Shown here piece after piece: positions 1-64,000 of a DNA stretch of 64,000 nt. The stretch comes from Parvibaculum sp. (lineage in GTDB: Bacteria > Pseudomonadota > Alphaproteobacteria > Parvibaculales > Parvibaculaceae). The translations under genes were made by a program, and so were the position numbers. Position 1 is the stretch's first letter. Every line of letters begins with the position of its first letter. The DNA lies in assembly GCA_017642695.1 (NCBI GenBank), contig JAEPQD010000001.1, positions 372,001 to 436,000 of the forward strand, written 5' to 3'. The notes below the pieces were generated by a model. That model was given only the letters and a program-made list of their open reading frames with translations, did not search any database and was not told the DNA's origin.

Positions 1-417
1 AACCTCGTGAACCGCACCTTCGAACTCGGCGGCTCGGAGATCGCGCACAGGGACGGCGTCGGCCTTCTCGCCTATTCGCCGCTGGCGCAAGGCTATCTCA
101 CCGGCAAGTATCAGAACGGCGCGCTGCCGGAAGGCTCGCGCAAGCAGCTCTTCAACCGGCTGCAGCGCTACGAGAGCCCGCAGGCGAACAAGGCGATCGA
201 AAGCTACCTCGCCATCGCGAAGAAGCACGGGCTCGATCCCTCTCAGATGGCAAATCAGTTCGTCACCACGCGGCCCTTCGTGACATCGAACATCATCGGC
301 GCGACGACGATGGAGCAGCTGAAGCTCGCGGTGACGAGCGTCGACGTGAAATGGTCGGAAGAACTCGAGAACGAAATCGAGGCCGCGCATCTCGACCAGC
401 CGAACCCCTGTCCGTGA
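1..417 (+). CDS. Aldo/keto reductase, C-terminal part (cut by window edge)
   Basis: The reading frame is open from base 1 and ends with TGA at 415-417, so about 138 C-terminal residues are present and the start lies upstream of the window. The segment has the late aldo/keto reductase pattern: a strand ending GLLAYSPLAQGYLTGKY (barrel strand with the cofactor-phosphate loop), a helix with KKHGLDPSQMA, and the closing NIIGATTMEQLKLAV segment that contacts NADPH. Members reduce aldehydes or ketones with NADPH in the cytoplasm. The catalytic Asp/Tyr/Lys/His tetrad would be in the missing N-terminal part, so activity cannot be judged. The substrate is unknown. Confidence 0.85.
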   Translation, partial: NLVNRTFELGGSEIAHRDGVGLLAYSPLAQGYLTGKYQNGALPEGSRKQLFNRLQRYESPQANKAIESYLAIAKKHGLDPSQMANQFVTTRPFVTSNIIGATTMEQLKLAVTSVDVKWSEELENEIEAAHLDQPNPCP

Positions 418-455
418 GGACGCAGTTGGCGGTATCGGTCGCCAAAAAGTAAAGT

Positions 456-542
456 GTCATCCCGGCACTCGTTGCCGGGACCCAATCCACGCTTCGACGC
501 GTTGAGAGGCCAATGGGTCCCGGGAATAAATCCCGGGATGAC
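456..542. repeat. Palindromic intergenic repeat element
   Basis: Two arms, 456-484 and 514-542, are imperfect inverted copies. Both begin or end with GTCATCCCGG/CCGGGATGAC and carry internal CCCGGGA-type dyads, so each arm can also fold on itself. The element sits between an aldo/keto reductase and thpR. Elements of this GTCATCCCGGG type are common as dispersed intergenic repeats in alphaproteobacteria, and in RNA form would make a long stem. I saw no second full copy in this window. Confidence 0.7.
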
Positions 543-591
543 ATCTATAGGTGTGGCGCCGTCCCGAGACGACGAAGAAGAGCGAAACCAC

Positions 592-1140
592 ATGATCCGC
601 CTTTTCACCGCGCTGGAAATTTCCGACGAGGCGGCGGAGCGCCTGATGCGGCTTCAGCGCGGGCTCGACGGCGCGCGCTGGATCGAACGGCCGGACCTTC
701 ACATCACGCTGCGCTTCATGGGTGACGTCGCCGAGGACATCGCCAGCGACATCGACGAGGCGCTCGATGAAATTCCCTTCGAGCCTTTCGAGGTGGAGAT
801 CGAAGGGCTCGGCGAATTCGGCGGCAAGCGCCCGCACACGCTATGGGCGGGAGTGAAACCGTCGGAGCCCTTGCGCATTCTGCAGGGACGGCACGAAAGT
901 GCGATGCGGCGCGTGGGCCTCAAGCCCGAGACGCGAAACTTCACCCCCCATGTGACGATTGCGCGGCTCGGCCGCGTGGAGACGGGCGCGGTCTATAATT
1001 TCATCCGTGCGAACTCACCCTTCGCGGCGCCCGCCTTCACGGCTGAGCGCTTCACGCTCTTCTCGGCCAAGGCGAGCAAGGGCGGCGGGCCTTACGTGCC
1101 CGAGAAACGCTATCCGGATTTCGGCTGGGAAGAGGACTAG
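592..1140 (+). CDS. thpR: RNA 2',3'-cyclic phosphodiesterase (2'-5' RNA ligase family)
   Basis: The 182-residue product matches the usual 175-190 of the family. Both catalytic HxT motifs are present: H37-I-T39 in DLHITLRF and H120-V-T122 in FTPHVTIAR. These soluble enzymes open 2',3'-cyclic phosphates on RNA ends and were first described as reversible 2'-5' RNA ligases. The ATG at 592 is chosen because family homology starts at once (MIRLFTALEI), whereas the upstream in-frame sequence runs through the palindromic repeat. The 3' end overlaps the convergent metallopeptidase gene by 4 bp. The physiological substrate is not known from sequence. Confidence 0.92.
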   Translation: MIRLFTALEISDEAAERLMRLQRGLDGARWIERPDLHITLRFMGDVAEDIASDIDEALDEIPFEPFEVEIEGLGEFGGKRPHTLWAGVKPSEPLRILQGRHESAMRRVGLKPETRNFTPHVTIARLGRVETGAVYNFIRANSPFAAPAFTAERFTLFSAKASKGGGPYVPEKRYPDFGWEED

Positions 1141-1559
1141 TCCTCGCGGCCCGCGGCTTCCTCGATCGCGTGCATGTCCTCGTCGGAGAGGCCCATATGG
1201 TGGCCGATCTCGTGCACCAGCACATGTGTGACGAGGCCGCCGAGCGGCTCGTCATATTCCGCCCAGTAGTCGAGCAGGGGGCGGCGGTAGAGGAACACCA
1301 TGTCCGGCATGTGGACGGGCTCCATCACCGAACGCTCGACATGGGAGATGCCCTGATAGAGACCGAGCAGCTCGAAGGGGCTTTCGAGGTCCATTTCTGC
1401 GGCGATCTCGTCATCCGGGAAATCCTCGATCCGCACGATGAGCCCCTCGCAGCGCGCGCGGAAACTTTCCGGCAGGCGGGCGAAGGCCTCGTCCGCGATC
1501 CGCTCGAAATCGGCGAGCGAGGGCGCCCGCGCATTATCCCAGTCCATTTGCGAACTCAT
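1137..1559 (-). CDS. Zincin-like metallopeptidase family protein (DUF1025 type)
   Basis: This 140-residue protein carries [13 protein letters not shown] at residues 116-128: a HExxH zinc motif (H116, E117, H120) followed by the family-specific GLSDEDM segment. That is characteristic of the small bacterial 'possibl zinc metallopeptidase' family, whose members keep a minimal zincin fold and have no established substrate. The ATG at 1559 has AGAGGA seven bases upstream. A GTG two codons earlier has poor spacing. No signal peptide, so it is presumably cytoplasmic. Convergent with thpR, with a 4-bp overlap. Confidence 0.88.
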
Positions 1560-1636
1560 CGTCACATCCTCTCTTGCGCGGCGAGCTTAAGAGCGCGAGG
1601 CTCTGGCCGCAAACCACAGGCATCGAGGAGGCGAAG

Positions 1637-1951
1637 ATGAGCGGCAAGCTGAGCGGAAAAGAGCGGGAGAAAGCGCTGGCGGGCCTCAAGGGCTGGACCA
1701 AGGTGAAGGGCCGCGACGCCATCGAGAAGAGCTACAAGTTCAAAGATTTCAACGAGGCCTTCGGCTTCATGAGCCGCGTGGCGCTTGCCGCGGAAAAGGC
1801 CGACCACCATCCCGAATGGGCGAATGTCTATAACCGCGTCGATGTGATCCTCACGACCCATGACGCGGGCGGCGTGACCGAGAAGGATGTGAAGCTCGCG
1901 GGCCTGATGGACAAGTGGGCCGGAAAGGCAGGCAAGACGGCGAAGAAGTAG
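1637..1951 (+). CDS. phhB: 4a-hydroxytetrahydrobiopterin dehydratase (pterin-4a-carbinolamine dehydratase)
   Basis: The 104-residue product is the full size of the family. It has the catalytic stretch [29 protein letters not shown], with the HHPEW and THxxGGVT signatures including both histidines. The enzyme dehydrates 4a-hydroxytetrahydropterin so that it can be recycled after aromatic amino acid hydroxylation. In bacteria without phenylalanine hydroxylase it may act on other pterins. A GAGGAG ribosome site lies six bases before ATG 1637. The NADH dehydrogenase gene follows after 9 bases, so the two are probably cotranscribed. No phhA is in view. Confidence 0.93.
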
Positions 1952-1960
1952 GGGTCCGTC

Positions 1961-3229
1961 ATGGACGGCTCTCCTCGCACGCCGAAAGTCGTCATTCTGG
2001 GCGCCGGATTCGGCGGCCTGACGGCAGCCCGGTCGCTGAAGAACGCCGATGTCGAGATCACGCTGATCGACCGGCAGAACTATCACCTCTTTCAGCCACT
2101 GCTCTACCAGGTGGCGACGGCGACGCTCTCGCCCGCCGACATCGCGGTGCCGGTGCGCTCGACATTGCGCGACCAGAAGAACACACGCGTGCTGCTCGGC
2201 GAGGTGACGCATGTCGACCGGGCGCGCCGCCTTGTCGATCTCGCGGACGGACGGCATGTGCCCTACGACTGGCTTGTCGTCGCCACCGGTGCGCGTCACG
2301 CCTATTTCGGCCATGACGAATGGGAACCTTTCGCGCCGGGCCTGAAGAAGATCGACGATGCGACCGAGATCAGACGGCGCGTGCTGCTGGCCTTCGAGAA
2401 GGCGGAAACGGAACCGGACGAGGAGGCGCGGAAGGCGCTGCTCACCTTCGTGATCGTCGGCGGCGGCCCGACCGGCGTCGAGATGGCGGGCGCGATCATC
2501 GAACTCGCGCGGGAGACGCTGGTGAGCGACTTCCACCACATCGACCCCTCATCCGCGCGCGTGCTGCTGATCGAGGCGGGGCCGCGCATCCTGCCGGTCT
2601 TCGCCGAGGATCTGTCCGCCTTCGCGAAAGACTCTCTCGTCCGCAAGGGCGTCGAAGTCATGTGCGGCGAACCTGTGACGGAGTGCGGGCCCCGCGGAGT
2701 CGCCATGAACGGCGAACGCATCGCGGCGCGCACCATCGTCTGGGCGGCCGGCGTCGAGGCCTCGCCCGCCGCGAAATGGCTGGGCGTCGAGGGCGACCGC
2801 GCGGGCCGCGTGCCGGTGAACGACCGCCTGACGCTTGAAGGCGACGAGCGCATCTTCGTCGTCGGCGACACGGCGGCGGCGACATGGGAGGACGGACGCA
2901 TCGTGCCGGGGATCGCGCCCGCCGCGAAGCAGATGGGCGCCTACGCCGCGAAGGCGATCAGGGCGGCGCTGAAGGGCGAGACCGCCGCGCCCTTCCGCTA
3001 CTGGCACCAGGGCAACCTCGCGACCATCGGCCGAAAAAGCGCCATCGTCGATTTCGGGCGTTTCCACCTGAAAGGTTTTCTCGCCTGGCTCGTCTGGGGC
3101 GCGGCGCATATCTACTTCCTGATCGGCTTCCGCAACCGCCTCATCGTGATGCTGCACTGGATCTGGGCCTATGTGACGATGCGCCAGGGCGTACGCCTGA
3201 TCACCGGCTCGACGGACCTCCCCGAATGA
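1961..3229 (+). CDS. ndh: Type II NADH:quinone oxidoreductase (FAD-dependent)
   Basis: The 422-residue pyridine nucleotide-disulfide family protein has an N-terminal FAD dinucleotide site (VVILGAGFGGLTAARSL), the NDH-2 segment NYHLFQPLLYQVATATLSPADIA, and a second Rossmann motif for NADH (FVIVGGGPTGVEMAG). The late FAD-contact motif IFVVGDTAA is also present. The hydrophobic amphipathic C-terminus (FLAWLVWGAAHIYFLIGF) is the expected membrane anchor. Non-proton-pumping NDH-2 oxidises NADH and passes electrons to quinone at the cytoplasmic face. It starts 9 bp after the pterin dehydratase gene and ends at a strong terminator hairpin. Confidence 0.92.
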   Translation: MDGSPRTPKVVILGAGFGGLTAARSLKNADVEITLIDRQNYHLFQPLLYQVATATLSPADIAVPVRSTLRDQKNTRVLLGEVTHVDRARRLVDLADGRHVPYDWLVVATGARHAYFGHDEWEPFAPGLKKIDDATEIRRRVLLAFEKAETEPDEEARKALLTFVIVGGGPTGVEMAGAIIELARETLVSDFHHIDPSSARVLLIEAGPRILPVFAEDLSAFAKDSLVRKGVEVMCGEPVTECGPRGVAMNGERIAARTIVWAAGVEASPAAKWLGVEGDRAGRVPVNDRLTLEGDERIFVVGDTAAATWEDGRIVPGIAPAAKQMGAYAAKAIRAALKGETAAPFRYWHQGNLATIGRKSAIVDFGRFHLKGFLAWLVWGAAHIYFLIGFRNRLIVMLHWIWAYVTMRQGVRLITGSTDLPE

Positions 3230-3230
3230 A

Positions 3231-3258
3231 AAAGCCCCGGCGTTTCCGCCGGGGCTTT
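3231..3258. terminator. Bidirectional intrinsic terminator between ndh and the SDR gene
   Basis: A perfect 12-bp stem, AAAGCCCCGGCG paired with CGCCGGGGCTTT, encloses a TTTC loop. A-rich sequence precedes it and T-rich sequence follows, so it can work in both directions between these convergent genes. Confidence 0.88.
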
Positions 3259-3279
3259 CGTTTATCGGATGCGTTTCGC

Positions 3280-4062
3280 TTAGCGTGGCGCCATACGAAT
3301 GGCGCCGTCGAGGCGGACCGTCTCGCCGTTGAAGTAGCCGTTGCGGATCATCTCGCAGGCGAGCGAGGCGTACTCGTCCGGGTTGCCGAGGCGGGACGGG
3401 TAAGGCACCTGCGCGCCGAGCGCCTGGCGAACCTTTTCCGGCGCGCCCGCGAGCAGCGGCGTGTCGAAGATGCCCGGCAGGATCGTGTTGACGCGGATGC
3501 CTTCGCGGCTGAGGTCGCGCGCGATGGGGAGCGTCATGCCGACGACGCCCGCCTTGGAGGCGGAGTAAGCGGCCTGGCCGATCTGGCCGTCCTGCGCGGC
3601 GACGGAGCCGGTGTTGACGATGGCGCCGCGGTCGCCAACCTCGAGCGGATCGAGGGTGAGCATGCCCGCCGCCGACTTCGCGATGCAGCGGAAGGTGCCG
3701 ACGAGGTTGATCTGGATGATGAGGTTGAACTTGTCGAGCGGGAAGCTCTCCGGCTTGCCGGTTTCCTTGTTGCGGCTCGCGGTCTTGATCGCGTTGCCGG
3801 TGCCCGCGCAGTTGACGAGGATGCGCTCCTGGCCGATCGCGGCGCGGACCTTCTCGAAGCCCGCATCGACGCTCGCCTCGTCGGTCACGTTCACCTTCGC
3901 GAACACGCCGCCGAGTTCCTTCGCCAGCGCCTCGCCCTTGTCTTCCTGCAGGTCGAAGATGCCGATCTTCACGCCTTCCTTGGCGAGAGCACGCGCGGTC
4001 GCCGCGCCGAGGCCCGAAGCGCCGCCGGTGATGATGGCGCTGATGCTGCTGTCGAGTTTCAT
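3280..4062 (-). CDS. Short-chain dehydrogenase, 3-hydroxyacyl-CoA dehydrogenase type II (HSD10)-like
   Basis: 260 residues with the classical SDR elements: the TGGASGLG cofactor site near the N-terminus, the NCAG stabilising motif, catalytic Ser in NTGSVAAQDGQ, and YSASK with the catalytic Tyr and Lys. The overall pattern (GTGNAIKTASRN insertion, FNLIIQINLVGTFRCI, RLGNPDEYASL, FNGETVRLDGAIRMAPR) follows 3-hydroxyacyl-CoA dehydrogenase type II, which oxidises 3-hydroxyacyl-CoA with NAD+ in fatty acid or branched-chain degradation. The ATG at 4062 has AGAAGGA eight bases upstream. It runs alone on the minus strand and is convergent with ndh. Confidence 0.88.
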   Translation of the reverse strand: MKLDSSISAIITGGASGLGAATARALAKEGVKIGIFDLQEDKGEALAKELGGVFAKVNVTDEASVDAGFEKVRAAIGQERILVNCAGTGNAIKTASRNKETGKPESFPLDKFNLIIQINLVGTFRCIAKSAAGMLTLDPLEVGDRGAIVNTGSVAAQDGQIGQAAYSASKAGVVGMTLPIARDLSREGIRVNTILPGIFDTPLLAGAPEKVRQALGAQVPYPSRLGNPDEYASLACEMIRNGYFNGETVRLDGAIRMAPR

Positions 4063-4315
4063 AGGTTCATTCCTTCTCTGCGATGGACCGGAGGGCCCCG
4101 CGTTTCCCTGTCTGCGGGCGTGGGAACCGCCCGATTGGCGCCGATTTAACAAATTCGGGGACCAAAGAGCGAGCCAAAAATGGCCTGAAAATGCGGCATC
4201 CTGCGCATGCGCCCATTGACGCAACGTCGCCTTGGCTTGCAAGGCGTGGCCGTCCGCCCCATCTTGCTCGGGAAACCGCAAGGGGTGGGGCGCGGCACTG
4301 GACGGAGAGAAATAG

Positions 4316-4732
4316 ATGTCCTCTTCACGGGGAAATCCGGGCGCGGACAACGCCGAAAGCGAACTTCTCGACCCGAAGCACCAGCTTCCCGCCGTCATGG
4401 CGCGGAACGAGAAGACGGTGGATGACGGCTTCTGGAAGAAGATGGTGCGCGTGGCGGGCAAGATTCCCTTCGCGGAAGAAGCCGCCACCGCCTGGTATTG
4501 CGCGCGCGATCCCGAAACGCCGACGCGCGTCCGCGCGACGCTGCTCGCTGCGCTCGCCTATTTCGTGATGCCCGCCGACTTCATCCCCGACATCGTCGCC
4601 GCTTTCGGCTTCACCGACGACGCGACCGTGCTGATGGCCGCGCTCGGCCTCGTGTCGAGCTACATGAAGCCCCGCCACCGGGAAGCGGCGCGGAAGGCGC
4701 TTGGCCTTCCGCCCGCCGACGAAAAGAACTGA
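4316..4732 (+). CDS. YkvA family protein (DUF1232)
   Basis: This 138-residue protein has the DUF1232 core at about residues 60-110: TRVRATLLAALAYFVMPADFIPDIVAAFGFTDDATVLMAALGLV. The core contains the invariant hydrophobic YFVMPADFIPD hairpin, which probably inserts into the membrane. The N-terminal 45 residues are polar and poorly conserved. No biochemical function is established for the family. A GGAGAG site precedes ATG 4316. The FMN-binding protein gene follows 22 bp downstream on the same strand, suggesting one transcript. Confidence 0.87.
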   Translation: MSSSRGNPGADNAESELLDPKHQLPAVMARNEKTVDDGFWKKMVRVAGKIPFAEEAATAWYCARDPETPTRVRATLLAALAYFVMPADFIPDIVAAFGFTDDATVLMAALGLVSSYMKPRHREAARKALGLPPADEKN

Positions 4733-4754
4733 CGCCCCCCTGACGGAGAAGATC

Positions 4755-5366
4755 ATGACCGGGTTTGCGAGCGATATCGCCTTCACGCCAACGGTGAAGG
4801 CACTGCAGGAAAAGCGCGGCAGCCGCAGCCACTACGAGGACAGGGATTTCCGCGAGAAGATCGACGCGAACATCGCCGCCTTCATCGCCGAGCGGGACTC
4901 CTTCTATCTCGCGACCGCGAATGCGGAAGGCCAGCCCTATATCCAGCATCGCGGCGGACCGAAGGGATTTCTTCGTGTGCTCGACGAGACGACGCTCGCC
5001 TTTGCCGACTACACCGGCAACCACCAGTACATCACCAGCGGCAATCTCGCCGACAACGACCGCGCCTATATCTTCCTGATGGACTACGCGACACGTGCAC
5101 GCGTGAAAATCTGGGGCCGGGCGAAAACCAGTAGCGACAAGGCGGTCATCGCGCAACTGATGCCGGACGGCTACCGCGCGCGGGCATGGCAGGCAATCGT
5201 CTTCAAGGTGAGCGCACTCGATACGAATTGCTCAAGCCACATTCCGCAGAAATTCGACGCGGACGACGTCCAGGGCTCGCTTGCCCATCTGCAGGCGAAG
5301 ATCGATGCCCTGGAAGCCGAACTCAGCCGTTACAAGGCCCAGACACCCGATGCATTGGAGCGGTAA
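4755..5366 (+). CDS. Pyridoxamine 5'-phosphate oxidase-like FMN-binding protein
   Basis: 203 residues. The split-barrel FMN-binding core is visible from about residue 35: FIAERDSFYLATANAEGQPYIQHRGGPKGFLRVLDETTLAFADYTGNHQYITSGNLADNDRAYIFLMDYATRARVKIWGRAK. The pattern resembles the PNPOx-like group acting on small oxidised substrates rather than true PdxH, whose substrate-binding C-terminal motif is missing. The C-terminus has a short heptad-like helix (LAHLQAKIDALEAELSRYKAQ). GGAGA lies six bases before ATG 4755. The 3' end overlaps the convergent serine hydrolase gene by 37 bp. Substrate unknown. Confidence 0.85.
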   Translation: MTGFASDIAFTPTVKALQEKRGSRSHYEDRDFREKIDANIAAFIAERDSFYLATANAEGQPYIQHRGGPKGFLRVLDETTLAFADYTGNHQYITSGNLADNDRAYIFLMDYATRARVKIWGRAKTSSDKAVIAQLMPDGYRARAWQAIVFKVSALDTNCSSHIPQKFDADDVQGSLAHLQAKIDALEAELSRYKAQTPDALER

Positions 5367-6553
5367 CCGAGCGCGGTGTAGGCCGCGTCGACCAGCGCCT
5401 GTCCGCGATCGTTGAGAAGAATGCCCGCACCCATGCGGTTCATGTTGTAGCCGAAGCTCATATGGGCTTCCGGATCGGCGAAGCCGATGGAGCCGCCCAT
5501 GCCGACATGACCGAAGGCAGCATCGCCCAGAATGCAGCTCGAGTTCGGTTCGTTCGCCAGCACGCGATTGTCCATCGACTTCATGAAGCCGAGCGCGAAG
5601 CGCGACGGGATCAAGAGCGTCGCATCCTCATGCGTCGCCATCGCGACGCGGCCCATGCGCGCAAGCGTATCCTTGCCGACGAGATTGCCGCCGCCATTCG
5701 CGAGCGGCTGATACATGGCTGCAAGGCCGCGCCCGTTGGTGATGCCGTTTGCCGAACCGATCTCGGCGGCATGGCAGGCGCGCGAATTGAAATCCATGCC
5801 GCCGCTGTTCAGCAGGAAGAGATGCGCGGGGCTCGACGGGTCGTTCATGAGCGCCTGCGTGAATTTCGAATTCGCGGCGGCGGGATCGGGATCGGCGAAG
5901 ATCATCGCCGCGATGCGCGGCTCGACCTCTTCCGGCGTGCCGATATGGAAGTCGAGGCCGAGCGGCTTCGCCACTTCATCGGCAAAGAACTGCCCGAGCC
6001 GCTTTCCAGACGCGCGGTGCACGAGTTCACCGACCGTCCATGCGAAGGTTACGCCGTGATAGCCGTTGCGCGTGCCCGGCTTCCAGAACGGCTCCTCGCT
6101 TTCCAGAAGCTTCACCATGTAGTCGTAATCGCAATAGCCGCTGTCCTTCAGCGGCGTGCGGACATGCGGCATGCCCGCCGAATGGTCGAGCATCATGGAG
6201 ACAAGCGTCTCCTCCTTGCCGTTCTTCGCATATTCCGGCCAGTAGTCCGCAACCTTCGCATCAAGATCGAGCTTGCCGCGATCCGCAAGCATATGCGCGC
6301 AGAGCGCCGTCGCACCCTTGGTGCAGGAAAAGACGATGGAGACGGTGTCCTTGTCCCAGGCATCGCCGTCGCGCGCCTTCTTACCGCCCCAGATATCGAG
6401 CACGGGCTTGCCTTCGAGCGTGATTGCGACATTGGCGCCGACCTCGTCGCGCGTCTCGAAATTCTCGACGATGGCATCGACCACCGGTTTGAACTTCGTG
6501 TCGTACGTGCCGTGAAGCGCGCCCGCCTTCGTCTCTCTCGAAAGCTTTTCCAT
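5330..6553 (-). CDS. Serine hydrolase, class C beta-lactamase/esterase EstB family
   Basis: 407 residues with the penicillin-binding fold. The nucleophile motif is SCTK (in VSIVFSCTKGATALCAHML), the tyrosine region is GYCDYDYMVKLLES, and the late motif is GHVGMGGSIGFADP. Family members of this type are mostly esterases or peptidases acting on small esters rather than antibiotic resistance enzymes. No signal peptide is visible, which favours a cytoplasmic esterase. Its last 37 bp overlap the convergent PNPOx-like gene. The SGNH-fold gene lies 44 bp upstream on the same strand and may share its transcript. Confidence 0.87.
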   Translation of the reverse strand: MEKLSRETKAGALHGTYDTKFKPVVDAIVENFETRDEVGANVAITLEGKPVLDIWGGKKARDGDAWDKDTVSIVFSCTKGATALCAHMLADRGKLDLDAKVADYWPEYAKNGKEETLVSMMLDHSAGMPHVRTPLKDSGYCDYDYMVKLLESEEPFWKPGTRNGYHGVTFAWTVGELVHRASGKRLGQFFADEVAKPLGLDFHIGTPEEVEPRIAAMIFADPDPAAANSKFTQALMNDPSSPAHLFLLNSGGMDFNSRACHAAEIGSANGITNGRGLAAMYQPLANGGGNLVGKDTLARMGRVAMATHEDATLLIPSRFALGFMKSMDNRVLANEPNSSCILGDAAFGHVGMGGSIGFADPEAHMSFGYNMNRMGAGILLNDRGQALVDAAYTALGYRSNASGVWAL

Positions 6554-6596
6554 CTCGTTTCTCTCCCTGTCGTTTTTCTGATTCGTTTTTCGTTCT

Positions 6597-7319
6597 TCAG
6601 CGGCTGGAGCGCAGGCCTCCGTAGCCCGCCTGGATAAGCACCGGCTTGATCACTCCCGCGAGCGCCGCATAACCCTTTTCGTTGAGCGTCAGCCCGTCCC
6701 AGCGGTAGAGGTCGTCGCGGATGTTTCCGCGGCTGTCGAGCATGACGGGCGTCACGTCGATGAAATACATGCCCTTTTCGTGTGAAACATAATCCGCGAT
6801 CAGCGCATTGGCGCGCTGCGCCCCGTACCAGCGCTCCTCGCGCGCGGGCGAAGGCCGGAGCGACACGAAATAGACAGGCGCGTTCTCGTCTTCCGCGCGG
6901 AGCGAAAGGACCAGTGTGCGGAAATCGTCGAGCAGGTCTTCCGGCCGTCTTCCGTGCACGTCGGAAAGATCGGCCTCGCCCGCCATGATGACGATGGCGC
7001 GCGGATCGTAGGGCAGGATGATGCGCGCACGATAATGATTGATATGCGGGATCTGCGCGCCGCCGAAACCGCGCTGGATGATCGTGACGGGCGCCATGTC
7101 CCGGGGCAGCGTTTCCCAGAGCCGGACATCGCGCCCGCCGACGAAGAGAACCGCGTCTTCGGGTGGCGGGTTCGAGACGTCACGGCGCTCGAAAGCGGCG
7201 ATCTCGCCTTCCCAGTATTTCGGGTCGCCCGACGCGAGCAGCACATAGATGAGAAAGGCGAAGAGCGCGAGAACGGCGGCGCCGAACACGGCGCCGAGCG
7301 CCACCAGTCCCCTTCTCAT
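6597..7319 (-). CDS. SGNH/GDSL hydrolase-fold protein lacking its catalytic residues (probable pseudoenzyme)
   Basis: 240 residues: one N-terminal membrane segment (about 5-29), then an SGNH-type domain facing the periplasm. The domain is recognisable from VLFVGGRDVRLWETLPRDM, RGFGGAQIPHINHY, ILPYDPRAIVIMAGEADL and DGLTLNEKGY. In active relatives these blocks read FVGSSSIRLW, AGDND or AGEND, and DGLHLN. Here the nucleophile block is GGRD (residues 61-64, no Ser), the Asn of block III is Ala116, and the catalytic His is Thr211, while Asp208 remains. The frame is intact, so this looks like a maintained non-catalytic protein rather than a decaying gene. Its role is unknown. Confidence 0.8.
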   Translation of the reverse strand: MRRGLVALGAVFGAAVLALFAFLIYVLLASGDPKYWEGEIAAFERRDVSNPPPEDAVLFVGGRDVRLWETLPRDMAPVTIIQRGFGGAQIPHINHYRARIILPYDPRAIVIMAGEADLSDVHGRRPEDLLDDFRTLVLSLRAEDENAPVYFVSLRPSPAREERWYGAQRANALIADYVSHEKGMYFIDVTPVMLDSRGNIRDDLYRWDGLTLNEKGYAALAGVIKPVLIQAGYGGLRSSR

Positions 7320-7358
7320 TTATGCGCCCCGCTTCTCATTGCCCCGCTTCGAACCCGT

Positions 7359-8363
7359 TCAGCGCGAGGGAACGATGACGATCTTGCCCTTCACCTTGCG
7401 GGCCGCCATGTCCTTGAGCGCCTGCGCGGCTTCCTCGAACTTGTAGGTCTTCGAGACATGAGGCTTGAGCTTGCCCTGCTTGAACCAGGTCATGAGCTCC
7501 TTCAGATTTTCCTGATGGCGCTTCGGCTCGCGGCCCGTGAAGGCACCCCAGAAAACGCCGACGATCTGGCAGCCCTTGAGGAGCGCGAGGTTGAGCGGGA
7601 TCTTGGGGATTGGCCCGGCGGCAAAGCCGATGACGAGGAAACGGCCTTCCCAGTTCGTCGCGCGGAGCGCGGCTTCCGAATAGTCGCCGCCGACGGGGTC
7701 ATAGACGACATCGGCGCCCTGCCCGCCCGTCAGTTCCTTGATCTTGTCGGAAAGCGCCTTCTGCGCATCGCGGTCGAGCGCGCCCGAAGGGTAGAGAATG
7801 GTTTCGTCGGCGCCATGCTCCCTGCAGACCGCGAGCTTGTCTTCCGAGGAGGCGGCCGCGATGACGCGTGCGCCCATCGCCTTGCCGAGCTCGACGGCGG
7901 CAAGCCCGACGCCGCCCGCGGCGCCGAGAACGAGAAGGTTCTCTCCCGGCTTGATCGCCGCCCGGTCCTTCAGCGCGTGATGCGAGGTGCCGTAGGTCAT
8001 GAGGAAGGCGGACGCCGTCACATAGTCCATTTCATCCGGAATGGGCGTAACCCGCGCCTCGTCGAGCGCGATCTCCTCCGCAAAGCCGCCCCAGCCGCAT
8101 GAACCGATGACGCGGTCGCCGACCTTCACCTTGGTGACGCCCTCGCCGACCTTCCGGATGATGCCGGCAACTTCGCCGCCCGGCGAGAACGGCAGCGGCG
8201 GCTTGAACTGGTACTTGTTCTCGATGATGAGGACATCCGGGAAGTTGACCGCCGCCGCATGGACCTCGAGCAGGACCTCGCCCTTTTTCGGCTCCGGGCT
8301 CGGAACGTCCTCGATGACGAGGCTGTCGGGCGGCCCGTATTCCTTGCAAAGAACGGCTTTCAT
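7359..8363 (-). CDS. Zinc-independent quinone oxidoreductase/enoyl reductase (MDR superfamily)
   Basis: 334 residues. The N-terminal GroES-like domain contains MKAVLCKEYGPPDSLVIEDVPSPEP and VNFPDVLIIENKYQFKPPLPFSPGGEVAG. The Rossmann domain has LVLGAAGGVGLAAVELGKAMGARVIAAASS, the AAGGVG form of the NADPH-binding motif used by quinone oxidoreductases. The zinc-ligand cysteines and histidine of alcohol dehydrogenases are absent. It likely reduces quinones or enones with NADPH in the cytoplasm. ATG 8363 has a GGGGAGA site. It is transcribed alone and divergently from the IalB-family gene. Confidence 0.9.
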   Translation of the reverse strand: MKAVLCKEYGPPDSLVIEDVPSPEPKKGEVLLEVHAAAVNFPDVLIIENKYQFKPPLPFSPGGEVAGIIRKVGEGVTKVKVGDRVIGSCGWGGFAEEIALDEARVTPIPDEMDYVTASAFLMTYGTSHHALKDRAAIKPGENLLVLGAAGGVGLAAVELGKAMGARVIAAASSEDKLAVCREHGADETILYPSGALDRDAQKALSDKIKELTGGQGADVVYDPVGGDYSEAALRATNWEGRFLVIGFAAGPIPKIPLNLALLKGCQIVGVFWGAFTGREPKRHQENLKELMTWFKQGKLKPHVSKTYKFEEAAQALKDMAARKVKGKIVIVPSR

Positions 8364-8664
8364 GGTCGTCTCCCCTGTTGCTTCGCGTGGTTTCCCGCGG
8401 TTCTGAAATATCGCTGCATCTCCCTTAGCACGATGAGGCCGATATTCGCCAGATTGGCGCGGGAAGGCGAAACAGGCAGCCTTTCTGCCACGGTTCCGCC
8501 ACATGAATCGGGGAGCTTGCTCGGGTTCCGGCCGCACCCGCGGCCGGAAGAGGGGGACTTTTGAGGGGCGGTATCTGGAAATCGCGCGCCCGGGCCGCTA
8601 AGGTCAGGCGCGAATCCCGGGCCGGATCGTTCGAACTGCCCCGTTCGGAGAAGAGTTGGAGATC
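8364..8664. other. Divergent intergenic region with a GC-rich hairpin
   Basis: 301 bp between two divergent genes with no coding frame I can support. It contains a perfect 10-bp stem, TTCCGGCCGC (8526-8535) with GCGGCCGGAA (8540-8549), around an ACCC loop and without a U-tract. It must hold both promoters, but I cannot pick convincing -35/-10 pairs. Confidence 0.5.
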
Positions 8665-9228
8665 ATGCCGAGACGTCCGTTTCTTTCCTCGACTTTGACT
8701 TTCGCCATCGCAGCCCTCGCCCTCACCTTCGGTGTGGCGAGCCTTGCCGGCAGCGCGAGCGCACAGAACGCGCCGAAGCTGCTCGGCAAATACGATGACT
8801 GGTCGGCCTATACCTACGGCTCCGGCAACGAGCGCATGTGCTATGCGATGACGACGCCGACGAAGATGCTGCCCGCCGGCGCGAACCGCGGCGATGTCTA
8901 CTTCATGGTGACGCACCGCCCGGCGCGCAACACGCGCAACGAGGTGAGCATGCGGGTCGGCTATCCCTTCAAGTCGACGAGCCGTCCCTTCGCCACCATC
9001 GGCTCCGACAGGTTCCAGATGTTTTCCGGCGTGAAGGAAGGCGGCGAGCACAAGTTCTGGGCCTGGCTCGAGAACCCCTCCGAGGAGGGCAAGATGGTGC
9101 AGGCGCTGAAGGCGGGAAGTTCCATGGAGATCAAGGGCACCTCCGAGCGCGACACGCTGACCACCGACACCTATTCGCTAAAGGGTTCCGCGGCGGCGCT
9201 GAACAAGATCGGCGAAGCCTGCAAATAG
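8665..9228 (+). CDS. Invasion-associated locus B (IalB) family periplasmic protein
   Basis: 187 residues with a clear signal peptide: MPRR, a long hydrophobic core (STLTFAIAALALTFGVASLAG) and a SASAQ cleavage site at about residue 30. The mature part has the IalB-family layout: DDWSAYTYGSGNERMCYAMTTP, VYFMVTHRPARNTRNEVSMRVGYPFKS, a DTLTTDTYSLKGSAAALNKIGEAC ending, and two cysteines that could pair. The family is widespread in free-living alphaproteobacteria and named for a Bartonella erythrocyte-invasion locus. No invasion role should be inferred here. ATG 8665 is preferred over a TTG three codons upstream. Confidence 0.85.
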   Translation: MPRRPFLSSTLTFAIAALALTFGVASLAGSASAQNAPKLLGKYDDWSAYTYGSGNERMCYAMTTPTKMLPAGANRGDVYFMVTHRPARNTRNEVSMRVGYPFKSTSRPFATIGSDRFQMFSGVKEGGEHKFWAWLENPSEEGKMVQALKAGSSMEIKGTSERDTLTTDTYSLKGSAAALNKIGEACK

Positions 9229-9379
9229 GCAAGCCCCGCAAACGCGCGGAAACCGGCCGAATTGGCGCCGGTTGCCTCCTTTGTGATAAGAGATGCGTCC
9301 TGAACCGCGCGGCCCCCGGGGCAAGCGCGGCCAGACGCATTTCGTACCTCCAGACGGCTCGCCGGACGCCTGCAGACAG

Positions 9380-10582
9380 ATGACGACGCTCGACATTGCC
9401 CATGAAAAGCAGACGGCCGCGCCGCGCGCGGCGGCGGCGCATCCCGTGCGCCCGAGCCTTGTCGGCCTGACGCGGCCGCAGCTCATGGAGGCGCTCGGGG
9501 CCTTTGGCCTGCCCGAGAAGCAGCTCCGCATGCGCGCGGGCCAGATCTGGAACGGCATCTACAACCGGGGCCTGACATCGTTCGAAGGCATGACGACGCT
9601 CTCGAAGGAGCTGCGCCAGAAGCTCGAAGCCGCGTTCGATATTTCGCGGCTCGAGATCGTCACCGAACAGAAATCTGTCGACGGCACGCGGAAATGGCTG
9701 CTGCGGCTTCCCTCCGCTGTGCCGGGCGTGCCCGGACCGGAGATCGAGACGGTCTACATTCCGGAAGAAGGGCGCGGCACGCTCTGCGTCTCAAGCCAGG
9801 TGGGCTGCACGCTCACCTGCACCTTCTGCCACACCGGCACGCAGAAGCTGGTGCGGAACCTCACCGCCGGCGAGATCGTCGGCCAGATCCTGATCGCGCG
9901 CGACGCACTCGGCGAATGGCCGGACGGCGGACGGAACTCGGAAGACCGTCTCATCACCAACATCGTGATGATGGGCATGGGCGAACCGCTCTACAATTTC
10001 GAGAATGTGCGCGACGCGCTGGAAGTGGTTTCCGACGGCGAGGGCCTGTCGCTGTCGAAGCGGCGCATCACGCTGTCAACGAGCGGTGTGGTGCCGATGA
10101 TCGAGAAAACGGGCGAGGAGATCGGCTGCATGCTGGCGATCTCGCTGCACGCCGTGAACGACGAGACGCGCAACAAGCTGGTGCCGCTCAACAAGAAATA
10201 TCCGATTGCGGAACTTCTTGAAGCCTGCCGGAACTATCCGGGTGTCTCGAACGCGCGGCGCATCACCTTCGAATATGTGATGCTGAAGGGCGTGAACGAC
10301 AGCCTGGAAGACGCGAAGTCGCTGGTGCGCCTGCTGAAAGGCATCCCGGCGAAGATCAACCTCATTCCCTTCAATCCCTGGCCGGGCTCGCCTTACGAAT
10401 GCTCGGACTGGGAAACGATCGAGAAATTCGCCGACGTCGTGAACCGGGCAGGCTATGCGAGCCCCGTGCGCACGCCGCGCGGCCGCGACATCATGGCGGC
10501 CTGCGGACAGTTGAAGAGCGAAACGGTAAAGAAGCGCGCGAGCGAGCGGTTCAGGGAAGCTCACGCCGAAGCGGAAGCCTGA
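9380..10582 (+). CDS. rlmN: Dual-specificity 23S rRNA A2503/tRNA A37 methyltransferase RlmN
   Basis: 400 residues, a radical-SAM enzyme with the CxxxCxxC cluster site in [19 protein letters not shown]. It also has the RlmN-specific [13 protein letters not shown] and the late cysteine region [14 protein letters not shown]. The second methyl-carrying cysteine needed for the ping-pong mechanism is therefore present. It methylates C2 of A2503 in 23S rRNA and A37 in some tRNAs. The start is uncertain. ATG 9380 is used because the upstream in-frame extension (from an ATG at 9293) is low-complexity Arg/Pro/Gly sequence without family similarity. The next gene begins 4 bp after its stop. Confidence 0.93.
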
Positions 10583-10586
10583 TCCC

Positions 10587-10913
10587 ATGAAAGCCGCCAT
10601 CTATCGCTGGAAGGTCGCGCCCGGAGACGAGGAGTATTTCGCGCGGCGCTGGCACGAGATCACTGAAGACATCATGCGCGACCATGGCGGCGGCGGCTCG
10701 CGGCTGCACCGCGCGGAGAACGGCGACTTCGTCGCCTATGCGCGCTGGCCCTCGAAGGAAGCGCGCGACAAGGCCTTCGCCGATTATTCGAAGGACCCGA
10801 ACCGCGCGATCCCGCAGCGCGAGGGCAAGGCGGAACTCGTCGAAGAAGTCTGGCTCGACATCGAGGACGACCTCCTGATCCCCGAAGCGGAACTTCCTAA
10901 GCGCTTCAAATAA
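10587..10913 (+). CDS. Antibiotic biosynthesis monooxygenase-like (ABM) dimeric barrel protein
   Basis: 108 residues with the single ferredoxin-like ABM/dimeric alpha-beta-barrel layout: strand MKAAIYRWKVAPGDEEYFARRWHEITEDI, strand SRLHRAENGDFVAYARWPSKEARDKAF, and final strand AELVEEVWLDIEDDLL. The family includes heme-degrading and quinol monooxygenases and many uncharacterised proteins. The residues seen do not decide between them. It begins 4 bp after rlmN and is probably translated from the same transcript. Convergent with the GST gene, with only 1 bp between stops. Confidence 0.7.
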   Translation: MKAAIYRWKVAPGDEEYFARRWHEITEDIMRDHGGGGSRLHRAENGDFVAYARWPSKEARDKAFADYSKDPNRAIPQREGKAELVEEVWLDIEDDLLIPEAELPKRFK

Positions 10914-10914
10914 G

Positions 10915-11550
10915 TCAGGCGGCGCGGGGCGCGAGCTGGTCCGTCGCAGCAAAGCTCGGCCGCGCGCGCATCGCATCGAGCCAGGCGGCAACCTTCGGGA
11001 AACGACCGAGCAGTGCCTGACCTTCCGGCGTCATCGACGTGAAATGGAGATGCGGAAAGAGGAAACAGTCGGCGATGGAAAGCGTGTCGCCAACGAGGAA
11101 GGGATGCCTGTCGAGATCGGCGGAGATAACACCCATCTGGATTTCCGCTTCCTTCACGGCTTCCGCGATGCGCGCCTCATCCGTCTTTCCGCCCTGCGAG
11201 GGGACGAGAAGCCGCTCCTTCGCGATGCCGTTCGTCATCGAGGGAAAGACGAAGGAATTGACGAGGCTCGCCCAGCGCAGCACCCGTGCCTGACCGAGCG
11301 CGTCGGCGGGCTGGAGCGCGGGACCGTCGAAGGCGCGGTCGAGGTAATGCGTGATCGCGAGCGTCTCGTAGAGCCGGACTTGCCCGTGTTCGAGCACCGG
11401 CGACTTCGCGAAGGGATTGAGCGCGCGATGCGCGGCGCTTGCCGCTTCGATCACGTTCACCGACCAGGTAATGCCTTTCTCCTCGGCGGCGAGTGTCGCC
11501 GTCCAGAGATAGACGCTCATGGGCTGCGAATGAAAGACGATGGCGCTCAT
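10915..11550 (-). CDS. Glutathione S-transferase family protein
   Basis: 211 residues. The N-terminal thioredoxin-like domain starts FHSQPMSVYLWTATLAAEEKGITW and has the cis-proline and glutathione-binding segment KSPVLEHGQVRLYETLAITHYLD. The C-terminal all-helical domain follows (ISADLDRHPFLVGDTLSIADCFLFPHLHF), with the GST N-capping motif around SIADC. It likely conjugates glutathione to electrophiles in the cytoplasm. ATG 11550 has an excellent AGGAGGG site. It is next to another thioredoxin-fold glutathione-linked gene on the same strand. Confidence 0.9.
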   Translation of the reverse strand: MSAIVFHSQPMSVYLWTATLAAEEKGITWSVNVIEAASAAHRALNPFAKSPVLEHGQVRLYETLAITHYLDRAFDGPALQPADALGQARVLRWASLVNSFVFPSMTNGIAKERLLVPSQGGKTDEARIAEAVKEAEIQMGVISADLDRHPFLVGDTLSIADCFLFPHLHFTSMTPEGQALLGRFPKVAAWLDAMRARPSFAATDQLAPRAA

Positions 11551-11647
11551 GGGACCCTCCTGCTGTGTCTCCGGACGAGATCGGGGGTGCCGCGCAAAGG
11601 CGCAAGAGAGGGCGCATCGCGGCCCCGCACGTTTCCCCGAATTGGCC

Positions 11648-12235
11648 CTAACGCTTCGCCCATTCGAGCGCCGCTTCGAGACGGTCGTTGCCCCAGAAGA
11701 GTTCGTCTCCGACAAGGAAACTCGGCGCGCCGAAAATGCCGCGCACGATCGCCTCTTCCGTCTGTGCTTTCAGGCGTTCCTTGTTGGTGGGCTCGTTCGA
11801 TTGCGTGAGAAGCGCCGGTGCATCGAGACCGAGAGAAGAGAGAATGCCGGAGAGAACGGTCTCTTCCGAAATATCCTTTTGCTCGGAGAAATTCGCGAGA
11901 TAGACGCGGCGTGTGAATGCCGCGCCCCAGTCCTCGTCCTGCCCGAGAAGCGCGAGCCGCGCGGCCTTCAATCCGTTTTGCGGGAAGCGCACGGGCTCCT
12001 TCAGCGCGAGGCCCTGTGCTTCGCAGATGCGCGCCATGTCGCGCCACATGTATTTGCCCTTGGCCGGATAGATGTTGAACGGGCTGTCGTTCCAGCCCTG
12101 CGAGCCGAAGATCGGTCCGAGGAGGAAGGGCCGCCAGAGAAGTTCGACGTCCGCCGCCTTCGCCGCCGCCTCGACGCGCATCGCAGCCGGGTAGGAATAG
12201 GTGCTCGCGAACTCGTACCAGAACTCGACCTTCAT
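11648..12235 (-). CDS. 2-hydroxychromene-2-carboxylate isomerase family (DsbA-like, kappa-GST) protein
   Basis: 195 residues. The start MKVEFWYEFASTYSYPAAMRVE is the family signature FxFDFxSPYSY, with Ser replacing the DsbA catalytic cysteine. It is followed by the helical insert and the closing VRGIFGAPSFLVGDELFWGNDRLEAALEW. The family includes the naphthalene-pathway isomerase NahD and eukaryotic kappa GSTs and uses glutathione. No other naphthalene genes are near, so a specific aromatic pathway is not supported. It lies upstream of the GST gene on the same strand. Confidence 0.88.
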   Translation of the reverse strand: MKVEFWYEFASTYSYPAAMRVEAAAKAADVELLWRPFLLGPIFGSQGWNDSPFNIYPAKGKYMWRDMARICEAQGLALKEPVRFPQNGLKAARLALLGQDEDWGAAFTRRVYLANFSEQKDISEETVLSGILSSLGLDAPALLTQSNEPTNKERLKAQTEEAIVRGIFGAPSFLVGDELFWGNDRLEAALEWAKR

Positions 12236-12320
12236 GACGCCCTCGTGGTTTGGATCGCGCGATGGTGCCCCGGCCGCCGCCCTTCGCCTAGGACCCATTC
12301 GCGCAAGACATTCTGCGGCG

Positions 12321-13262
12321 CTAGACCCTCGTCTCCGCGTCGAGCTTCAAGACCTCCGCGATCTCGCGGATGAAGGCGATGTCCTCCACGAAGGCACGGA
12401 TGTGATCGCTCTGGCGGATATCCTTCCAGGCGGAAGGCTGCGAGAAGTAGCCGCGCCGGCCGTCGATGGCGAGGAGGAGGTCGCCCCCGTCGAAAGCCGC
12501 CTGAAAAGCGCCGTCGCTTTCCGAGGCAAGCCGGAGAAGCCGCTCCATGAAGGCGGGCGTGAGGAGATAGCGCGCCTCGACCTGATCGTCGGAAAAGACC
12601 TCGAACCTCTCCTCGAAGCGCGGGTCCTCGAGATGAACCCGCTCGCCATCGACTCCGGCATGGCCGAGCGAGTTGAAGATCGGCCCCCGGTCGGCGCGGA
12701 CGATGGTGCGCGCAGAGAAGTTTTTCGGGAAAGCATAGCGTGCGACGAGTCCGCGAAAGACGAGCTCGTAGTCGTCACGCTTGTCGCGCTTAACCCGCTT
12801 TTCGAGGAAGGCTTCCGCGAGTTCGAAGGGAACGCCGTCGACTTGGCCCCGCACGTGGTCTTCGAGATTTTCGCGGTCGTAGCCGGGCAGCAGGTGGCAG
12901 CGGTTGAAGGGGCCGAGAAGATCGTCCGGCGCTTTCGGCGAATAGACATAACCGAAATGACCGAAGACCTTGGCCGAGAGTTCTTCAGCTAGTTCACGGC
13001 CCCATTTGACGACGGCCATGAGCATGAGGGCGCCGAAGATCATGACGACGATGCTGCCGAAGAGTGCGAAGCCTCGCATGTCCTCGTCGTCGATCAATTG
13101 AGAGGAGGCGCCGAAACAGGCGAGCCCGAGCGCGATCACCGGCAGCGCGCGCCAGAGTGTGCGGCGGAGGACGGCCTGCCGCTCGATTTCCTTCGCTTCG
13201 AGCCAGGGCGCGATCTCGCGCGCGAAGAAGCTGTCGAAGCCCGTGCCCGGCTCCGCAGTCAT
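12321..13262 (-). CDS. DUF3137 family membrane protein
   Basis: 313 residues with two membrane helices (about 39-57 and 64-85; LPVIALGLACFGASSQL and FALFGSIVVMIFGALMLMAVV) and a large C-terminal cytoplasmic domain containing NRCHLLPGYDRENLEDHVRGQVDGVPFELAEAFLEKR. This is the DUF3137 pattern. Members occur next to LemA genes, as here: the LemA gene ends 4 bp upstream of this start. The pair is thought to be a small membrane-associated unit, but no activity is known. Confidence 0.85.
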   Translation of the reverse strand: MTAEPGTGFDSFFAREIAPWLEAKEIERQAVLRRTLWRALPVIALGLACFGASSQLIDDEDMRGFALFGSIVVMIFGALMLMAVVKWGRELAEELSAKVFGHFGYVYSPKAPDDLLGPFNRCHLLPGYDRENLEDHVRGQVDGVPFELAEAFLEKRVKRDKRDDYELVFRGLVARYAFPKNFSARTIVRADRGPIFNSLGHAGVDGERVHLEDPRFEERFEVFSDDQVEARYLLTPAFMERLLRLASESDGAFQAAFDGGDLLLAIDGRRGYFSQPSAWKDIRQSDHIRAFVEDIAFIREIAEVLKLDAETRV

Positions 13263-13266
13263 GGCC

Positions 13267-13848
13267 TCACGCCATCAGCTTGTTGACGTCGACGGGTTCG
13301 CGCGCAGCCGGGTCCTCCACTTCGTAGAAGGGAAAGGGCTGCACATTGGCGAGGCGCGCGATGACCGAACCCGGAAAAATCTCGACCGCATTGTTGAGGC
13401 GCGTTACCGCCGAATTGTAGAAGCGCCGCGCCGCGGCGATGTTGCCCTCCACTTCCTCGAAGGTGGCCTGCGCCCGCGTCACCGTCTCGGCGGAGCGGAG
13501 ATCGGGATAATTCTCGGCGACCGCGAAGAGCTGCATCATGCCTGCTTCGAGCTTCTTCGAGGCCTCGAGGTGCTCCTCGACTGCTTTCGGATCGTCTTTC
13601 GCGTAGGGCGCTTCGACCCGGGCACGGAGCGCCGTCAGCCCTTCCAGAAGCCCCTTCTCATGGGTCATGAATTTCTGCGCCAGCGCGACGATGTTGGGCA
13701 GGAGGTCGAAACGCTGGCGGAGCTGGACGTCTATCGAGCCCATCGCCTCGCGGACGTCGTTCCGCCGCGTGATGAGGTTCACGTACCAGAGATAGCCGCC
13801 GCCCAGCACGACGGCGGCAAGGATCAGCAGAACGATCGACGAATTCAT
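13267..13848 (-). CDS. lemA: LemA family membrane protein
   Basis: 193 residues. One N-terminal transmembrane helix (about 5-22) is followed by the LemA signature LITRRNDVREAMGSIDVQLRQRFDLLPNIVALAQKFM and long helices with QATFEEVEGNIAAARRFYNSAVTRLNNAVEIFPGSVIA. This is the four-helix extracytoplasmic domain of the family. Function is unknown. It is the first gene of a two-gene operon with DUF3137, 4 bp apart, a common pairing. Start ATG 13848 follows a GGGGGAT-like ribosome site. Confidence 0.93.
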   Translation of the reverse strand: MNSSIVLLILAAVVLGGGYLWYVNLITRRNDVREAMGSIDVQLRQRFDLLPNIVALAQKFMTHEKGLLEGLTALRARVEAPYAKDDPKAVEEHLEASKKLEAGMMQLFAVAENYPDLRSAETVTRAQATFEEVEGNIAAARRFYNSAVTRLNNAVEIFPGSVIARLANVQPFPFYEVEDPAAREPVDVNKLMA

Positions 13849-13921
13849 GGAAATCCCCCGCTATGCACCCGGTTGCGGGAAGTATGGCAGGTAATTTCGC
13901 CGTCGTCGCCTCCGCTACCCC

Positions 13922-14527
13922 TCAACCGGGCGGCAGCCCGGCAGCGCGTTCGACAAAGGCCCATATCTGCCGCTGGGCGTCGGCGAGAGGGAGGGGCGGA
14001 CGCGCGGAGAGAGCATGGCTCACCCCTGTCGTCACGCCGCCGAGGATCATCGAAACGAGAAGCGCAGGGTCGAGCGCTTCATCGATCTCGCCCGCTCTCT
14101 GCGCTTCAGCGATGTTGCGCGCACCGAGAAGATTGAGCCGCCGCCGGCGCTCTCTCTCTTCGGCCGCGAAGCCCGGATCGGCACGGAGCACGTCGACCAC
14201 GAGCGGCGCGACGGGGTCTTCATACATGAGGCGGATGAATTCATACGTGCGTGCGCGTTCCCGCTCGCGCCAGCTCGCCCCCTCATAGGGGATCGCGAGA
14301 ACCGCTTCGTCCAGTCTCTCGTAGAAATCCTTCACGACGGCGTTGAGAAGACCGGCCTTGTTGCCGAAATGATAATAGGCAAGCCCCTCCGACACGCCCG
14401 CGCGCCTCGCGACCTCCGTCATTTCGAGTTCGCCCCGGCCGCCCAACAACTCGTCGCGCGCCGCATCGAGGATGAGCCGCCGCGCCTCGCGCGGCGAGCG
14501 CCGTTTGCGAGGCTTCGCTTCGGTCAC
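13922..14527 (-). CDS. TetR/AcrR family transcriptional regulator
   Basis: 201 residues. The N-terminal helix-turn-helix region reads PREARRLILDAARDELLGGRGELEMTEVARRAGVSEGLAYYHFGNKAGLLNAVVKDFYERLDEAV. It has the TetR hallmark GVSxGxxYYHFxNKxxLL, and the C-terminal helices form a ligand/dimer domain. The start is a GTG whose bases overlap the TGA stop of the upstream dioxygenase gene (GTGA), so translation is probably coupled. The palindrome in front of the dioxygenase gene (15412-15430) is the likely operator, making this a self-regulated operon. Confidence 0.88.
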   Translation of the reverse strand: MTEAKPRKRRSPREARRLILDAARDELLGGRGELEMTEVARRAGVSEGLAYYHFGNKAGLLNAVVKDFYERLDEAVLAIPYEGASWRERERARTYEFIRLMYEDPVAPLVVDVLRADPGFAAEERERRRRLNLLGARNIAEAQRAGEIDEALDPALLVSMILGGVTTGVSHALSARPPLPLADAQRQIWAFVERAAGLPPG

Positions 14528-15399
14528 GAAGGATCGCCCTCTTCCAGAATACGCTTCGGATGCATGCCGTTCACCATGCCCATGAAGGGCGGATAGATGC
14601 TGTAACCGAACATGCGCCTCATATCCTCCGAAACGGCCTCGACGGTCCTTTTCGAAAGCGAGAGGAAATAGTTCTCCTGCGTCCGGAGCCAGGGCTCGCA
14701 ATACTGACAGGTGACGGCAAGGCGGGATGCGCCGGAACGGTTTTCGCCGCCCCCGTGCCACAACGTACCCGGATAGAACACCACCGATCCCGCGGGCATT
14801 ACCGCCTTCACCTTTCTGTCGCCCTCGCCCGGCATCCGCCCGTCCGGCCAGACGTGGCTCCCGGGCACGACCACCGTCGCGCCGTTTTCTTCCGTGAAGT
14901 CGTCGATGGCCCAGACGGTCGCCGCCCCGAGCGGCGGACGCGGACGCGGCACACGGTAGAAACCGTCATCCGCGTGAAGATACTGCGCCTCTTCACCCGG
15001 CATGATGTTGATCGCCTGGCACTGCGACAGAAGGTAATTGGGCAGAAATATCCGGTCGAGCAATGCAAGGATGCGCGGATGCTCGATCAGGCGGTCGGTT
15101 GCGCGCGTCTTTTCCGGCACGGCATAGAGGCGCTGCGTCCTGTGCCCCTCGAAGACGTTGCGCCCCTTGTGGCCGAGAAGCGGCTGGAGCGCCCCCTTGA
15201 TTTCCGCGATTTCTTCGGCGTCGAGCAGCGACTCGATGATGACGTAACCGTCGCGTTCGAGCGCCCGCATGTCCGCCTCGAGCGCGGCCGGATCGACTTT
15301 CGAGACCGCCGCGCTCCGGCTTGCCTTGTGGGTGCCGGCGAGATCCGCACCCAGCGCCAGCAGCGTGTCGACCTTCGGGAAGAGCTTTTCGTCAGCCAT
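14524..15399 (-). CDS. Phytanoyl-CoA dioxygenase (PhyH) family Fe(II)/2-oxoglutarate oxygenase
   Basis: 291 residues. The double-stranded beta-helix core shows the iron ligands: HxD in QYLHADDGFYR, and a distal histidine in VVPGSHVWPDGR or in the GTLWHGGGENRSG segment. These enzymes hydroxylate acyl-CoAs or other organic substrates using 2-oxoglutarate and O2. The N-terminal helix ERDGYVIIESLLDAEEIAEI is typical. ATG 15399 is preferred because an upstream in-frame ATG would lie within the promoter/operator. The gene shares a transcript with the TetR gene downstream, whose ligand may be the substrate or product. Confidence 0.87.
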   Translation of the reverse strand: MADEKLFPKVDTLLALGADLAGTHKASRSAAVSKVDPAALEADMRALERDGYVIIESLLDAEEIAEIKGALQPLLGHKGRNVFEGHRTQRLYAVPEKTRATDRLIEHPRILALLDRIFLPNYLLSQCQAINIMPGEEAQYLHADDGFYRVPRPRPPLGAATVWAIDDFTEENGATVVVPGSHVWPDGRMPGEGDRKVKAVMPAGSVVFYPGTLWHGGGENRSGASRLAVTCQYCEPWLRTQENYFLSLSKRTVEAVSEDMRRMFGYSIYPPFMGMVNGMHPKRILEEGDPS

Positions 15400-15411
15400 G
15401 ACCGGTCCCTT

Positions 15412-15454
15412 TATTGAGTCGAACTCAATATAATCTTTCCCTCTCACCGGTCAA
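15412..15454 (-). promoter_or_regulatory. Promoter and palindromic operator for the PhyH-TetR operon
   Basis: Reading the minus strand, TTGACC (15454-15449) and TATATT (15432-15427) are separated by 16 bp, a good sigma-70 promoter. Overlapping the -10 box and continuing downstream is the dyad TATTGAGT-N3-ACTCAATA (15412-15430), a perfect 8-bp inverted repeat. The size and position fit a TetR-family operator that blocks RNA polymerase. The regulator encoded second in the operon is the obvious candidate to bind it. Confidence 0.75.
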
Positions 15455-15496
15455 GGACATCGCGCCGGGGCGGGCGGCGGCCGCCCGTTACTACCA

Positions 15497-15524
15497 TTGT
15501 GTCACTCGGGCTTTTGCCTATAGT
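15497..15524 (+). promoter_or_regulatory. Candidate argG promoter
   Basis: TTGTGT (15497-15502) and TATAGT (15519-15524) are spaced by 16 bp, 35 bp ahead of the argG start. No ARG-box-like palindrome is evident. Confidence 0.5.
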
Positions 15525-15558
15525 GCGCCGCAAAATCGACCCTCCATAAGGTACTGAA

Positions 15559-16787
<1,229 letters not shown>

Positions 16788-16788
<1 letters not shown>

Positions 16789-17324
16789 TGCGCATCGACG
16801 CCATTCCCGCCGGCAAGAACCCGCCCCACGACGTCAACGTGATCGTCGAGGTGCCGCATGGCGGGCACCCGGTGAAGTACGAGATGGACAAAGCCTCGGG
16901 CGCGATGTTCGTCGACCGCTTCATGCACACGGCGATGCAGTACCCGGCGAATTACGGCTTCATTCCGCACACGCTGTCGGATGACGGCGACCCCGTGGAC
17001 GTGCTCGTGGTGAGCCGCATCCCGGTCGTTCCCGGCGCGGTGATCCGTTCGCGGCCCATCGGCGTGCTGATGATGCATGACGAGGCGGGCGGTGACGAAA
17101 AGCTCCTCGCCGTGCCGGTCGAGAAGCTCAATCCCTATTACAAGAATGTCCAGAACTACACGGACATGCCGGAAATCCTGATCCAGCGCATCACCCATTT
17201 CTTCCAGCACTACAAGGACCTGGAAGAAGGCAAATGGGTGAAGGTCGACGGCTGGAAGGATGCGGACTTCGCCCGCGAGATCATCGTGAAGGCGATCGAG
17301 GCGGAGAACGCGAAGAAGGCCTAG
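16788..17324 (+). CDS. ppa: Inorganic pyrophosphatase
   Basis: 178 residues, family I soluble pyrophosphatase. The metal-binding signature is [10 protein letters not shown], in the expected place after [15 protein letters not shown]. Further conserved parts are [22 protein letters not shown] and [19 protein letters not shown]. It hydrolyses PPi to two phosphates and drives biosynthetic reactions forward. The ATG overlaps the argG stop (TAATG), indicating translational coupling. The 3' end overlaps the convergent glycosylase gene by 4 bp. Confidence 0.96.
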
Positions 17325-17995
17325 TCCGGATCAGCGGACATGGCCAGCGTGCGGCTGATCGCCATCAGCGGACGGCCGCTTTCCTTCCGCCACGCATTGA
17401 ACGCTTCCTGCACGGCCTTCATGGCCTTGGCCGAGGTAGGCGCCTTGTCGACGACGCCTGCCGCGATCAGCGCGGCAACCACCGAAGGCGACATCACCCA
17501 GCCATCGACACCCATCTGGCGGAGGAAGAACTGCGCGCTCGCACCGGAGAGGCGGTTGCCGCGCTTCTTCATCGTATCGAGGAGATTTGCGAAATTCTCC
17601 GGCTTGGAGCCGCCAAAAAAGGCGCCCGCTGAGCCACATTCTTCCGCGAGATCACAGACGAAGCGCGCATTGTCCCGCGTTGCCAGAATCTTCGCTCCGT
17701 TACGCACGATACGCGCATCGCCCGCGAGGCGTTCGATGTCTTCATCTGCGTAAAAGGCGATGCGATGCGGATCGAAGCCCTCGAACGCTTCTTCGAAACC
17801 CGACCACTTGTTCTCGATCACACGCCAGACGAAACCGGCCTGAAAGACCGCCTTCGTCATGCCCGCAAGCCAGCGATCGTCCGGAATCTTCTTGAGTGCG
17901 GCGGCGTTCTTCGGTTTCGGCAGTTCCGCCTCGACGGCCTTCGCGCCGCCATGCCGCTTCGCCGCGCGCGCAAATATCTTCTCGAACTTTTCCAT
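17321..17995 (-). CDS. DNA-3-methyladenine glycosylase I family protein
   Basis: 224 residues matching the Tag family over [43 protein letters not shown] and [18 protein letters not shown], with the helix-hairpin-helix region [26 protein letters not shown]. These base-excision enzymes remove 3-methyladenine from alkylated DNA. It is somewhat longer than E. coli Tag, and I do not see the Cys/His zinc-snap ligands at its ends, so it belongs to a zinc-less branch and its exact base preference is unsure. Convergent with ppa. Confidence 0.82.
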
Positions 17996-18031
17996 TCACC
18001 CCTCCCGGGGAAGACAAAATTCAGGCCATGC

Positions 18032-19498
18032 TCAAGGAAGCTGCCACGGCGTTTCCGGTCCGAGCACATGGCCCGCGACTTCATGCATGAGCACCTTACC
18101 GCTGTCGGCGTTCGTCAGCACGACGACGCCGCTCCGTCGTGCGGGATCGATCACCATGAGTCCGCGCAGTCCGATATTGGCCGTGCTGTGCCAGATCGTC
18201 AGGCCGTCCGGGCGTTCGCGCGTGCCGAAGCCCAGTCCCCAGCCATAGACGTCGCGCCCGTCGCCGCCAATTTCGATGCGCTCGTCGACGATACGCGCCC
18301 GCGCCGAAGGTCCGATGAGGCCGCCGTCGATAAAGGCGGAAACAAAGAGACCGAGATCATGCGCACTGGAGCGAAGGGAAAGCGCGGCATTGAAGTCATG
18401 CCCGTCACGTGCGGGCAACGGCACCTGCCACGTCATGAACAGGAGGCTCGCCAGAAAGACGACGCCGAACGAGAACGGGCTGAGCGGCGCGCGGTGCGAG
18501 CCGCGCGAGATCACGCCATCGTGCCGGCCTTTGTCGAAGATGAACCGGAGATACTGGAGCAGCGCCGCCAGCACGGCGACTCCCACGATCCAGACCAAGA
18601 AGTAGCCGAGACAGAACAGCAGCGCCCAGCCGCCCTGCAGATAGTAGACAAACAGGCCCGCCCCGATGGGCGCAACCGCGGCCGCGGGGACCAGATCGAA
18701 CGGTTCGAGCCTCAGCCGGTGAAAGCCGAGCCTCACCACCAGGATCGTCGCAATGGCGAGAACAATGAAGATCGCAACCATCGGCCCGGCGAAAGCGAGG
18801 ATCGGCACCCAGAGTGCGTGATGCCCGCGCGCGACTTCGTTCACCAGCGCTTCCGGAATGATGTAGCCGGACGACGACATGCCGAGAGGCTGGAAAACGC
18901 GCTGCCGCATCAAGCGGTCGAACGAGACGCCTTCCACCTCCGACATGACATGAGCGAGATAGACATACCCCATGCCGGAATAGGAAAATTCGCTGCCCGG
19001 TTCGAAACCGATCGAACGTGAACCAAGCCGGACGCGGTCGGAGAGGCCAGAGCGATGCGTGAGGACGTGACGCAAGGTGATTTTTCGGGAAGCCTCCCTG
19101 TCGGGCAGCCACGGCGTTGCGAGGCTCTGCGAAAGCGGTGCATCGAGGGAGAGCTTCTTCTCCTTCGCCAGCAGCAGCGCGGCATAGGCTTCGATGGGCA
19201 GGCCGATGCCGCCCGCCTCGAAAAGCGTATTCTCCGTCACCGGCTGGTCGCCGTCCGTATCGGCGACGCCATAACCCTTCTCCAGAACGATCTCTCCGTC
19301 GGCGACGATGGCGATGGCGACGCCGGGCACACCGAGCTCCTCCATTCGCCGCTCGATCAGATAATCAAGCGCACCGCGCATTTCCTCGCGCGGCCAGTCG
19401 AGCATGCCGTTCTCGCGCGCGCCCGCCGCTGTAGCCGAAAGGCCACAGAGAAGAAGCACAATGAGGGAGGCAAATGCCGCCATGTATTGACGGCGCAT
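18032..19498 (-). CDS. Beta-lactamase-fold membrane protein lacking the SxxK nucleophile (probable pseudoenzyme)
   Basis: 488 residues: a signal sequence (about 7-25), a first half of a serine beta-lactamase/PBP fold, then four hydrophobic helices inserted (about 231-256, 268-285, 289-318, 342-358), then the fold's C-terminal part. The nucleophile segment, normally like FEIASISKPFTA, reads FEAGGIGLPIEA (93-104). Ser is Gly97 and Lys is Leu100. The YxN motif is YSG (173-175), and the late H/KxG motif has become WHSTANIG. The surrounding fold (RHVLTHRSGLSD, FEPGSEFSYSGMGYVYL) is well kept and the frame is intact. The role may be binding or sensing rather than hydrolysis, which is inference. Confidence 0.8.
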   Translation of the reverse strand: MRRQYMAAFASLIVLLLCGLSATAAGARENGMLDWPREEMRGALDYLIERRMEELGVPGVAIAIVADGEIVLEKGYGVADTDGDQPVTENTLFEAGGIGLPIEAYAALLLAKEKKLSLDAPLSQSLATPWLPDREASRKITLRHVLTHRSGLSDRVRLGSRSIGFEPGSEFSYSGMGYVYLAHVMSEVEGVSFDRLMRQRVFQPLGMSSSGYIIPEALVNEVARGHHALWVPILAFAGPMVAIFIVLAIATILVVRLGFHRLRLEPFDLVPAAAVAPIGAGLFVYYLQGGWALLFCLGYFLVWIVGVAVLAALLQYLRFIFDKGRHDGVISRGSHRAPLSPFSFGVVFLASLLFMTWQVPLPARDGHDFNAALSLRSSAHDLGLFVSAFIDGGLIGPSARARIVDERIEIGGDGRDVYGWGLGFGTRERPDGLTIWHSTANIGLRGLMVIDPARRSGVVVLTNADSGKVLMHEVAGHVLGPETPWQLP

Positions 19499-19694
19499 CG
19501 CACCACCGGCTAAGCAGAGAGCTTCACGCCTAATGGAGCGTTGATGTCTGTATTCGGAGAAAAGCGCGGCCGCTGAGAGGAACGATCCCTCTCTGTCCGG
19601 CCGGCAAACAGGACGAAGCCCCTTTCCCGCGGCGCGATTGCCCGTGAGCGAAGGCGTGGCCGTCCCGGCATGGCTTTTTTCCGGATTTCTACCC

Positions 19695-19952
19695 ATGAAT
19701 ATCTCGAAGTTCGAACAGCGAGCGCTGCATGCGCTCGCGCGCGGCGGTCACATTCTCGTTGAAAAGGACGAAAAGGGAAAAGTCGCGGAAGTCACCTGCG
19801 TCACGCGGGAAGGATGGATTCTCAGCGATTGCACGCTTCTCACCTTCCGCCGGTTGCGGCAACGCCGGCTGATCGCCTCGCAGGATGGAAGCCCCTATCG
19901 CATCACGCGCCGGGGCCTTCATGCCGTGAGGGCGCAGCTCGACAACCGCTGA
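19695..19952 (+). CDS. YjhX family protein (UPF0386)
   Basis: 85 residues, the exact family size, starting [25 protein letters not shown] and ending [21 protein letters not shown], nearly the family consensus. E. coli YjhX has been listed as a putative toxin paired with the acetyltransferase YjhQ. No such partner is next to this gene, which stands alone between two minus-strand genes. The winged-helix-like pattern ([20 protein letters not shown]) suggests nucleic-acid binding. ATG 19695 is chosen by homology. The upstream in-frame extension is not conserved. Confidence 0.88.
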
Positions 19953-19973
19953 AGCGGGGACGGCGCGCGGCAT

Positions 19974-20990
19974 CTAGAGCGTATCCTCACCATCGATCGG
20001 CATGCGCGGTATCTGGAAGTTGAGACGGAGCGCATCGATGCGTTTGCGCGTCTCTTCTTCCAGAGGCCCGCGCGATTCCGCGTCGAGGATGGCGGTGAGT
20101 TCGTTGCGGTTCTTCACGCCGAGCACAAGCGTGTCGACACCGGACATGCCGAGCGCATACCGATGCGCGACGATGGCGGGATCTTCGCCGAGCTCAGCGC
20201 AAAGCGCGCGGAACGGCGCCGCCTTCTCGTAATCCTTCACTTCCGGGTCATTCACATCGAGCGGCCGGTCGATGGCGGCGGTAAGCGCCCCCGCCTGCAC
20301 GGCGCGTATGCCCATCACACCGACATCGTTGTTCTTCGCGGTGCGGATGATGTTGCGCGGCTCCGCCGGCTCCTCGTAGCGCCGCATGCCGCCGGGCGAA
20401 TCGAGAAGGTTCGTCACCGCCTGCACGACGGCGGGCTTCGTCTCGCCGCGCAACACGTCCATGATGCTGCGGGGAAGTCCCGTGCCCGTGATGCCCCAGG
20501 CACCGATGAGGCCCTTCGCCTTCAGCGCCTCGAAGGCGGGGACGACTTCGTCAAAAAACATCGACCAGGGCACGACGCCGTTCTGTTCGAAGGCGGGATC
20601 GCGCTCATAGACATAGTCGTCCGGGCAGATGTTCGAATGCAGGAAGAAGAGATCGGCCTGTTCGCGCTTGAGGGTATCGAGGCTGCGCACCAGCGACTTT
20701 TCGAGACGGTCCGCAATGCCCGGCAGGTGCCTCCGCCCGACCATGCATTTGGTCGTGACGCGGATGCCATCCGGCCATTTGCCGTCGAAGGTTTCACCGA
20801 CGACGGCTTCCGCCTCGCCGCGTCCATATAGCGGTGCAAGATCGATCAGCGTGATGCCGCGTTCGACGGCGAGACGCACCGTCGCGATCGCTTCGTCCCG
20901 CGAGGTCTCGCCCCAGATCTGGCCAAGCCCGCCGCCGCCCAGCGTCAGCGCGCTGACGGGCCATAATTGTCCGAGTGTGCGCGTTTCCAT
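19974..20990 (-). CDS. Aldo/keto reductase
   Basis: 338 residues, (beta/alpha)8 barrel oxidoreductase. The N-terminus METRTLGQLWPVSALTLGGGGLGQ is typical. The catalytic tetrad is visible as Asp and Tyr in LIDLAPLYGRGEAEAVVGE, Lys in RVTTKCMVG and His in DLFFLHSN. The NADPH-binding end is LVLGVKNRNELTAILD. The family resembles the L-galactose or D-threo-aldose dehydrogenase-like branch. It begins 10 bp after the folD stop and is likely the last gene of the yggT-DUF167-folD transcript. Substrate unknown. Confidence 0.9.
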   Translation of the reverse strand: METRTLGQLWPVSALTLGGGGLGQIWGETSRDEAIATVRLAVERGITLIDLAPLYGRGEAEAVVGETFDGKWPDGIRVTTKCMVGRRHLPGIADRLEKSLVRSLDTLKREQADLFFLHSNICPDDYVYERDPAFEQNGVVPWSMFFDEVVPAFEALKAKGLIGAWGITGTGLPRSIMDVLRGETKPAVVQAVTNLLDSPGGMRRYEEPAEPRNIIRTAKNNDVGVMGIRAVQAGALTAAIDRPLDVNDPEVKDYEKAAPFRALCAELGEDPAIVAHRYALGMSGVDTLVLGVKNRNELTAILDAESRGPLEEETRKRIDALRLNFQIPRMPIDGEDTL

Positions 20991-21000
20991 GAGCTCCCCC

Positions 21001-21909
21001 TTAGAAGTCTGCCGGCAAATCGATGCCCTTGCTGCGGCAAGCGGCGATGACCGTGTTGCGCAGCAGGCAGGCGACCGTCATCAATCCCACGCCGCCCGGC
21101 ACAGGCGTGATCGCGCCCGCGACTTCGGACACATCGGCAAAATCGACATCGCCGACGAGCCGCGTCTTGCCCTCGCCCTTTTCCGGCGCCGGCACGCGAT
21201 TGATACCGACATCGATGACAACGGCACCGGGCTTCACCCAGTCACGCTTCACCATGTTGGGACGGCCGACCGCGGCGACGAGAATATCCGCCTCGCGCGC
21301 GATGGCAGGCAGATCGCGCGAGCGGCTATGCGCGATGGTGACGGTGCAGTTCTCACGGAGAAGAAGCTGCGCGACGGGCTTGCCGACGAGATTGGAACGG
21401 CCGATCACGACGGCGTGGCGGCCGGAGAGATCGCCCGCCGCCTTCTTCGCCATGATGAGGCAGCCTTCGGGCGTCGCCGGCACCATCGCGGGTAATCCGC
21501 TCGCAAGACGGCCGGCGTTCAGAGGATGAAGTCCGTCCGCATCCTTCGCGGGATCGATCATGTCGATCACGGCCTGCTGGCTGATATGATCGGGCACCGG
21601 AAACTGGACCAGAAATCCGTGCACGGCGGGGTCGGCGTTGAGCTCGCGCACCTTGGCGAGGAGGTCGGCTTCGCTCGTCTCGGCGGGCAGTTTGTACTCG
21701 TAGGAATTCATGCCCGCTTCGCGCGTGGCAATCCCCTTGTTGCGGACATAGACCTCGCTTGCCGGATCATTGCCGACGAGAATGACGGCGAGGCCGGGCG
21801 TGAGACCGTGCTCCGCCTTGAGACGCGCGACCTCAACGCCGACGCGCGCGCGCAACTCGGCCGAAATAACCTTGCCGTCGATGAGGATGGCTTTTGCGGA
21901 TGTCGTCAT
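21001..21909 (-). CDS. folD: Bifunctional methylenetetrahydrofolate dehydrogenase/methenyltetrahydrofolate cyclohydrolase
   Basis: 302 residues. FolD signatures are [14 protein letters not shown] (catalytic Tyr and Lys region), [37 protein letters not shown], and the NADP-binding [15 protein letters not shown] with the closing [18 protein letters not shown]. It interconverts 5,10-methylene-, methenyl- and 10-formyl-tetrahydrofolate, supplying one-carbon units for purines and formylmethionine. It is part of the yggT-DUF167-folD group common in alphaproteobacteria. A hairpin next to the start codon may cover its ribosome site. Confidence 0.96.
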
Positions 21910-21910
21910 G

Positions 21911-21940
21911 GGGCACCTCGTTGTCTGGATAGGGGTGCCC
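21911..21940 (-). promoter_or_regulatory. Hairpin enclosing the folD ribosome-binding site
   Basis: GGGCACC (21911-21917) and GGTGCCC (21934-21940) form a perfect 7-bp stem. On the folD message the 3' arm is GGGCACC's partner GGTGCCC, directly in front of ATG and containing the GAGGTG ribosome site. Folding would hide the site. No known folate riboswitch pattern is recognised. Confidence 0.45.
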
Positions 21941-22063
21941 AGGCGAGCGGCGCAAACGGGGCCCTGCGCTCCACGGTGGTCGTCTCCACCTTATTCTCGC
22001 CAGTCACGCAGGATGGCGGCACTATAATAAGGTCCGGCACCCCGGGACAAGGCCGCGCGAGCG

Positions 22064-22384
22064 TCAATCGCGCCCGAGATGGTTCGCCCAGGCCTCAAGC
22101 CTCATGGCGAGCGCGTCCGGATCGCCCGAAACCGTCACAGCCTTGTTGCGGCCCGTCTCGCCCGACGAAATCGAGAGCGAGGAACGGGGCAGGCGCCAGG
22201 CTTTCGCGAGCAGCTTGAGCACCGCCTCATTCGCCTTGCCCTTTTCGGCAACGGCGGAAACCCGGAGCTTCAAATGCGTCTCGCCCTTTGCGTCCGTGGC
22301 CAAACCGTCGATCCGGTCGGCGCCGCCGCGCGGCGTCACCCGCAGACGCGCCGAAACGCCGCCCGGTACCGGCCTGAAAAACAT
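22064..22384 (-). CDS. DUF167 (YggU) family protein
   Basis: 106 residues with the family core LRVTPRGGADRIDGLATDAKGETHLKLRVSAVAEKGKANEAVLKLLAKAWRLPRSSLSISSGETGRNKAVTVSG. The AVAEKGKANEAV and GxxxRxKxV segments are the DUF167 hallmark. It is a small soluble alpha/beta protein of unknown function. It follows the yggT gene after 7 bp on the minus strand, and the YggT-YggU pairing is conserved across bacteria. ATG 22384 gives the standard family start. Confidence 0.9.
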   Translation of the reverse strand: MFFRPVPGGVSARLRVTPRGGADRIDGLATDAKGETHLKLRVSAVAEKGKANEAVLKLLAKAWRLPRSSLSISSGETGRNKAVTVSGDPDALAMRLEAWANHLGRD

Positions 22385-22391
22385 GGAACGG

Positions 22392-22694
22392 TCAGTAGCG
22401 GCCGTAGCCGAACCACATCGGCACGTCATAGGTCAGCAGGTTCTGGAGGAAGACCAGAAGCAGGATCAGGATGACCGGCGAAATGTCGATCCCGCCGAGA
22501 TTGGGCAGCAGGTTGCGGATCGGCCGGAGAGCCGGTTCCGTCAGCCGGTTGATCGTGTCGACGACGAGATAGACGAAACGGTTATGCGTGTTGATGACGT
22601 TGAAGGCGATGAGCCAGCTCAACACCACGCCGATAACGAGGACCCAGATATAGATCGAGATCAGGGTAACAATCAGATTCAGGAGGGCAATCAT
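22392..22694 (-). CDS. YggT family integral membrane protein
   Basis: 100 residues with two long hydrophobic segments (about 2-27 and 74-92) flanking the family motif NTHNRFVYLVVDTINRLTEPALRPIRNLLPNLGGIDISPVILILLLVFLQNLL. YggT proteins have been linked to osmotic stress and, in some bacteria, cell division or membrane protein placement. The molecular role is unresolved. It is the first gene of the yggT-DUF167-folD cluster. The ATG at 22694 follows a GGAGGG-like site inverted from 22681-22687. Confidence 0.9.
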   Translation of the reverse strand: MIALLNLIVTLISIYIWVLVIGVVLSWLIAFNVINTHNRFVYLVVDTINRLTEPALRPIRNLLPNLGGIDISPVILILLLVFLQNLLTYDVPMWFGYGRY

Positions 22695-22918
22695 GGGGGC
22701 TCGCCGGTTGATGGTTCTTGGGATGGGCGGCTCACGCGTCGGCCGGAAAGGCGGTCGTACCGGCCACGAACCGATGAGACCGCGACCCGGCCTCCCAGAT
22801 GTAAACGGGCCGGGGGCACGGTTCAAGGACCCCGTTTCGGGTGGCCACGGTTCTCTTGACACCTCGCCCGCCGCCGCCTAAGAAGCGGCCTCCGGCGCTG
22901 TAAAAAGCGCAGGGCTCC

Positions 22919-22994
22919 GGGGCCGTAGCTCAGTTGGGAGAGCGCCTCGTTCGCAATGAGGAGGTCAGCGGTTCGATCCCGCTCGGCTCCACCA
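22919..22994 (+). tRNA. tRNA-Ala (anticodon CGC)
   Basis: 76 nt including encoded CCA. The acceptor stem GGGGCCG/CGGCTCC has one G-U pair. The anticodon loop TTCGCAA gives CGC, reading GCG codons. The D and T arms (GGTTCGATCCC-type loop) are normal. Its 3' end forms the left half of the repeat bordering the integrated element, so insertion has preserved an intact gene. Confidence 0.96.
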
Positions 22995-23002
22995 TTCCCG
23001 GA
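22978..23002 (+). repeat. attL, left attachment site in the tRNA-Ala 3' end
   Basis: The 25 bases are identical to 35038-35062. They cover the 3' T-arm strand, acceptor stem and CCA of the tRNA plus TTCCCGGA. Confidence 0.93.
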
Positions 23003-23072
23003 AAAATGGCAGTCCCTGCCTAAAGTTCTCGGTACGTCAGCAGCTTGGAATTCCTGTGTGGGCCACAACGAT

Positions 23073-23083
23073 GGTACACAAAG
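23073..23083 (+). repeat. Candidate integrase arm site, left end
   Basis: GGTACACAAAG occurs here, 70 bp inside attL, and again at 34967-34977, 60 bp inside attR, in the same orientation. Tyrosine integrases use such paired arm sites, but assignment rests only on repetition and position. Confidence 0.45.
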
Positions 23084-23086
23084 GGA

Positions 23087-24826
23087 ATGAGCGACGTGCC
23101 CAAGACATACCGCCTGCTGAGACGTGGTGACGGCTACTACTATCGCCGCCGGGTCCCCCAGAGCCTAGTCCCACTGCTGGGCAAGGAAGTCATCAAACAG
23201 TCCCTCGGCACGACCACCCTCTCCAAGGCGGCTCAACTCCGCAGCCTCAAGGATATGGAGTGGGACGAGAAGTTCAGAAGCTTGGAAAAGCTCGCGGCCG
23301 AGAAGCAGTCACCCCCTCTCATGACGCGGGGTCTCGCGCTAGCGCGCCTCCGGACCTTTGTTGCACAACGAGACGCCTCATGGACAAAGCAACTGGCAGA
23401 TGATCCTCCCGGCTCCGACGACGAGAGGCGGAGCATGCGGATTGACATGCTGGAAGAGCAGACCGCCCTCCGGACACCCGACGACCCCAACGGACACGCT
23501 GCAATCTGGTCAGCGCGTCAGGAGATCACGCAGGGGGTTCCATACCTTTTCGAGGCCAAAGAGTTCTCCGAGCAGGAATTTGTCGAACTGATCCGCAGAG
23601 CCCTCCTTGAGTTGAACCGGCGTGAGGTCGCCAGACTGGAGGAGGATTTCTCCAAGACGTCCTTCGATGTGTTGTTCAAGGCCGCATCCGCACCGGTTCC
23701 CGATACCGCCAAGCCGTCCGATATGAATTTCGGCAAGCTGTGCGAGACATACTTCAAACAGTATCAAACCGACGCCAAGTACAAGGGCATTGCACAAAAA
23801 CGGATCGACAAGGTTCAGTCGTCGCTTGCGGTAGTCAGCGAGTTGATAGACGCCGACACGCTGGTGACGACCATCGGCCATGCGAAATGTACCGCCTTCC
23901 GCGAGCTGCTGTCGCAAGTGCCAACCAATGCAAACAAGCACTATCCAAACTTGTCGCTTAGAGAAGCGATTGAGCGGGGAAAGGCGAGCGGCCGCCAAGT
24001 CCTGTCCTATGACACGCAGGCGTTCCATCTCGCAACTCTCAACGCGGTCCTACGGCATGCCCACAAGCTCGCCTTGCTGCAAACCGTCCCGTCTGAAGGT
24101 CTAGCGCCTTGGGCACCCAAAGTTCACGCCTCGGAGAAACGCCGTCCCTTCACTCCGGACGAGCTGAAGAGAATTTTCGCTGCGCCGATCTATACCGGTT
24201 GCAAAGATGACGGCCGTGGATTTGCGAAGCCGGGACCAAACGTTATTCGGCGCGCCCGCTTCTGGGTGCCACTGATTTGCCTTTTCTCGGGCATGAGGCC
24301 GAACGAGGTTTGCCAGCTGGAGCTAGCCGATGTTCGCTTGAGCAAGGGGGGTACGCTCTATTTCGACGTTAACAATGGCGGTGAGATCAAGAAGTTGAAA
24401 ACGTCCGCCAGCAAGCGCGGCGTTCCCGTTCATCCCGAATTGATGCGGTTCGGTTTCGGTGAGTACGTCAAGAAACTCCGGGACGAGAAACAACAGAAAC
24501 TCTTCCCCGAAATAAAGCCCGGCAAATACGGATATTCTTCCCAACGAGTGGCGGATTGGTTTTCGGACACCTTCTTACCCAAGGTCGTCGAAAAGGACGG
24601 CAAAATCTGTCTCTATAGTTTCCGTCATAATTTCCGCGATGCGCTGCGCCGGATCGAAGCTCCCGAGTGGGTCTTGCAGGTTTGCGGTTGGTCACCGTCC
24701 AAAGGCGTCAGCGACAATTACGGCTCTGGCTACAATCCCGATCAGCTCAAACCATATGTCGACAAGATTGAGTATCCCGGACTGGACTTGTCCCACCTCT
24801 ACTCGTCGAAAACCCTCACCGTCTAA
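23087..24826 (+). CDS. int: Tyrosine-type site-specific integrase of the element
   Basis: 579 residues. The N-terminal MSDVPKTYRLLRRGDGYYYRRRVPQSLVPLLGKEVIKQSLGT is the short arm-binding/DUF6538-like domain seen in large alphaproteobacterial integrases. The catalytic domain has R404 (SGMRPNEVCQLEL), H514 and R517 (SFRHNFRD), W535 and nucleophile Y545 (DNYGSG). It cuts and rejoins attachment sites to integrate or excise the island. It lies 85 bp inside attL and points inward. ATG 23087 follows AAAGGGA. The catalytic set is complete, so it may be active. Confidence 0.95.
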   Translation: MSDVPKTYRLLRRGDGYYYRRRVPQSLVPLLGKEVIKQSLGTTTLSKAAQLRSLKDMEWDEKFRSLEKLAAEKQSPPLMTRGLALARLRTFVAQRDASWTKQLADDPPGSDDERRSMRIDMLEEQTALRTPDDPNGHAAIWSARQEITQGVPYLFEAKEFSEQEFVELIRRALLELNRREVARLEEDFSKTSFDVLFKAASAPVPDTAKPSDMNFGKLCETYFKQYQTDAKYKGIAQKRIDKVQSSLAVVSELIDADTLVTTIGHAKCTAFRELLSQVPTNANKHYPNLSLREAIERGKASGRQVLSYDTQAFHLATLNAVLRHAHKLALLQTVPSEGLAPWAPKVHASEKRRPFTPDELKRIFAAPIYTGCKDDGRGFAKPGPNVIRRARFWVPLICLFSGMRPNEVCQLELADVRLSKGGTLYFDVNNGGEIKKLKTSASKRGVPVHPELMRFGFGEYVKKLRDEKQQKLFPEIKPGKYGYSSQRVADWFSDTFLPKVVEKDGKICLYSFRHNFRDALRRIEAPEWVLQVCGWSPSKGVSDNYGSGYNPDQLKPYVDKIEYPGLDLSHLYSSKTLTV

Positions 24827-24839
24827 TAAGCAGGTACCA

Positions 24840-24884
24840 ATGAAGAGGAGAGCAGCAACACACGCGGGAATTCATCCCCTATGA
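24840..24884 (+). CDS. 14-residue leader peptide coupled to the replication initiator gene
   Basis: A 15-codon frame (MKRRAATHAGIHPL, then TGA) has its own AGCAGG site upstream. Its TGA overlaps the ATG of the next gene in CTATGAGC. The replication gene itself has no purine-rich ribosome site within 12 bases of its start, only pyrimidine-rich CATCCCCT. The arrangement implies that ribosomes finishing the leader re-start on the replication gene, as known for plasmid rep genes with leader peptides. Coding function of the peptide itself is not expected. Confidence 0.55.
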   Translation: MKRRAATHAGIHPL

Positions 24885-25852
24885 GCGTCAAGTTCGTACA
24901 CCCGCTAAAGGGAAATCCAAATCACCGGCTTTTAATCGACAAGCTCTCGCTCACCATCAAGCCAAAGCAGTGGAAGGTATACGCCAACTACAAAGACACG
25001 CTCTATGGCTACTCTCAAACAGATGGCTTCCCAATCATCTATGATCCAAGCGGCAAGACAGGATCGTATTCCGCAGCCTATCGGATCAAGCTCGGCACGT
25101 TGTCACACGAAGATTGGCCACTTCTTCAAGTTGCTACGCCTAAGCGAAATGCCAGCTTCATACGCCTAGAGTTCAACCCTGACCGGATCGGGATAACAGG
25201 CATAAATGAATTCAAAGCCATTATTGATCAATGGCTGTTGCCTCATGGATACCCGTCAGTCCTGAAATGGTCACGCATAACACGCATCGACCTAGCAGTG
25301 GATTTTACAAAAGTATCGCTGGATCAAGTGTTTCCAGTAACGAAATGGCCAACATACAGAGAGACGTGGACCCACAAGGGAGAGCTTGAAAGCATCTACT
25401 TGGGCAAGCGAAGCCAGACGAACAATTTCTATCGCATCTATGAAAAGCCAACTGGGCACGGTCAGACCAAGAAGGTCTTGCGGGTCGAGCGAGAAATGAG
25501 AAACCTCAAGATCGCGTTTGGCGAATTAGAAAGCCTGCCTAACCCATTCTCCACATTGCGCCTCAATCACCTGGACATGCCACCGCCGAAGGGGTGGGAC
25601 GCGACAAAATGGCGACTGTTTGTTCGCGTTCTGAAGATCAGCGGGCTCAATTCAGCCCTCTTCATGCTACCCGCTGCGGAGCGAAAAGAAGCAAAACTGC
25701 ATGCTTCAAAGTTTCCCGTTCATCGAATGAACCTCGGAGATGTTTGGAGTGAATGGCCAGAGCTTCTGAAAAAGACAGGACTGCTTAAGCCGGGTCCGGA
25801 AGGCCCGCTCTTGCCCATCTTCAACGAAAAGAAGATCGAGGATCAGGCATGA
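24881..25852 (+). CDS. Rolling-circle-type replication initiation factor (Rep_trans/RstA-like)
   Basis: 323 residues. Recognised by the family core: RITRIDLAVDF (132-142), SIYLGKRSQTNNFYRIYEKP (171-190) with the probable nicking tyrosine in FYRIYEK, and LRVEREMR (200-207). This order is that of replication initiation factors of pT181-type plasmids, CTX-phage RstA and conjugative-element relaxases such as NicK. Such proteins nick one strand at an origin. In an integrated element it could allow replication after excision or mobilisation by another element. Codon use is AT-richer than the chromosome. Translation is coupled to an upstream leader. Confidence 0.75.
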   Translation: MSVKFVHPLKGNPNHRLLIDKLSLTIKPKQWKVYANYKDTLYGYSQTDGFPIIYDPSGKTGSYSAAYRIKLGTLSHEDWPLLQVATPKRNASFIRLEFNPDRIGITGINEFKAIIDQWLLPHGYPSVLKWSRITRIDLAVDFTKVSLDQVFPVTKWPTYRETWTHKGELESIYLGKRSQTNNFYRIYEKPTGHGQTKKVLRVEREMRNLKIAFGELESLPNPFSTLRLNHLDMPPPKGWDATKWRLFVRVLKISGLNSALFMLPAAERKEAKLHASKFPVHRMNLGDVWSEWPELLKKTGLLKPGPEGPLLPIFNEKKIEDQA

Positions 25853-26034
25853 CAGGAGAGAAATCTGCATCCAGCTCTCCAAAGCCCGAATTGCACACGT
25901 GTGCAAAAGGCAGGTTCCGCAGGCGGACATTTTCTCTGTCCATTCCTGAAGAAGAAAAGCAGTGGGGACAGTCCTTTGGACAGCACGTGCGGCGCGGAAA
26001 ATTTGCAGAAAGCCGTGCAATACAAAGGGGATAA
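25849..26034 (+). CDS. Small hypothetical protein coupled to the replication gene
   Basis: A 61-residue frame whose ATG overlaps the replication gene stop (GCATGACAGG). The product is basic (ELHTCAKGRFRRRTFSLSIPEEEKQWGQSFGQHVRRGKFAESRAIQRG) with no recognised domain. A different overlapping frame, 25901-26191 (96 codons), is an alternative. The ATGA overlap favours the one listed. The remaining sequence to 26285 shows no supported gene. An origin of replication could lie here or inside the rep gene. Confidence 0.35.
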   Translation: MTGEKSASSSPKPELHTCAKGRFRRRTFSLSIPEEEKQWGQSFGQHVRRGKFAESRAIQRG

Positions 26035-26285
26035 ATCTGAAAATAGCTCTATTTCTAGGACACCTTACGAGGGCAAACGCTCCGTCACTGATACGATACG
26101 AGAAGCAAATGACAACACGGGCGCCTGTGTCATAACCAGCAAGTACTTGCATCAGTGTCAACACAAAGGAGGTACTGGGACCAGACGGTAGACGACGCAG
26201 GGCCGCTACCCGCCAGTCGGATTATCCTAGCTCAGCACTTTCTAATAGCTACGATCCGCTTCAAGCAAACCACTTACAGGGCGGA

Positions 26286-27335
26286 ATGCTGGCACTGGGT
26301 CGTTACCGAGAACATCTGACCACTGCGCTACACGCGCACCACTCCGCACTCCCCGAGCCCATCCGAAATCAAAACGAACCGCTGCTAAAGACCTGCTTGC
26401 GTCGGGCCCTGAGACGCAAGGAAACTGGCTATGTCTTCGGAGCAGCGAGTGCCTTGCTGGACCGTGATCCCCGGAAGCTCTGGAAGGAAATTGCAGCTAT
26501 TGCGCTCAAGGATTTCGCGCTCGCTGACCTCTCCCTGTTTGGGGGTGTCATTGCGGCTGCATCGAGCAAGTCATGGCGAGACAGGAGCGGCGGTGATTGG
26601 CACATAGCCTCGCACTTGCTTCTGGGATTGTTGAACACACCTTGCGACCGCCGCCTGCGGAAGCTCCAGCTCGCAGCAAGGAACAGCCCTACCGACGCTC
26701 ACGAGGCGCTTGGCTCAGTCATCGTCGACGCTGCGAAAATCATCTGCCGATGCGAGAGGCGCACACCGTACCCCGCGCTTGTCACGATTTCCGCGAGTGA
26801 GTGTGACAATGCGCTTGAAGAGATCGGTGTGCACCACGCGCTGGACGATGATCTGCTCGAAGTCTGCATGCAGGCGCGCAGAACCACGCAAAGCATCCTG
26901 CCTGTACTCTTACCGCTCGCAATGACGGCTTCGGCTTCATACGGCGGGACACAGTCACGGATAAGGCGCATAGCACCCGAGACAAGAGACATCGGGGGAT
27001 TGCCTTCTTATATCTTCGATGCATCGACATATGTAGGGCACCGAGCGCTCGACATATGGATGAAGGAAGCACCCGAGATCAGACGGATGATTGCAGCAAT
27101 CCCTTCTATGCAGAGCCAAGTAACGCTGCGGGACGAAGCGCTCTTTGCTGTGGAAGGCGGTGTCTGTGTCGATGAGGTTTCGGACGCATTCTATCGCGAA
27201 CTTTCAATCGCAAGCATGAAGGGGCACGAAGATGCACCCGACGCATTGGTCATGGAGCTGCGTACCGCGATGCGCTCCGCGATCCCACTTCTCAATGACA
27301 TAAGGGAATTCGTACATGTCTCTAAAGCCGGATAA
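26286..27335 (+). CDS. Unknown 349-residue protein, cotranscribed with a tyrosine recombinase
   Basis: Not recognised. It is largely helical and soluble. The segment RKETGYVFGAASALLDRDPRKLWKEIAAIALKDFALADLSLFGGVIAAASSKSW faintly recalls the clamp-loader-like C-terminal region of MgsA/RarA ATPases, which has helix pairs with a DxGLAD-like turn. There is no ATPase domain, and this is only a visual resemblance. The last 20 bp overlap the downstream recombinase gene, so the two are almost certainly expressed together. It may assist recombination or replication of the element, an inference from position. Confidence 0.55.
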   Translation: MLALGRYREHLTTALHAHHSALPEPIRNQNEPLLKTCLRRALRRKETGYVFGAASALLDRDPRKLWKEIAAIALKDFALADLSLFGGVIAAASSKSWRDRSGGDWHIASHLLLGLLNTPCDRRLRKLQLAARNSPTDAHEALGSVIVDAAKIICRCERRTPYPALVTISASECDNALEEIGVHHALDDDLLEVCMQARRTTQSILPVLLPLAMTASASYGGTQSRIRRIAPETRDIGGLPSYIFDASTYVGHRALDIWMKEAPEIRRMIAAIPSMQSQVTLRDEALFAVEGGVCVDEVSDAFYRELSIASMKGHEDAPDALVMELRTAMRSAIPLLNDIREFVHVSKAG

Positions 27336-28332
27336 CTCTCAATTATCAGAGCCTAAAATCAGGAGCTTCCGCGCGCGCACCGAGACCCAAATCGGTGGCA
27401 ACTTTTCGGGCGACACATTCCTACCCATGTTGGGAGAAACGATTTCCGCAGAAGCCGTCAGCCTCCTCAAGCACACCCTTGCGGGAAACACTGAGAGAGC
27501 CTACCGGTCGGACCTTGCCCATTTCAGAGCATGGGGCGGAACGATACCGGCTTCAGCCTCAACAGTATGCGCATACATCGGGGACCATGCTGGAACGCTC
27601 GCGGTTTCTACAATTATACGTCGCGTCCTCACGCTCTCAAAAGCGCATGATGTGGCGGTTCTACCTAACCCCTGTCGGACGGAAGTCGTCAAAGCCACCA
27701 TTCGCGGATTGAAGCGCAAACATGGAACCGCACAGAGGCGGGCGAAGCCGCTTTTACGGGAGGATTTGTTTTTGCTCCTCGACAAGATGGGAAGCAGCAT
27801 CCGAGATCGTCGAGATCGCGCGTTAATCCTGCTGGGGTTTGCGGGAGGGTTTCGTCGATCAGAGCTGGTTTCCTTGGAGGTTGGCGATATTGAGGTGGAA
27901 AGGAGGGGGTTGGTTGTCACCCTCCGTCGCAGCAAGACAGATCAGCAAGCCGAAGGCCGCCGTGTCGGAATTCCCTACGGCCGCACTTGCTACTGCCCGG
28001 TTGAAGCCATAGAGACCTGGCTTGAGGCAGGCAAGATTGAAACTGGGCCTCTGTTCCGCCCGATTACGCGCCATGGGCACGTGAGCCACGCACAGCTTTC
28101 CGGCGAAGCCGTTTCAAACTTACTGCGCGAACGACTTTCCGCAGCGGGCATAAATGCTAATGGGTATTCTGGCCACAGCCTGCGCGCCGGGTTTGCCACA
28201 AGTGCGGCACAGGCAGGAGTTTCAACACTAAAAATTCGAGCGCAGACAGGGCACGTCAGCGATCAAATGCTGAACCGCTACGTGCGAGACGGCGAACTGT
28301 TCGTTGGCAACGCCGTCGAAGCGCTGTTGTAA
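27316..28332 (+). CDS. Second tyrosine recombinase of the element
   Basis: 338 residues with a core-binding helical domain (about 45-135: LLKHTLAGNTERAYRSDLAHFRAW) and a catalytic domain. Catalytic residues are R180 (GGFRRSEL), K207 (RRSKTD), H287 and R290 (HSLRAGFAT), H313 (TGHVSD) and Y322 (NRYVRD), a complete set. It lacks the N-terminal arm-binding domain of the left-end integrase and looks more like Xer/phage-type resolvases. It could resolve multimers of the circular form or be an older integrase. ATG 27316 has AAGGGA upstream and overlaps the preceding gene. Confidence 0.9.
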   Translation: MSLKPDNSQLSEPKIRSFRARTETQIGGNFSGDTFLPMLGETISAEAVSLLKHTLAGNTERAYRSDLAHFRAWGGTIPASASTVCAYIGDHAGTLAVSTIIRRVLTLSKAHDVAVLPNPCRTEVVKATIRGLKRKHGTAQRRAKPLLREDLFLLLDKMGSSIRDRRDRALILLGFAGGFRRSELVSLEVGDIEVERRGLVVTLRRSKTDQQAEGRRVGIPYGRTCYCPVEAIETWLEAGKIETGPLFRPITRHGHVSHAQLSGEAVSNLLRERLSAAGINANGYSGHSLRAGFATSAAQAGVSTLKIRAQTGHVSDQMLNRYVRDGELFVGNAVEALL

Positions 28333-28411
28333 TCCAGCGACGCTTGTTCTGCTCTCGCAATTCTCTGTCACAACAACTAATCTACTACATAACAAGGGGC
28401 ACCAAGGATAC

Positions 28412-30076
28412 ATGAGCCAGATAGAACGAGCGCCAGATCGCTACTCATCGGTTGCCGAAAAGAAGTCGACCGGCGCAACATATACTCCCACTCGCCTAGC
28501 AGAGTTCGTAGCGGACCGCATGCTGGCGCATGCGAGGTTCATTGACGGGCAGCGTCTGCGACTGCTTGACCCATCGGTGGGGCACGGAGAGCTTTTGGTG
28601 GCCTTGGTGCAGAGGCTCGGAAGACCTGTTACCGTGTACGGGTTTGACACAGACCCCGTTGCATTGGAGATAGCTCGCCAAAGGATGGAGAAGCACTGTC
28701 CTGAAGTTGAGTGTAAGTTTGTAGTAGGAAGCTTCCTTGATCACGTCCTCAGCGATTTCCTCGGCGGTCTGTTTGGGACGGAGCAGCGCTACGATCTCGT
28801 AATTGCTAATCCTCCCTATGTGCGCACCCAGATCATTGGAACTGAACAATCTCGAAGGTTAGCTACTCAGTTTGGATTAGCTGGGCGAGTGGATCTCTAT
28901 CACGCGTTCCTGCTGGGCATGGCGCGCGTTCTAGCCCCAGAGGGCATCGCTGGGTTCATTGTCTCTAATCGGTTCATGACAACAAAGGGGGGAGCATCAG
29001 CTCGCTCCGGCCTCATGAACGATTTGAACCTGAGAGAGATATACGATCTGGGCGACACCAAGCTCTTTGATGCTGCCGTTCTACCTGCGGTCATAATCGC
29101 GACCGGTCAAGCAACCGAAAGCTCAACGCCCGCATTCAGCACAATTTACCAAGCCAAACGCGAGGCCGCTTCAAACGCCACCGACCCTATCGACGCCCTC
29201 TCCAGTAACGGTTTCGTTGGCGTACCAGACGGGCGCACATTCGAGGTCAAGCATGGAAAGCTAGATGTGAGTGGCGATGCGTCTAGTATTTGGCGTCTAG
29301 CTTCCGACCAACTTGAAGATTGGCTTTCAACAGTCGCTCAAAACACATGGGGGCAGTTTAAGGACATCGGCAAAGTTCGCGTGGGCGTCAAGACATGTGC
29401 GGATAAGGTATTCTTGCCAAAGGAGTGGGACGATGATCTTGAACTTCATCGACCGCTAACCACGCACCATACCGCCCGCCGGTTCCGACCGATGCCTCCG
29501 AACCGCAAGATACTTTATCCTCATGAAGCAGCTGATCGTGGAAAGCGAGCGGTAGAGCTAGATCGGTTTCCCAAGAGCAAGGCTTATCTTGAGCGCCATC
29601 GTGCAACGCTTGAGGCTCGAAGCTATGTGATTGAAGCGGGCAGAGAGTGGTACGAAATCTGGGTGCCTCAAAATCCATCCGAGTGGCCAATGCCTAAATT
29701 GGTTTTTCGGGATATATCTGAACGCCCGACCTTTTGGATGGACCTTGATGGAACGGTTGTGAATGGCGATTGTTATTGGCTGACAGGTGATCCAAGCCTT
29801 CTTTGGCTAGCCCTTGCTGTCGCAAATTCGACTTTCATCGAGCACTACTACGACAATCGCTTTAACAACAAGCTGTATGCCGGTAGGCGGCGTTTTATTA
29901 CTCAGTATGTGGAGCAATTCCCTTTGCCTGATCCAAACCGCGCTGTTTCAAAGGAGATAGTAGATGCCTGCCGTGCACTCTACAGCGCATTGGTAGAAGG
30001 ACCCCAACCCGACAAGGAGAAGGAGTTGGATGCAATGGTTTGGGGCGCCTTTGGATTGTCAGTCGAAGAAATCTGA
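28412..30076 (+). CDS. N6-adenine DNA methyltransferase of a type II restriction-modification system
   Basis: 554 residues. SAM-binding motif I is DPSVGHGELL (53-62) and the catalytic motif IV is NPPY (133-136, IANPPYVRTQ). The C-terminal half contains the TaqI/Eco57I-like target-recognition pattern, ending LTGDPSLLWLALAVANSTFIEHYYDNRFNNKLYAGRRRFITQYVEQFPLPDP. It methylates adenine in a specific site to protect it from the partner endonuclease. ATG 28412 is chosen since homology starts there. The upstream extension overlaps the recombinase. Its 3' end overlaps the convergent endonuclease gene by 18 bp. Confidence 0.9.
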   Translation: MSQIERAPDRYSSVAEKKSTGATYTPTRLAEFVADRMLAHARFIDGQRLRLLDPSVGHGELLVALVQRLGRPVTVYGFDTDPVALEIARQRMEKHCPEVECKFVVGSFLDHVLSDFLGGLFGTEQRYDLVIANPPYVRTQIIGTEQSRRLATQFGLAGRVDLYHAFLLGMARVLAPEGIAGFIVSNRFMTTKGGASARSGLMNDLNLREIYDLGDTKLFDAAVLPAVIIATGQATESSTPAFSTIYQAKREAASNATDPIDALSSNGFVGVPDGRTFEVKHGKLDVSGDASSIWRLASDQLEDWLSTVAQNTWGQFKDIGKVRVGVKTCADKVFLPKEWDDDLELHRPLTTHHTARRFRPMPPNRKILYPHEAADRGKRAVELDRFPKSKAYLERHRATLEARSYVIEAGREWYEIWVPQNPSEWPMPKLVFRDISERPTFWMDLDGTVVNGDCYWLTGDPSLLWLALAVANSTFIEHYYDNRFNNKLYAGRRRFITQYVEQFPLPDPNRAVSKEIVDACRALYSALVEGPQPDKEKELDAMVWGAFGLSVEEI

Positions 30077-31117
30077 TGGCAAAGGAATTTGAAGTTTCCG
30101 GTTCAATACTCTTCCTTGAAATTGCGGAAAGCGACTGAAAAAGCTGGCGCCGGTAGTCAGGTAAAAATGTGTCAGCGTTACCTCTTTCCCGTCAGTTCGA
30201 GCGTAGAATAGGGCATATCGCACGTCGCAATGACGAACCTGCGTTCCAGCAATTTGTGGAATGTCCAGAAGCTCCTCGCTGTTCGGGCATACAAGCCCCA
30301 AGTCGATTGTGGGAGAAGTCTGCAATTTAACTTCGAGAAGTTGATTACGGACGTCTGGAAAGCGTCCATCATCTCGATAGTCTGCGTATCCTAGAAGCTC
30401 ACATACAATCCGATGGAGCGCGGCGCCTCGGTTGCGTTCTTGGTCTGCTCCGGCATCTTTAAAAGATCGACCAATCGCCCCGCGCAAACGGTCATAGACT
30501 TCAGCAATCGGCAACAACAGACCATGTGCAGGGTGGTCTACCGGACTAACATTACCTGCTAGTCTAGCTCCCACCCGAACATGAGGCGATAGGACTGCAG
30601 TGTCTTCGGAAACAATCAGTTCTTCGGTCGCTTCCCTGGGAATTAGTCGAGCTTGAAACTTCTGCGTCAGAGTTCCGGTGGTGTCGAGCTGAGCAAGCTC
30701 TTCTCCGTTGACCACCTTTACGCGGGTTATGACGCCGTTCTCCGAAACGCGCAGTAGAGCATACCGCCGGGAGGGAGATAGCTCTTCGTTCCAGATTTGA
30801 AGGTTGTTTGCTTTTTGGGTGTACGTGTCAAAGTCTTGGCCCAGAAACTGGGGCTTTGTCTTCTTGAAGCCTTCGGGTGCCGGGTATCCGAGTGCTCTAC
30901 AGACCATTTGCTTGACGATCTTCGAGCGCGTGCGGATAGGGACGTTTAGCCCCCCTTTCCCTACAAGCTCGCTATTCAACAAGATTTCAAGTTCCGGGGT
31001 GGGCACCCAAAGCTCTGGGTCCCCAATTTCAATCGGATCATATATTGATTTGCCGCTCCGCGAGATTGCGGCACGATAATCTTTGTCCAAGCTCACTCCC
31101 CCCGCATGGTGTGTCAC
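30059..31117 (-). CDS. Type II restriction endonuclease, PD-(D/E)xK type
   Basis: 352 residues. A PD-(D/E)xK nuclease site is visible at P254-D255 and E262-V-K264 (FPDVRNQLLEVKLQTSPTIDLG). It is preceded by NRGAALHRIVCELLGYADYRDDGRF, typical of restriction enzymes that pair with Eco57I/TaqI-like methyltransferases. Convergent and 18-bp overlapping with the methyltransferase gene, which supports the pairing. The start is unsure. GTG 31117 is given, but a TTG eight or nine codons further in has a better GGGGGAG site. The recognition sequence cannot be read from sequence. Confidence 0.83.
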   Translation of the reverse strand: MTHHAGGVSLDKDYRAAISRSGKSIYDPIEIGDPELWVPTPELEILLNSELVGKGGLNVPIRTRSKIVKQMVCRALGYPAPEGFKKTKPQFLGQDFDTYTQKANNLQIWNEELSPSRRYALLRVSENGVITRVKVVNGEELAQLDTTGTLTQKFQARLIPREATEELIVSEDTAVLSPHVRVGARLAGNVSPVDHPAHGLLLPIAEVYDRLRGAIGRSFKDAGADQERNRGAALHRIVCELLGYADYRDDGRFPDVRNQLLEVKLQTSPTIDLGLVCPNSEELLDIPQIAGTQVRHCDVRYALFYARTDGKEVTLTHFYLTTGASFFSRFPQFQGRVLNRKLQIPLPSDFFD

Positions 31118-31220
31118 AATTACAAAGCAACTTGGTTAGCGCTCAACTATTGGAGCTTGGAGAAGAGAGAGGCGAGTAGCGTCTATTCATGTCCGCCGTA
31201 TTCAATGGTCGCACCACTCT

Positions 31221-31571
31221 CTATGACGCTTTCCGACTACGTCCAATAATCCGCGCTATGTCCACAATCTGCCGTAGTTCGTTTTCGTCCATCCCCGAAA
31301 TAAGCACTTCAATCTCTGTACGGAGCGCGTTGGTCGCACCGCTGTTTCGACGGTCACTAAAGCCGCTCAGAAACCACTCGGCCGGCTGCTCTAGCGCCTT
31401 GGCTACCAACCCGAGCGTTTCAAGGCTTGGTGCGGTGTGCCCTCTCTCAAGGTTTGAGATTGTTTCGACGCTCTTGTCGATCATTCCGGCAAGCTGATCC
31501 TGCGTGAGCCCAGCGTCTTTACGCGCCGCTCTAATCCGTACCCCGACATGTTTCTTCAATGAGCCTGCCAT
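31221..31571 (-). CDS. XRE-family regulator, probable controller (C) protein of the restriction system
   Basis: 116 residues. The helix-turn-helix is VGVRIRAARKDAGLTQDQLAGMIDKSVETISNLERGHTAPSLETLGLVAKALEQPAEWFL (about 9-68), followed by a short C-terminal helix region. It lies directly upstream of, and in the same direction as, the endonuclease gene, with about 100 bp between. That is how controller proteins delay endonuclease expression until DNA is methylated. It is somewhat longer than classical C proteins (about 80 residues), so a general element repressor is an alternative. Confidence 0.75.
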   Translation of the reverse strand: MAGSLKKHVGVRIRAARKDAGLTQDQLAGMIDKSVETISNLERGHTAPSLETLGLVAKALEQPAEWFLSGFSDRRNSGATNALRTEIEVLISGMDENELRQIVDIARIIGRSRKAS

Positions 31572-31623
31572 ACCCGAATTTCGCTTCGGGTCTGCAGCTC
31601 AACCATGAACCAATATTGCGTGT

Positions 31624-31657
31624 TTTGGCCATAATACGTAAAATTACCAAAGTTCAA
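31624..31657 (-). promoter_or_regulatory. Candidate promoter and operator of the XRE regulator
   Basis: On the minus strand TTGAAC (31657-31652) and TATTAT (31636-31631) are 15 bp apart. Between them is the dyad GTAA-AA-TTAC (31638-31647), itself flanked by TTTGG/CCAAA. Dyads inside a promoter spacer fit self-regulation by an XRE/C protein. The PH-domain gene is divergent and could be affected too. Confidence 0.4.
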
Positions 31658-31697
31658 GAAGAAAACATGAATTTAGAATACGGGTGGGAGAGCGAGC

Positions 31698-32951
31698 TTG
31701 GCCAAAATCCAAAGGTTGATCGAACCGGGAGAACGGATTGTCTATCGGGCGCGCTTCGGCCCGGCCCGCGTCATCTACGAACTCGTAGTCACCGCCGCGG
31801 CGCTCACAGTGGGCGCACTCACCGGACCCGGAATTCTGCTGGCAATACTGTTTCTTGCTGTCTGGCTCTACGCCGAAAGGAGCCTGCGCGAGGTCGTCGT
31901 CACAAATCAGAGGGTGATCCAGAAGAAGGGATGGATCAGGCCCCAGATCGACGAGATCAACCTGCGTCAGGTGGAGAGCATCAAGAACAACGGCCAGCGC
32001 ATCGTGATTATCGGTAGTGGCGGCTCAAAGATGAAGCTGCCCTACTTTCTGGCTGACGAGGCTGGTCTCAGTCGAGCCATCCGCAGCCCGCACCTTGCCC
32101 CAACTACCGACGACACAACATCGGCAGGATATGTCGCTGCGGCGCACACGACAGACGCAGACCCCTTTGCAGGTCGGCCTTTCTGGAAGCGGCCGGTATT
32201 CATCGCCCTCGCCGTCGTATTCGGCCCCGCATTGTTGATAGGGCCGTTCGTCGATGTTTCCGAAGACACAGCAGTCTCAGCGACCGAGACAGCAGGCAGC
32301 GATCAAACGCCGGACAAAGCGGTGAGCGAGGACAGCACAAAAGTCACAAGTGCAGCCCCGGCCAAAGTGAGCCTGAAAGGATTGCCCGACGAAGTTCTGC
32401 AAGTGGTCGAGACGGACGTGCTTCGCTACGCGCGGCGTTCTCTGACTGTGCAGCTTTCCAAGGAGATCGACGAAGCATCCCAAGTAGAGATCGCCCGCTA
32501 CCTGCAAGCTCAGGAACCACGCTTTCGCAACACCTACGTGGACTACTATCTGCCGGGAATGGTCGAAGGAGCAGGAGCTTGGGCAGTAGCCCATATCGAG
32601 GCCGGGGTCGTGAAGGCTCAAACCTTGGGTCTGACCAGCGCCGAAATTCAGAAGCTCGCGTCAGCGGACACCGGTAGCGAAATCATCGGCCGGTGGAGGG
32701 ATGACAGACCCGGTGTCGGAAGCATTATGACGATCGGCAAGGAGAAAGGCGGTTTTGTCCTTTCCCGGAAGTTCCCCGATGGGGACAGCATGACCCAACG
32801 GCTAAAAGAGAAGCCGGGGGCGAATGAACGCCGGTTCGACATTCATCCGGCGGACACGGACTTCGGCGAGTACCTGCTCGTGAGGCAGAGCGGCACGCTG
32901 GAATTCCATGATGCCGAGGGCCTAGTGTTCGCGGCTCGCCCAACCAACTAG
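31698..32951 (+). CDS. PH-domain-containing membrane protein with a large unique C-terminal domain
   Basis: 417 residues beginning at TTG, with GGGAG eight bases upstream and no early ATG. Residues about 1-110 are a bacterial PH (YdbT/bPH2-like) domain with two membrane segments (VIYELVVTAAALTVGALTGPGILLAILFLAVWLYAE). The characteristic stretch VVTNQRVIQKKGWIRPQIDEINLRQVESI follows. A third hydrophobic segment (VFIALAVVFGPALLIGPFV) precedes an acidic Ser/Thr-rich linker. The C-terminal 200 residues include EIIGRWRDDRPGVGSIMTIGKEKGGFVLSRKFPDGDS, a beta-rich part I do not recognise. Its role in the island is unknown. Confidence 0.75.
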   Translation: MAKIQRLIEPGERIVYRARFGPARVIYELVVTAAALTVGALTGPGILLAILFLAVWLYAERSLREVVVTNQRVIQKKGWIRPQIDEINLRQVESIKNNGQRIVIIGSGGSKMKLPYFLADEAGLSRAIRSPHLAPTTDDTTSAGYVAAAHTTDADPFAGRPFWKRPVFIALAVVFGPALLIGPFVDVSEDTAVSATETAGSDQTPDKAVSEDSTKVTSAAPAKVSLKGLPDEVLQVVETDVLRYARRSLTVQLSKEIDEASQVEIARYLQAQEPRFRNTYVDYYLPGMVEGAGAWAVAHIEAGVVKAQTLGLTSAEIQKLASADTGSEIIGRWRDDRPGVGSIMTIGKEKGGFVLSRKFPDGDSMTQRLKEKPGANERRFDIHPADTDFGEYLLVRQSGTLEFHDAEGLVFAARPTN

Positions 32952-33118
32952 TTTGCATTTACCGTAACGCGAACAGCAGGACTACCCCCGTAAATATTTG
33001 TAAATAAAGCCTTTTTCCAAAACGAAGACTTCCCAATCGGAAGCCAGTAAAGTGGTTGTTGCAAATACCGCTTCAGCGAATAGTTGCGGTCAAATGCTTG
33101 TCTTCTCGGGGGGATGCC

Positions 33119-34066
33119 TTGTTTCTCGAAAAATTTTCGCGCTTTTTCCGTCGGTACGACCTGACTTTTGCACCCCGTCACAAAGCGGGAGCTCATTTGC
33201 CGATTGGGGAAGACCCCAATCTACCAAACATCACGGACGCCCTGAAACAGCGGTGGCGCGATAACAAGGCACTAGAAGTCCAGCCCAATGGCGACATTGT
33301 GGAACTTATGGACGTTGAATTCGATCCCAAGAGTGAAGCCCTCACCCTTTTGTTTCACCGAGCAAGCCCCAATGCCGCCGATCCTGCGTATCGAAAGCGG
33401 GCGCGTAAAGACGCAGCGGGAAGGGTAACAATCCGAACGGCCAAGAAGGCAGAAGATGAGGAGCAGTCTATATCTGCCCACTTGGTAATATGCACGAACC
33501 CTATAAAGCGAGGGATATACAGATCGGCTCTTGAAGAAATTCCCGGCATCAGCATGTCCGTCATCAGACGGATCATATCGCTCGCGCTGCAAGACTATAA
33601 GTACGACTTCAAGAAGGGGACGCAGGTCAATGAGACCTACACGACCTTCAAACCTGAAGGGGTACGATCCGAGACCTTGACCAACGCCCTAAAGAAAGGC
33701 GAACTGAATTTCATCAAGCTCGTCAGACCCGCCAAGCCAAATTTCGTAGATGCAAATGGACTGTTCGAACCAGTCAATGAGGTGATGAAACTAAGGGTCA
33801 AGGGCGAGATTACGAGCCAGAACTGGCGCAACGAGCTGAAAAACTTGATACCGCTGGCCAAGAAAGCCGGGTGGACCGAATTCAATCTCGACCTCGAACT
33901 CGACGACGAGAGACACAGAACAATCAAAATTGATCGCGAGCAAGAGGCCAAAGAAATACTCTTTGTGCGATCAGAGCAAGTGGACTTTAAGCGAGAGCTA
34001 CCCATCTGCTCCGCCGCTGTAAATCCGGACGTTGTGAAGAAAGCTCTTCAGATCATCGCTGCCTGA
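33119..34066 (+). CDS. Unknown protein, first gene of a two-gene cassette near attR
   Basis: 315 residues from TTG 33119, which has a GGGGGG-rich site upstream. An earlier in-frame TTG at 33056 is possible. No recognised domain. The sequence is mixed alpha/beta and highly charged (KRARKDAAGRVTIRTAKKAEDEEQ), with SALEEIPGISMSVIRRIISLALQDYKYDF centrally and a C-terminal half rich in Lys/Glu helices. A 4-TM protein gene follows 19 bp later in the same direction. Position at the cargo end of an island beside a restriction system is where anti-phage genes often sit, so a defence role is a fair guess only. Confidence 0.6.
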   Translation: MFLEKFSRFFRRYDLTFAPRHKAGAHLPIGEDPNLPNITDALKQRWRDNKALEVQPNGDIVELMDVEFDPKSEALTLLFHRASPNAADPAYRKRARKDAAGRVTIRTAKKAEDEEQSISAHLVICTNPIKRGIYRSALEEIPGISMSVIRRIISLALQDYKYDFKKGTQVNETYTTFKPEGVRSETLTNALKKGELNFIKLVRPAKPNFVDANGLFEPVNEVMKLRVKGEITSQNWRNELKNLIPLAKKAGWTEFNLDLELDDERHRTIKIDREQEAKEILFVRSEQVDFKRELPICSAAVNPDVVKKALQIIAA

Positions 34067-34085
34067 GTAAACCGGATTGCCCGAT

Positions 34086-34754
34086 ATGAACGTGCTTTCA
34101 TACCCACTTCGCTATCTAACGTTGAAAGACGAAGATAAGCGCGCCCTCTTCCGAAGGAATGGCCTAGCCGTCTTTCTTATTGCAGCCTTTTTGACACTTC
34201 CCTTCCTACTACCGGGTGCAAATTATTTCGGTGATGGTGGTTTCCTTGATCGATTTGGAAGTGTTGCTGCGGTTCTTACCGGGTTCTATGTGGCTGCCTT
34301 AGTAGGTATCGCCAGCTTCCCATCGTCGCTGGGCGACCTGGACGACGTTATGGAAGTGGGTAGGGTATTCGGACGCGAATGTGATGATGACGGAAAGCCA
34401 GTTGCGCTAACTCGGCGTCAGTACGTTTGTGCGATGTTCGGGTATCTTGCCTTCATGTGCCTGTCTGTTTCCACAATTGCCGTCCTCTTAGTGGTTGTAA
34501 CAGACGTTACCAAAAGTGGTTTGCTACAAGCGCTGCCGGATCAGTGGACTAGCACCGTGTGGTTCAAGAAGAACTTCATGTGGATCGTTCGCGCTGTTTT
34601 TATCGGCCTACTGAATTTAGCAATAGCGCACATGATCGTAACGACATTCCACGGGCTGTACTATCTGATCGACCGCTTGTACGACAAAAAGCCGGAGCTC
34701 CTACCAAAAGCGGAAAGTGAAGGCCAAAGCAATCCACCTAAAGACACCGTCTAA
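34086..34754 (+). CDS. Unknown four-helix membrane protein, second gene of the cassette
   Basis: 222 residues with four predicted membrane helices, roughly at 26-44 (GLAVFLIAAFLTLPFLLPG), 58-77 (FGSVAAVLTGFYVAALVGIA), 117-143 and 164-188, with short polar ends. Helix 2 (TGFYVAALVGIASFPSSLGDLDD) is followed by an acidic cytoplasmic loop. No family recognised. Only 19 bp separate it from the soluble gene upstream, so they probably act together. ATG 34086 has CCGGA nearby. A TTG three codons upstream is less likely. Codon use is AT-rich like other island cargo. Confidence 0.65.
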   Translation: MNVLSYPLRYLTLKDEDKRALFRRNGLAVFLIAAFLTLPFLLPGANYFGDGGFLDRFGSVAAVLTGFYVAALVGIASFPSSLGDLDDVMEVGRVFGRECDDDGKPVALTRRQYVCAMFGYLAFMCLSVSTIAVLLVVVTDVTKSGLLQALPDQWTSTVWFKKNFMWIVRAVFIGLLNLAIAHMIVTTFHGLYYLIDRLYDKKPELLPKAESEGQSNPPKDTV

Positions 34755-34966
34755 GTCTGTCGCTGTCTGCTAGAGCAGCAAAATTCCGAGTGGGACGCCG
34801 TTGTGCCAAAGCTGGCTCCGGGTGATCTGCAAAAAACAGCGCAAACACCAATCGAGAAGCAATAGCATCCCCGCCACTTTCGTCGCGTACCGCCAAGCTT
34901 GGGAAACGCCGCTAGATTTTAAACTGACGCGCCAGCGGATTTGCATTCCACTTGGTACATCGGAGT

Positions 34967-34977
34967 GGTACACAAAG
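34967..34977 (+). repeat. Candidate integrase arm site, right end
   Basis: A second copy of GGTACACAAAG (first at 23073-23083). It sits in the 345-bp non-coding right end (34755-35099), which otherwise holds attR and no supported gene. Confidence 0.45.
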
Positions 34978-35037
34978 TTGGTGGCCACAGGTCCAAAACT
35001 GTACAGAATGCGCGGGTCAGAGAAGTTCGGGTCATCG

Positions 35038-35062
35038 CCCGCTCGGCTCCACCATTCCCGGA
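35038..35062 (+). repeat. attR, right attachment site
   Basis: A 25-bp perfect copy of 22978-23002. It repeats the tRNA-Ala 3' end without the rest of the tRNA, marking the right boundary of the element. Confidence 0.93.
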
Positions 35063-35099
35063 GCCCCCGGCCACCCCCGAATAGCGCTGTTTGCACCTG

Positions 35100-35834
35100 T
35101 CAGAGCCCGTCCGTGACGGCCTGCGGCGCTTGCTCGCCCTCCCGCCGGTCCGCCGGCAGCCAGTGGTCGAGGAAACGGTTGAGCCATAGCCGCAACGTTC
35201 CATCATGCTGGTAGCGCGCCATGCGGTGGATATGGGCAGGCTGGGCACCCGGCTGGGTGAGCCTGTGGCGCGCATAGACAAGCCAGGCGTTCATCATCTG
35301 CGTGGTGAGCTCGGGATGAAACTGGATGCCATAGGCATTCGGGCCATAGCGCATGGCCTGGACCGGGAAATCGTCGCCCGCCGCGAGCTGTACCGCGCCC
35401 GACGGCAGATCGAAGCCCTCCCGGTGCCACTGGTAGACATATTGCGGATCCTCGAAGAGATGACCGCCCTCTTCCGTCGGCCGGATCGGGTAGTAACCGA
35501 CTTCCACGCGCTCGTCCTCTCGGCCATAGACGCGGGCGCCGAGATGCCGGGCCATGAGCTGCGCCCCGAGACATATGCCGAAATAGGGCTTCCCTTCCTT
35601 GAGCGGAACGCCGATCCACTCCGTTTCCGCCTTGATGAAGGGAAGATCGTCATTGGCGCTCATCGGTCCGCCGAAGATCACGGCGGCATCGTGCTCCGCC
35701 ATGGTCTCGGGCAGGGGATCGCCGAGCGAGGGGCGGCGAATATCGAGCACACAGCCCCGGCGGCGCAGTTCCTGCGCCACCCTTCCGGGGTTCGAACGCT
35801 CCTGATGGAGCACGATGAGGATGCGGCGCGCCAT
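35100..35834 (-). CDS. Class I glutamine amidotransferase (GMP synthase-like GATase domain)
   Basis: 244 residues, a stand-alone GATase. The nucleophile is C88 in GKPYFGICLGAQLMARHLG, with the catalytic His-Glu in YGIQFHPELT and an oxyanion-region FGGPMSANDD. The C-terminal 50 residues extend past the domain. Stand-alone proteins of this type cleave glutamine or gamma-glutamyl compounds, for example gamma-glutamyl polyamines, and are often named GMP synthase by mistake. It is the first chromosomal gene beyond attR, its stop only 37 bp from the repeat. Confidence 0.87.
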   Translation of the reverse strand: MARRILIVLHQERSNPGRVAQELRRRGCVLDIRRPSLGDPLPETMAEHDAAVIFGGPMSANDDLPFIKAETEWIGVPLKEGKPYFGICLGAQLMARHLGARVYGREDERVEVGYYPIRPTEEGGHLFEDPQYVYQWHREGFDLPSGAVQLAAGDDFPVQAMRYGPNAYGIQFHPELTTQMMNAWLVYARHRLTQPGAQPAHIHRMARYQHDGTLRLWLNRFLDHWLPADRREGEQAPQAVTDGL

Positions 35835-35932
35835 GTCGCATCCAATGTGGGCCGGGTCCTGTTGCAGCGCAAGATGGCTCGCGGTTCACGGATTCCCGGC
35901 CGCCCGTTCGGAAACGGACGGAGAGACGCCGA

Positions 35933-36718
35933 TTACATGGCGCTGATGCCGCCGTCGATCTTGATTTCGGAGCCGGTGATGAACTTCGACTCGTCCGAGG
36001 CGAGATAGAGCACGCAATAGGCGACATCGTCCGGCTCGCCGACAACGCCGAGCGGCACCTGCTTGGCGAGCTTCCTGACGAGCTCTTCCTTCGGCATGCC
36101 GCGCGTCATGCCGTCGAGGATCGGCGTGTCGATGAAGGTGGGATGGATCGAGTTCGAGCGGATCCGGTAGCCGCGTTTCGCGCAATGGAGCGCGACCGAT
36201 TTCGACAGCAGCCAGACGCCCGCCTTTGCCGCGTTATAGGCCGCCATGTTGTGGCCCGCGATGAGCCCCGCGATGGAGGAGGTGTTGATGATCGAACCCG
36301 GCGCATGGGGGATCATGTAGGGCAGCGCATATTTGCAGCCGAGAAAGACCGAATCGACGTCGACCGCCTGCACCCTCTTGAAGGTCTCGAAATCGGTTTC
36401 CTCGACCGTTGTACCGCCGCCGATGCCCGCATTGTTGAAGAGCACGTTGAGGCCGCCCATCGCCTTGTCGGCTTCGGCGAGCGCATCCTTCCAGTGATCC
36501 TCGCGCGTCACGTCGAGGCCGACGGCGAAAGCCATGCCCGGATAATCCGCATTGATCTCGGCGGCGACGTCGGCCGCGCCCTTCTCGTTGATGTCGGCGA
36601 GCGTCACCTTGGCGCCCTCGCGCGCGAGCATGACGGCGGACGCCTTGCCGAGCCCCTGCGCGCCGCCTGTAACGAACGCCATCTTGCCCTCGACGCGGCC
36701 CTTTCTTTCCCGGGTCAT
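35933..36718 (-). CDS. Short-chain dehydrogenase/reductase
   Basis: 261 residues, classical SDR. The cofactor site is VTGGAQGLGKASAVML, Asp after strand 2 (LADIN) indicates NAD(H) preference, and NNAG, catalytic Ser in INTSSIAGLIAG, and YNAAK with the Tyr/Lys pair follow. The sequence resembles cyclopentanol or 3-alpha/20-beta-hydroxysteroid dehydrogenases. It heads a group of catabolic genes on the minus strand (two acyl-CoA dehydrogenase-family genes and an enoyl-CoA hydratase), suggesting a role in degrading a cyclic or fatty substrate, which is inference. Confidence 0.88.
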   Translation of the reverse strand: MTRERKGRVEGKMAFVTGGAQGLGKASAVMLAREGAKVTLADINEKGAADVAAEINADYPGMAFAVGLDVTREDHWKDALAEADKAMGGLNVLFNNAGIGGGTTVEETDFETFKRVQAVDVDSVFLGCKYALPYMIPHAPGSIINTSSIAGLIAGHNMAAYNAAKAGVWLLSKSVALHCAKRGYRIRSNSIHPTFIDTPILDGMTRGMPKEELVRKLAKQVPLGVVGEPDDVAYCVLYLASDESKFITGSEIKIDGGISAM

Positions 36719-36757
36719 TTTCTCTCCGTTTCTTGATAGTTTAGTTGTTTCAATGAC

Positions 36758-37951
36758 TTACAGCATCGCCGTGTTGGTCGGCACGCCGAGCAGCAAACGG
36801 CCCGTCAGTTCCAGCGTCGCGTCCGACACCATCATGTGCTGGGTCGCGACATGCACGTCGCGGAACTGCCGCTGCAGCGGCGAGCTGCGATAGACCGAGC
36901 TGCCGCCGCCAAGCGTATACATGAGATCGACCGCGCGCACGGCCGACTGCACGGCATGCGTCGTCGCGAGACGGATGTCGCGGCGATGCGCGACCGTGAT
37001 CTCGCCGTCGCGCACGGCCGCTTCCCATGCGGCTTCGATCGTCTCCATCAGGAAGGCGCGGGCGGACCGCGTCAGCGCATCGGCCTGCGATACGTCGAGA
37101 TGCGCCTTGGCGCGCAGCGCAAGCGGCTTCGACGAGCCTTGCGGGGTCTTGCCGCCGGCGAGATCGACCAGCGTGTCGATGGCACCGCGCGCGAGGCCGA
37201 GCGCGACAGCGGCGATACCGATGCCGAGAAGACCGAAAGTCGGGAAGCAATAAAGCGGTCGGGCAATCGGCTTGTCGCTGATGAGACTGACCGCGCGCGA
37301 GGCCGGTACGAAGAGGTCCTTCACCTCGAAATCCGTGCTGCCTGTGCCGCACAGGCCCGACACATCCCATGTGTCGTGAAGCGTGACGTCCTCGGCGCGG
37401 AACATCGTCATCCGGTTCTGCGGTACGCCCTCCGCCGCCATCTCGGGCTTGCCGTCCTCGCCGACGATCATGCAGCCGCCCGAAATCCACGATGCGTTGC
37501 GCGAGCCCGATCCCCATTGCCAGCGCCCGCTGACGCGGTAGCCCTCGACGCCGCCTTCGCTTGCATGCACGGCCTTGCCGCGCGGCGCGAAGACGCCCGC
37601 CGTGATGGTCAAGGGGTCGCCGAAAACATGTTTCGCTTCAGACGGCTCCAGAAAACCGGCGACGAGACCGGAAGTCGCGCCAATGAAGACGCACCAGGCG
37701 GCCGAGCCGTCGGCACGCGCGAGGCGCTCCACCACCTTCACGAGTTCGCCGGGATGTGCCTCAAAGCCGCCATAGGCTTCCGGCACGCAGAGCCGGTAGA
37801 GCCCCGCTTCCGCGAAACGCTGCGCAAGGTCTTGCGGCAGAAAACGGTTTGCCTCGATCTCGCCCGCGCGTGCGGCGATTTCTTCGGCGAACCCTTCCGC
37901 GGCGGCAAGGAGAGCCGCACCCCCAGCCTGCTTCGTTCCCGTTGCGGTCAC
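36758..37951 (-). CDS. Acyl-CoA dehydrogenase-fold flavoprotein, possibly a flavin-dependent monooxygenase
   Basis: 397 residues with the acyl-CoA dehydrogenase three-domain layout: a helical N-terminus (LAQRFAEAGLYRLCVPEAYGGFEAHPGELVKVVERLARADGSAAWCVF), a central beta domain (GYRVSGRWQWGSGSRNASWI) and a C-terminal helical bundle of the type-2 form (LGGGSSVYRSSPLQRQFRDVHVATQH). The catalytic Glu of true dehydrogenases is not evident, and the W-G-S-G-S pattern resembles HsaA/DszC-type monooxygenases that oxygenate with reduced flavin from a partner. It lies 16 bp after another acyl-CoA dehydrogenase gene, in one operon. Confidence 0.82.
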   Translation of the reverse strand: MTATGTKQAGGAALLAAAEGFAEEIAARAGEIEANRFLPQDLAQRFAEAGLYRLCVPEAYGGFEAHPGELVKVVERLARADGSAAWCVFIGATSGLVAGFLEPSEAKHVFGDPLTITAGVFAPRGKAVHASEGGVEGYRVSGRWQWGSGSRNASWISGGCMIVGEDGKPEMAAEGVPQNRMTMFRAEDVTLHDTWDVSGLCGTGSTDFEVKDLFVPASRAVSLISDKPIARPLYCFPTFGLLGIGIAAVALGLARGAIDTLVDLAGGKTPQGSSKPLALRAKAHLDVSQADALTRSARAFLMETIEAAWEAAVRDGEITVAHRRDIRLATTHAVQSAVRAVDLMYTLGGGSSVYRSSPLQRQFRDVHVATQHMMVSDATLELTGRLLLGVPTNTAML

Positions 37952-37967
37952 TTGTCCTCCTCCGGCG

Positions 37968-39155
37968 CTATTGGCCGAGTTTCAGCCGGTTCGCGATATT
38001 GTTCTTCTGCATATTGGACGACCCGCCGACGATCGGCAGGCTCACCGCATCGCGCACATAGCGTTCCATGTCCATCTGGTCGGAAAGACCATAGGCGCCG
38101 GTGACGCGCATGCACATCTGCGTGACCTCGGCCGCCCCCTCGCAGCAGAAAAGCTTTGCCATCGAGGTTTCGACGGAACAGGGCCTGCCCTGATCCGCAA
38201 GCCAGGCGGCGCTGTAGAGCATCAGCCGCATGGCGCGCGCACGTGTCTGCGCCTCCGCAAGCGTGTGGCGGATCGCCTGATGACCGGCAATGGCGCGGCC
38301 GAATTGTTCGCGCTCTTCGGCATAACGCCAGGCGTCGGCAAGGGCGGCTTCCGACAGGCCGAGCGCGCAGGCGGACAATTCGAGCTTCTCGACTTCGAGC
38401 GCGCGGCCCGCGAGCTGCTGCCAGCCCTTGTTCCACATCGCTTCGCCGCCGAGAATGTTCGACACCGGTACGCGGACATTCTCGAAAGTCACATCCTTCG
38501 TCTCGACACCACGAATGCCGAGATGGCCGAGCGGCGAGATCGAGATGCCGGGAAGCGACGGCGGTATGAGAACGATGCTGAGGTTCTTGTATTTCTCTTC
38601 CTTCGGTCCCGACCGCAGCAGGCAGAAGATGTAGTCCGCAATGTGAGCGCCCGTGCACCAACGTTTTGTCCCGTTGATGACAAGTTCGTTGCCGTCGCGC
38701 CGCGCGGTTGTCTCGACTGTGGCGAGATCGCCGCCGACATTCGGCTCCGAAAGACCATAGGCGAAAAGGAGATCACCGGAAGCGACCTTTGGCAGCAACT
38801 CCTGCTTCTGTTCCTCGCTCGCGCTTTCGCCGAGATTCATGCCTGCGTAGCAGACTGCCATGATGTACGGGCAGGCGACGGCGACGGAACGCTTTGCCAG
38901 CTCCTCGATGACGGCCATGGTCGCATAGATGTCGACGCCCGCACCGCCATACCGCTCCTCGACGGTGAGCCCCATCATGCCCATGGCGCCGAGCTTCTTC
39001 ATGACCTCGGCTGGATAGATGTTCCCCCTGTCCCACTCGCGCGCCTTGTCGCGCGGCATTTCCGCCGCAACGAATTTTCGCGTCGCGTCGCGGAGCATGC
39101 GCACATGCTCGGGCTCGTCGAAATTGAGAGACTGCTCCTGCATCGCGGCATCCAT
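37968..39155 (-). CDS. Acyl-CoA dehydrogenase
   Basis: 395 residues. Typical acyl-CoA dehydrogenase features are YPAEVMKKLGAMGMMGLTVEERYGGAGVD, the flavin/substrate region LLFAYGLSEPNVGGDLATVETTARRDGNELVINGTKRWCTGA, and the late MRVTGAYGLSDQMDMERYVRDAVSLPIVGGSSNMQKNNIANRLK with the nucleotide-contact arginine. It oxidises acyl-CoA to enoyl-CoA, passing electrons to ETF. The start is either ATG 39155 or a GTG at 39164 that overlaps the enoyl-CoA hydratase stop (GTGA). The two genes are clearly coupled. Confidence 0.9.
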   Translation of the reverse strand: MDAAMQEQSLNFDEPEHVRMLRDATRKFVAAEMPRDKAREWDRGNIYPAEVMKKLGAMGMMGLTVEERYGGAGVDIYATMAVIEELAKRSVAVACPYIMAVCYAGMNLGESASEEQKQELLPKVASGDLLFAYGLSEPNVGGDLATVETTARRDGNELVINGTKRWCTGAHIADYIFCLLRSGPKEEKYKNLSIVLIPPSLPGISISPLGHLGIRGVETKDVTFENVRVPVSNILGGEAMWNKGWQQLAGRALEVEKLELSACALGLSEAALADAWRYAEEREQFGRAIAGHQAIRHTLAEAQTRARAMRLMLYSAAWLADQGRPCSVETSMAKLFCCEGAAEVTQMCMRVTGAYGLSDQMDMERYVRDAVSLPIVGGSSNMQKNNIANRLKLGQ

Positions 39156-39160
39156 CTGTG

Positions 39161-39964
39161 TCACCGCCCGGTAAAGACGGGTTTGCGCTTTTCGAGAAAG
39201 GAACGAACGGCTTCCTTGTGATCCTCGGTGGTGAAGGTGAGCATCTCATAGCCGATCGATGTGTCGAGGATCGAATGAGCGAGTTGCTTGAGTCCGATAT
39301 TGACCGAAACCTTGCTGTACTTGATCGCCTGTGTTGCACCGCCGGCGAGCTTCGCCGCAAACGCATCGACGCGCGCGTCCAGCTCGGCATCCGGCACGAC
39401 GTGATTGATGAGGCCGATCCGCTCCGCTTCCTCGGCGGACACGGGATCGCCTGTCATGAGGTATTCCTTCGCGCGCGCATAGCCGACAAGTTGCGGCCAG
39501 ATGATCGCGCCGCCGTCGCCCGCGACGATGCCCGCACGCACATGCGGATCGGCAAAGCGCGCGTTGTCGCTTGCAAAGATGACATCGCACATCAGCGCGA
39601 TGGTCGCGCCGAGACCGACAGCGGGACCGCGCACCTTGGCGATGATCGGTTTTTCGAGGTCGAGCAGCGAGAAGACGATGCGTTTCGCTTCTGCTGCATC
39701 CGGTCCCTTTTCGCCGGCTTCGAAGCCGCGCTTCATCCAGTTGAGATCCCCGCCCGCTGAAAAAGCCGCCCCTTCACCGGTCAGCACGACAACATCGGAA
39801 TCCGGATCGTCCGCCGCGTCGAGAAAGAGACTCGAAAGCTCGCGGTGCATATCGCCGTCGACCGCATTCATGAGGGCGGGATTGCTGAGCGCCAGCGTCA
39901 GCACACGTCCCTGCCGGCTTGCCTTGACGCGCGTGTAACCGTCGAAATCGACGCTCTTTCTCAT
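39161..39964 (-). CDS. Enoyl-CoA hydratase/isomerase family protein
   Basis: 267 residues, crotonase fold. The oxyanion-hole segments are GEGAAFSAGGDLNWMKRGFE and RGPAVGLGATIALMCDVIFASDNARFADPHVRAGIVAGDGG. The Gly-Asp end resembles AtuE/methylglutaconyl or 2-ketocyclohexane-type members as well as plain hydratases, so the exact reaction is uncertain. It is first in a minus-strand operon with the two acyl-CoA dehydrogenase-family genes. ATG 39964 follows a strong GGGAGGA site. Together they fit a beta-oxidation-like module. Confidence 0.9.
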   Translation of the reverse strand: MRKSVDFDGYTRVKASRQGRVLTLALSNPALMNAVDGDMHRELSSLFLDAADDPDSDVVVLTGEGAAFSAGGDLNWMKRGFEAGEKGPDAAEAKRIVFSLLDLEKPIIAKVRGPAVGLGATIALMCDVIFASDNARFADPHVRAGIVAGDGGAIIWPQLVGYARAKEYLMTGDPVSAEEAERIGLINHVVPDAELDARVDAFAAKLAGGATQAIKYSKVSVNIGLKQLAHSILDTSIGYEMLTFTTEDHKEAVRSFLEKRKPVFTGR

Positions 39965-40038
39965 CTCGTCCTCCCGTTGCACAAGGCTATTGCGATGCCT
40001 TTGCGACCGATTGTGACCCGCGGCTCGTACAAAGAAAA

Positions 40039-40064
40039 GAGCCCCGGTCGCAAGACCGGGGCTC
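40039..40064 (-). terminator. Intrinsic terminator of the Ycf48-like gene
   Basis: An 11-bp stem, GAGCCCCGGTC paired with GACCGGGGCTC, encloses a 4-base loop. On the minus strand it is followed by TTTTCTTTG. Confidence 0.88.
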
Positions 40065-40090
40065 CGAATACAAGCGATGCGTTCGGGATG

Positions 40091-41155
40091 TCAGCTATCG
40101 CTGTCCGCCGGCGTCGCAGTGATCTTCGCGCCGACTTCCTCTCTTGCCTTTTCCATATCATCCGGCATCAGCTTCGCACCGGGCTCGCCGAACACGACGA
40201 TCTGGCCTTCGGGACCATCGGCAACCGCCGCATAGCCGAGACGGTCGGCGCGCGTGACTTCGACGAAGTTCTTGCCGCCATTGTCGCTGTAGCCGACATA
40301 ACCCTGCAGGCCGACGAGAACGATCTTGCCGTTGCCGAGCTGCACGCCACCCGCGATGGATTTGTCCGTGCCGGTATCGACCTTCTCCCAGGTCTGCCCA
40401 TTATCGTGCGAACGGAATGCATTGCCACGCATGCCGAACACCATCACGGAACCATCGGCCATGCCGAAGCCGCCCCAGAAGGACCCTTCATACTGCGTCT
40501 GGATGCGATCGAACGTCCGTCCCTGATCGCCCGACCGGTAGACCACGCCAAACTCGGCGGCGATATAGAGATCGCCGTTCTTGTCGGAGAAGAGCTTGTT
40601 CAGGTGATAGTCGTCGAGCAGACCGTCGCTGAGCGAGCGTTCTTCCCACGTCTCGCCGCCATCGTTGGTCTCGACCATGAAAGAGAAGGCGCCCATCGCG
40701 AAGCCGCGCTTCTCGTTCTCGAAATAGACCGTCATGAAGGCCATTTCGGATTCGCTGTCGTTGTAGACGAGTTCCCAGTTCTCGCCCGCATCGGTTGTGC
40801 GAAGAACGGTCGCGTCGTGTCCGACGGCAAACCCGGTCTTGTCGCCGATGAAGGTCACGCCTGTAAGCGTTGCCTGTGTCGGCACCGACTCTGCCTGATG
40901 CCAGGTCACGCCACGATCGTCCGAGAGAACGATATGGCCGAACTCACCGACCGCGACGAGCCGTTCGCCCGCATAGGTCGTGTCGAGAAGCAGCGATTCA
41001 GCGGCGAGGTCGGACGGTACGGCATATTCGACTTCCGACTCTTCCTGCGCGGCCGCGGGCCCGAAGGCAAGCGCGACGGCGCAAAGTCCGGCGACGGACG
41101 CGAGGCGCAGGCGATGCACCCAGCTCGAGACGATCGGGGAAATAGACGAAGACAT
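40091..41155 (-). CDS. Ycf48-like (BNR/WD40-type repeat) exported protein
   Basis: 354 residues with a signal peptide (hydrophobic RLASVAGLCAVALAFGPAAAQ). Repeated beta-propeller blades follow, each like TYAGERLVAVGEFGHIVLSDDRGVTWHQAESVP, with recurrent SDDxGxTW and TTDAGENWE Asp-box-like turns. It resembles Ycf48, a photosystem II assembly factor. In non-photosynthetic proteobacteria such proteins are encoded with RND-type exporters and DUF1302/DUF1329 proteins, as here. It probably assembles or senses an envelope complex. ATG 41155 has AGGAG upstream. A GTG at 41173 is an alternative. Confidence 0.85.
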   Translation of the reverse strand: MSSSISPIVSSWVHRLRLASVAGLCAVALAFGPAAAQEESEVEYAVPSDLAAESLLLDTTYAGERLVAVGEFGHIVLSDDRGVTWHQAESVPTQATLTGVTFIGDKTGFAVGHDATVLRTTDAGENWELVYNDSESEMAFMTVYFENEKRGFAMGAFSFMVETNDGGETWEERSLSDGLLDDYHLNKLFSDKNGDLYIAAEFGVVYRSGDQGRTFDRIQTQYEGSFWGGFGMADGSVMVFGMRGNAFRSHDNGQTWEKVDTGTDKSIAGGVQLGNGKIVLVGLQGYVGYSDNGGKNFVEVTRADRLGYAAVADGPEGQIVVFGEPGAKLMPDDMEKAREEVGAKITATPADSDS

Positions 41156-41366
41156 GAACTTCAGCTCCTGCACTCGGGCGTTTCGGTCGCCGCACCCTCA
41201 TCGTTGCCGGTTTTCCGGTCCCCGATGCCCTAAGCGGCGAGCCTCCTGTTTGGCGATTTCTTATATCGTTTTTCTGAGTTTATAGCGCATTTTTGACGGC
41301 GCGTCTTGGACTCTCGGCGTCAAAGCGAGGCGCTTGCGCCGATGGTTAAGAAGCCGGACAGCAAAA

Positions 41367-41392
41367 GGCCGGACCCGTTTCCGGGTCCGGCC
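41367..41392 (-). terminator. Intrinsic terminator after the DUF1329 gene
   Basis: The stem GGCCGGACCCG/CGGGTCCGGCC has a TTTC loop (GAAA on the transcript) and is followed on the minus strand by TTTTGC. Confidence 0.88.
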
Positions 41393-41415
41393 TTGCCGAT
41401 CGTTGCAATCGCTTC

Positions 41416-42771
41416 TTAGCGGACGCCGAGCTGACGGATCGCGTTCGGCGTGTAGCGGTTCTTGTCCAGCTCGTCGGCGAAGTAGTTCACCGGCGGCTCT
41501 TCGTTCTGCAGCGCGAGCGCAAGATAGCGGCCGGCCTGCAGATCGTAGACGATTTCGCCCGCGGAACCGCAGAGCGGCACGTTGTAGCGCTGGATCTGGT
41601 GCATTTCCTGCACGCGCCAGAGCTGGCCACGGCCGTCATAGAGTTCCACCGTCGACATCTGCCACGCGTCTTCCTCGTTGTGGTAGACGCGGCGCGAATA
41701 GACGTGGCGGGTGTTGGGCCGAAGCTTCGCTTCGAATTCCCAGACGCGGCGCTTCTCGTAACGCACCTTGTCCTGGTTCAGGTGGAGCGCCTGGAGGTAG
41801 TCCGCATAGGGCGTGGACTCGCCTTCATAGGCGTTCGCCGAAACGAGGCGGACGTTCTTGCCGAGGAAGGTCCAGTCATAGCGGTCCGGAGCGCCGTTAT
41901 AGCCGTCGAAGCTGTCCGACGTGGACAGACCGTCCGAGTTCGTGCCGGGATTGTCATACGCGATGTTTGGCGCACGACGCACGCGGCGGGTACCCGGGCT
42001 GTACTGCCAGGCCTGACGCGGCTGAAGTTCAGCGTTGAGGGCTTCGTACACCAGGATCACGTTACCCGCGGCACGCGCCGGAGCGATCGTGTTCGCGATG
42101 TAGTAGATCGAGATGTTGTCGAGGTCTTCAGCGCGCTGAGCCGTCGGGTCGGACCAGGCGAGAATCGCTTCGTCCTGCACGATCTGCAGCGTGTAGTCAC
42201 CGCCACGCGTCACCGGTGCCGCAGCGAACTGACGCACCGCCTTGAAGGAGCGATAGCGCAGCGTGTGGTTCCAGATCATTTCGAGCGCGTTGTTCGCGAT
42301 CGGGAACGGCGAACCGAAGATCGCTTCGCTGATGCCCGAGCCGCCGCCGACGAGTTCGCCGACAGCCGCGTTGCGCTTGTTGGCTTCGTAGAACTTGTCC
42401 GGGAAGGCGCAGGTGCGGCGCGTTTCATAGACGTTCATCTTGTACGACGGATAGGCCTTCAGCATGGCTGCATAGCCGGGCGTCAGGATATCGCTGTACT
42501 GATCCGCGTTCTGGCCGGTGACCGTGAACTTGATCGGGTCGCTGGCGAACGGGTTGGCGAGCTTGTCGCCGGGCTTGTAGCTGACATTGCTCGGCACGGT
42601 CGCGAGACCGCCGGTCCAGGCGGGGATGTCACCCTCGCCGGCCTTTTCCGAACCCATCGGGGTCAGGTCCTGACCCAGACGATTTACCTGGGCTTCCGGA
42701 ACCTTCGCGAGCGCGCCGGTAGCGAAGACGCTGATCGCAAGGGCGGACACCAAAAAGGTCGTCCTTTTCAT
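41416..42771 (-). CDS. DUF1329 outer-envelope protein (LuxR-regulated lipoprotein family)
   Basis: 451 residues, standard for the family. The signal peptide is MKRTTFLVSALAISVFATGALAK. The mature start VPEAQVNRLGQDLTPMGSEKAGEGDIPAWTGGL and the motif YPSYKMNVYETRRTCAFPD are DUF1329 hallmarks, as is the region RRAPNIAYDNPGTNSDGLSTSDSFDGYNGAPDRYDW. The family has a LolB-like beta fold and is encoded with DUF1302 proteins in degraders of terpenes, steroids and alkanes. Substrate transport is suspected. ATG 42771 has GGAGGG seven bases upstream. Terminators lie on both sides, so it is transcribed separately. Confidence 0.92.
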   Translation of the reverse strand: MKRTTFLVSALAISVFATGALAKVPEAQVNRLGQDLTPMGSEKAGEGDIPAWTGGLATVPSNVSYKPGDKLANPFASDPIKFTVTGQNADQYSDILTPGYAAMLKAYPSYKMNVYETRRTCAFPDKFYEANKRNAAVGELVGGGSGISEAIFGSPFPIANNALEMIWNHTLRYRSFKAVRQFAAAPVTRGGDYTLQIVQDEAILAWSDPTAQRAEDLDNISIYYIANTIAPARAAGNVILVYEALNAELQPRQAWQYSPGTRRVRRAPNIAYDNPGTNSDGLSTSDSFDGYNGAPDRYDWTFLGKNVRLVSANAYEGESTPYADYLQALHLNQDKVRYEKRRVWEFEAKLRPNTRHVYSRRVYHNEEDAWQMSTVELYDGRGQLWRVQEMHQIQRYNVPLCGSAGEIVYDLQAGRYLALALQNEEPPVNYFADELDKNRYTPNAIRQLGVR

Positions 42772-43113
42772 ATACATTCCCTCCACTGGATTTCTTTTTA
42801 GGCTTTCGATACGAGCGCTGGACTTTTTCTCAGCTGTTGCACTGCATATCGAGGCCGGTTTCCCCGCCTTGATCGAAACCGATGATAGCAAATTGCCTCA
42901 AGGGCGCAAATCGGGTGGGGCCGATTCTGTTGCCCCCGAGCCTCTATTACCCTCGTTTTTCAGGCGCTTTGCCCTCTGTTTCCATTAAATCTTTTTAATG
43001 TGAAGTTCTCGCGGAGACGAAGAGCCAGATTGCTGAACCGTCAGACTACGGATGAATGACGCTGCGTGGCGCGATGGTGCACCGCAACATTCTCTGGGCT
43101 CTGCCCAAAAGAA
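42772..43113. other. Intergenic region holding the DUF1329 promoter
   Basis: 342 bp between the DUF1329 start and the terminator of the DUF1302 gene. It includes AT-rich CATTAAATCTTTTTAATGTG, with an ATTAAA/TTTAAT dyad (42985-42999). No gene is supported. The DUF1329 promoter must lie here on the minus strand, but I cannot assign boxes with confidence. Confidence 0.5.
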
Positions 43114-43114
43114 A

Positions 43115-43140
43115 AACCCGGCAGCCGAAGCTGCCGGGTT
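43115..43140 (-). terminator. Intrinsic terminator after the DUF1302 gene
   Basis: An 11-bp stem, AACCCGGCAGC/GCTGCCGGGTT, has a CGAA loop (TTCG on the transcript) and is followed on the minus strand by TTTCTTTTGG. Confidence 0.88.
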
Positions 43141-43183
43141 CATTTGTTTCACACGATCCCGAAGGATCGGAACATGCCTTCGT

Positions 43184-45205
43184 TCAGAACGCGTAGGAGA
43201 CCGTCATCGTCACGAAGTCCTTGTCGGAAACGAAGTTCTTGTACTCGTTACCGAAACTGTTCGTGTATTGGATGTTCGCACGCCATTGCTGCTGGCTGGC
43301 ATTCAACCCTATGCTGACGGTCTTTTTGCCCTCGATGAAACCGGGACCGACCGGACCGGCCGACACACCGCTCACATCATGCGCCCACTGAAGAACCGGC
43401 GTGAGCGTCCAGGATGTGCCGAAAGCATTGTTGTAGTCCGCGGTGGCCGCGAGGCGATAACCCCAAGAACTGGATGTCGCGTAAGCCAGTTTGCAGTCCG
43501 CAACCAGGGGGCTGGCTGCAGCCGCACCGCAGGCCGCATCGCCGAGAATCAACGCGGCGGCCAGGTCGGGGTGCGTGGCTGCCGACCGTGGAGCGGCCAG
43601 CCGGTTCGTGCTGCCTGACAGATCGGGGAGATACTGAAAGCCGACATTCGCGACCAGGATCATCAAATCCGAACCGATCAGGGACGGAAGAGGTGCCGAC
43701 GGGTTGAGCGTGCTGATCGTCGCGAGCTGACCCGTTATGACATCGAACTCGTCATAGCCCCGGATCGTGTCGCCCGGCGCGTAGGCGAATCCGGCATTCT
43801 GGCTTCCCTGGCTGAGACAGCCGGGCGGAGATCCCGCAAAGGAACAGGCGTCGATAGCATCCAGTTCGGCGGAATTGATTTCCACATCGCTGAGCGAAAA
43901 CGGCATATCGGGCGTAAATGCCACTTCGCCCGAAAAGGCCGACCCGCCGAAAAGCGGAATCGATGTATTGAAGCTCGCGCCGATGGTTTGGACGTCATCG
44001 GGATACTGCATCAGGTAGTTCTTTGTCGCGGCCGTGGCGCCCACACCGGCTGTCAGGCCCGTCAATCCGCCGAGAGCGGGAACCGGAAGTGTCGCGCACC
44101 CAAGAAAGGTCGCTGTCCCGGGACTGCTGCCCGGTAACGCCGCGAGAGCACCGCAAAAGGACGCGATGTCAGGAGACGGTGCGCCGAGAATACCTGTCGT
44201 CGCAGCGCCGAAATCGCCCAGCGTAAACGTGCCGACCGGTACGACAAGACTCTGCTGCGTGAAATACAGACCGAGATCGGTACCCATTCCGAGGTTTTCG
44301 GCGTAATGCTTGATTGCCACGCCGAAGGTGCCCGTATCGTCGCCCTCTTCGGACGCAAGCCGGGGGATCAGGACGGGGCCCGGATATTCTGCGCCACTCA
44401 TGACGTATTGACCGCCTTCACAAGCGGCATCGGTGGTGCTGAAGTAGGTGCCGCAGGCGTCAAGTTCCGTTTTCTGCCACCCGAACTGCCAGAACGCCTC
44501 GACCGTCACGCTGCCCGGCAGACCGATGGACGCGAACACGGAAGGAGTAGGCATCAGCGCCTCCTTCAGTTCCGAACCGGGAGTACGAATGGCCGTCACA
44601 TCGATCGGCAGAAAGGAATTGATACCGCCCTGAATGAAGAGGCTTTCTCCCCAGTTCACAACCTGCTTTCCGACGCGGACATTCAAGGGCATGCCCGAAA
44701 CATCGAAGTTCCCGTAAACGAAAGCATCGAGAACATCGAAGCTTCTTCCGCCGAAATCGCGCGCCTGGTCGCCGCGGGCCGCATCGACGAGAGGACGCTT
44801 GCCGAACCGGTTGTTCCTGGTGCCAAGCTCCTCGTTCACCCAGTAGTCGTAGAACGCCTTGGTGCGAACGAAAGCCCCGAAATTCTGCCATTGAAGATCG
44901 AAGTCGGTCGTGATCTTGACGGTTGTGGTGTAGGGATCCCACTGGTCGGTATTGATGTTGCCGTCATCGTCATTGATGCCCATACCGGCTCCGTTTCCGG
45001 CGGAGCAGCCTCCGTTCGGCTTCGCAACGTGGGTACAATCCTGCTTGGATGTCCGGAATCCCGCGCCGACCGAAACCAGATTGTCGATCTGGAGGTTGGC
45101 TTCCCCGAACTTGAAGTCGACGGCTCGGGCCGTCCCGACGGTCAGCAGCATCGCTGCACCCGTCATGCCGCCCAAAAGCAGGCGTTGGGCTATTTCTCTT
45201 TTCAT
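43184..45205 (-). CDS. DUF1302 outer-membrane beta-barrel protein
   Basis: 673 residues. The signal peptide (MKREIAQRLLLGGMTGAAMLLTVGTARA) is followed by VDFKFGEANLQIDNLVSVGAGFRTS and the family motif LPLNVRVGKQVVNWGESLFIQGGINSFLPIDV/IRTPGSELKEALMPTP. The C-terminus alternates hydrophobic and polar residues and ends DFVTMTVSYAF, with the terminal Phe required for barrel assembly. DUF1302 proteins are probable outer-membrane channels for hydrophobic compounds and pair with DUF1329. A long Gly/Pro/Ala-rich insertion (about 370-440) makes it larger than most. AGGAGG lies eight bases before ATG 45205. Confidence 0.9.
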   Translation of the reverse strand: MKREIAQRLLLGGMTGAAMLLTVGTARAVDFKFGEANLQIDNLVSVGAGFRTSKQDCTHVAKPNGGCSAGNGAGMGINDDDGNINTDQWDPYTTTVKITTDFDLQWQNFGAFVRTKAFYDYWVNEELGTRNNRFGKRPLVDAARGDQARDFGGRSFDVLDAFVYGNFDVSGMPLNVRVGKQVVNWGESLFIQGGINSFLPIDVTAIRTPGSELKEALMPTPSVFASIGLPGSVTVEAFWQFGWQKTELDACGTYFSTTDAACEGGQYVMSGAEYPGPVLIPRLASEEGDDTGTFGVAIKHYAENLGMGTDLGLYFTQQSLVVPVGTFTLGDFGAATTGILGAPSPDIASFCGALAALPGSSPGTATFLGCATLPVPALGGLTGLTAGVGATAATKNYLMQYPDDVQTIGASFNTSIPLFGGSAFSGEVAFTPDMPFSLSDVEINSAELDAIDACSFAGSPPGCLSQGSQNAGFAYAPGDTIRGYDEFDVITGQLATISTLNPSAPLPSLIGSDLMILVANVGFQYLPDLSGSTNRLAAPRSAATHPDLAAALILGDAACGAAAASPLVADCKLAYATSSSWGYRLAATADYNNAFGTSWTLTPVLQWAHDVSGVSAGPVGPGFIEGKKTVSIGLNASQQQWRANIQYTNSFGNEYKNFVSDKDFVTMTVSYAF

Positions 45206-45534
45206 GGAGCGATCCTCCTCGATCCTCGATGGCTTCACTAACTTTGCAGCCTGATCGGGAGGTTGAATCGGAAAGCGTATCGACTGTTCCCCCCGGCCAG
45301 TCAGCATCCCTCACCGCCTAGCCGACATTTATTGCGGGTTTGAGTCAAGACCGTGCGCTGTCGTTGCCTCACACCGTCGCAACATTGCGCGGCTGTATGG
45401 CATTTATGACACGGCCGTAATGATCTGCGGTGCGGCAACGTCACCGGAAGTTAATTTTATTGCACCGCACACTGATTATATGCAGCGCAACAAAATACCG
45501 GAACCGAATCAATCGGAAGGGATGTTTCGGGTGA
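45206..45534. other. Intergenic region upstream of the DUF1302 gene
   Basis: 329 bp with no supported gene. An AT-rich imperfect inverted repeat, ATTTTATTGC (45454-45463) and GCAACAAAAT (45487-45496), matches at 9 of 10 positions and is centred about 270 bp from the DUF1302 start. It could be a regulator site or a leftover structure downstream of the copper-chaperone gene. Confidence 0.4.
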
Positions 45535-45987
45535 CTAGTGCGCCATCTGTCCGGCGGGCCGTACCGGCGCGGAAACCTCGACCTCGCCTGCCCTTTCGAA
45601 GACGAGCGTCAGTGGAACCGCCATTCCTTCGGACAGGGGGTCCACGAGCCCGATCAGCATGATGTGCTTGCCGCCCGGCGCCAGCGCCACGCTCTCGCCT
45701 GCCGCGACTGGCAGGGCGTCGAGCCGGCGCATCTTCATCACCATGCCGTCCATGGTCATGTCGTGGATTTCGACCTTTTCGGCCACAGGCGAACGCACTT
45801 CGAGAAGCACATCGTCCTTGTTCCCACTATTGGAAACCGTCAGATAGGCCGCTCCGGTCGTGGTGACGCTGGCCCGCGCCCAAGGATCGGAGACCGCAAT
45901 CTGGCTCATACCCTCGTCCCCACAGGAAGCAAGAAGGGGCATCACCAGAAGCAGGACGGCAACGGGGAGCCGAAACGGTCGGAACAT
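45535..45987 (-). CDS. PCu(A)C-type periplasmic copper chaperone lipoprotein
   Basis: 150 residues. The lipoprotein signal peptide has an LASC lipobox and C22 as the lipid-modified residue. The copper site is the family pattern H-x-M...H-x-M: EIHDMTMDGMVMKMR and later GGKHIMLIGLVDPL. PCu(A)C proteins deliver Cu(I) to the CuA or CuB centre of cytochrome oxidase. Here it is alone and not next to a sco or cytochrome oxidase gene. Start ATG 45987 is chosen by the signal peptide. Confidence 0.92.
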   Translation of the reverse strand: MFRPFRLPVAVLLLVMPLLASCGDEGMSQIAVSDPWARASVTTTGAAYLTVSNSGNKDDVLLEVRSPVAEKVEIHDMTMDGMVMKMRRLDALPVAAGESVALAPGGKHIMLIGLVDPLSEGMAVPLTLVFERAGEVEVSAPVRPAGQMAH

Positions 45988-46108
45988 GAGATGGCCTCGC
46001 CTGGTGCGGGAAACGGGTGACGCCAGCATAGCGCGACGTGCCCTTCGCCGCATCCGTCCGGAAGCCGATATGTCCGGGCCATCTGTCGCAGGAAGGCGGC
46101 GGGCGGGC

Positions 46109-47818
46109 CTAGCCCTGGTTCCGTTCGCGTCCGGCGTGGCGCCACCGCGAGACAATGGCCTCGAGACCGGCGCGGTCCAGGTTGGGTTTGCTCCAGGACT
46201 GCGAGAAGCCGGCATTCAGATTGCGCGGCACGCCCTTGCTGGCGATATCGGCAAACTTGATGCGCATCGGCATGCCGACGCCCTGACCGAGAACGATGGC
46301 CTCCCGGTCCCCGAGCAAGGGCAGGAAGTCGAGCAGATCGAGCGCCCCGTCATGCGTGTTGGAACGCATTACCTGCTGGTCCCGTTCGGTCGAGAGCCGC
46401 ATCGCGACAACGGTGCTGCACTGGGAAAGGATCGTCGTATCGAGTTCGGAAGGCCGCTGGGTGACAAGTGCGAGCGAGAGGCCGTATTTCCGTCCTTCCT
46501 TGGCGATACGCGACAGCGCCTGACGTGTCGGCTCGAACCCCTGACCCGCATTGGCGGGGGCGTAGCGATGCGCTTCCTCGCAGACCAGAAGCATCGGCAA
46601 TCCGCCCTTGCTCCAGACCGCAAGGTCGAAGGCGAGACGCGAGATAACCGAAATCACCACGTCGAGAATTTCCGGCGGGACCGTCGACAGATCGATCACC
46701 GTGATCGGCCGTCCATCGTTCGGTACACGGAACAAACGGCCGAGAATGTCCGTCATCGTGTCCTGTACGGTCAGGCTGCCGAACATGAAGCTGTATCGCT
46801 GATCGCTCGCCAGCGTCTCGATCCGGTTCTTCAGCCGCCGGTAGGGAAGCGTCTTCTGCGTGCGTTCAAGCTTGCCGAGCTGGTCGTCGATAAAGGAAAG
46901 AACGTCGGAAAGGCGGAAAGGTGTCGGCGCATCGACCGTCACGCCGCCCGAATCTCCCGGCCGCCGCGCGATCTGCCTGTTGGACGAAGCGTCGGAATAA
47001 CGGCGCTTCGCGGCGATCACCGCATCGCTGAGAATTTCGATTTCCGCATCATGATAGGCATCGCCACTGGTAAGCGCCGCCGACAGTTCCTGGAAGTTGA
47101 GAAGCCAGAAAGGCAGATTCAGATTGGTCGGATTGATCAGCTCGGCCTGGTCGCCGAAGGCCGTCGGATATTCGTTGTGCACATCGAGCATGACGATATG
47201 CGCATGGTTATGCGCATCGAGTACGCGCTGGAGAATGGCGGTGAGCGCACAGGACTTGCCGCAGCCCGTGGTCCCAACAACGATGAAATGTTTCGCAAGC
47301 AGATCGTCGACCAGAAAACGCGCGGGCACCGCAGCATCCTGAAACAGCGATCCGACTTCGATGGTCGCGACATTCGGCTGCGTATAGACACGTGTGAGAT
47401 CGTGGCGGTCGGCGAGAAGCACCGCATCGCCGATCGTCGGCAGATGGGATACGCCACGCCGGAACGACAGCCGCCCGTCTTTCGGGTCGTCCACGACTTC
47501 TCCGGCGAGATTGATTTCGATCAGACGGATATCTTCCGCACCGCCGCCGCTTGCCGGAGCCGGTGCACTGACTGCGGAAACAAGACCGACGACGGTCGCA
47601 AGCGGTGTCGGCACCTTGACGAGCTGCCCGATCTCGACCCGCGCTTCGTCCTGATTGCCGCTTTCCCTTTCGAGGACGGCAACCGCCTGCGACCCCGAAA
47701 CGGACACGACATGAGCGATGCGTCTCGGCGGCACGGCGGGCTTGCCGCGACGCTCTATGAAGGGCGGTGCTTCCGGCTCGTCGGCCCTCGCACCGGGTGC
47801 GGATACGGGAGTGTTCAT
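46109..47818 (-). CDS. HerA-like ATPase (DUF87/FtsK-HerA superfamily)
   Basis: 569 residues. An N-terminal HAS-barrel-like beta domain (RIAHVVSVSGSQAVAVLERESG, about 33-120) precedes the motor domain. The motor has Walker A GTTGCGKS (182-189), Walker B in PMLLVCEEAHRYAPA, and the arginine-finger region STVVAMRLSTERDQQVMR. HerA hexamers translocate DNA, in archaea and some bacteria with the nuclease NurA for end resection. No NurA or SIR2 partner is adjacent. Its ATG overlaps the histidine kinase stop (ATGA), indicating tight coupling of an ATPase to a signalling kinase. Confidence 0.88.
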   Translation of the reverse strand: MNTPVSAPGARADEPEAPPFIERRGKPAVPPRRIAHVVSVSGSQAVAVLERESGNQDEARVEIGQLVKVPTPLATVVGLVSAVSAPAPASGGGAEDIRLIEINLAGEVVDDPKDGRLSFRRGVSHLPTIGDAVLLADRHDLTRVYTQPNVATIEVGSLFQDAAVPARFLVDDLLAKHFIVVGTTGCGKSCALTAILQRVLDAHNHAHIVMLDVHNEYPTAFGDQAELINPTNLNLPFWLLNFQELSAALTSGDAYHDAEIEILSDAVIAAKRRYSDASSNRQIARRPGDSGGVTVDAPTPFRLSDVLSFIDDQLGKLERTQKTLPYRRLKNRIETLASDQRYSFMFGSLTVQDTMTDILGRLFRVPNDGRPITVIDLSTVPPEILDVVISVISRLAFDLAVWSKGGLPMLLVCEEAHRYAPANAGQGFEPTRQALSRIAKEGRKYGLSLALVTQRPSELDTTILSQCSTVVAMRLSTERDQQVMRSNTHDGALDLLDFLPLLGDREAIVLGQGVGMPMRIKFADIASKGVPRNLNAGFSQSWSKPNLDRAGLEAIVSRWRHAGRERNQG

Positions 47819-48687
47819 GACTGCTTGTCCTGGTAATTCGGAGAAGGCTTGCCGGATTTGGCGGGCGGCAGCGTGAAGAAGACCGTCGTTCCCTTGCCGG
47901 GTTCGCTGTAGATCTGAAACTCACCGCCATGAAGTTTTGTCAGTGCGCCCGCGATCGGGAGCCCGAGGCCCGTTCCCTCGTGGCCGCGGGCATAGCTCGA
48001 TTGCACCTGACCGAACGGCGTCATCGCATGATCGATCTGTTCCTTGGACATGCCGATACCGGTATCGGCAACGGCGATGGTCGCTCCGTTGTCGGGCGTG
48101 CGCGTGGCGACGAGAACGATACGGCCGCCTTCGGCCGTGAACTTGTGTGCGTTCGACAGAAGATTGATGAGGACCTGCTTGATACGGCGGACATCGATCG
48201 GCACGCTCGGCAGAACGGGATCCGCCTTGATGTCGAGAACCTGCTTCTTCTCGCGAATACGCGGCTCGATGAGCACGATGCACGCGTCGATGAGTTCCCG
48301 CAGGTCGTACATCTCGGTCGCCAGCGAAAACGTCCCGCTTTCGATTTTCGAGATGTCGAGAATGTCGGAAATGATGTTCAGAAGGTGCCGTCCGGCGCCG
48401 GCGATATGCTCGGCATATTCTCCCGTCTTGTCGGACGGCGTCCCGCTCGCCGCGATGTGCTGGATGAATTCCGAAAAGCCGATAATGGCATTGAGCGGTG
48501 TGCGGAGTTCATGGCTCATATTGGCGAGGAACTCGGATTTCGTCCGGCTCGCCATGTCGGATTCGACCTTGGCCGAGCGCAACGCAGCCTCCGACTGCCG
48601 GCGGGACAGAAGCTCGCCGAGATTCGTCGAATAGTCCGCCAGAAGAGTCTTCCGGCGGCCCCGCGCTATGGACCTGTGGCCGTGCAT
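47815..48687 (-). CDS. Soluble sensor histidine kinase (HisKA-HATPase) without a sensory domain
   Basis: 290 residues. After a 45-residue helical N-terminus come the dimerisation/phospho-acceptor box KSEFLANMSHELRTPLNAIIGF with H59 and the HATPase domain (INLLSNAHKF N-box, DTGIGM, GTGLGLPIAGAL). There is no membrane helix and no PAS, GAF or receiver domain, so signal input must come from the N-terminal coil or a partner. No response regulator gene is adjacent. The stop overlaps the HerA-like ATPase start. No clear ribosome site precedes ATG 48687, so the exact start is uncertain. Confidence 0.88.
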   Translation of the reverse strand: MHGHRSIARGRRKTLLADYSTNLGELLSRRQSEAALRSAKVESDMASRTKSEFLANMSHELRTPLNAIIGFSEFIQHIAASGTPSDKTGEYAEHIAGAGRHLLNIISDILDISKIESGTFSLATEMYDLRELIDACIVLIEPRIREKKQVLDIKADPVLPSVPIDVRRIKQVLINLLSNAHKFTAEGGRIVLVATRTPDNGATIAVADTGIGMSKEQIDHAMTPFGQVQSSYARGHEGTGLGLPIAGALTKLHGGEFQIYSEPGKGTTVFFTLPPAKSGKPSPNYQDKQS

Positions 48688-48946
48688 GGAAGCCGTGTTG
48701 CCCCGCCTTACGATTGCCTAGCTTGAAGATAGCCGCCGCTTCCTTGCGAGCGAGTAAACGCCGCGTTAGGGAAACTTGCGGTTTTCGCAAGAATCATTCT
48801 GCCGGAAGGCGTCTTGGCAACGCACCGAAGCCCCTTTTCCGCAGTTTCCTGCGGGATCCGCCTCGAAAGCCTCACGGCGAAAAGGTTAAAGCGCTGACGG
48901 ACAGTCGACAGGATCGTTACCGGCGCTCATTCTTGCGCCCACAAAC

Positions 48947-48967
48947 AAAACCCGCCCGAAGCGGGCT
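48947..48967 (-). terminator. Terminator-like hairpin just before the CoA transferase gene
   Basis: CCCGC (48951-48955) and GCGGG (48961-48965) pair around a 5-base loop. On the minus strand TTTTGTTTG follows, so it could stop antisense transcription toward the kinase gene. It also lies within the leader of the plus-strand gene. Confidence 0.6.
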
Positions 48968-48982
48968 GGAGGGGAGGAATCC

Positions 48983-50197
48983 ATGGTGGAAACGGGAAGT
49001 CTGTTCGGGGACCTGCTGGTTCTCGACTGTGCGAGCTTTATTGCCGGGCCGGCGGCCGCGACGATCATGTCGGATTTCGGCGCCCGGGTGATCAAGATCG
49101 AACCCCCGGTGACGGGAGACAGCTACCGTCAGCTCATCCATGTCCCCGGCATGCCGCCCGCGGAACGGGATTATTTCTGGCTTCTAGACAACCGCAACAA
49201 GGAAAGCCTGGCCCTCGACCTGAAACATCCCGATGCCCGGCCGGTACTCGAAGCCCTGATTGCCAGGGCCGACGTCTTCATCACGAATTTTCCGGGACCG
49301 ATCCGCGAGAAACTGAAGCTGACGCCGGATGATGTCCTGCCGCTCAACGAACGCCTCGTCTATGCCTCGCTCACACCCTATGGCGAGGAAGGCCCCGAAA
49401 AGGACAGGACCGGCTACGACGCAACCGCCTGGTGGGCGCGCTCCGGCCTCATGGACAGCGTGCGCGCCAATCCGGATACGGAGCCCGCAATATCGGTGCC
49501 GGGGATGGGCGACCATCCAACGGCCGTTGCGCTCTTCGGCGCCATCATGGCCGCGCTCTACCGCCGCGAGAAAACCGGTAAGGGCGGCGTCGTCTCGACC
49601 TCGCTTCTCGCCAACGGCCTCTGGTCGAACGGCCTGTGGATGCAGGCTGTGCTCTGTGACGCCGATTTTTCCGTGCGCCTGCGGCGCGGCCAGCGCGGCG
49701 CGCTGACCGAGCTCTACAAGTGCCGCGACGGGCGCTGGTTCATGCTGGCGCTTCTGAACTATCTGCGCGAATGGCCGCTGCTTGCGAACTGCGTCGGACG
49801 CCCGGAATGGGTCGAGGATCCGCGCTTCGCGACACCGGAGGCGCGGAAGGAAAACACGCCGGTCCTCCTGAAGCTGCTGGAAGACATCTTCGTCACGGCG
49901 GACTGGCCGGAATGGCGCGAACGCTTCACCGAGGCAGGCATCACCTTCGGGCCGATTGCGCAGCCCGACGATCACCTGGCGTGCCGGCAGGTTGCGGCGA
50001 ACAACATGCTGCCCGAGATCGCCGGCGGGGAGGGGCTACGGACTGTCGACAGCCCGATCCGGCTCGCAGACGAGCAGAAGGCCGTGCCGCGCCGAGCGCC
50101 CACTATCGGCGAAAACACGCGCCGGATTCTTTCGGATATCGGGCTCGCGGAGGCGGAGATCGAGCGGATGATCGCGAGCGGTGCCGCCGCCGGCTGA
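48983..50197 (+). CDS. CoA transferase, CaiB/BaiF family (type III)
   Basis: 404 residues. Family features are LLVLDCASFIAGPAAATIMSDFGARVIKIEPPVTGDSYR at the N-terminus, LLDNRNKESLALDLKHPDARPVLEALIARADVFITNFPGPIREKLKL, and the small-domain GDHPTAVALFGAIMAALYRREKTGKGGVVSTSLLANGLW. Type III transferases move CoA between acyl groups in catabolism of carnitine, oxalate, aromatic or bile acids. The neighbours do not fix the substrate. A strong GGGGAGG site precedes ATG 48983. It is convergent with the P-II-type gene, 13 bp from its stop. Confidence 0.92.
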   Translation: MVETGSLFGDLLVLDCASFIAGPAAATIMSDFGARVIKIEPPVTGDSYRQLIHVPGMPPAERDYFWLLDNRNKESLALDLKHPDARPVLEALIARADVFITNFPGPIREKLKLTPDDVLPLNERLVYASLTPYGEEGPEKDRTGYDATAWWARSGLMDSVRANPDTEPAISVPGMGDHPTAVALFGAIMAALYRREKTGKGGVVSTSLLANGLWSNGLWMQAVLCDADFSVRLRRGQRGALTELYKCRDGRWFMLALLNYLREWPLLANCVGRPEWVEDPRFATPEARKENTPVLLKLLEDIFVTADWPEWRERFTEAGITFGPIAQPDDHLACRQVAANNMLPEIAGGEGLRTVDSPIRLADEQKAVPRRAPTIGENTRRILSDIGLAEAEIERMIASGAAAG

Positions 50198-50210
50198 AAC
50201 CCCGGAAGGC

Positions 50211-50708
50211 TTAGCCGATCGCCATCTCGTTGGTCTCGCCGGTACGAATGCGGACAACCTGCTCCAGCGGCTGCACGAAGATCTTGCCGTCGCCGGTCTT
50301 GCCGGTATTGGCGGCCTTTTCGATTTCGCGCACTGCCTTCTCGACCAGTTCGGCGCTCACCGCGACGTCTATCCGGACCTTCGGAACCTCCATCACCTGG
50401 TATTCCGCGCCCCGGTATATTTCCGAATGGCCCCGCTGGCGGCCGAAGCCCTGCACCTGGGTGACGGTGATGCCCTCGATGCCGATGGCGACCAGCGCAT
50501 CGCGCAGCTCTTCATACTTATGGGGACGGATAATCGCGGTGATCATGCGCATCGGATAGCTCTTTTCATATTCGAGACCATGAAGGACCAGGCGCCGGAT
50601 GGCCTCGGACCGGGACGGCAGATCCGCCTGATCGCGGCGCCAGCGGTCCACCACATTGTTGAACTCCGCAGAGGCAACAAGCTGAATTCTCTGGTCAAGT
50701 TTTTCCAT
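50211..50708 (-). CDS. P-II signalling protein with N-terminal ribbon-helix-helix-like domain (fusion)
   Basis: 165 residues from ATG 50708 (GAGG six bases upstream; ATG 50720 is a weaker option). Residues 53-165 are a complete P-II protein: MRMITAIIRPHKYEELRDALVAIGIEGITVTQVQGFGRQRGH, the T-loop tyrosine in IYRGAEYQV, the B-loop TGKTGDGKIFV and C-loop VVRIRTGETNEMAIG. All nucleotide and 2-oxoglutarate contact regions are conserved. Residues 1-52 (LDQRIQLVASAEFNNVVDRWRRDQADLPSRSEAIRRLVLHGLEYEK) follow the Arc/CopG ribbon-helix-helix pattern: a short strand, a helix, then SRSEAIRRLV. There is no stop between the parts. The protein may bind DNA directly in response to nitrogen or energy state, which is inference. 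Confidence 0.85.
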   Translation of the reverse strand: MEKLDQRIQLVASAEFNNVVDRWRRDQADLPSRSEAIRRLVLHGLEYEKSYPMRMITAIIRPHKYEELRDALVAIGIEGITVTQVQGFGRQRGHSEIYRGAEYQVMEVPKVRIDVAVSAELVEKAVREIEKAANTGKTGDGKIFVQPLEQVVRIRTGETNEMAIG

Positions 50709-50755
50709 ATTCAGCCTCATACACACAAATTGGATTCGGCCAGCTAACCCTGAAG

Positions 50756-50771
50756 AAGCGATAAAAGTGCC
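50756..50771 (-). promoter_or_regulatory. Candidate sigma-54 (-24/-12) promoter of the P-II fusion gene
   Basis: On the minus strand GGCAC (50771-50767) and GCTT (50759-50756) have the exact 12-base G-to-G spacing of TGGCAC-N5-TTGCW promoters, about 50 bp ahead of ATG 50708. The T before GG and one T before GC deviate from consensus. Many glnB/glnK genes use sigma-54 promoters. Confidence 0.5.
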
Positions 50772-50779
50772 GGAAATCC

Positions 50780-50841
50780 AAGGAATTACGCTCTTTCTAG
50801 CAGCCGGGCGCCCGGCTGTCGAAAAAAATGTGTAATTCCTT
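50780..50841. promoter_or_regulatory. Nested dyad between the P-II fusion gene and the small divergent gene
   Basis: AAGGAATTAC (50780-50789) and GTAATTCCTT (50832-50841) are perfect inverted repeats. Almost concentrically inside them is an 18-bp perfect palindrome, CAGCCGGGCGCCCGGCTG (50801-50818). It lies just upstream of the sigma-54-like site, where an activator would bind. It has no U-tract suited to a terminator on either strand. Confidence 0.5.
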
Positions 50842-50882
50842 CTTTTAAGCAGATTGACAAACTTACACATGTTACGCATATT
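50828..50882 (+). promoter_or_regulatory. Promoter of the small YRG-repeat gene with inverted operator sites
   Basis: A perfect TTGACA (50854-50859), 17-bp spacer and CATATT (50877-50882) face the small gene. ATGTGTAA (50828-50835) and its exact complement TTACACAT (50863-50870) form an inverted pair, the second copy lying inside the promoter spacer. Occupation would block or bend the promoter. The ribbon-helix-helix part of the divergent P-II fusion is the natural candidate to bind. Confidence 0.6.
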
Positions 50883-50920
50883 GAGCGTCAAGACGCGAGA
50901 CGCAAACACAGGAGGCAGCC

Positions 50921-51094
50921 ATGAGCGATCTGACCTACAGGGGCGCCAACCACCACGGCGACAAGAACAACGCACAGGCGCAGGACGCGGTGCTCAGCTA
51001 TCGCGGCGCGAGCCACCACTCGGCCGACAGCCACAAGGGCAAGCCCCAGGCGAACCGCGCGGGCCTGCGCTACCGCGGCGTCCCGCAGCGCTAA
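50921..51094 (+). CDS. 57-residue protein with three YRG repeats (DUF4278-like)
   Basis: The translation has three repeats, LTYRGANHH, LSYRGASHH and LRYRGVPQR, separated by polar Asn/Gln/Lys-rich spacers. AGGAGG lies ideally before ATG 50921, a strong promoter lies upstream and a terminator downstream, so the gene is very likely real. The YRG repeat recalls DUF4278 proteins, best known from cyanobacteria, whose function is unknown. The paired histidines might bind metal. It has no signal peptide or membrane segment. It is divergent from the P-II fusion gene and may be its regulatory target. Confidence 0.75.
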   Translation: MSDLTYRGANHHGDKNNAQAQDAVLSYRGASHHSADSHKGKPQANRAGLRYRGVPQR

Positions 51095-51169
51095 AGGGAG
51101 ACTGCCGCTCCCGCCGTCTGAGGGTTGCCTTCCCCAGCGCGTCTATCGGCGAGCAGCCTCCGTTAGGCG

Positions 51170-51204
51170 AAAGGCCGTACCCCTTGCGGGGACGGCCTTT
51201 CTGT
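51170..51204 (+). terminator. Intrinsic terminator of the small YRG-repeat gene
   Basis: AAAGGCCGT-A-CCCC pairs with GGGG-ACGGCCTTT around a TTGC loop (one bulged A), followed by CTGTTTG. It is 76 bp after the stop codon and may also serve the convergent homospermidine synthase gene. Confidence 0.8.
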
Positions 51205-51225
51205 TTGTCCGGTATGTGAGCCCGG

Positions 51226-52647
51226 TCAGACGACGCGGAAATTCTTGAACTGCCAGGGGTCCTCCTCGTCGAGGTCCTCCTCGAAAAGTAGGCCACGGTC
51301 GAGAAGCGGGGTCCAGTCGCTATAGGCGCCGATCATGTTGCCGAGATAGGGCCTCGCAATTTCGAGGATGCGCTCGAAATCCATTTCCTCCGGCTCCGTG
51401 ATCCCGTGGGCGGGATTCTCGATCGCCCAGACGACACCGGCGAGCACCGCGACAGTTACCTGCAGGCTCGTCGCATTGTTGTGGGGCGCGCAGGCCCGGG
51501 CTTCCTCGATGGTGAGTTGCGATCCGTACCAGTAAGCCCCCTTGGCGTGACCCATCAGCAGCACGCCGAGTTCGTCCATTCCTTCCGAAATCTCGTCCAT
51601 CATCAGCCGCTTGGACTTCTGAATCTTCCAGTTCTTGCCGGCAAGCTCATGAAGCGAGAGCACGGCGACATGGCAGGGATGATAGGCGTAGTGAACGGTC
51701 GGGCGGTACTTCGCCTCGCCGCCTTCCTTCACCGTCAGGTAATCGGCGAGCGAAATCGACTCGCCATGCGTGATGAGCCAGCCGTGAAACGGCCCTTCGT
51801 TCGGCGTCCAACTCCTCACCCGCGTGGAAGCACCGGGGCGTGCGAGATAGATCGCACAGCCTGTACCCGAAGCATGCGTGTGGCCGTCCGGCGGAAAATG
51901 CCTTTCATGCGCCCCCCAGCCGAGCTCGGCGGGCTGGCAGCCCTCGCCAACGAAACCATCAACGGACCAGGTATTGACGAACTCGCCGATGGCTTTGGGA
52001 ATTGGAGATACCTGTGTATCGCGCTCCGCGATGTGGATCGATTTGATGCCGAGACGCGACGAAAGCCGGGCCCATTCCTCGCGCGTTTTCGGGGTGGCGG
52101 TCTCGACACCCGTATCCCGAGCGATGTCGAGGAGCGCCCGCTTGACGAAATGCGAGACGAGCCCGGGATTGGCGCCATGTGTAAGGACGGCGGTCGGCCC
52201 GCCATCATATTTTGCCCGGAGCGCGAGCGCCCTTTCGCGCAGCGCGTAATTCGAACGCTGCGAGGGCGACTGCGACGTGTCGGTATATTGCCCGCTCCAG
52301 GGCTCGATACAGGTATCAAGATAGAGCGCGCCCTTGGAGCGGCAGAACTCGACAAGCGCGAGCGAAGAAACGTCCACCGACAGATTGACGAGAAAATCGC
52401 CCTCGCCCAACAGCGGGTCGAGAACGGAGAGATAGTTCCCCTTGCGGAGCGGCATCACCGTGAACTTGACGCCATAGGCCTCCGCTTCCGCGCGGCCGGC
52501 CTCTTCCGCCGTGACAATCGAAATCCGGCCCGGCTCGATATCGAGATGCCGCAGAAGAAGCGGCAATACGCCCTGTCCGATACTGCCAAAGCCCACCATG
52601 ACGATGCGGCCCGCGAAGCGGGTGAGTTTGTTGTCGGTCTCGGCCAT
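51226..52647 (-). CDS. hss: Homospermidine synthase
   Basis: 473 residues closely following characterised bacterial homospermidine synthases such as that of Blastochloris viridis. The NAD-binding site is IVMVGFGSIGQGVLPLLLRHLDIEPGRISIV, the active-site region is LNLSVDVSSLALVEFCRSKGALYLDTCIEPWSGQYTD, and LTHGANPGLVSHFVKRALLDIA and AERDTQVSPIPKAIGEFVNTWSVDGF follow. It joins two putrescines, or putrescine and spermidine, into sym-homospermidine with NAD+ as prosthetic group, the main polyamine of many alphaproteobacteria. ATG 52647 has GAGG upstream. An ATG four codons earlier is possible. Confidence 0.95.
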   Translation of the reverse strand: MAETDNKLTRFAGRIVMVGFGSIGQGVLPLLLRHLDIEPGRISIVTAEEAGRAEAEAYGVKFTVMPLRKGNYLSVLDPLLGEGDFLVNLSVDVSSLALVEFCRSKGALYLDTCIEPWSGQYTDTSQSPSQRSNYALRERALALRAKYDGGPTAVLTHGANPGLVSHFVKRALLDIARDTGVETATPKTREEWARLSSRLGIKSIHIAERDTQVSPIPKAIGEFVNTWSVDGFVGEGCQPAELGWGAHERHFPPDGHTHASGTGCAIYLARPGASTRVRSWTPNEGPFHGWLITHGESISLADYLTVKEGGEAKYRPTVHYAYHPCHVAVLSLHELAGKNWKIQKSKRLMMDEISEGMDELGVLLMGHAKGAYWYGSQLTIEEARACAPHNNATSLQVTVAVLAGVVWAIENPAHGITEPEEMDFERILEIARPYLGNMIGAYSDWTPLLDRGLLFEEDLDEEDPWQFKNFRVV

Positions 52648-52762
52648 GGCGAACCTCATTGGCGGTCATGGAAAACGGGAGCGGCCGCGGAACGCCGCCA
52701 CGCAGGTAACAACCTAGGTGCCTCAACCGCCCAAAACCAGCAACCGGGAAATGTCTGAGAAG

Positions 52763-52838
52763 TGGTGCCGCTTGGGTGACTCGAACACCCGACCCCCTCA
52801 TTACGAATGAGGTGCTCTACCAACTGAGCTAAAGCGGC
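52763..52838 (-). tRNA. tRNA-Thr (anticodon CGT)
   Basis: 76 nt with encoded CCA. The acceptor stem GCCGCTT/AAGCGGC is fully paired. The anticodon loop TTCGTAA gives CGT, reading ACG codons. D and T loops are normal. No integrated element is attached to this tRNA. Confidence 0.96.
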
Positions 52839-52941
52839 TCCGGGGGAGGCAAAAACCGCCGCCCCGTAAGGGCCCTCAGATACCCTGCCACGCCCTCTTT
52901 GGCAACAGGCAGAAACGGAGCGCGAACTTCGAGGCTGGAGC

Positions 52942-53994
52942 TTATTCGGCGGCCCCGGCCACGGCGTCGCCGCCCTCGTTTTCCGCCGACCCGGCGGCAG
53001 GCAGAGAGGCTGGCGGCGTGTAGGGCGAAGCGGCAAGCGCCGAGGCGAGAAAATCCCTCACCGCGGCGGCACTCGCCGCCGGCACTTCCTCCATCGGAAC
53101 GTGTCCGACATTCTCGAAGATTACGAGTTCGGCCTGTGGAATGCGCTTCTTGAATTCATGAGCCGCCGAAACGGGGATCAGCCCGTCCTTGTCGCCCCAG
53201 ATGACGAGCGTCGGCGCCGTAATCTCGCTCAGCCGCGCGGCGAAGGCTTCCTCGTCCCGCGCCGCATAGCTCTGGAAGCGGATGCGTGTCGCATCGCGAT
53301 TGCCTTCGTGAAGCGAGAGGTCGAAATATCGCGACACCATCTCGTCCGTCACCTTGGACTGGTCGACGAAGACCTTGCGCACGCCTTCTTCCACCACCGA
53401 GCGGGGCAGCACATAGCGCATGACATTACTGATGACCGGCATGCGCGCGAGGCGGAAGGCGAGCGGTATGTCCTCCTCCTTGCGCTCGACCGGAATACCG
53501 GCGGAGTCGACCAGGATCAGCGCCGTGACACGATCCGGATGGTCGAGCGTGTACATGGCGGCAACGCCGCCACCCATCGAATTGCCTGCGACCGCGAAAC
53601 GGTCGACGCCGAGCACATCCATCAATTCACCGACGAAGTTCGCCATGCCCTCGCGCGTGTAGTCGTCGCTCGGCACGCGGCCCGTGAGGCCATGGCCCGG
53701 CAGGTCCATGCTGACGATGCGATAGGTGTCGCCGAGTTCGGCGACCCAAGGCTCCCATGTATGAAGAGACGCATTCGAACCGTGGATGAGCACCAGCACC
53801 GGCCCCTCCGGATTGCCCTCGTCGCGCATATGCGCGCTGGCGCCACCCGGCAGCGTGACGAACTGCGACGCGCCACCGGCATACTTGCCGACGAGTTCTT
53901 CCCGCGGCACATCGAACTGCACGACCGAAATGACGATGACGGCAAACGCAAGCGCGATCAGCGTCAGCGTGCCGAGCAGAATCCTTTTCACCAT
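52942..53994 (-). CDS. Membrane-anchored alpha/beta hydrolase
   Basis: 350 residues. An N-terminal membrane helix (RILLGTLTLIALAFAVIVISVVQF) precedes an alpha/beta-hydrolase domain: LVLIHGSNASLHTWEPWVAEL (oxyanion hole), nucleophile Ser in VAGNSMGGGVAAMY, Asp in LVIWGDKDGLIPVSAAH and His in FENVGHVPMEEVP. It probably acts on an ester or similar bond in the periplasm or at the membrane. The C-terminus is a Pro/Ala-rich tail. Its first 7 bases overlap the end of hemY, so it is the last gene of the heme/Mic60 operon. Confidence 0.9.
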   Translation of the reverse strand: MVKRILLGTLTLIALAFAVIVISVVQFDVPREELVGKYAGGASQFVTLPGGASAHMRDEGNPEGPVLVLIHGSNASLHTWEPWVAELGDTYRIVSMDLPGHGLTGRVPSDDYTREGMANFVGELMDVLGVDRFAVAGNSMGGGVAAMYTLDHPDRVTALILVDSAGIPVERKEEDIPLAFRLARMPVISNVMRYVLPRSVVEEGVRKVFVDQSKVTDEMVSRYFDLSLHEGNRDATRIRFQSYAARDEEAFAARLSEITAPTLVIWGDKDGLIPVSAAHEFKKRIPQAELVIFENVGHVPMEEVPAASAAAVRDFLASALAASPYTPPASLPAAGSAENEGGDAVAGAAE

Positions 53995-55514
53995 TTCTTC
54001 TCCCCCCGCGCCTCGTCGGCGTCCTCGTCAGGACCCGGATCGTCGGGCAGCGGGGGACGAAAGGCAAGTACTTCGCCGGGACGGAGATCTTCCGCCACGG
54101 CAATCTCCCCGGTCAAAGGCAGGACTTCTTCATCGATCAAGGGCTCGGACGGCGGGACAGGCGCGGCCGCCGTCTCTTCCTGCGCAATCGATGCGACGGG
54201 TGCCGTCCATGTCAGTCCATCGAACTCGCCGGTAACGGGATTGATCGGCGACCAGCGATGCGACCGGTACCCGGAACCCGTCCATTGAGGGTCTTCCGGT
54301 GCATGAAGAGCCCGGCTGAGCCAGCTTCGCGCGGCCCCGCGATCACCGAACTCACCCTCTTCGATCTCGGCCATCAACTCGCAAATTCGCTGCGACGGCA
54401 CTTCGGTCGCGGCAGGACCAGCATAGGGTGCTAGCGCCGTTCGCGCGGCCGCCCAGTCGCGCGCGCCGATAGCACCCCGCGCCACGAGGATATGACTCTC
54501 AACGTGATCGGGATTGCGCGCGGCAAGCGTCTGCGCGCGCAACGCTCTGTCATAGCCGCTCTCACCATCGACCATATCAAGCCAGACATCGGCGAGATCG
54601 GGATGCGGCGTTACCTTCCACGCTTCTTCGACAAGTTTCATGCCCTTGCGTTGATGATTTGTCTGGGCGGCAAGATGTGCAGCAAGCGCAACGGTGGGAA
54701 CGAAATGCGGTTCAAGCGATGCCGCTTCCAGTGCAAGCTTTCCCGCTTTTTCAAGTGCAGATTGTTTTGCTTCACCTACCTGGCCATGCGCGGCTTCTGC
54801 AGCGGTCATTGCCTGCGCGGTCAGCAGAACCGCGCGGCGACGTCGCGCATCGTCCCGGGGAATGAGCTTTGCAGAAACGACCTTGTCGAGCGTCTTGAGC
54901 GCGGCGTCCCAGTCCTCCTCGGCCGCCTCGATTTCGAACACGGCCTGCGCCGCCCAGGGCGTTTGCGGCCTCAGTTGAAAAGCGCGGCGAGCATGAGTGA
55001 GCGCACCATCGCGGTCGCCCGCGCGACGCGCCTGGATGAAAAGACCGCGAAGGCCGAGAAACTCTGTTTCTGGCGCGCCGAGCATGCGTTCGAAATACTT
55101 GGTGGCACTCGCCTCGTCGCCCTCGAGCTGTGCGGCCTGCGCCGCAAGAAGGAGCGTCAGTGGTGGCGCATCGAGGAGCTTGTGTGCCTGTGACGCGTAT
55201 CGCTTCGCGTCGGCGGCATCGCCCGCTGCCACCGCGACCATGCCGCGCGACAATGCGAGGAAACCCTTCTGCTGCCGGCGCTTTTCGAGGTAGCGCGAAA
55301 CGCTGGCCGGCGTTTCTATGAAGCTCACCGCGACCCGGTAGGCAAGAAGAACGAGAAACGCCGCGATCGCCATCGCTGCGACACCAACAACGAAGCTGGT
55401 TCGGATCTCGTAGCCACGCCAGTTCATGACGAGGTCGCCCGGGTTGTCGGCTAGCCAGATCGCAATGCCACTCAGGACAGCAACGACGAGAAATGTGTAA
55501 AGCGCGCGCAGCAT
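53988..55514 (-). CDS. hemY: HemY family protein (heme-biosynthesis-associated TPR membrane protein)
   Basis: 508 residues. Two N-terminal membrane helices (MLRALYTFLVVAVLSGIAIWLADNPGDLVMNWRGYEIRTSFVVGVAAMAIAAFLVLLAY) carry the HemY signature GDLVMNWRGYEIRTS. Tetratricopeptide-like helices follow (YASQAHKLLDAPPLTLLLAAQAAQLEGDEASATKYFERML and later), and then an acidic proline-rich tail. It is not the oxidase also called HemY in Bacillus. The proteobacterial protein is encoded in hem clusters and has been linked to coproporphyrinogen/heme homeostasis. It lies 5 bp after the Mic60-like gene. Confidence 0.9.
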   Translation of the reverse strand: MLRALYTFLVVAVLSGIAIWLADNPGDLVMNWRGYEIRTSFVVGVAAMAIAAFLVLLAYRVAVSFIETPASVSRYLEKRRQQKGFLALSRGMVAVAAGDAADAKRYASQAHKLLDAPPLTLLLAAQAAQLEGDEASATKYFERMLGAPETEFLGLRGLFIQARRAGDRDGALTHARRAFQLRPQTPWAAQAVFEIEAAEEDWDAALKTLDKVVSAKLIPRDDARRRRAVLLTAQAMTAAEAAHGQVGEAKQSALEKAGKLALEAASLEPHFVPTVALAAHLAAQTNHQRKGMKLVEEAWKVTPHPDLADVWLDMVDGESGYDRALRAQTLAARNPDHVESHILVARGAIGARDWAAARTALAPYAGPAATEVPSQRICELMAEIEEGEFGDRGAARSWLSRALHAPEDPQWTGSGYRSHRWSPINPVTGEFDGLTWTAPVASIAQEETAAAPVPPSEPLIDEEVLPLTGEIAVAEDLRPGEVLAFRPPLPDDPGPDEDADEARGEKKW

Positions 55515-55519
55515 CGGCG

Positions 55520-56836
55520 TCAGCCCTTTGCCTTGGCGAGTTGCTCGCTCACCCGTGCGCTCAACTCGCGCACAAGCCGGTCGGTTTTCAGCCGTGCTTT
55601 TGCATCCGCGATCCACGGAGCGGCCGCGTCCGCGGCCGGCCCCGAAAGCGTTTCGGCCTGCGCCACAGCGCCCTCAAGATCGTGGACCTTCAGGCGTTCT
55701 TCCATGCGCGCGACGATCGCTTCCGTCGTATCGCCGGAAATTTCGCCCGTGCGCCGGATCGTTATCAGTGACTTCGCATTGGCAGTGAACCGCGACCACC
55801 AGCTGCCGTCGTTCACATGCCGCTCGGCATCGAATATGCTTTGTGCAAGAGATGGGAAGCGCGCTTCGAGCGCGGCCCGTGTCGGCACGCCACCCGCTGC
55901 CGCTTCCGAAAGCTCTCCAAGCGCCGCTTCGTCCGGCAGGAAGGTCTGGACAACGCCGAGCTCCGTTTCGAAGGATCCGGAGCTTTCCGCTGCCCGCGCG
56001 AGATTGGCGAGCGCCAGGCCGAGCGCCGCACGGGCGGCCGCATCCGGGTCTTCTGCTTCTTCCTCAAGCGCGATAACGCGGCTTTCCATCTCTTCGATTT
56101 CGGGCGCGAGCGAGGCGAGACGGAGATCGAGCGCCTTGACGAGCGAATCGAGCGCCCCGACCTGATCGCCAATCCCGTCCGGTGGCAGGCGGCCTTCGAT
56201 ACCCTCCACCTTCTGCCCGAGATCGCTCATCATCCCGCGGGTATCGCTGAGGGCAGCCTCGGTCTCCTCCAGGTCGCTCGCGAGCGTGTCGAGTTGTTCG
56301 CCGATGGCGGCAGCGCTGTCCGGCCGGTCGGCGGCGGCGGCAAGGCCTTGTTCGGCAGTACCGACCCGCGCCGTCAGCGCGTCGACCTTCTCCGCAATCT
56401 CCCGTGAGGTTTCTCCGCCGGATGCTTCAATCGCGTCGAGACGCGCCTGGAGATCGGCAATCCGGTCATTTTCCTGCGCGAGCGGCAGAATGCCTGCCGC
56501 CCATAGCGCGGCAAGTGTCACGGCAGCGCCCGTCACCCCCGCAACACCGGCGATGAGAATGCCGGACGAACGCGGCACCCGTGCCGTTTCGTTCGCACCG
56601 GAAGACTGTTCGGCTTCCGGTGCTTTCGGCGCTTCGTTTTCGGCGCCCCCCGATACGTCTTCTGCCGTTCCTTCGAGCACTCGCGGTTCCTTGCGGTGCG
56701 TCGACTTGCGTTTCTGCGACCCGGTTTCGGGTTTCAGATACTCAGCCTCGGCGGCCTTCGGCTTCGCCGCATCGCTGTTGCCGGCGGAGGTCTCTTCCTT
56801 GGGAACCGAACCGTTCTTGTCGTCTGAATCGCTCAT
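55520..56836 (-). CDS. Mitofilin/Mic60-like inner-membrane protein (COG4223)
   Basis: 438 residues: an acidic, Lys/Glu-rich cytoplasmic N-terminus (about 1-85), one membrane helix (SSGILIAGVAGVTGAAVTLAALWAAGILPL), long coiled coils (about 120-260: RIADLQARLDAIEASGG..., EIEEMESRVIALEEEAE), and a C-terminal mitofilin signature region (WWSRFTANAKSLITIRRTG and LEGAVAQAETLSGPAADAAAPWIADAKARL). Alphaproteobacterial Mic60 can bend membranes and is the likely ancestor of the mitochondrial cristae protein. Its place between hemD and hemY is the conserved one. ATG 56836 has AGAAGG upstream. Confidence 0.9.
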   Translation of the reverse strand: MSDSDDKNGSVPKEETSAGNSDAAKPKAAEAEYLKPETGSQKRKSTHRKEPRVLEGTAEDVSGGAENEAPKAPEAEQSSGANETARVPRSSGILIAGVAGVTGAAVTLAALWAAGILPLAQENDRIADLQARLDAIEASGGETSREIAEKVDALTARVGTAEQGLAAAADRPDSAAAIGEQLDTLASDLEETEAALSDTRGMMSDLGQKVEGIEGRLPPDGIGDQVGALDSLVKALDLRLASLAPEIEEMESRVIALEEEAEDPDAAARAALGLALANLARAAESSGSFETELGVVQTFLPDEAALGELSEAAAGGVPTRAALEARFPSLAQSIFDAERHVNDGSWWSRFTANAKSLITIRRTGEISGDTTEAIVARMEERLKVHDLEGAVAQAETLSGPAADAAAPWIADAKARLKTDRLVRELSARVSEQLAKAKG

Positions 56837-56922
56837 ACTGTTGCCTTCTGGGGGAGAATCCGGCATCGGGCGCCACTATAGAGGCTTGAAGGCCCCGGGT
56901 CAGGGCGAAGTTCGGCGAAAAA

Positions 56923-57636
56923 TCAGGCGGAAATGAGCGCGAGGAGGGCCTTCTGGCTCGGTTCCGGCGCAATTTTCAGTATCCCGAATTCCAGACCATC
57001 AAGCGCTGCCGCAACCGCGGGCGACAAACAATAGGCTGTAGCGGTTTCCAGCCGTTGCTCAAGCCCGGCTTTCATCACCAACTGCACAAAATGGCGCGCG
57101 GTGCGCGGCGAGTAGAAAAGAACGCCATCGAGAGTTCCCCGCTCCAGTTCCGTGAGGACATCGCCGGGAAGTCTTTCGGCCTTTTCGGCCTCATAGAGTA
57201 CCGCGCGCACGGTGTCGAACCCTCGGGAACCGAGCAGCGACACGAGATCGCCGGCGACCGTACTCCCTGCTGCATGAAGTAGGGGGCCCTTTGCAGGGTC
57301 GAGTTCGGTCACTGCAAGCGCCACCAGCGTGTCGACATCGCCGCCCGCCGCGCGAACATTTGTGAAGCCCTGTTCGGCTGCCGTCTCCGCGCTCGCCTCA
57401 CCCACCGCCAGAACCGCAACGCCCTTCAGGAGCGCTGCGGCGGGATGATATCCGAGCGCCCGGGCACCATTGGCGCTCGTCACGAGGAGCGCCTGCCAGG
57501 CGCGAACGGGAATTTCAGCATCGTCAATGAATCGTATCGTCAGAAGCGGCGCGCTCACCGTCTCGTGGCCCATGCTGCGCAGCACTTGCGCAAGCGCGGC
57601 ACTATCGGCCTCCGGCCTCGTGAGAAGAAGCCGCAT
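56923..57636 (-). CDS. hemD: Uroporphyrinogen-III synthase
   Basis: 237 residues. HemD has weak conservation, but the start MRLLLTRPEADSAALAQVLRSMGHETVSAPLLTIRF, the middle ALLVTSANGARAL and the later GVLFYSPRTARHFVQLVMKAGLEQR fit the two-domain HemD fold. It cyclises and inverts ring D of hydroxymethylbilane to uroporphyrinogen III for heme and other tetrapyrroles. It follows hemC by 6 bp and precedes the Mic60-like gene, the usual alphaproteobacterial order. Confidence 0.92.
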   Translation of the reverse strand: MRLLLTRPEADSAALAQVLRSMGHETVSAPLLTIRFIDDAEIPVRAWQALLVTSANGARALGYHPAAALLKGVAVLAVGEASAETAAEQGFTNVRAAGGDVDTLVALAVTELDPAKGPLLHAAGSTVAGDLVSLLGSRGFDTVRAVLYEAEKAERLPGDVLTELERGTLDGVLFYSPRTARHFVQLVMKAGLEQRLETATAYCLSPAVAAALDGLEFGILKIAPEPSQKALLALISA

Positions 57637-57642
57637 GACGGC

Positions 57643-58569
57643 TCACACCTCGTCGAAGAAATGCGGGCCCGCGCGGCCCTTGAGTTCCTCGCCCGCATCG
57701 ATACCGAGCGTCACGGCATCCGTGGCAAGCCCCTCACGTTCGGTCTCGTGCACCTCAGCGCCGTCCGGTGTCAGGATCATGGTGCGAAGTCGCATCCGCT
57801 CGCCCGCAATTTCAGCAAGCGCCGCGATGGGTGTGCGGCAGGAACCGTCGAGCACCGCCAGGAATGCGCGCTCTGCCGCAACGCGCAGCGACGTTTCCGT
57901 GTGATTGAGCTTTTCAAGAAGATGCGCCGCCTCGTCGTCGGCTTCGCGCCGCTCGACACCGATGGCACCTTGCGCGACAGCGGGAAGCATCTCCTCCGGC
58001 TGGATCGGCGCGGTCACCCTTTCGAGGAGGCCCATCCGGGTCAGCCCCGCAACGGCGAGAAAGGTCGCGTCCGCGATGCCTTCTTCGAGCTTGCGCAAGC
58101 GCGTATCGACATTGCCGCGAAACGGCACCACCTCGAGGTCCGGCCGCTTCGCCTTCACCTGTGCCGCACGTCGAAGCGACGAAGTACCAATGCGCGAACC
58201 CGCCGGAAGGGCAGCAAGAGAACCCGACCGGAGCGAAATGAACGCATCGCGGGGGTCGGCCCGTTCCAGAAAGCAGTCGATAACGAGCCCCTCTGGCAGC
58301 ACCGTCGGCATGTCCTTCATCGAATGGACGGCGACGTCGATACGCGCATCGGCGAGCTGTTCCTCTATCTCCTGCGTGAAAAGCCCCTTGCCGCCGATCT
58401 CGGAAAGCGCCCGGTCCTGCACCCGGTCGCCCGCCGTGCTGATGACGACGATCTCGGTCACGTCCTCGACCGGCGCGTGGGAGGCGAGCGCGATCCGGCG
58501 CGCAACTTCGTTTGCCTGGATCAGCGCGAGTTTCGAGCCTCGGGTACCGATGCGGTAGCGGCGTTGCAT
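57643..58569 (-). CDS. hemC: Hydroxymethylbilane synthase (porphobilinogen deaminase)
   Basis: 308 residues. The N-terminus [24 protein letters not shown] is standard, and the catalytic region includes [16 protein letters not shown] and DPRDAFISL. The dipyrromethane cofactor is attached at Cys in [14 protein letters not shown]. It polymerises four porphobilinogens into hydroxymethylbilane in the cytoplasm. It is the first gene of the hemC-hemD-mic60-hemY-hydrolase operon and is divergent from tsaD across 121 bp. Confidence 0.96.
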
Positions 58570-58690
58570 ACGGGGTCTCCAAGGTTGTATGCCAGCAGGG
58601 AATTTCGGCCGGTACGTCTGCCGAAAGGCTTCTTATAGCCGCTTCGCCTCTCATACGAGAGGGGCGTCCGGCCTTTTTTGGGCGATTCAG

Positions 58691-59773
58691 GTGAATGGAC
58701 CTCTCACAATCCTCGGCATCGAGACAAGCTGCGACGAGACCGCAGCCGCCGTGGTCCGGCACCATGGCCCGGAGCGGCCGGGCGAAATTCTCTCCAATGC
58801 CGTCTTCTCGCAGATCGAGGAGCACGCACCCTTCGGCGGCGTAGTACCGGAAATTGCCGCCCGCGCCCATGTCGAGCATCTGGATGGACTGATTGCCCGC
58901 GCAATGAAGGACGCGGACGTGAGTTGGGACGACCTCGACGGCATCGCGGCGACGGCAGGCCCGGGTCTCATCGGCGGCGTCATCGTGGGGCTGATGACGG
59001 CAAAGGGCCTTGCCGCCGCGCGAGGCCTGCCTTTCATGGCCGTGAATCACCTCGAGGGTCATGCGCTAACGGCCCGGATGACCGACGCCCTTCCCTTTCC
59101 ATACCTGCTGCTTCTCGTCTCCGGCGGCCATAGTCAGCTTCTGGTCGTCGAAGGGGTCGGCCGCTACCGCCGACTCGGCACGACCATCGACGATGCGGTA
59201 GGCGAAGCCTTCGACAAGCTGGCGAAGCTACTGGGTCTCGGCTACCCGGGCGGACCTGCCGTCGAACGCACGGCACAGGACGGCGATGCGACACGCTTTC
59301 CCCTGCCCCGCCCCATGAGCGGGCGGGCCGGATGCGATTTTTCCTTCTCAGGCCTCAAGACGGCAGTACGCCAGCTTTCGGACGGGCTCGGAACCCTATC
59401 GGAACAGGACAAGGCGGATATCGCAGCGTCGTTCCAGGCAGCCGTTGCCGATGTGCTGAGTGACCGCTGCGAAAATGCCATGGCACTTGCGAGCGACATC
59501 ATCCCGCCCGGCCATCGCCGCCTTGTCGTGGCGGGCGGCGTAGCGGCGAACATGCTGCTCCGGGAACGTTTGATGGTGTCGGCGCACGCCTTTGGTTACG
59601 AATTTGTTGTGCCGCCGCTCAAACTCTGCACCGATAACGGCGCGATGATCGCATGGGCGGGTGCCGAACGGCTAGCGCTCGGCCTGACAGACCCGATCGA
59701 TACAGGGCCCCGCGCCCGCTGGCCGCTCGACCCCGATGCCGCACCGGCGCGCGGCGCGGGCGTCAAAGCCTGA
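58691..59773 (+). CDS. tsaD: tRNA N6-adenosine threonylcarbamoyltransferase TsaD
   Basis: 360 residues from GTG 58691, where family homology begins ([22 protein letters not shown]). An earlier in-frame ATG (58589) adds non-conserved sequence. The metal-binding [18 protein letters not shown] and [12 protein letters not shown] segments and [12 protein letters not shown] and [15 protein letters not shown] are all present. TsaD transfers the threonylcarbamoyl group to A37 of ANN-decoding tRNAs with TsaB and TsaE. The divergent hemC / tsaD arrangement is common in alphaproteobacteria. Confidence 0.95.
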
Positions 59774-59784
59774 GAGGAAAACGA

Positions 59785-60684
59785 ATGAGCCTGCAGCTGA
59801 CCCTCATCAACCTGCTGATCCGCTGGCAGGTGAAGCGCAAGTTCCGCAAGAATCCCGATGTAAATCTGCTTCGGCCGCTCATGAAGCAGATGGAGCCCCG
59901 GGCATCGAAACTCCCGCAGGATATCTCGGTTGAATACCTCAATCTCGGCACCGTGCCCGCGGAACGGCTTACCGCGCCTGGCGGGCGTGACGACGCAGCC
60001 TTCCTTTACATTCACGGCGGCGGCTTCGTCGCGGGCTCGCCGTTGACGCACCGCCCGCTCACCTGGCGGCTCGCGAAAGATATCGGCCTTCCGGTCTACG
60101 CAATCGACTACCGGCTCGCGCCCGAGCATTGCTTCCCGGCCGGCCTCGACGATTGCGTCACCGCCTACAAGGCCCTGCTCGACAAGGGTATTCCCGCAAA
60201 ATCCATTCTGGTCGGCGGCGATTCGGCGGGCGGCAACCTGACCCTCGCCCTGACCTTGAGGCTGAAGGCGGAGGGACTTCCTGTCCCCGCCGCGCTCATC
60301 TGCCTCTCGCCCGCGACCGACATGACGGGTGGTGGTGAATCGCACCGGGCCAATGCCGAGAGCGATGCGATGTTCGTGCCGGAAATGGTCGGAAGCCTGA
60401 TGCCGGTTTACTGCCCCGGCGTCGACGAGCGCGATCCCTTCGTGTCACCCCTGTTCGGCGACGTGACCGGCTTCCCGCCAACCCTCTTCCAGGCCGGCGA
60501 AGGGGAAATGCTGCGTGACGATTCGGTTCGCATGGCCGCCGCGCTGAAAGCGGCGGGCGTCGAAACCTCCATCGAGATATGGCCGAAGGTCTGGCATGTC
60601 TGGCAGCTCAACGCTGACATGTTGCCGGAGGCACGCGAGGCCATCACGCATATTGTCCGCTTCGCCAGACAGCACGTCGCCTGA
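59785..60684 (+). CDS. Alpha/beta hydrolase, hormone-sensitive lipase family
   Basis: 299 residues. HSL-family marks are the oxyanion motif HGGGF (FLYIHGGGFVAGSPLTHRPL), IDYRLAPEHCFPAGLDDC, the nucleophile in GDSAGGNLTLAL, Asp in ERDPFVSPLFGD and His in KVWHVWQL. These esterases hydrolyse short- to medium-chain acyl esters, for example polyester monomers or lipids. GAGAGGAAAACG lies before ATG 59785, 11 bp after tsaD, so the two are probably cotranscribed. Confidence 0.93.
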   Translation: MSLQLTLINLLIRWQVKRKFRKNPDVNLLRPLMKQMEPRASKLPQDISVEYLNLGTVPAERLTAPGGRDDAAFLYIHGGGFVAGSPLTHRPLTWRLAKDIGLPVYAIDYRLAPEHCFPAGLDDCVTAYKALLDKGIPAKSILVGGDSAGGNLTLALTLRLKAEGLPVPAALICLSPATDMTGGGESHRANAESDAMFVPEMVGSLMPVYCPGVDERDPFVSPLFGDVTGFPPTLFQAGEGEMLRDDSVRMAAALKAAGVETSIEIWPKVWHVWQLNADMLPEAREAITHIVRFARQHVA

Positions 60685-60702
60685 AACGCGCCAAAAAAAG
60701 AA

Positions 60703-60729
60703 CCCCGCCGCGAGGGGAGCGGCGGGGTC
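60703..60729 (-). terminator. Intrinsic terminator after the tiny membrane-protein genes
   Basis: A 10-bp stem, ACCCCGCCGC/GCGGCGGGGT, has a 7-base loop. On the minus strand TCTTTTTTTGG follows. A second hairpin, ACCCTCT/AGAGGGT (60735-60753), lies just upstream of it on that strand. Confidence 0.8.
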
Positions 60730-60825
60730 AAGCACCCTCTTCGAGAGAGGGTCGGGGATCACCGGACTCCGCTGAGGGGAGGGATGGAAGTCCGGTCGAG
60801 GAAACCTGTATGTCCGGCCTTGCGG

Positions 60826-60951
60826 TCAGACGATGCGGGCGACGCCCGAGGTCTGCACGATCAGCACGAACGTGTAGGCCACGAGCAGCGCGGCGGCAGC
60901 CTTTGCGACGACGCGCTCCGCGAGGGGGAGGAGTTTCCGGTTCTGCGTCAT
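60826..60951 (-). CDS. 41-residue single-pass membrane protein
   Basis: Translation MTQNRKLLPLAERVVAKAAA... gives a basic N-terminus, one hydrophobic helix (about 17-34: AAAALLVAYTFVLIVQTS) and a short tail. GAAGGA lies eight bases before ATG 60951, and a terminator follows. It shares the core pattern V-Y-T-x-x-x-x-V-Q and a VA-like end with the 34-residue gene just upstream, so the two look like diverged duplicates. No family is recognised. Membrane location is predicted from hydrophobicity only. Confidence 0.6.
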   Translation of the reverse strand: MTQNRKLLPLAERVVAKAAAALLVAYTFVLIVQTSGVARIV

Positions 60952-61007
60952 GTCGATCTTCCTTCTAGAATGGCGGGCAATGCCGCCGCGAATACCGGTG
61001 CTGCCCG

Positions 61008-61112
61008 TCAGGCCACGTATTGTGCGGCGATCTGAACGAGGAAGGCGGCGGTGTAGCCGGCAACGGCGAGGGTGATGACGCGGTTCGTCAGCTTGGAATT
61101 CAGTCTGGTCAT
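61008..61112 (-). CDS. 34-residue single-pass membrane protein, likely paralogue of its neighbour
   Basis: Translation MTRLNSKLTNRVITLAVAGY... continues TAAFLVQIAAQYVA. It has a basic N-terminus and one hydrophobic helix (about 12-29). A GGAG site lies about eight bases before ATG 61112. The LAVAGYTAAFLVQ core parallels LLVAYTFVLIVQ in the gene 56 bp downstream. The ribosome site, same strand and common terminator support a two-gene operon. The upstream 264 bp (61113-61376) are AT-rich around 61190-61220 and likely hold the promoter. Function unknown. Confidence 0.6.
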   Translation of the reverse strand: MTRLNSKLTNRVITLAVAGYTAAFLVQIAAQYVA

Positions 61113-61376
61113 GGCTCGTCTCCTGATGCTTCAGCGGGCTTGCTTTCCGGGGGTCGCCCGCTGACAGGCTGGATTTAGGAGCGGCTTGAACGAAAAACAA
61201 TGAATAAAATAAAAAATATTCAGCCTTCAGGATTTATGTTGCTGCGATGCAACAGAACTTGGCCGGAAAGAACACATTCCTGCACGAAATCAACAACTTA
61301 GCAGTGAGGGTCTACAGCCCGCCGCTATGTGGCGGCGCAATAAAAACCAAAGGGTTGTGGAAAAGTCTGGAACGAC

Positions 61377-62003
61377 TCAAGCCTCGACGGCGGCCTTTTC
61401 CGGATCGACACAGGCGCAGCCTGCCTTCAGGCCGGCAACGACGATCTGATAAACGCCTTCAAGTTCGCGCTCGAGCTTGTCGAGCGGCAGCCGCGTGAAA
61501 AGCTGCGGATAGCTGAACTTGAGCGTGGCCGCCTGGATCATCTCCGCGGCAAAATCGGGATCCAACACGTCGAATTCACCGGACATGTTGCCGAGTTCGA
61601 CGATGCGGGCGAGAACCTCACGCTCGCGCTTGAGACCTTCATTGTGGAATTCCGGCCGTTCAGCGGTGACGATCTGCGCCATCTCGACGATTTTCGGGTC
61701 TTCCTCGAGCTTGTGGAAGGTCTCGCGGAGATCCATGAACAGGAAATCGTGGAGCCGTTCGGCTGCGCTGCGGCCGGGCGTCGTGAGAATGCGCGCCAGA
61801 TCTTCCGCAGTCTGCACCGAGGCTTCACGGCAGATCGCCTCGGCAATATCGAGTTTGCCCGCGAAATAGCGGTAGAGATTGCCCGGCGACATGTCGCAAT
61901 CGACGGCAAGCTCGGCCATCGTGGTTTTGGTATAGCCGTAATGCGTGAAGCGTCGCTTGGCGGCCGCGATGATTTTCTGGTGCGTATCGTCTTGAGCGGT
62001 CAT
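61377..62003 (-). CDS. TetR/AcrR family transcriptional regulator
   Basis: 208 residues. The N-terminal HTH is HQKIIAAAKRRFTHYGYTKTTMAELAVDCDMSPGNLYRYFAGKLDIAEAIC, with the MSPGNLYRYFxGK signature. The C-terminal domain (LHDFLFMDLRETFHKLEEDPKIVEMAQIVTAERPEFHNE) is of the type seen in envelope/efflux regulators. A 19-bp near-palindrome lies over its own -35 region (62033-62051), suggesting self-repression. Divergent from gpsA. The start ATG 62003 has no strong ribosome site. Confidence 0.9.
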   Translation of the reverse strand: MTAQDDTHQKIIAAAKRRFTHYGYTKTTMAELAVDCDMSPGNLYRYFAGKLDIAEAICREASVQTAEDLARILTTPGRSAAERLHDFLFMDLRETFHKLEEDPKIVEMAQIVTAERPEFHNEGLKREREVLARIVELGNMSGEFDVLDPDFAAEMIQAATLKFSYPQLFTRLPLDKLERELEGVYQIVVAGLKAGCACVDPEKAAVEA

Positions 62004-62010
62004 ACAGATG

Positions 62011-62051
62011 ATTGTAGAGCGGCCGAGTAAATATTCAACGAATCGTTCAAT
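62011..62051 (-). promoter_or_regulatory. Promoter and palindromic operator of the TetR gene
   Basis: On the minus strand TTGAAT (62038-62033) and TACAAT (62016-62011) are 16 bp apart. The dyad ATTCAACGA-A-TCGTTCAAT (62033-62051, perfect AACGA/TCGTT core) covers the -35 box. It is a plausible autorepressor site and lies about 40 bp from the gpsA start. Confidence 0.6.
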
Positions 62052-62092
62052 CGTTAGCGCCTGCAGCATGGCGGGCCTGACGGGAGGCTAAT

Positions 62093-63094
62093 TTGAGTAT
62101 TGAATACAACAGGATAGCCGTGGTCGGCGCTGGCGCCTGGGGCACCGCGCTCGCCCAGGTGGCGGCGAAAGCGGGCTGCAGCGTGACGCTCTGGGCGCGC
62201 GAGCCCGAGGTCATCGCGAGCATCAATGGCTCCCATGAGAACCGGACCTTCCTGCCCGGCATCGCCCTCGAGGCGGGCATTCAAGCCACGGCGGACCTGA
62301 AGGAAGCGGCGGCGGCCGACGCGATCCTGATGGTGACGCCGGCGCAGCACATGCGCCGCGTGCTGGAGGACCTCTCGCCCGCCGTCGCCAGGGGAAAGCC
62401 CGTCGTGCTCTGCGCGAAGGGGATCGAGCAGGCAACCAATCATCTGTTGACGGAGGTTCTGTCGGAGGCGATGCCGCAGGCGGCACCCGCCGTTCTCTCC
62501 GGCCCGAGCTTCGCGGCCGAGGTTGCGCGCGGACTGCCGACGGCGGTGACGCTTGCCTGCGAGGACGAGGCGATCGCGGAAGCGCTTGCCCATGCGATCG
62601 GCCTGCCGACCTTCCGGCCCTATTATTCGTCGGACCTGACCGGCGCCGAGATCGGCGGCGCGGTCAAGAACGTGCTCGCCATCGCCTGCGGCATCGTGGA
62701 GGGAAAGAAATTCGGCGACAGCGCAAGAGCGGCGCTCACGACGCGCGGCTTCGCGGAACTGACGCGGCTCGGCCTCGCGATGGGCGCACGCGCCGAAACG
62801 CTTGCGGGCCTTTCCGGTCTCGGCGACCTGATCCTCACCTGCAATTCGCCGAAGTCGCGCAACATGTCGCTCGGCATCGCGCTCGGAGAGGGAAAGACGC
62901 TGGAAGAGATCATGGGATCGCGCAACTCGGTGAGCGAGGGCGTCCATTCCGCAACCGCCGTCGTGGCGCTCGCGCGCCATCACGGTATAGAAATGCCGAT
63001 CGCCGAAGCCGTCGCCGAAATCGTGACCGGCGCGGCGACCGTCGACAACGTCATCGCCGCGCTGCTCGCGCGCCCCTTCCGCAGCGAAACCTGA
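62093..63094 (+). CDS. gpsA: Glycerol-3-phosphate dehydrogenase [NAD(P)+]
   Basis: 333 residues. The N-terminal dinucleotide site is [21 protein letters not shown]. Catalytic Lys is in [21 protein letters not shown], and [33 protein letters not shown] and SRNMSLG are family signatures. It reduces dihydroxyacetone phosphate to sn-glycerol-3-phosphate for phospholipid synthesis. The start is TTG 62093, with GGGAGG well placed upstream and homology beginning at once. YciI and EVE genes follow closely on the same strand, a common arrangement in alphaproteobacteria. Confidence 0.96.
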
Positions 63095-63117
63095 AACGGC
63101 ACGAACAAGGAAACACG

Positions 63118-63402
63118 ATGCTCTTCTGTCTCATCTGCACCGACAAGCCGAACGCGCTCGAACTCCGGCTCGCCAATCGCGACGCGCATCTGAAATACTG
63201 GGGCGACGCGGCTTGCGTGAAGATCGGCGGGCCCTTCACGAACGACGATGCAAGCGTGATGAACGGCTCGATGCTGGTGATCGACGTCGCCGACCGCGCG
63301 ACGGCCGAGAAGCTTGTCGAGAACGATCCCTACAACAAGGCCGGCCTTTTCGCGGCAACGGAAGTGCGCGCGTGGAAATGGCTTCTCGGGCCGAAGGAGT
63401 AA
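63118..63402 (+). CDS. YciI family protein
   Basis: 94 residues, a small dimeric alpha-beta barrel: MLFCLICTDKPNALELRLANRDAHLKYWGDAACVKIGGPFTNDDASVMNGSMLVIDVADRATAEKLVENDPYNKAGLFAATEVRAWKW. The R-x-x-H-x-x-Y and GPFT...GSM segments are the YciI pattern, including the conserved His and Asp once proposed as catalytic. Function unknown. It lies 23 bp after gpsA and 4 bp before the EVE-domain gene, clearly one operon. Confidence 0.92.
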   Translation: MLFCLICTDKPNALELRLANRDAHLKYWGDAACVKIGGPFTNDDASVMNGSMLVIDVADRATAEKLVENDPYNKAGLFAATEVRAWKWLLGPKE

Positions 63403-63406
63403 CGGC

Positions 63407-63832
63407 ATGGCCTACTGGCTTTTCAAATCCGAGCGCGACACCTGGTCGTGGGACGAACAGAAGAAGAAGGGCAAGAAGGGCGAGCCCTGGAACGGCGTTC
63501 GCAACTACCAGGCGAACAACAACATGAAGGCGATGAAGAAGGGCGACCTCGGCTTCTTCTATCATTCGAACGACGACAGATGCGTCGTCGGCATCGTGCG
63601 CGTGATCGGCGAACACCGCCCCGACCCGACGGACGAGAAGGGCAAGTTCGGCCTTGTCGTGATCGAGGCGGTGGAAGACATGCCGAAGCCCGTGACGCTG
63701 GCCGACGTGAAGGCGGAACCGGCTCTTTCCGAAATGGTGCTTGTGAAGAATTCGCGCCTCTCGGTGCAGCCCGTGACGGCGGAAGAATGGAAACTCGTCT
63801 GCAAGATGGGCGGACTGAAAAAGGCGCCTTGA
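63407..63832 (+). CDS. EVE domain-containing protein (YTH/PUA-like)
   Basis: 141 residues: YWLFKSERDTWSWDEQKKKGKKGEPWNGVRNYQANNNMKAMKKGDLGFFYHSNDDRCVVGIVRVI, with the EVE hallmarks W-x-G-V-R-N-Y-Q-A and G-D-x-x-F-Y-H-S. EVE/PUA-like domains are thought to bind modified bases in RNA or DNA. Chromosomal copies next to gpsA-yciI are widespread and conserved. Its TGA overlaps the TTG start of the next gene (TTGA). Confidence 0.94.
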   Translation: MAYWLFKSERDTWSWDEQKKKGKKGEPWNGVRNYQANNNMKAMKKGDLGFFYHSNDDRCVVGIVRVIGEHRPDPTDEKGKFGLVVIEAVEDMPKPVTLADVKAEPALSEMVLVKNSRLSVQPVTAEEWKLVCKMGGLKKAP

Positions 63833-64000
63833 CCAAGCCCGCGAACAGGCCGTCACCCGGCACCGCGATCTGCGCGCTCGACGATCTCGACGACCCGGGC
63901 GCGCGGGACTTTACCTTCGGCAGCGGAACGGCGGCATTCAATATTTTCCTTGTACGGACGGATGATACGGTTCGCGCCTATGTGAACCGCTGCCCGCATG
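63829..64000 (+). CDS. Rieske 2Fe-2S domain protein, N-terminal part (cut by window edge)
   Basis: The frame is open from TTG 63829 to the window end (57 codons). The visible part, FTFGSGTAAFNIFLVRTDDTVRAYVNRCPH, shows a Rieske strand and the first CxH half-site (RCPH). The second CxxH should lie just beyond the window. Such small Rieske proteins act as ferredoxin-like electron carriers or oxygenase subunits. The start overlaps the EVE gene stop (TTGA), with AAGG upstream, so it belongs to the gpsA-yciI-EVE operon. Confidence 0.75.
   Translation, partial: MTKPANRPSPGTAICALDDLDDPGARDFTFGSGTAAFNIFLVRTDDTVRAYVNRCPH

What the first reader, a model, noticed from the sequence alone, without database searches (positions are those of the whole stretch)
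50211..50708. P-II signalling protein fused in frame to a ribbon-helix-helix-like DNA-binding domain
Seen: one uninterrupted frame encodes 52 residues with the Arc/CopG pattern (DQRIQLVA strand, helix, SRSEAIRRLV helix) directly followed by a full P-II domain with intact T-, B- and C-loops. Known: P-II proteins sense ATP/ADP and 2-oxoglutarate and normally act by binding other proteins such as AmtB, GlnE or PipX, not DNA. Inference: this protein could be a one-component transcription factor in which nitrogen/energy state gates DNA binding. Trimeric P-II and dimeric RHH symmetry would have to be reconciled, perhaps as a hexamer. I do not know of a characterised example.
Basis: partly seen in the sequence, partly recalled or inferred. 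Interest (0 to 1): 0.85.

Follow-up and report, generated by a model that had tools for sequence, protein, structure and literature searches.

The report
Nitrogen sensor fused to DNA-binding domain
A widespread bacterial nitrogen-sensing protein carries here a built-in DNA-binding domain and is paired with a conserved DNA site and a small partner gene, so it may switch genes directly instead of passing its signal to other proteins.

Summary
The fusion is real and conserved. Window 50211-50708 (-) encodes 165 residues: a ribbon-helix-helix (RHH) domain (about 1-47) joined to a complete P-II domain (53-165). It occurs in 17 of 27 genomes of the genus, 14 of 18 of a second family and three other alphaproteobacterial MAGs. 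The P-II halves form one clade. The RHH core is more conserved between lineages than the P-II half; its best solved match is the NikR DNA-binding domain; relatives stand alone on viral contigs.

New here: the fusion is part of a three-piece cassette. The divergent gene (50921-51094 +) encodes a DUF4278 peptide, a family linked to glutamine riboswitches in cyanobacteria. Between them lies a conserved box, ATGTGTAA[G/C]TT, inside the DUF4278 promoter. In 40 genomes of the order, fusion, DUF4278 and the 17-bp box occur in the same 17 and in none of the other 23. The association recurs, less completely, in distant lineages.

Best reading: a NikR-like one-component repressor whose sensor is P-II, controlling DUF4278 and perhaps itself. 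DNA binding, ligand gating and oligomer are inferred, not shown.

The parts
50211..50708 (-). RHH-PII fusion gene, 165 aa
   Evidence: full length (residue 1 or 2 to 164/165) in 18 of 78 loci
50553..50708 (-). N-terminal ribbon-helix-helix domain and linker (residues 1-52)
   Evidence: 28 of 52 columns invariant in 14 sequences; profile match to NikR 1q5v residues 2-43
50214..50552 (-). P-II domain (residues 53-165)
   Evidence: Pfam P-II E 9e-29; 41 distinct solved sequences matched, all best stretches within residues 52-164; Y51, Q39, K58, K90, R101, R103 equivalents invariant in A1 (residue roles recalled)
50860..50870 (+). Operator-like box AACTTACACAT (ATGTGTAAGTT on the fusion gene's strand)
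   Evidence: the 17-bp box, up to 1 mismatch, once per genome in the same 17 of 40 genomes that have the fusion; core TGTGTAA[G/C]T invariant in 12 box-bearing loci
50854..50882 (+). Promoter-like site of the DUF4278 gene: TTGACA, 17 nt, CATATT; the box lies in its spacer
   Evidence: the only one found in 50600-51250; mean 0.2 in shuffles
50828..50835 (+). Second, inverted half-box ATGTGTAA, 27 bp from TTACACAT of the first (seen in Parvibaculum only)
   Evidence: inverted repeat 50825-50835 / 50863-50873
50794..50822 (-). Possible promoter of the fusion gene (TCGACA, 17 nt, TAGAAA), just downstream of the second half-box
   Evidence: read by eye; not reported by the scan
50921..51094 (+). 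Divergent gene for a 57-aa DUF4278 (YRG-repeat) peptide
   Evidence: PF14105 E 2e-9, 38.1 bits, cut-off 25.3

Best explanation
The protein is an RHH transcriptional repressor whose sensor is a P-II domain. The RHH domain, of a type found alone on viral contigs and related to the DNA-binding domain of NikR, recognises the box ATGTGTAA[G/C]TT. The box lies between -35 and -10 of the DUF4278 promoter, or (L087, by eye) just downstream of a -10, so binding would block RNA polymerase. A second half-box beside the fusion's own possible promoter suggests autoregulation in Parvibaculum. ATP/ADP and 2-oxoglutarate in the P-II clefts, and possibly GlnD uridylylation of the Tyr51 equivalent, would set the arrangement of the RHH domains and hence DNA affinity, as nickel does in NikR. 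Because P-II is a trimer and RHH domains work as dimers, the active form is most likely two trimers bridged by three RHH dimers. I expect repression under nitrogen limitation (ATP and 2-oxoglutarate) and release of DUF4278 synthesis under nitrogen excess, by analogy with cyanobacterial DUF4278 proteins. Shown by sequence: the fusion, its conservation, the box, the partner gene and their co-occurrence. Inferred: DNA binding, repression, ligand gating, sign and oligomer.
For: Full-length fusion in several lineages under purifying selection; P-II halves of 13 fusions one clade, support 96/90. RHH profile finds NikR. Relatives of the RHH domain on 43 viral contigs; the nearest stand-alone one, L088, lies near an Arc-like gene and opposite a KilAC-domain antirepressor gene. 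Fusion, DUF4278 and 17-bp box in the same 17 of 40 genomes, none of the three in the other 23; all 17 divergent. Perfect box at the YRG-peptide promoter in L015, L016 and L087, one-mismatch box in L018, L021 and L086; box (two spellings allowed) in 10 of 14 loci of the second family. Three of 3 DUF4278 genes in genomes without an RHH-domain hit have no box within 250 bp at up to 2 mismatches. L017 and L020 keep a box without a YRG gene in the DNA held, so the box goes with the regulator. Ligand positions invariant (roles recalled). GlnD-like and GlnE-like frames in the same genome.
Against: No experiment. RHH_1 is below Pfam's cut-off in the window protein. The structure model is weak, mean pLDDT 67.6 with residues 1-11 under 50, and its search listed only P-II chains in the 50 rows shown. 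The second half-box was not found in L015-L017 at up to 2 mismatches. In the second family 4 of 14 loci lack the YRG gene and 4 of 14 lack the box, one of these with truncated upstream DNA; L084, L267 and L270 have neither, so the fusion persists without the cassette. There the box is 0.3-0.7 kb from the fusion, with a tRNA-Gly gene next to the fusion in every one of the 14 loci, so autoregulation is not supported. Between L018 and L019 the RHH part has changed more than the P-II part (pN 0.098 against 0.040). In L018-L021 the first start has no ribosome-binding site by my measure while the internal one has. The genomes counted are related, so co-occurrence is not so many independent events.
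Confidence: 0.65

Rival explanations
1. The protein binds DNA at the box through its RHH domain, but the P-II part acts mainly as an oligomerising or partner-binding body; regulation comes from a bound partner such as the DUF4278 peptide, or from GlnD, rather than from small ligands.
For: The T-loop has a group-specific change: Glu at the position of Phe55, followed by V/I-P-K, in the fused rows examined (18 rows; L087; L267), against Phe in 25 and Leu in 2 of 27 unfused P-IIs that I picked from the loci. This suggests a different partner. The DUF4278 or YRG peptide is the usual neighbour.
Against: The residues that bind ATP and 2-oxoglutarate in other P-IIs (roles recalled) are invariant, which is unexpected if ligands no longer matter.
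Confidence: 0.17
2. The RHH domain is an oligomerisation or protein-docking module only; the fusion works like other P-II proteins by binding proteins, and the box belongs to another regulator.
For: RHH domains dimerise; no DNA binding has been shown; three loci keep the fusion with neither box nor YRG gene.
Against: In the order the box is present where the fusion is (17 of 17) and absent where it is not (0 of 23), and it persists near the fusion where no YRG gene is seen (L017, L020). 28 of 52 N-terminal residues, many of them charged or polar, are invariant. I saw no other regulator common to the box-bearing loci, though not every neighbour was annotated.
Confidence: 0.12
3. Two products: full-length RHH-PII and a shorter P-II from an internal start at codon 53 (50552 in the window), forming mixed trimers (also with GlnB or GlnK), the ratio setting how many RHH domains a trimer carries.
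For: Met53 is invariant. Internal ribosome-binding energy is -4.0 to -6.2 kcal/mol in L018-L021, where the first start shows none (+0.3 to +0.6), and -10.1 in L017 and -9.1 in L087.
Against: In the window and the Parvibaculum orthologs the internal site is weak (-2.1 to -2.7) and the first start, where measured, is stronger (-2.7 to -6.5). In no locus is the internal site clearly better than synonymous codon choice gives (fraction as good 0.06 to 0.78). Met53 may be a relic of the ancestral P-II start.
Confidence: 0.06

Closest known systems
NikR, nickel-responsive RHH repressor
   Same: N-terminal RHH DNA-binding domain, the best solved match of this domain (1q5v), followed by a C-terminal ligand-binding domain (passages of PMC7949043) of ferredoxin-like type (fold recalled)
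   Different: The sensor is a complete P-II domain, not the NikR metal-binding domain; P-II proteins are trimers while NikR is a tetramer (passages of PMC7949043 and PMC6243067)
GlnB/GlnK P-II proteins
   Same: Whole P-II domain with Tyr51 and ligand positions kept; up to 58% identity to solved chains in the rows
   Different: N-terminal RHH domain; Phe55 replaced by Glu; P-II proteins normally act by binding other proteins
Cyanobacterial PII-PipX-NtcA/PlmA axis
   Same: P-II status is passed to transcription
   Different: There P-II works through separate partners (passages of PMC6243067); here the DNA-binding domain is in the same chain
Cyanobacterial DUF4278 proteins (N-terminal part of IF17/gifB; glutamine riboswitch)
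   Same: DUF4278 proteins whose genes are linked to nitrogen status (passages of PMC6316151; PMC11288750)
   Different: There control is by a glutamine riboswitch, shown for gifB; here no Rfam riboswitch reaches threshold at this gene, and an RHH-PII gene and box take that place
Small RHH proteins on viral contigs
   Same: Related RHH domain; the SEAIRRLV motif itself is partly by construction, since the scan used it as a pattern
   Different: Most are short stand-alone proteins, a few have longer tails; none of the 43 loci holds a P-II motif

Membership tests
P-II (PF00543) | Sequence profile of the whole domain | tested here: met
   E 9e-29, 100 bits, cut-off 25
P-II (PF00543) | Conserved nucleotide and 2-oxoglutarate positions and Tyr51 | tested here: met
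   R38, Q39, Y51, K58, G87, G89, K90, R101, R103 equivalents invariant in the 18 rows of A1 (roles recalled)
P-II (PF00543) | Hydrophobic residue at T-loop position 55 (seen in the unfused P-IIs here; not a defining feature in the literature) | tested here: not met
   Glu in the fused rows examined against F 25, L 2 of 27 unfused
P-II (PF00543) | Homotrimer | not testable with these tools
   monomer model only
Ribbon-helix-helix (CopG/Arc/NikR type) | Sequence profile | tested here: met
   Met by the family profile (NikR 1q5v E 8e-4) and by the relative L119 (over the RHH_1 cut-off); the window protein alone scores 16.1 bits, under the cut-off of 20.5
Ribbon-helix-helix (CopG/Arc/NikR type) | Intertwined dimer with two-stranded sheet binding DNA | not testable with these tools
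   helices predicted at 14-26 and 33-50; strand region pLDDT under 50
NikR | C-terminal NikR nickel-binding domain | tested here: not met
   No NikR C-terminal family among the 4 matches at E up to 10; the C-terminal domain is P-II
DUF4278 (partner gene) | Sequence profile over the curated cut-off | tested here: met
   38.1 bits, cut-off 25.3

The most novel reading that the evidence does not exclude
A P-II protein that is itself a transcription factor: two P-II trimers bridged by three RHH dimers bind a dedicated operator, with ATP/ADP, 2-oxoglutarate and possibly uridylylation gating the binding, and control a small DUF4278 peptide of nitrogen metabolism. It would be a self-contained nitrogen switch doing the job that a glutamine riboswitch does for the same peptide family in cyanobacteria.
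Probability: 0.55. Interest if true: 0.88.

Novelty: new variant of a known kind. Interest (0 to 1): 0.8.

Why it matters
P-II is among the most widespread signalling proteins, and the control of transcription by P-II described in the passages read runs through partner proteins. A P-II with its own DNA-binding domain, a local operator and one evident target gives a minimal system in which 2-oxoglutarate and energy sensing could be read directly as DNA binding, and poses a clean question of how threefold and twofold symmetry are combined. It also ties the obscure DUF4278 family to nitrogen control by a second, unrelated route, and might serve as a natural 2-oxoglutarate biosensor.

Tried and rejected
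Internal start at 50552: not favoured in Parvibaculum, open elsewhere. Chance or pseudogene fusion: rejected by conservation and low dN/dS. Glutamine riboswitch at the DUF4278 gene: none in the Rfam scan of the window at gathering thresholds. DUF4278 as PirA: the PirA paper's main text holds no 'DUF', so my recalled link was dropped. Other box targets: the 11-mer without mismatch occurs once in 15 of 27 genus genomes, twice in one and not in 11, one of which (G394) has the 17-bp box with one mismatch; the reversed control pattern occurs 0-5 times per genome, so no wider regulon was found. RHH-PII on plasmids: 121 records match P0001; of these I looked into the best-ranked only, an annotated ordinary glnK whose alignment begins 69 bp before its annotated start; 106 records were not listed. 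RHH domain in the annotated phage collection: no match at E 1e-3. Fusions beyond those reported: a first motif check used a faulty expression that could not match P-II; it was redone, where 7 of 7 fusion controls and 4 of 4 unfused P-II controls were recognised and none of the 35 other RHH loci, nor any of the 43 viral loci, held a P-II motif. No fusion was thus seen outside Alphaproteobacteria, but the phylum search (398 genomes) and the pattern scan are samples. Literature: nine searches; those aimed at a P-II protein with an RHH or other DNA-binding domain listed no paper that, by title and start of abstract, describes one. The library is open-licence PMC only.

In one search my script read the plus strand of loci whose match is on the minus strand (L087, L090, L091, L095, L098, L103, L117); those rows were ignored. 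The full-length alignment A3 misaligned the stand-alone RHHs and was not used for a model. Confidence of the main reading was lowered by 0.01 and that of the two-product rival raised by 0.01 on re-reading.

Full report
Observation. Window 50211-50708 (-) is one open frame of 165 codons. Residues 53-158 match Pfam P-II (E 9e-29) and residues 31-46 match RHH_1 weakly, below its cut-off. The start at MEKL is supported by conservation: upstream of it the frame diverges and is closed by stops at different places, in L008 and L013 a few codons upstream, and in Parvibaculum nucleotide conservation resumes at AATATGGAAAAACT.

Is the N-terminus an RHH? A profile of 49 sequences (fusions, viral-contig proteins and other relatives; A4) matched E. 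coli NikR 1q5v residues 2-43 at E 8e-4 as its best hit among PDB sequences. The other three hits were a tyrosine-kinase chain (0.073, taken as chance), P. horikoshii NikR (0.38) and a HicB antitoxin (0.67). The AlphaFold model, from a shallow alignment of 18 rows, has helices at 14-26 and 33-50 and then P-II-like elements, but mean pLDDT is 67.6 and residues 1-11 are under 50. Foldseek listed P-II chains in all 50 rows shown, of 1485 matches, so the model does not itself prove the RHH fold.

Spread. One search returned 78 loci; 18 match from residue 1 or 2 to 164/165, and one further MAG has the gene split between two contigs (L014, L054). They are Parvibaculum and near relatives (89-100% identical), three MAGs labelled Hyphomonas, Filomicrobium and Hyphomicrobiaceae (65-66%), and a group that is marine by its record names (58-62%). 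In whole-genome searches the fusion occurs in 17 of 40 genomes of the order, all 17 among the 27 of the genus (in G402 the gene is cut by a contig end), in 14 of 18 genomes of the second family, f49, whose genomes are 0.9-1.4 Mb, and in 6 of 385 genomes drawn from the class. In a tree of 37 P-II domains the 13 fused ones form one clade with support 96/90; the unfused ones were chosen from the loci and the own genome.

Selection. Within Parvibaculum (7 sequences, 21 pairs) dN/dS is 0 to 0.063 for the RHH part and 0.017 to 0.136 for the P-II part, with high synonymous divergence. In five pairs between lineages the RHH core (residues 3-41) is 77-85% identical and the P-II part 57-70%. Over all 52 residues the difference is smaller, and between L018 and L019 the RHH part changed more (pN 0.098 against 0.040). 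28 of 52 N-terminal columns are invariant in 14 sequences.

Origin of the RHH domain. Scanning viral contigs with the domain returned 43 loci. One of the two search patterns was SEAIRRLV, so that motif is partly by construction; but the similarity extends over most of the domain in the better matches, and most of those read are short proteins. None of the 43 loci holds a P-II motif. The nearest stand-alone relative, 56% identical, is L088 in a bacterial genome. It sits near an Arc-like gene and opposite a gene with KilAC antirepressor and Rha domains, and near-identical genes lie on two viral contigs (L121, L122). A related domain also heads a YfbU protein (L119). The domain is most simply a phage-type repressor domain put in front of a P-II protein. 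The direction of that event is inferred.

The partner and the box. The divergent gene 50921-51094 (+) encodes a 57-aa DUF4278 peptide (38.1 bits, cut-off 25.3). Aligning the upstream DNA of 13 Parvibaculum rows (window and 12 loci) showed a conserved box ATGTGTAA[G/C]TTTGTCAA. In the window it overlaps the only promoter-like site found, TTGACA 50854-50859 and CATATT 50877-50882, with AACTTACACAT in the spacer. An inverted half-box lies 27 bp away, just upstream of what I read by eye as the fusion's own promoter.

Co-occurrence. In the same 40 genomes of the order, DUF4278 is found in 17 at E 0.001 or better, all over its cut-off, and the 17-bp box, allowing one mismatch, exactly once in 17. 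These are the same 17 genomes that hold the fusion; the other 23 have none of the three, and the reversed control pattern gave no match. All 17 are divergent, with the box starting 136-186 bp upstream of the fusion's start. At 11 bp and no mismatch the box occurs once in 15 of 27 genus genomes, twice in one and not in 11, which points to a local operator. Of the ten genus genomes without the fusion, five have the neighbouring saccharopine-dehydrogenase-type gene. In one of the five, G413, the flanking genes (hydrolase and that gene on one side, histidine kinase and HerA-type gene on the other, recognised by similarity to the window's proteins) are joined without DUF4278, the fusion or the CoA-transferase gene, as in an empty or emptied site. 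G406 ends at a contig edge there, and in G395, G415 and G416 I did not recognise the window's neighbours. G393 and G397 have the cassette without the neighbour gene.

Other lineages. L015 and L016 have a divergent YRG peptide and the perfect box. The DUF4278 search found L015's peptide but not L016's; the peptides of L016, L018 and L021 are under the cut-off (22.1, 15.8 and 13.4 bits), but keep three YRG motifs (for L016 and L018; for L021). L017 has the box but no YRG peptide in the DNA held. In the second family, 10 of 14 fusion loci have a YRG gene upstream on the same strand and 10 of 14 have the box, allowing RTGTGTAASTT or ATGTGTAACTC. Nine have both; L269 has the gene but only 494 bp upstream, L085 has the box alone, and L084, L267 and L270 have neither. 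L270 keeps what looks like the 3' end of a YRG gene. A tRNA-Gly gene stands next to the fusion in all 14 of these loci and in L018-L021. The core TGTGTAA[G/C]T is invariant in 12 loci aligned because they have a box.

Box against shuffles. Of 20 upstream stretches of 600 bp (window and 19 loci), 16 hold a perfect 11-bp box, with 0 of 200 shuffles as good in each; L020 has one mismatch (6 of 200), L018 and L019 have two (75 and 70 of 200) and L021 three (199 of 200). Within 800 bp, L018 and L021 have a one-mismatch box (6 of 200 each). In L087 the box is a near-perfect palindrome, 7 of 8 pairs; in Parvibaculum only 4 of 8, perhaps because one arm overlaps the -35 element. Three DUF4278 genes in genomes without an RHH hit (f121) have no box within 250 bp at up to two mismatches.

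Nitrogen link. A review describes DUF4278 as the N-terminal part of the glutamine-synthetase inactivating factor IF17 and as the protein family mainly associated with glutamine riboswitches in cyanobacteria; it adds that this part of IF17 is dispensable for its function but promotes stability (passages of PMC6316151; see also PMC11288750). What DUF4278 does alone is not told in these passages. No Rfam riboswitch was found at the gene. The same genome holds two other P-II genes, one between frames that look like ammonium transporters (by eye), and one GlnD-like and one GlnE-like frame, so uridylylation of the conserved Tyr is possible.

Mechanism. A box between -35 and -10 suggests repression. 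[quoted passage not shown] P-II is a homotrimer with the ferredoxin fold whose T-loops move with ATP/ADP and 2-oxoglutarate (passages of PMC6243067). Putting RHH on P-II thus gives a NikR-like layout with a different sensor and symmetry. The three RHH chains of one trimer cannot all pair internally, so I propose two trimers bridged by three RHH dimers; mixed trimers with GlnB or GlnK are an alternative. The T-loop carries Glu in place of Phe55 in the fused rows examined, against F in 25 and L in 2 of 27 unfused P-IIs picked from the loci, which suggests partners other than those of GlnB and GlnK. The expected sign (release of DUF4278 under nitrogen excess) rests on analogy only. An internal start giving plain P-II as a second product is not favoured in Parvibaculum but stays open in L017, L087 and L018-L021, where the internal ribosome-binding site is stronger.

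Verdict. The fusion, the operator-like box and the partner gene are well supported by comparison. That the protein binds the box and that P-II ligands gate it is the best reading but is untested. The layout is a new variant of RHH one-component regulators and, as far as the searches listed in Tried and rejected show, an undescribed form of P-II.

Noticed in passing
window 21930-22017 (-): A ZMP/ZTP riboswitch reaches its Rfam gathering score; its gene was not examined.
   Followed up: no
L256 (G413), between about 2916 and 3152: The site of the cassette is empty: flanking genes are joined without DUF4278, RHH-PII and the CoA-transferase gene.
   Followed up: partly
L018-L021, L084-L087, L261-L270: A tRNA-Gly (gcc) gene lies next to the fusion in all 18 loci of the second family scanned, some of them probably the same genome twice.
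   Followed up: partly
L119 (G400) and L093 (G097): A related RHH domain is found in front of a YfbU domain in L119 and, by similar sequence, in L093: another body with this DNA-binding head.
   Followed up: no
L200, L201, L202 (genomes G311, G121, G225): DUF4278 genes in another alphaproteobacterial family with no RHH hit and no box; how they are regulated is open.
   Followed up: no
L270, within 400 bp upstream of the fusion: What looks like the 3' end of a YRG gene, with no box found, while the fusion stays intact.
   Followed up: no
L089 and L101 (G175): Two RHH genes of this type close together, next to a gene that resembles an antirepressor (resemblance recalled).
   Followed up: no
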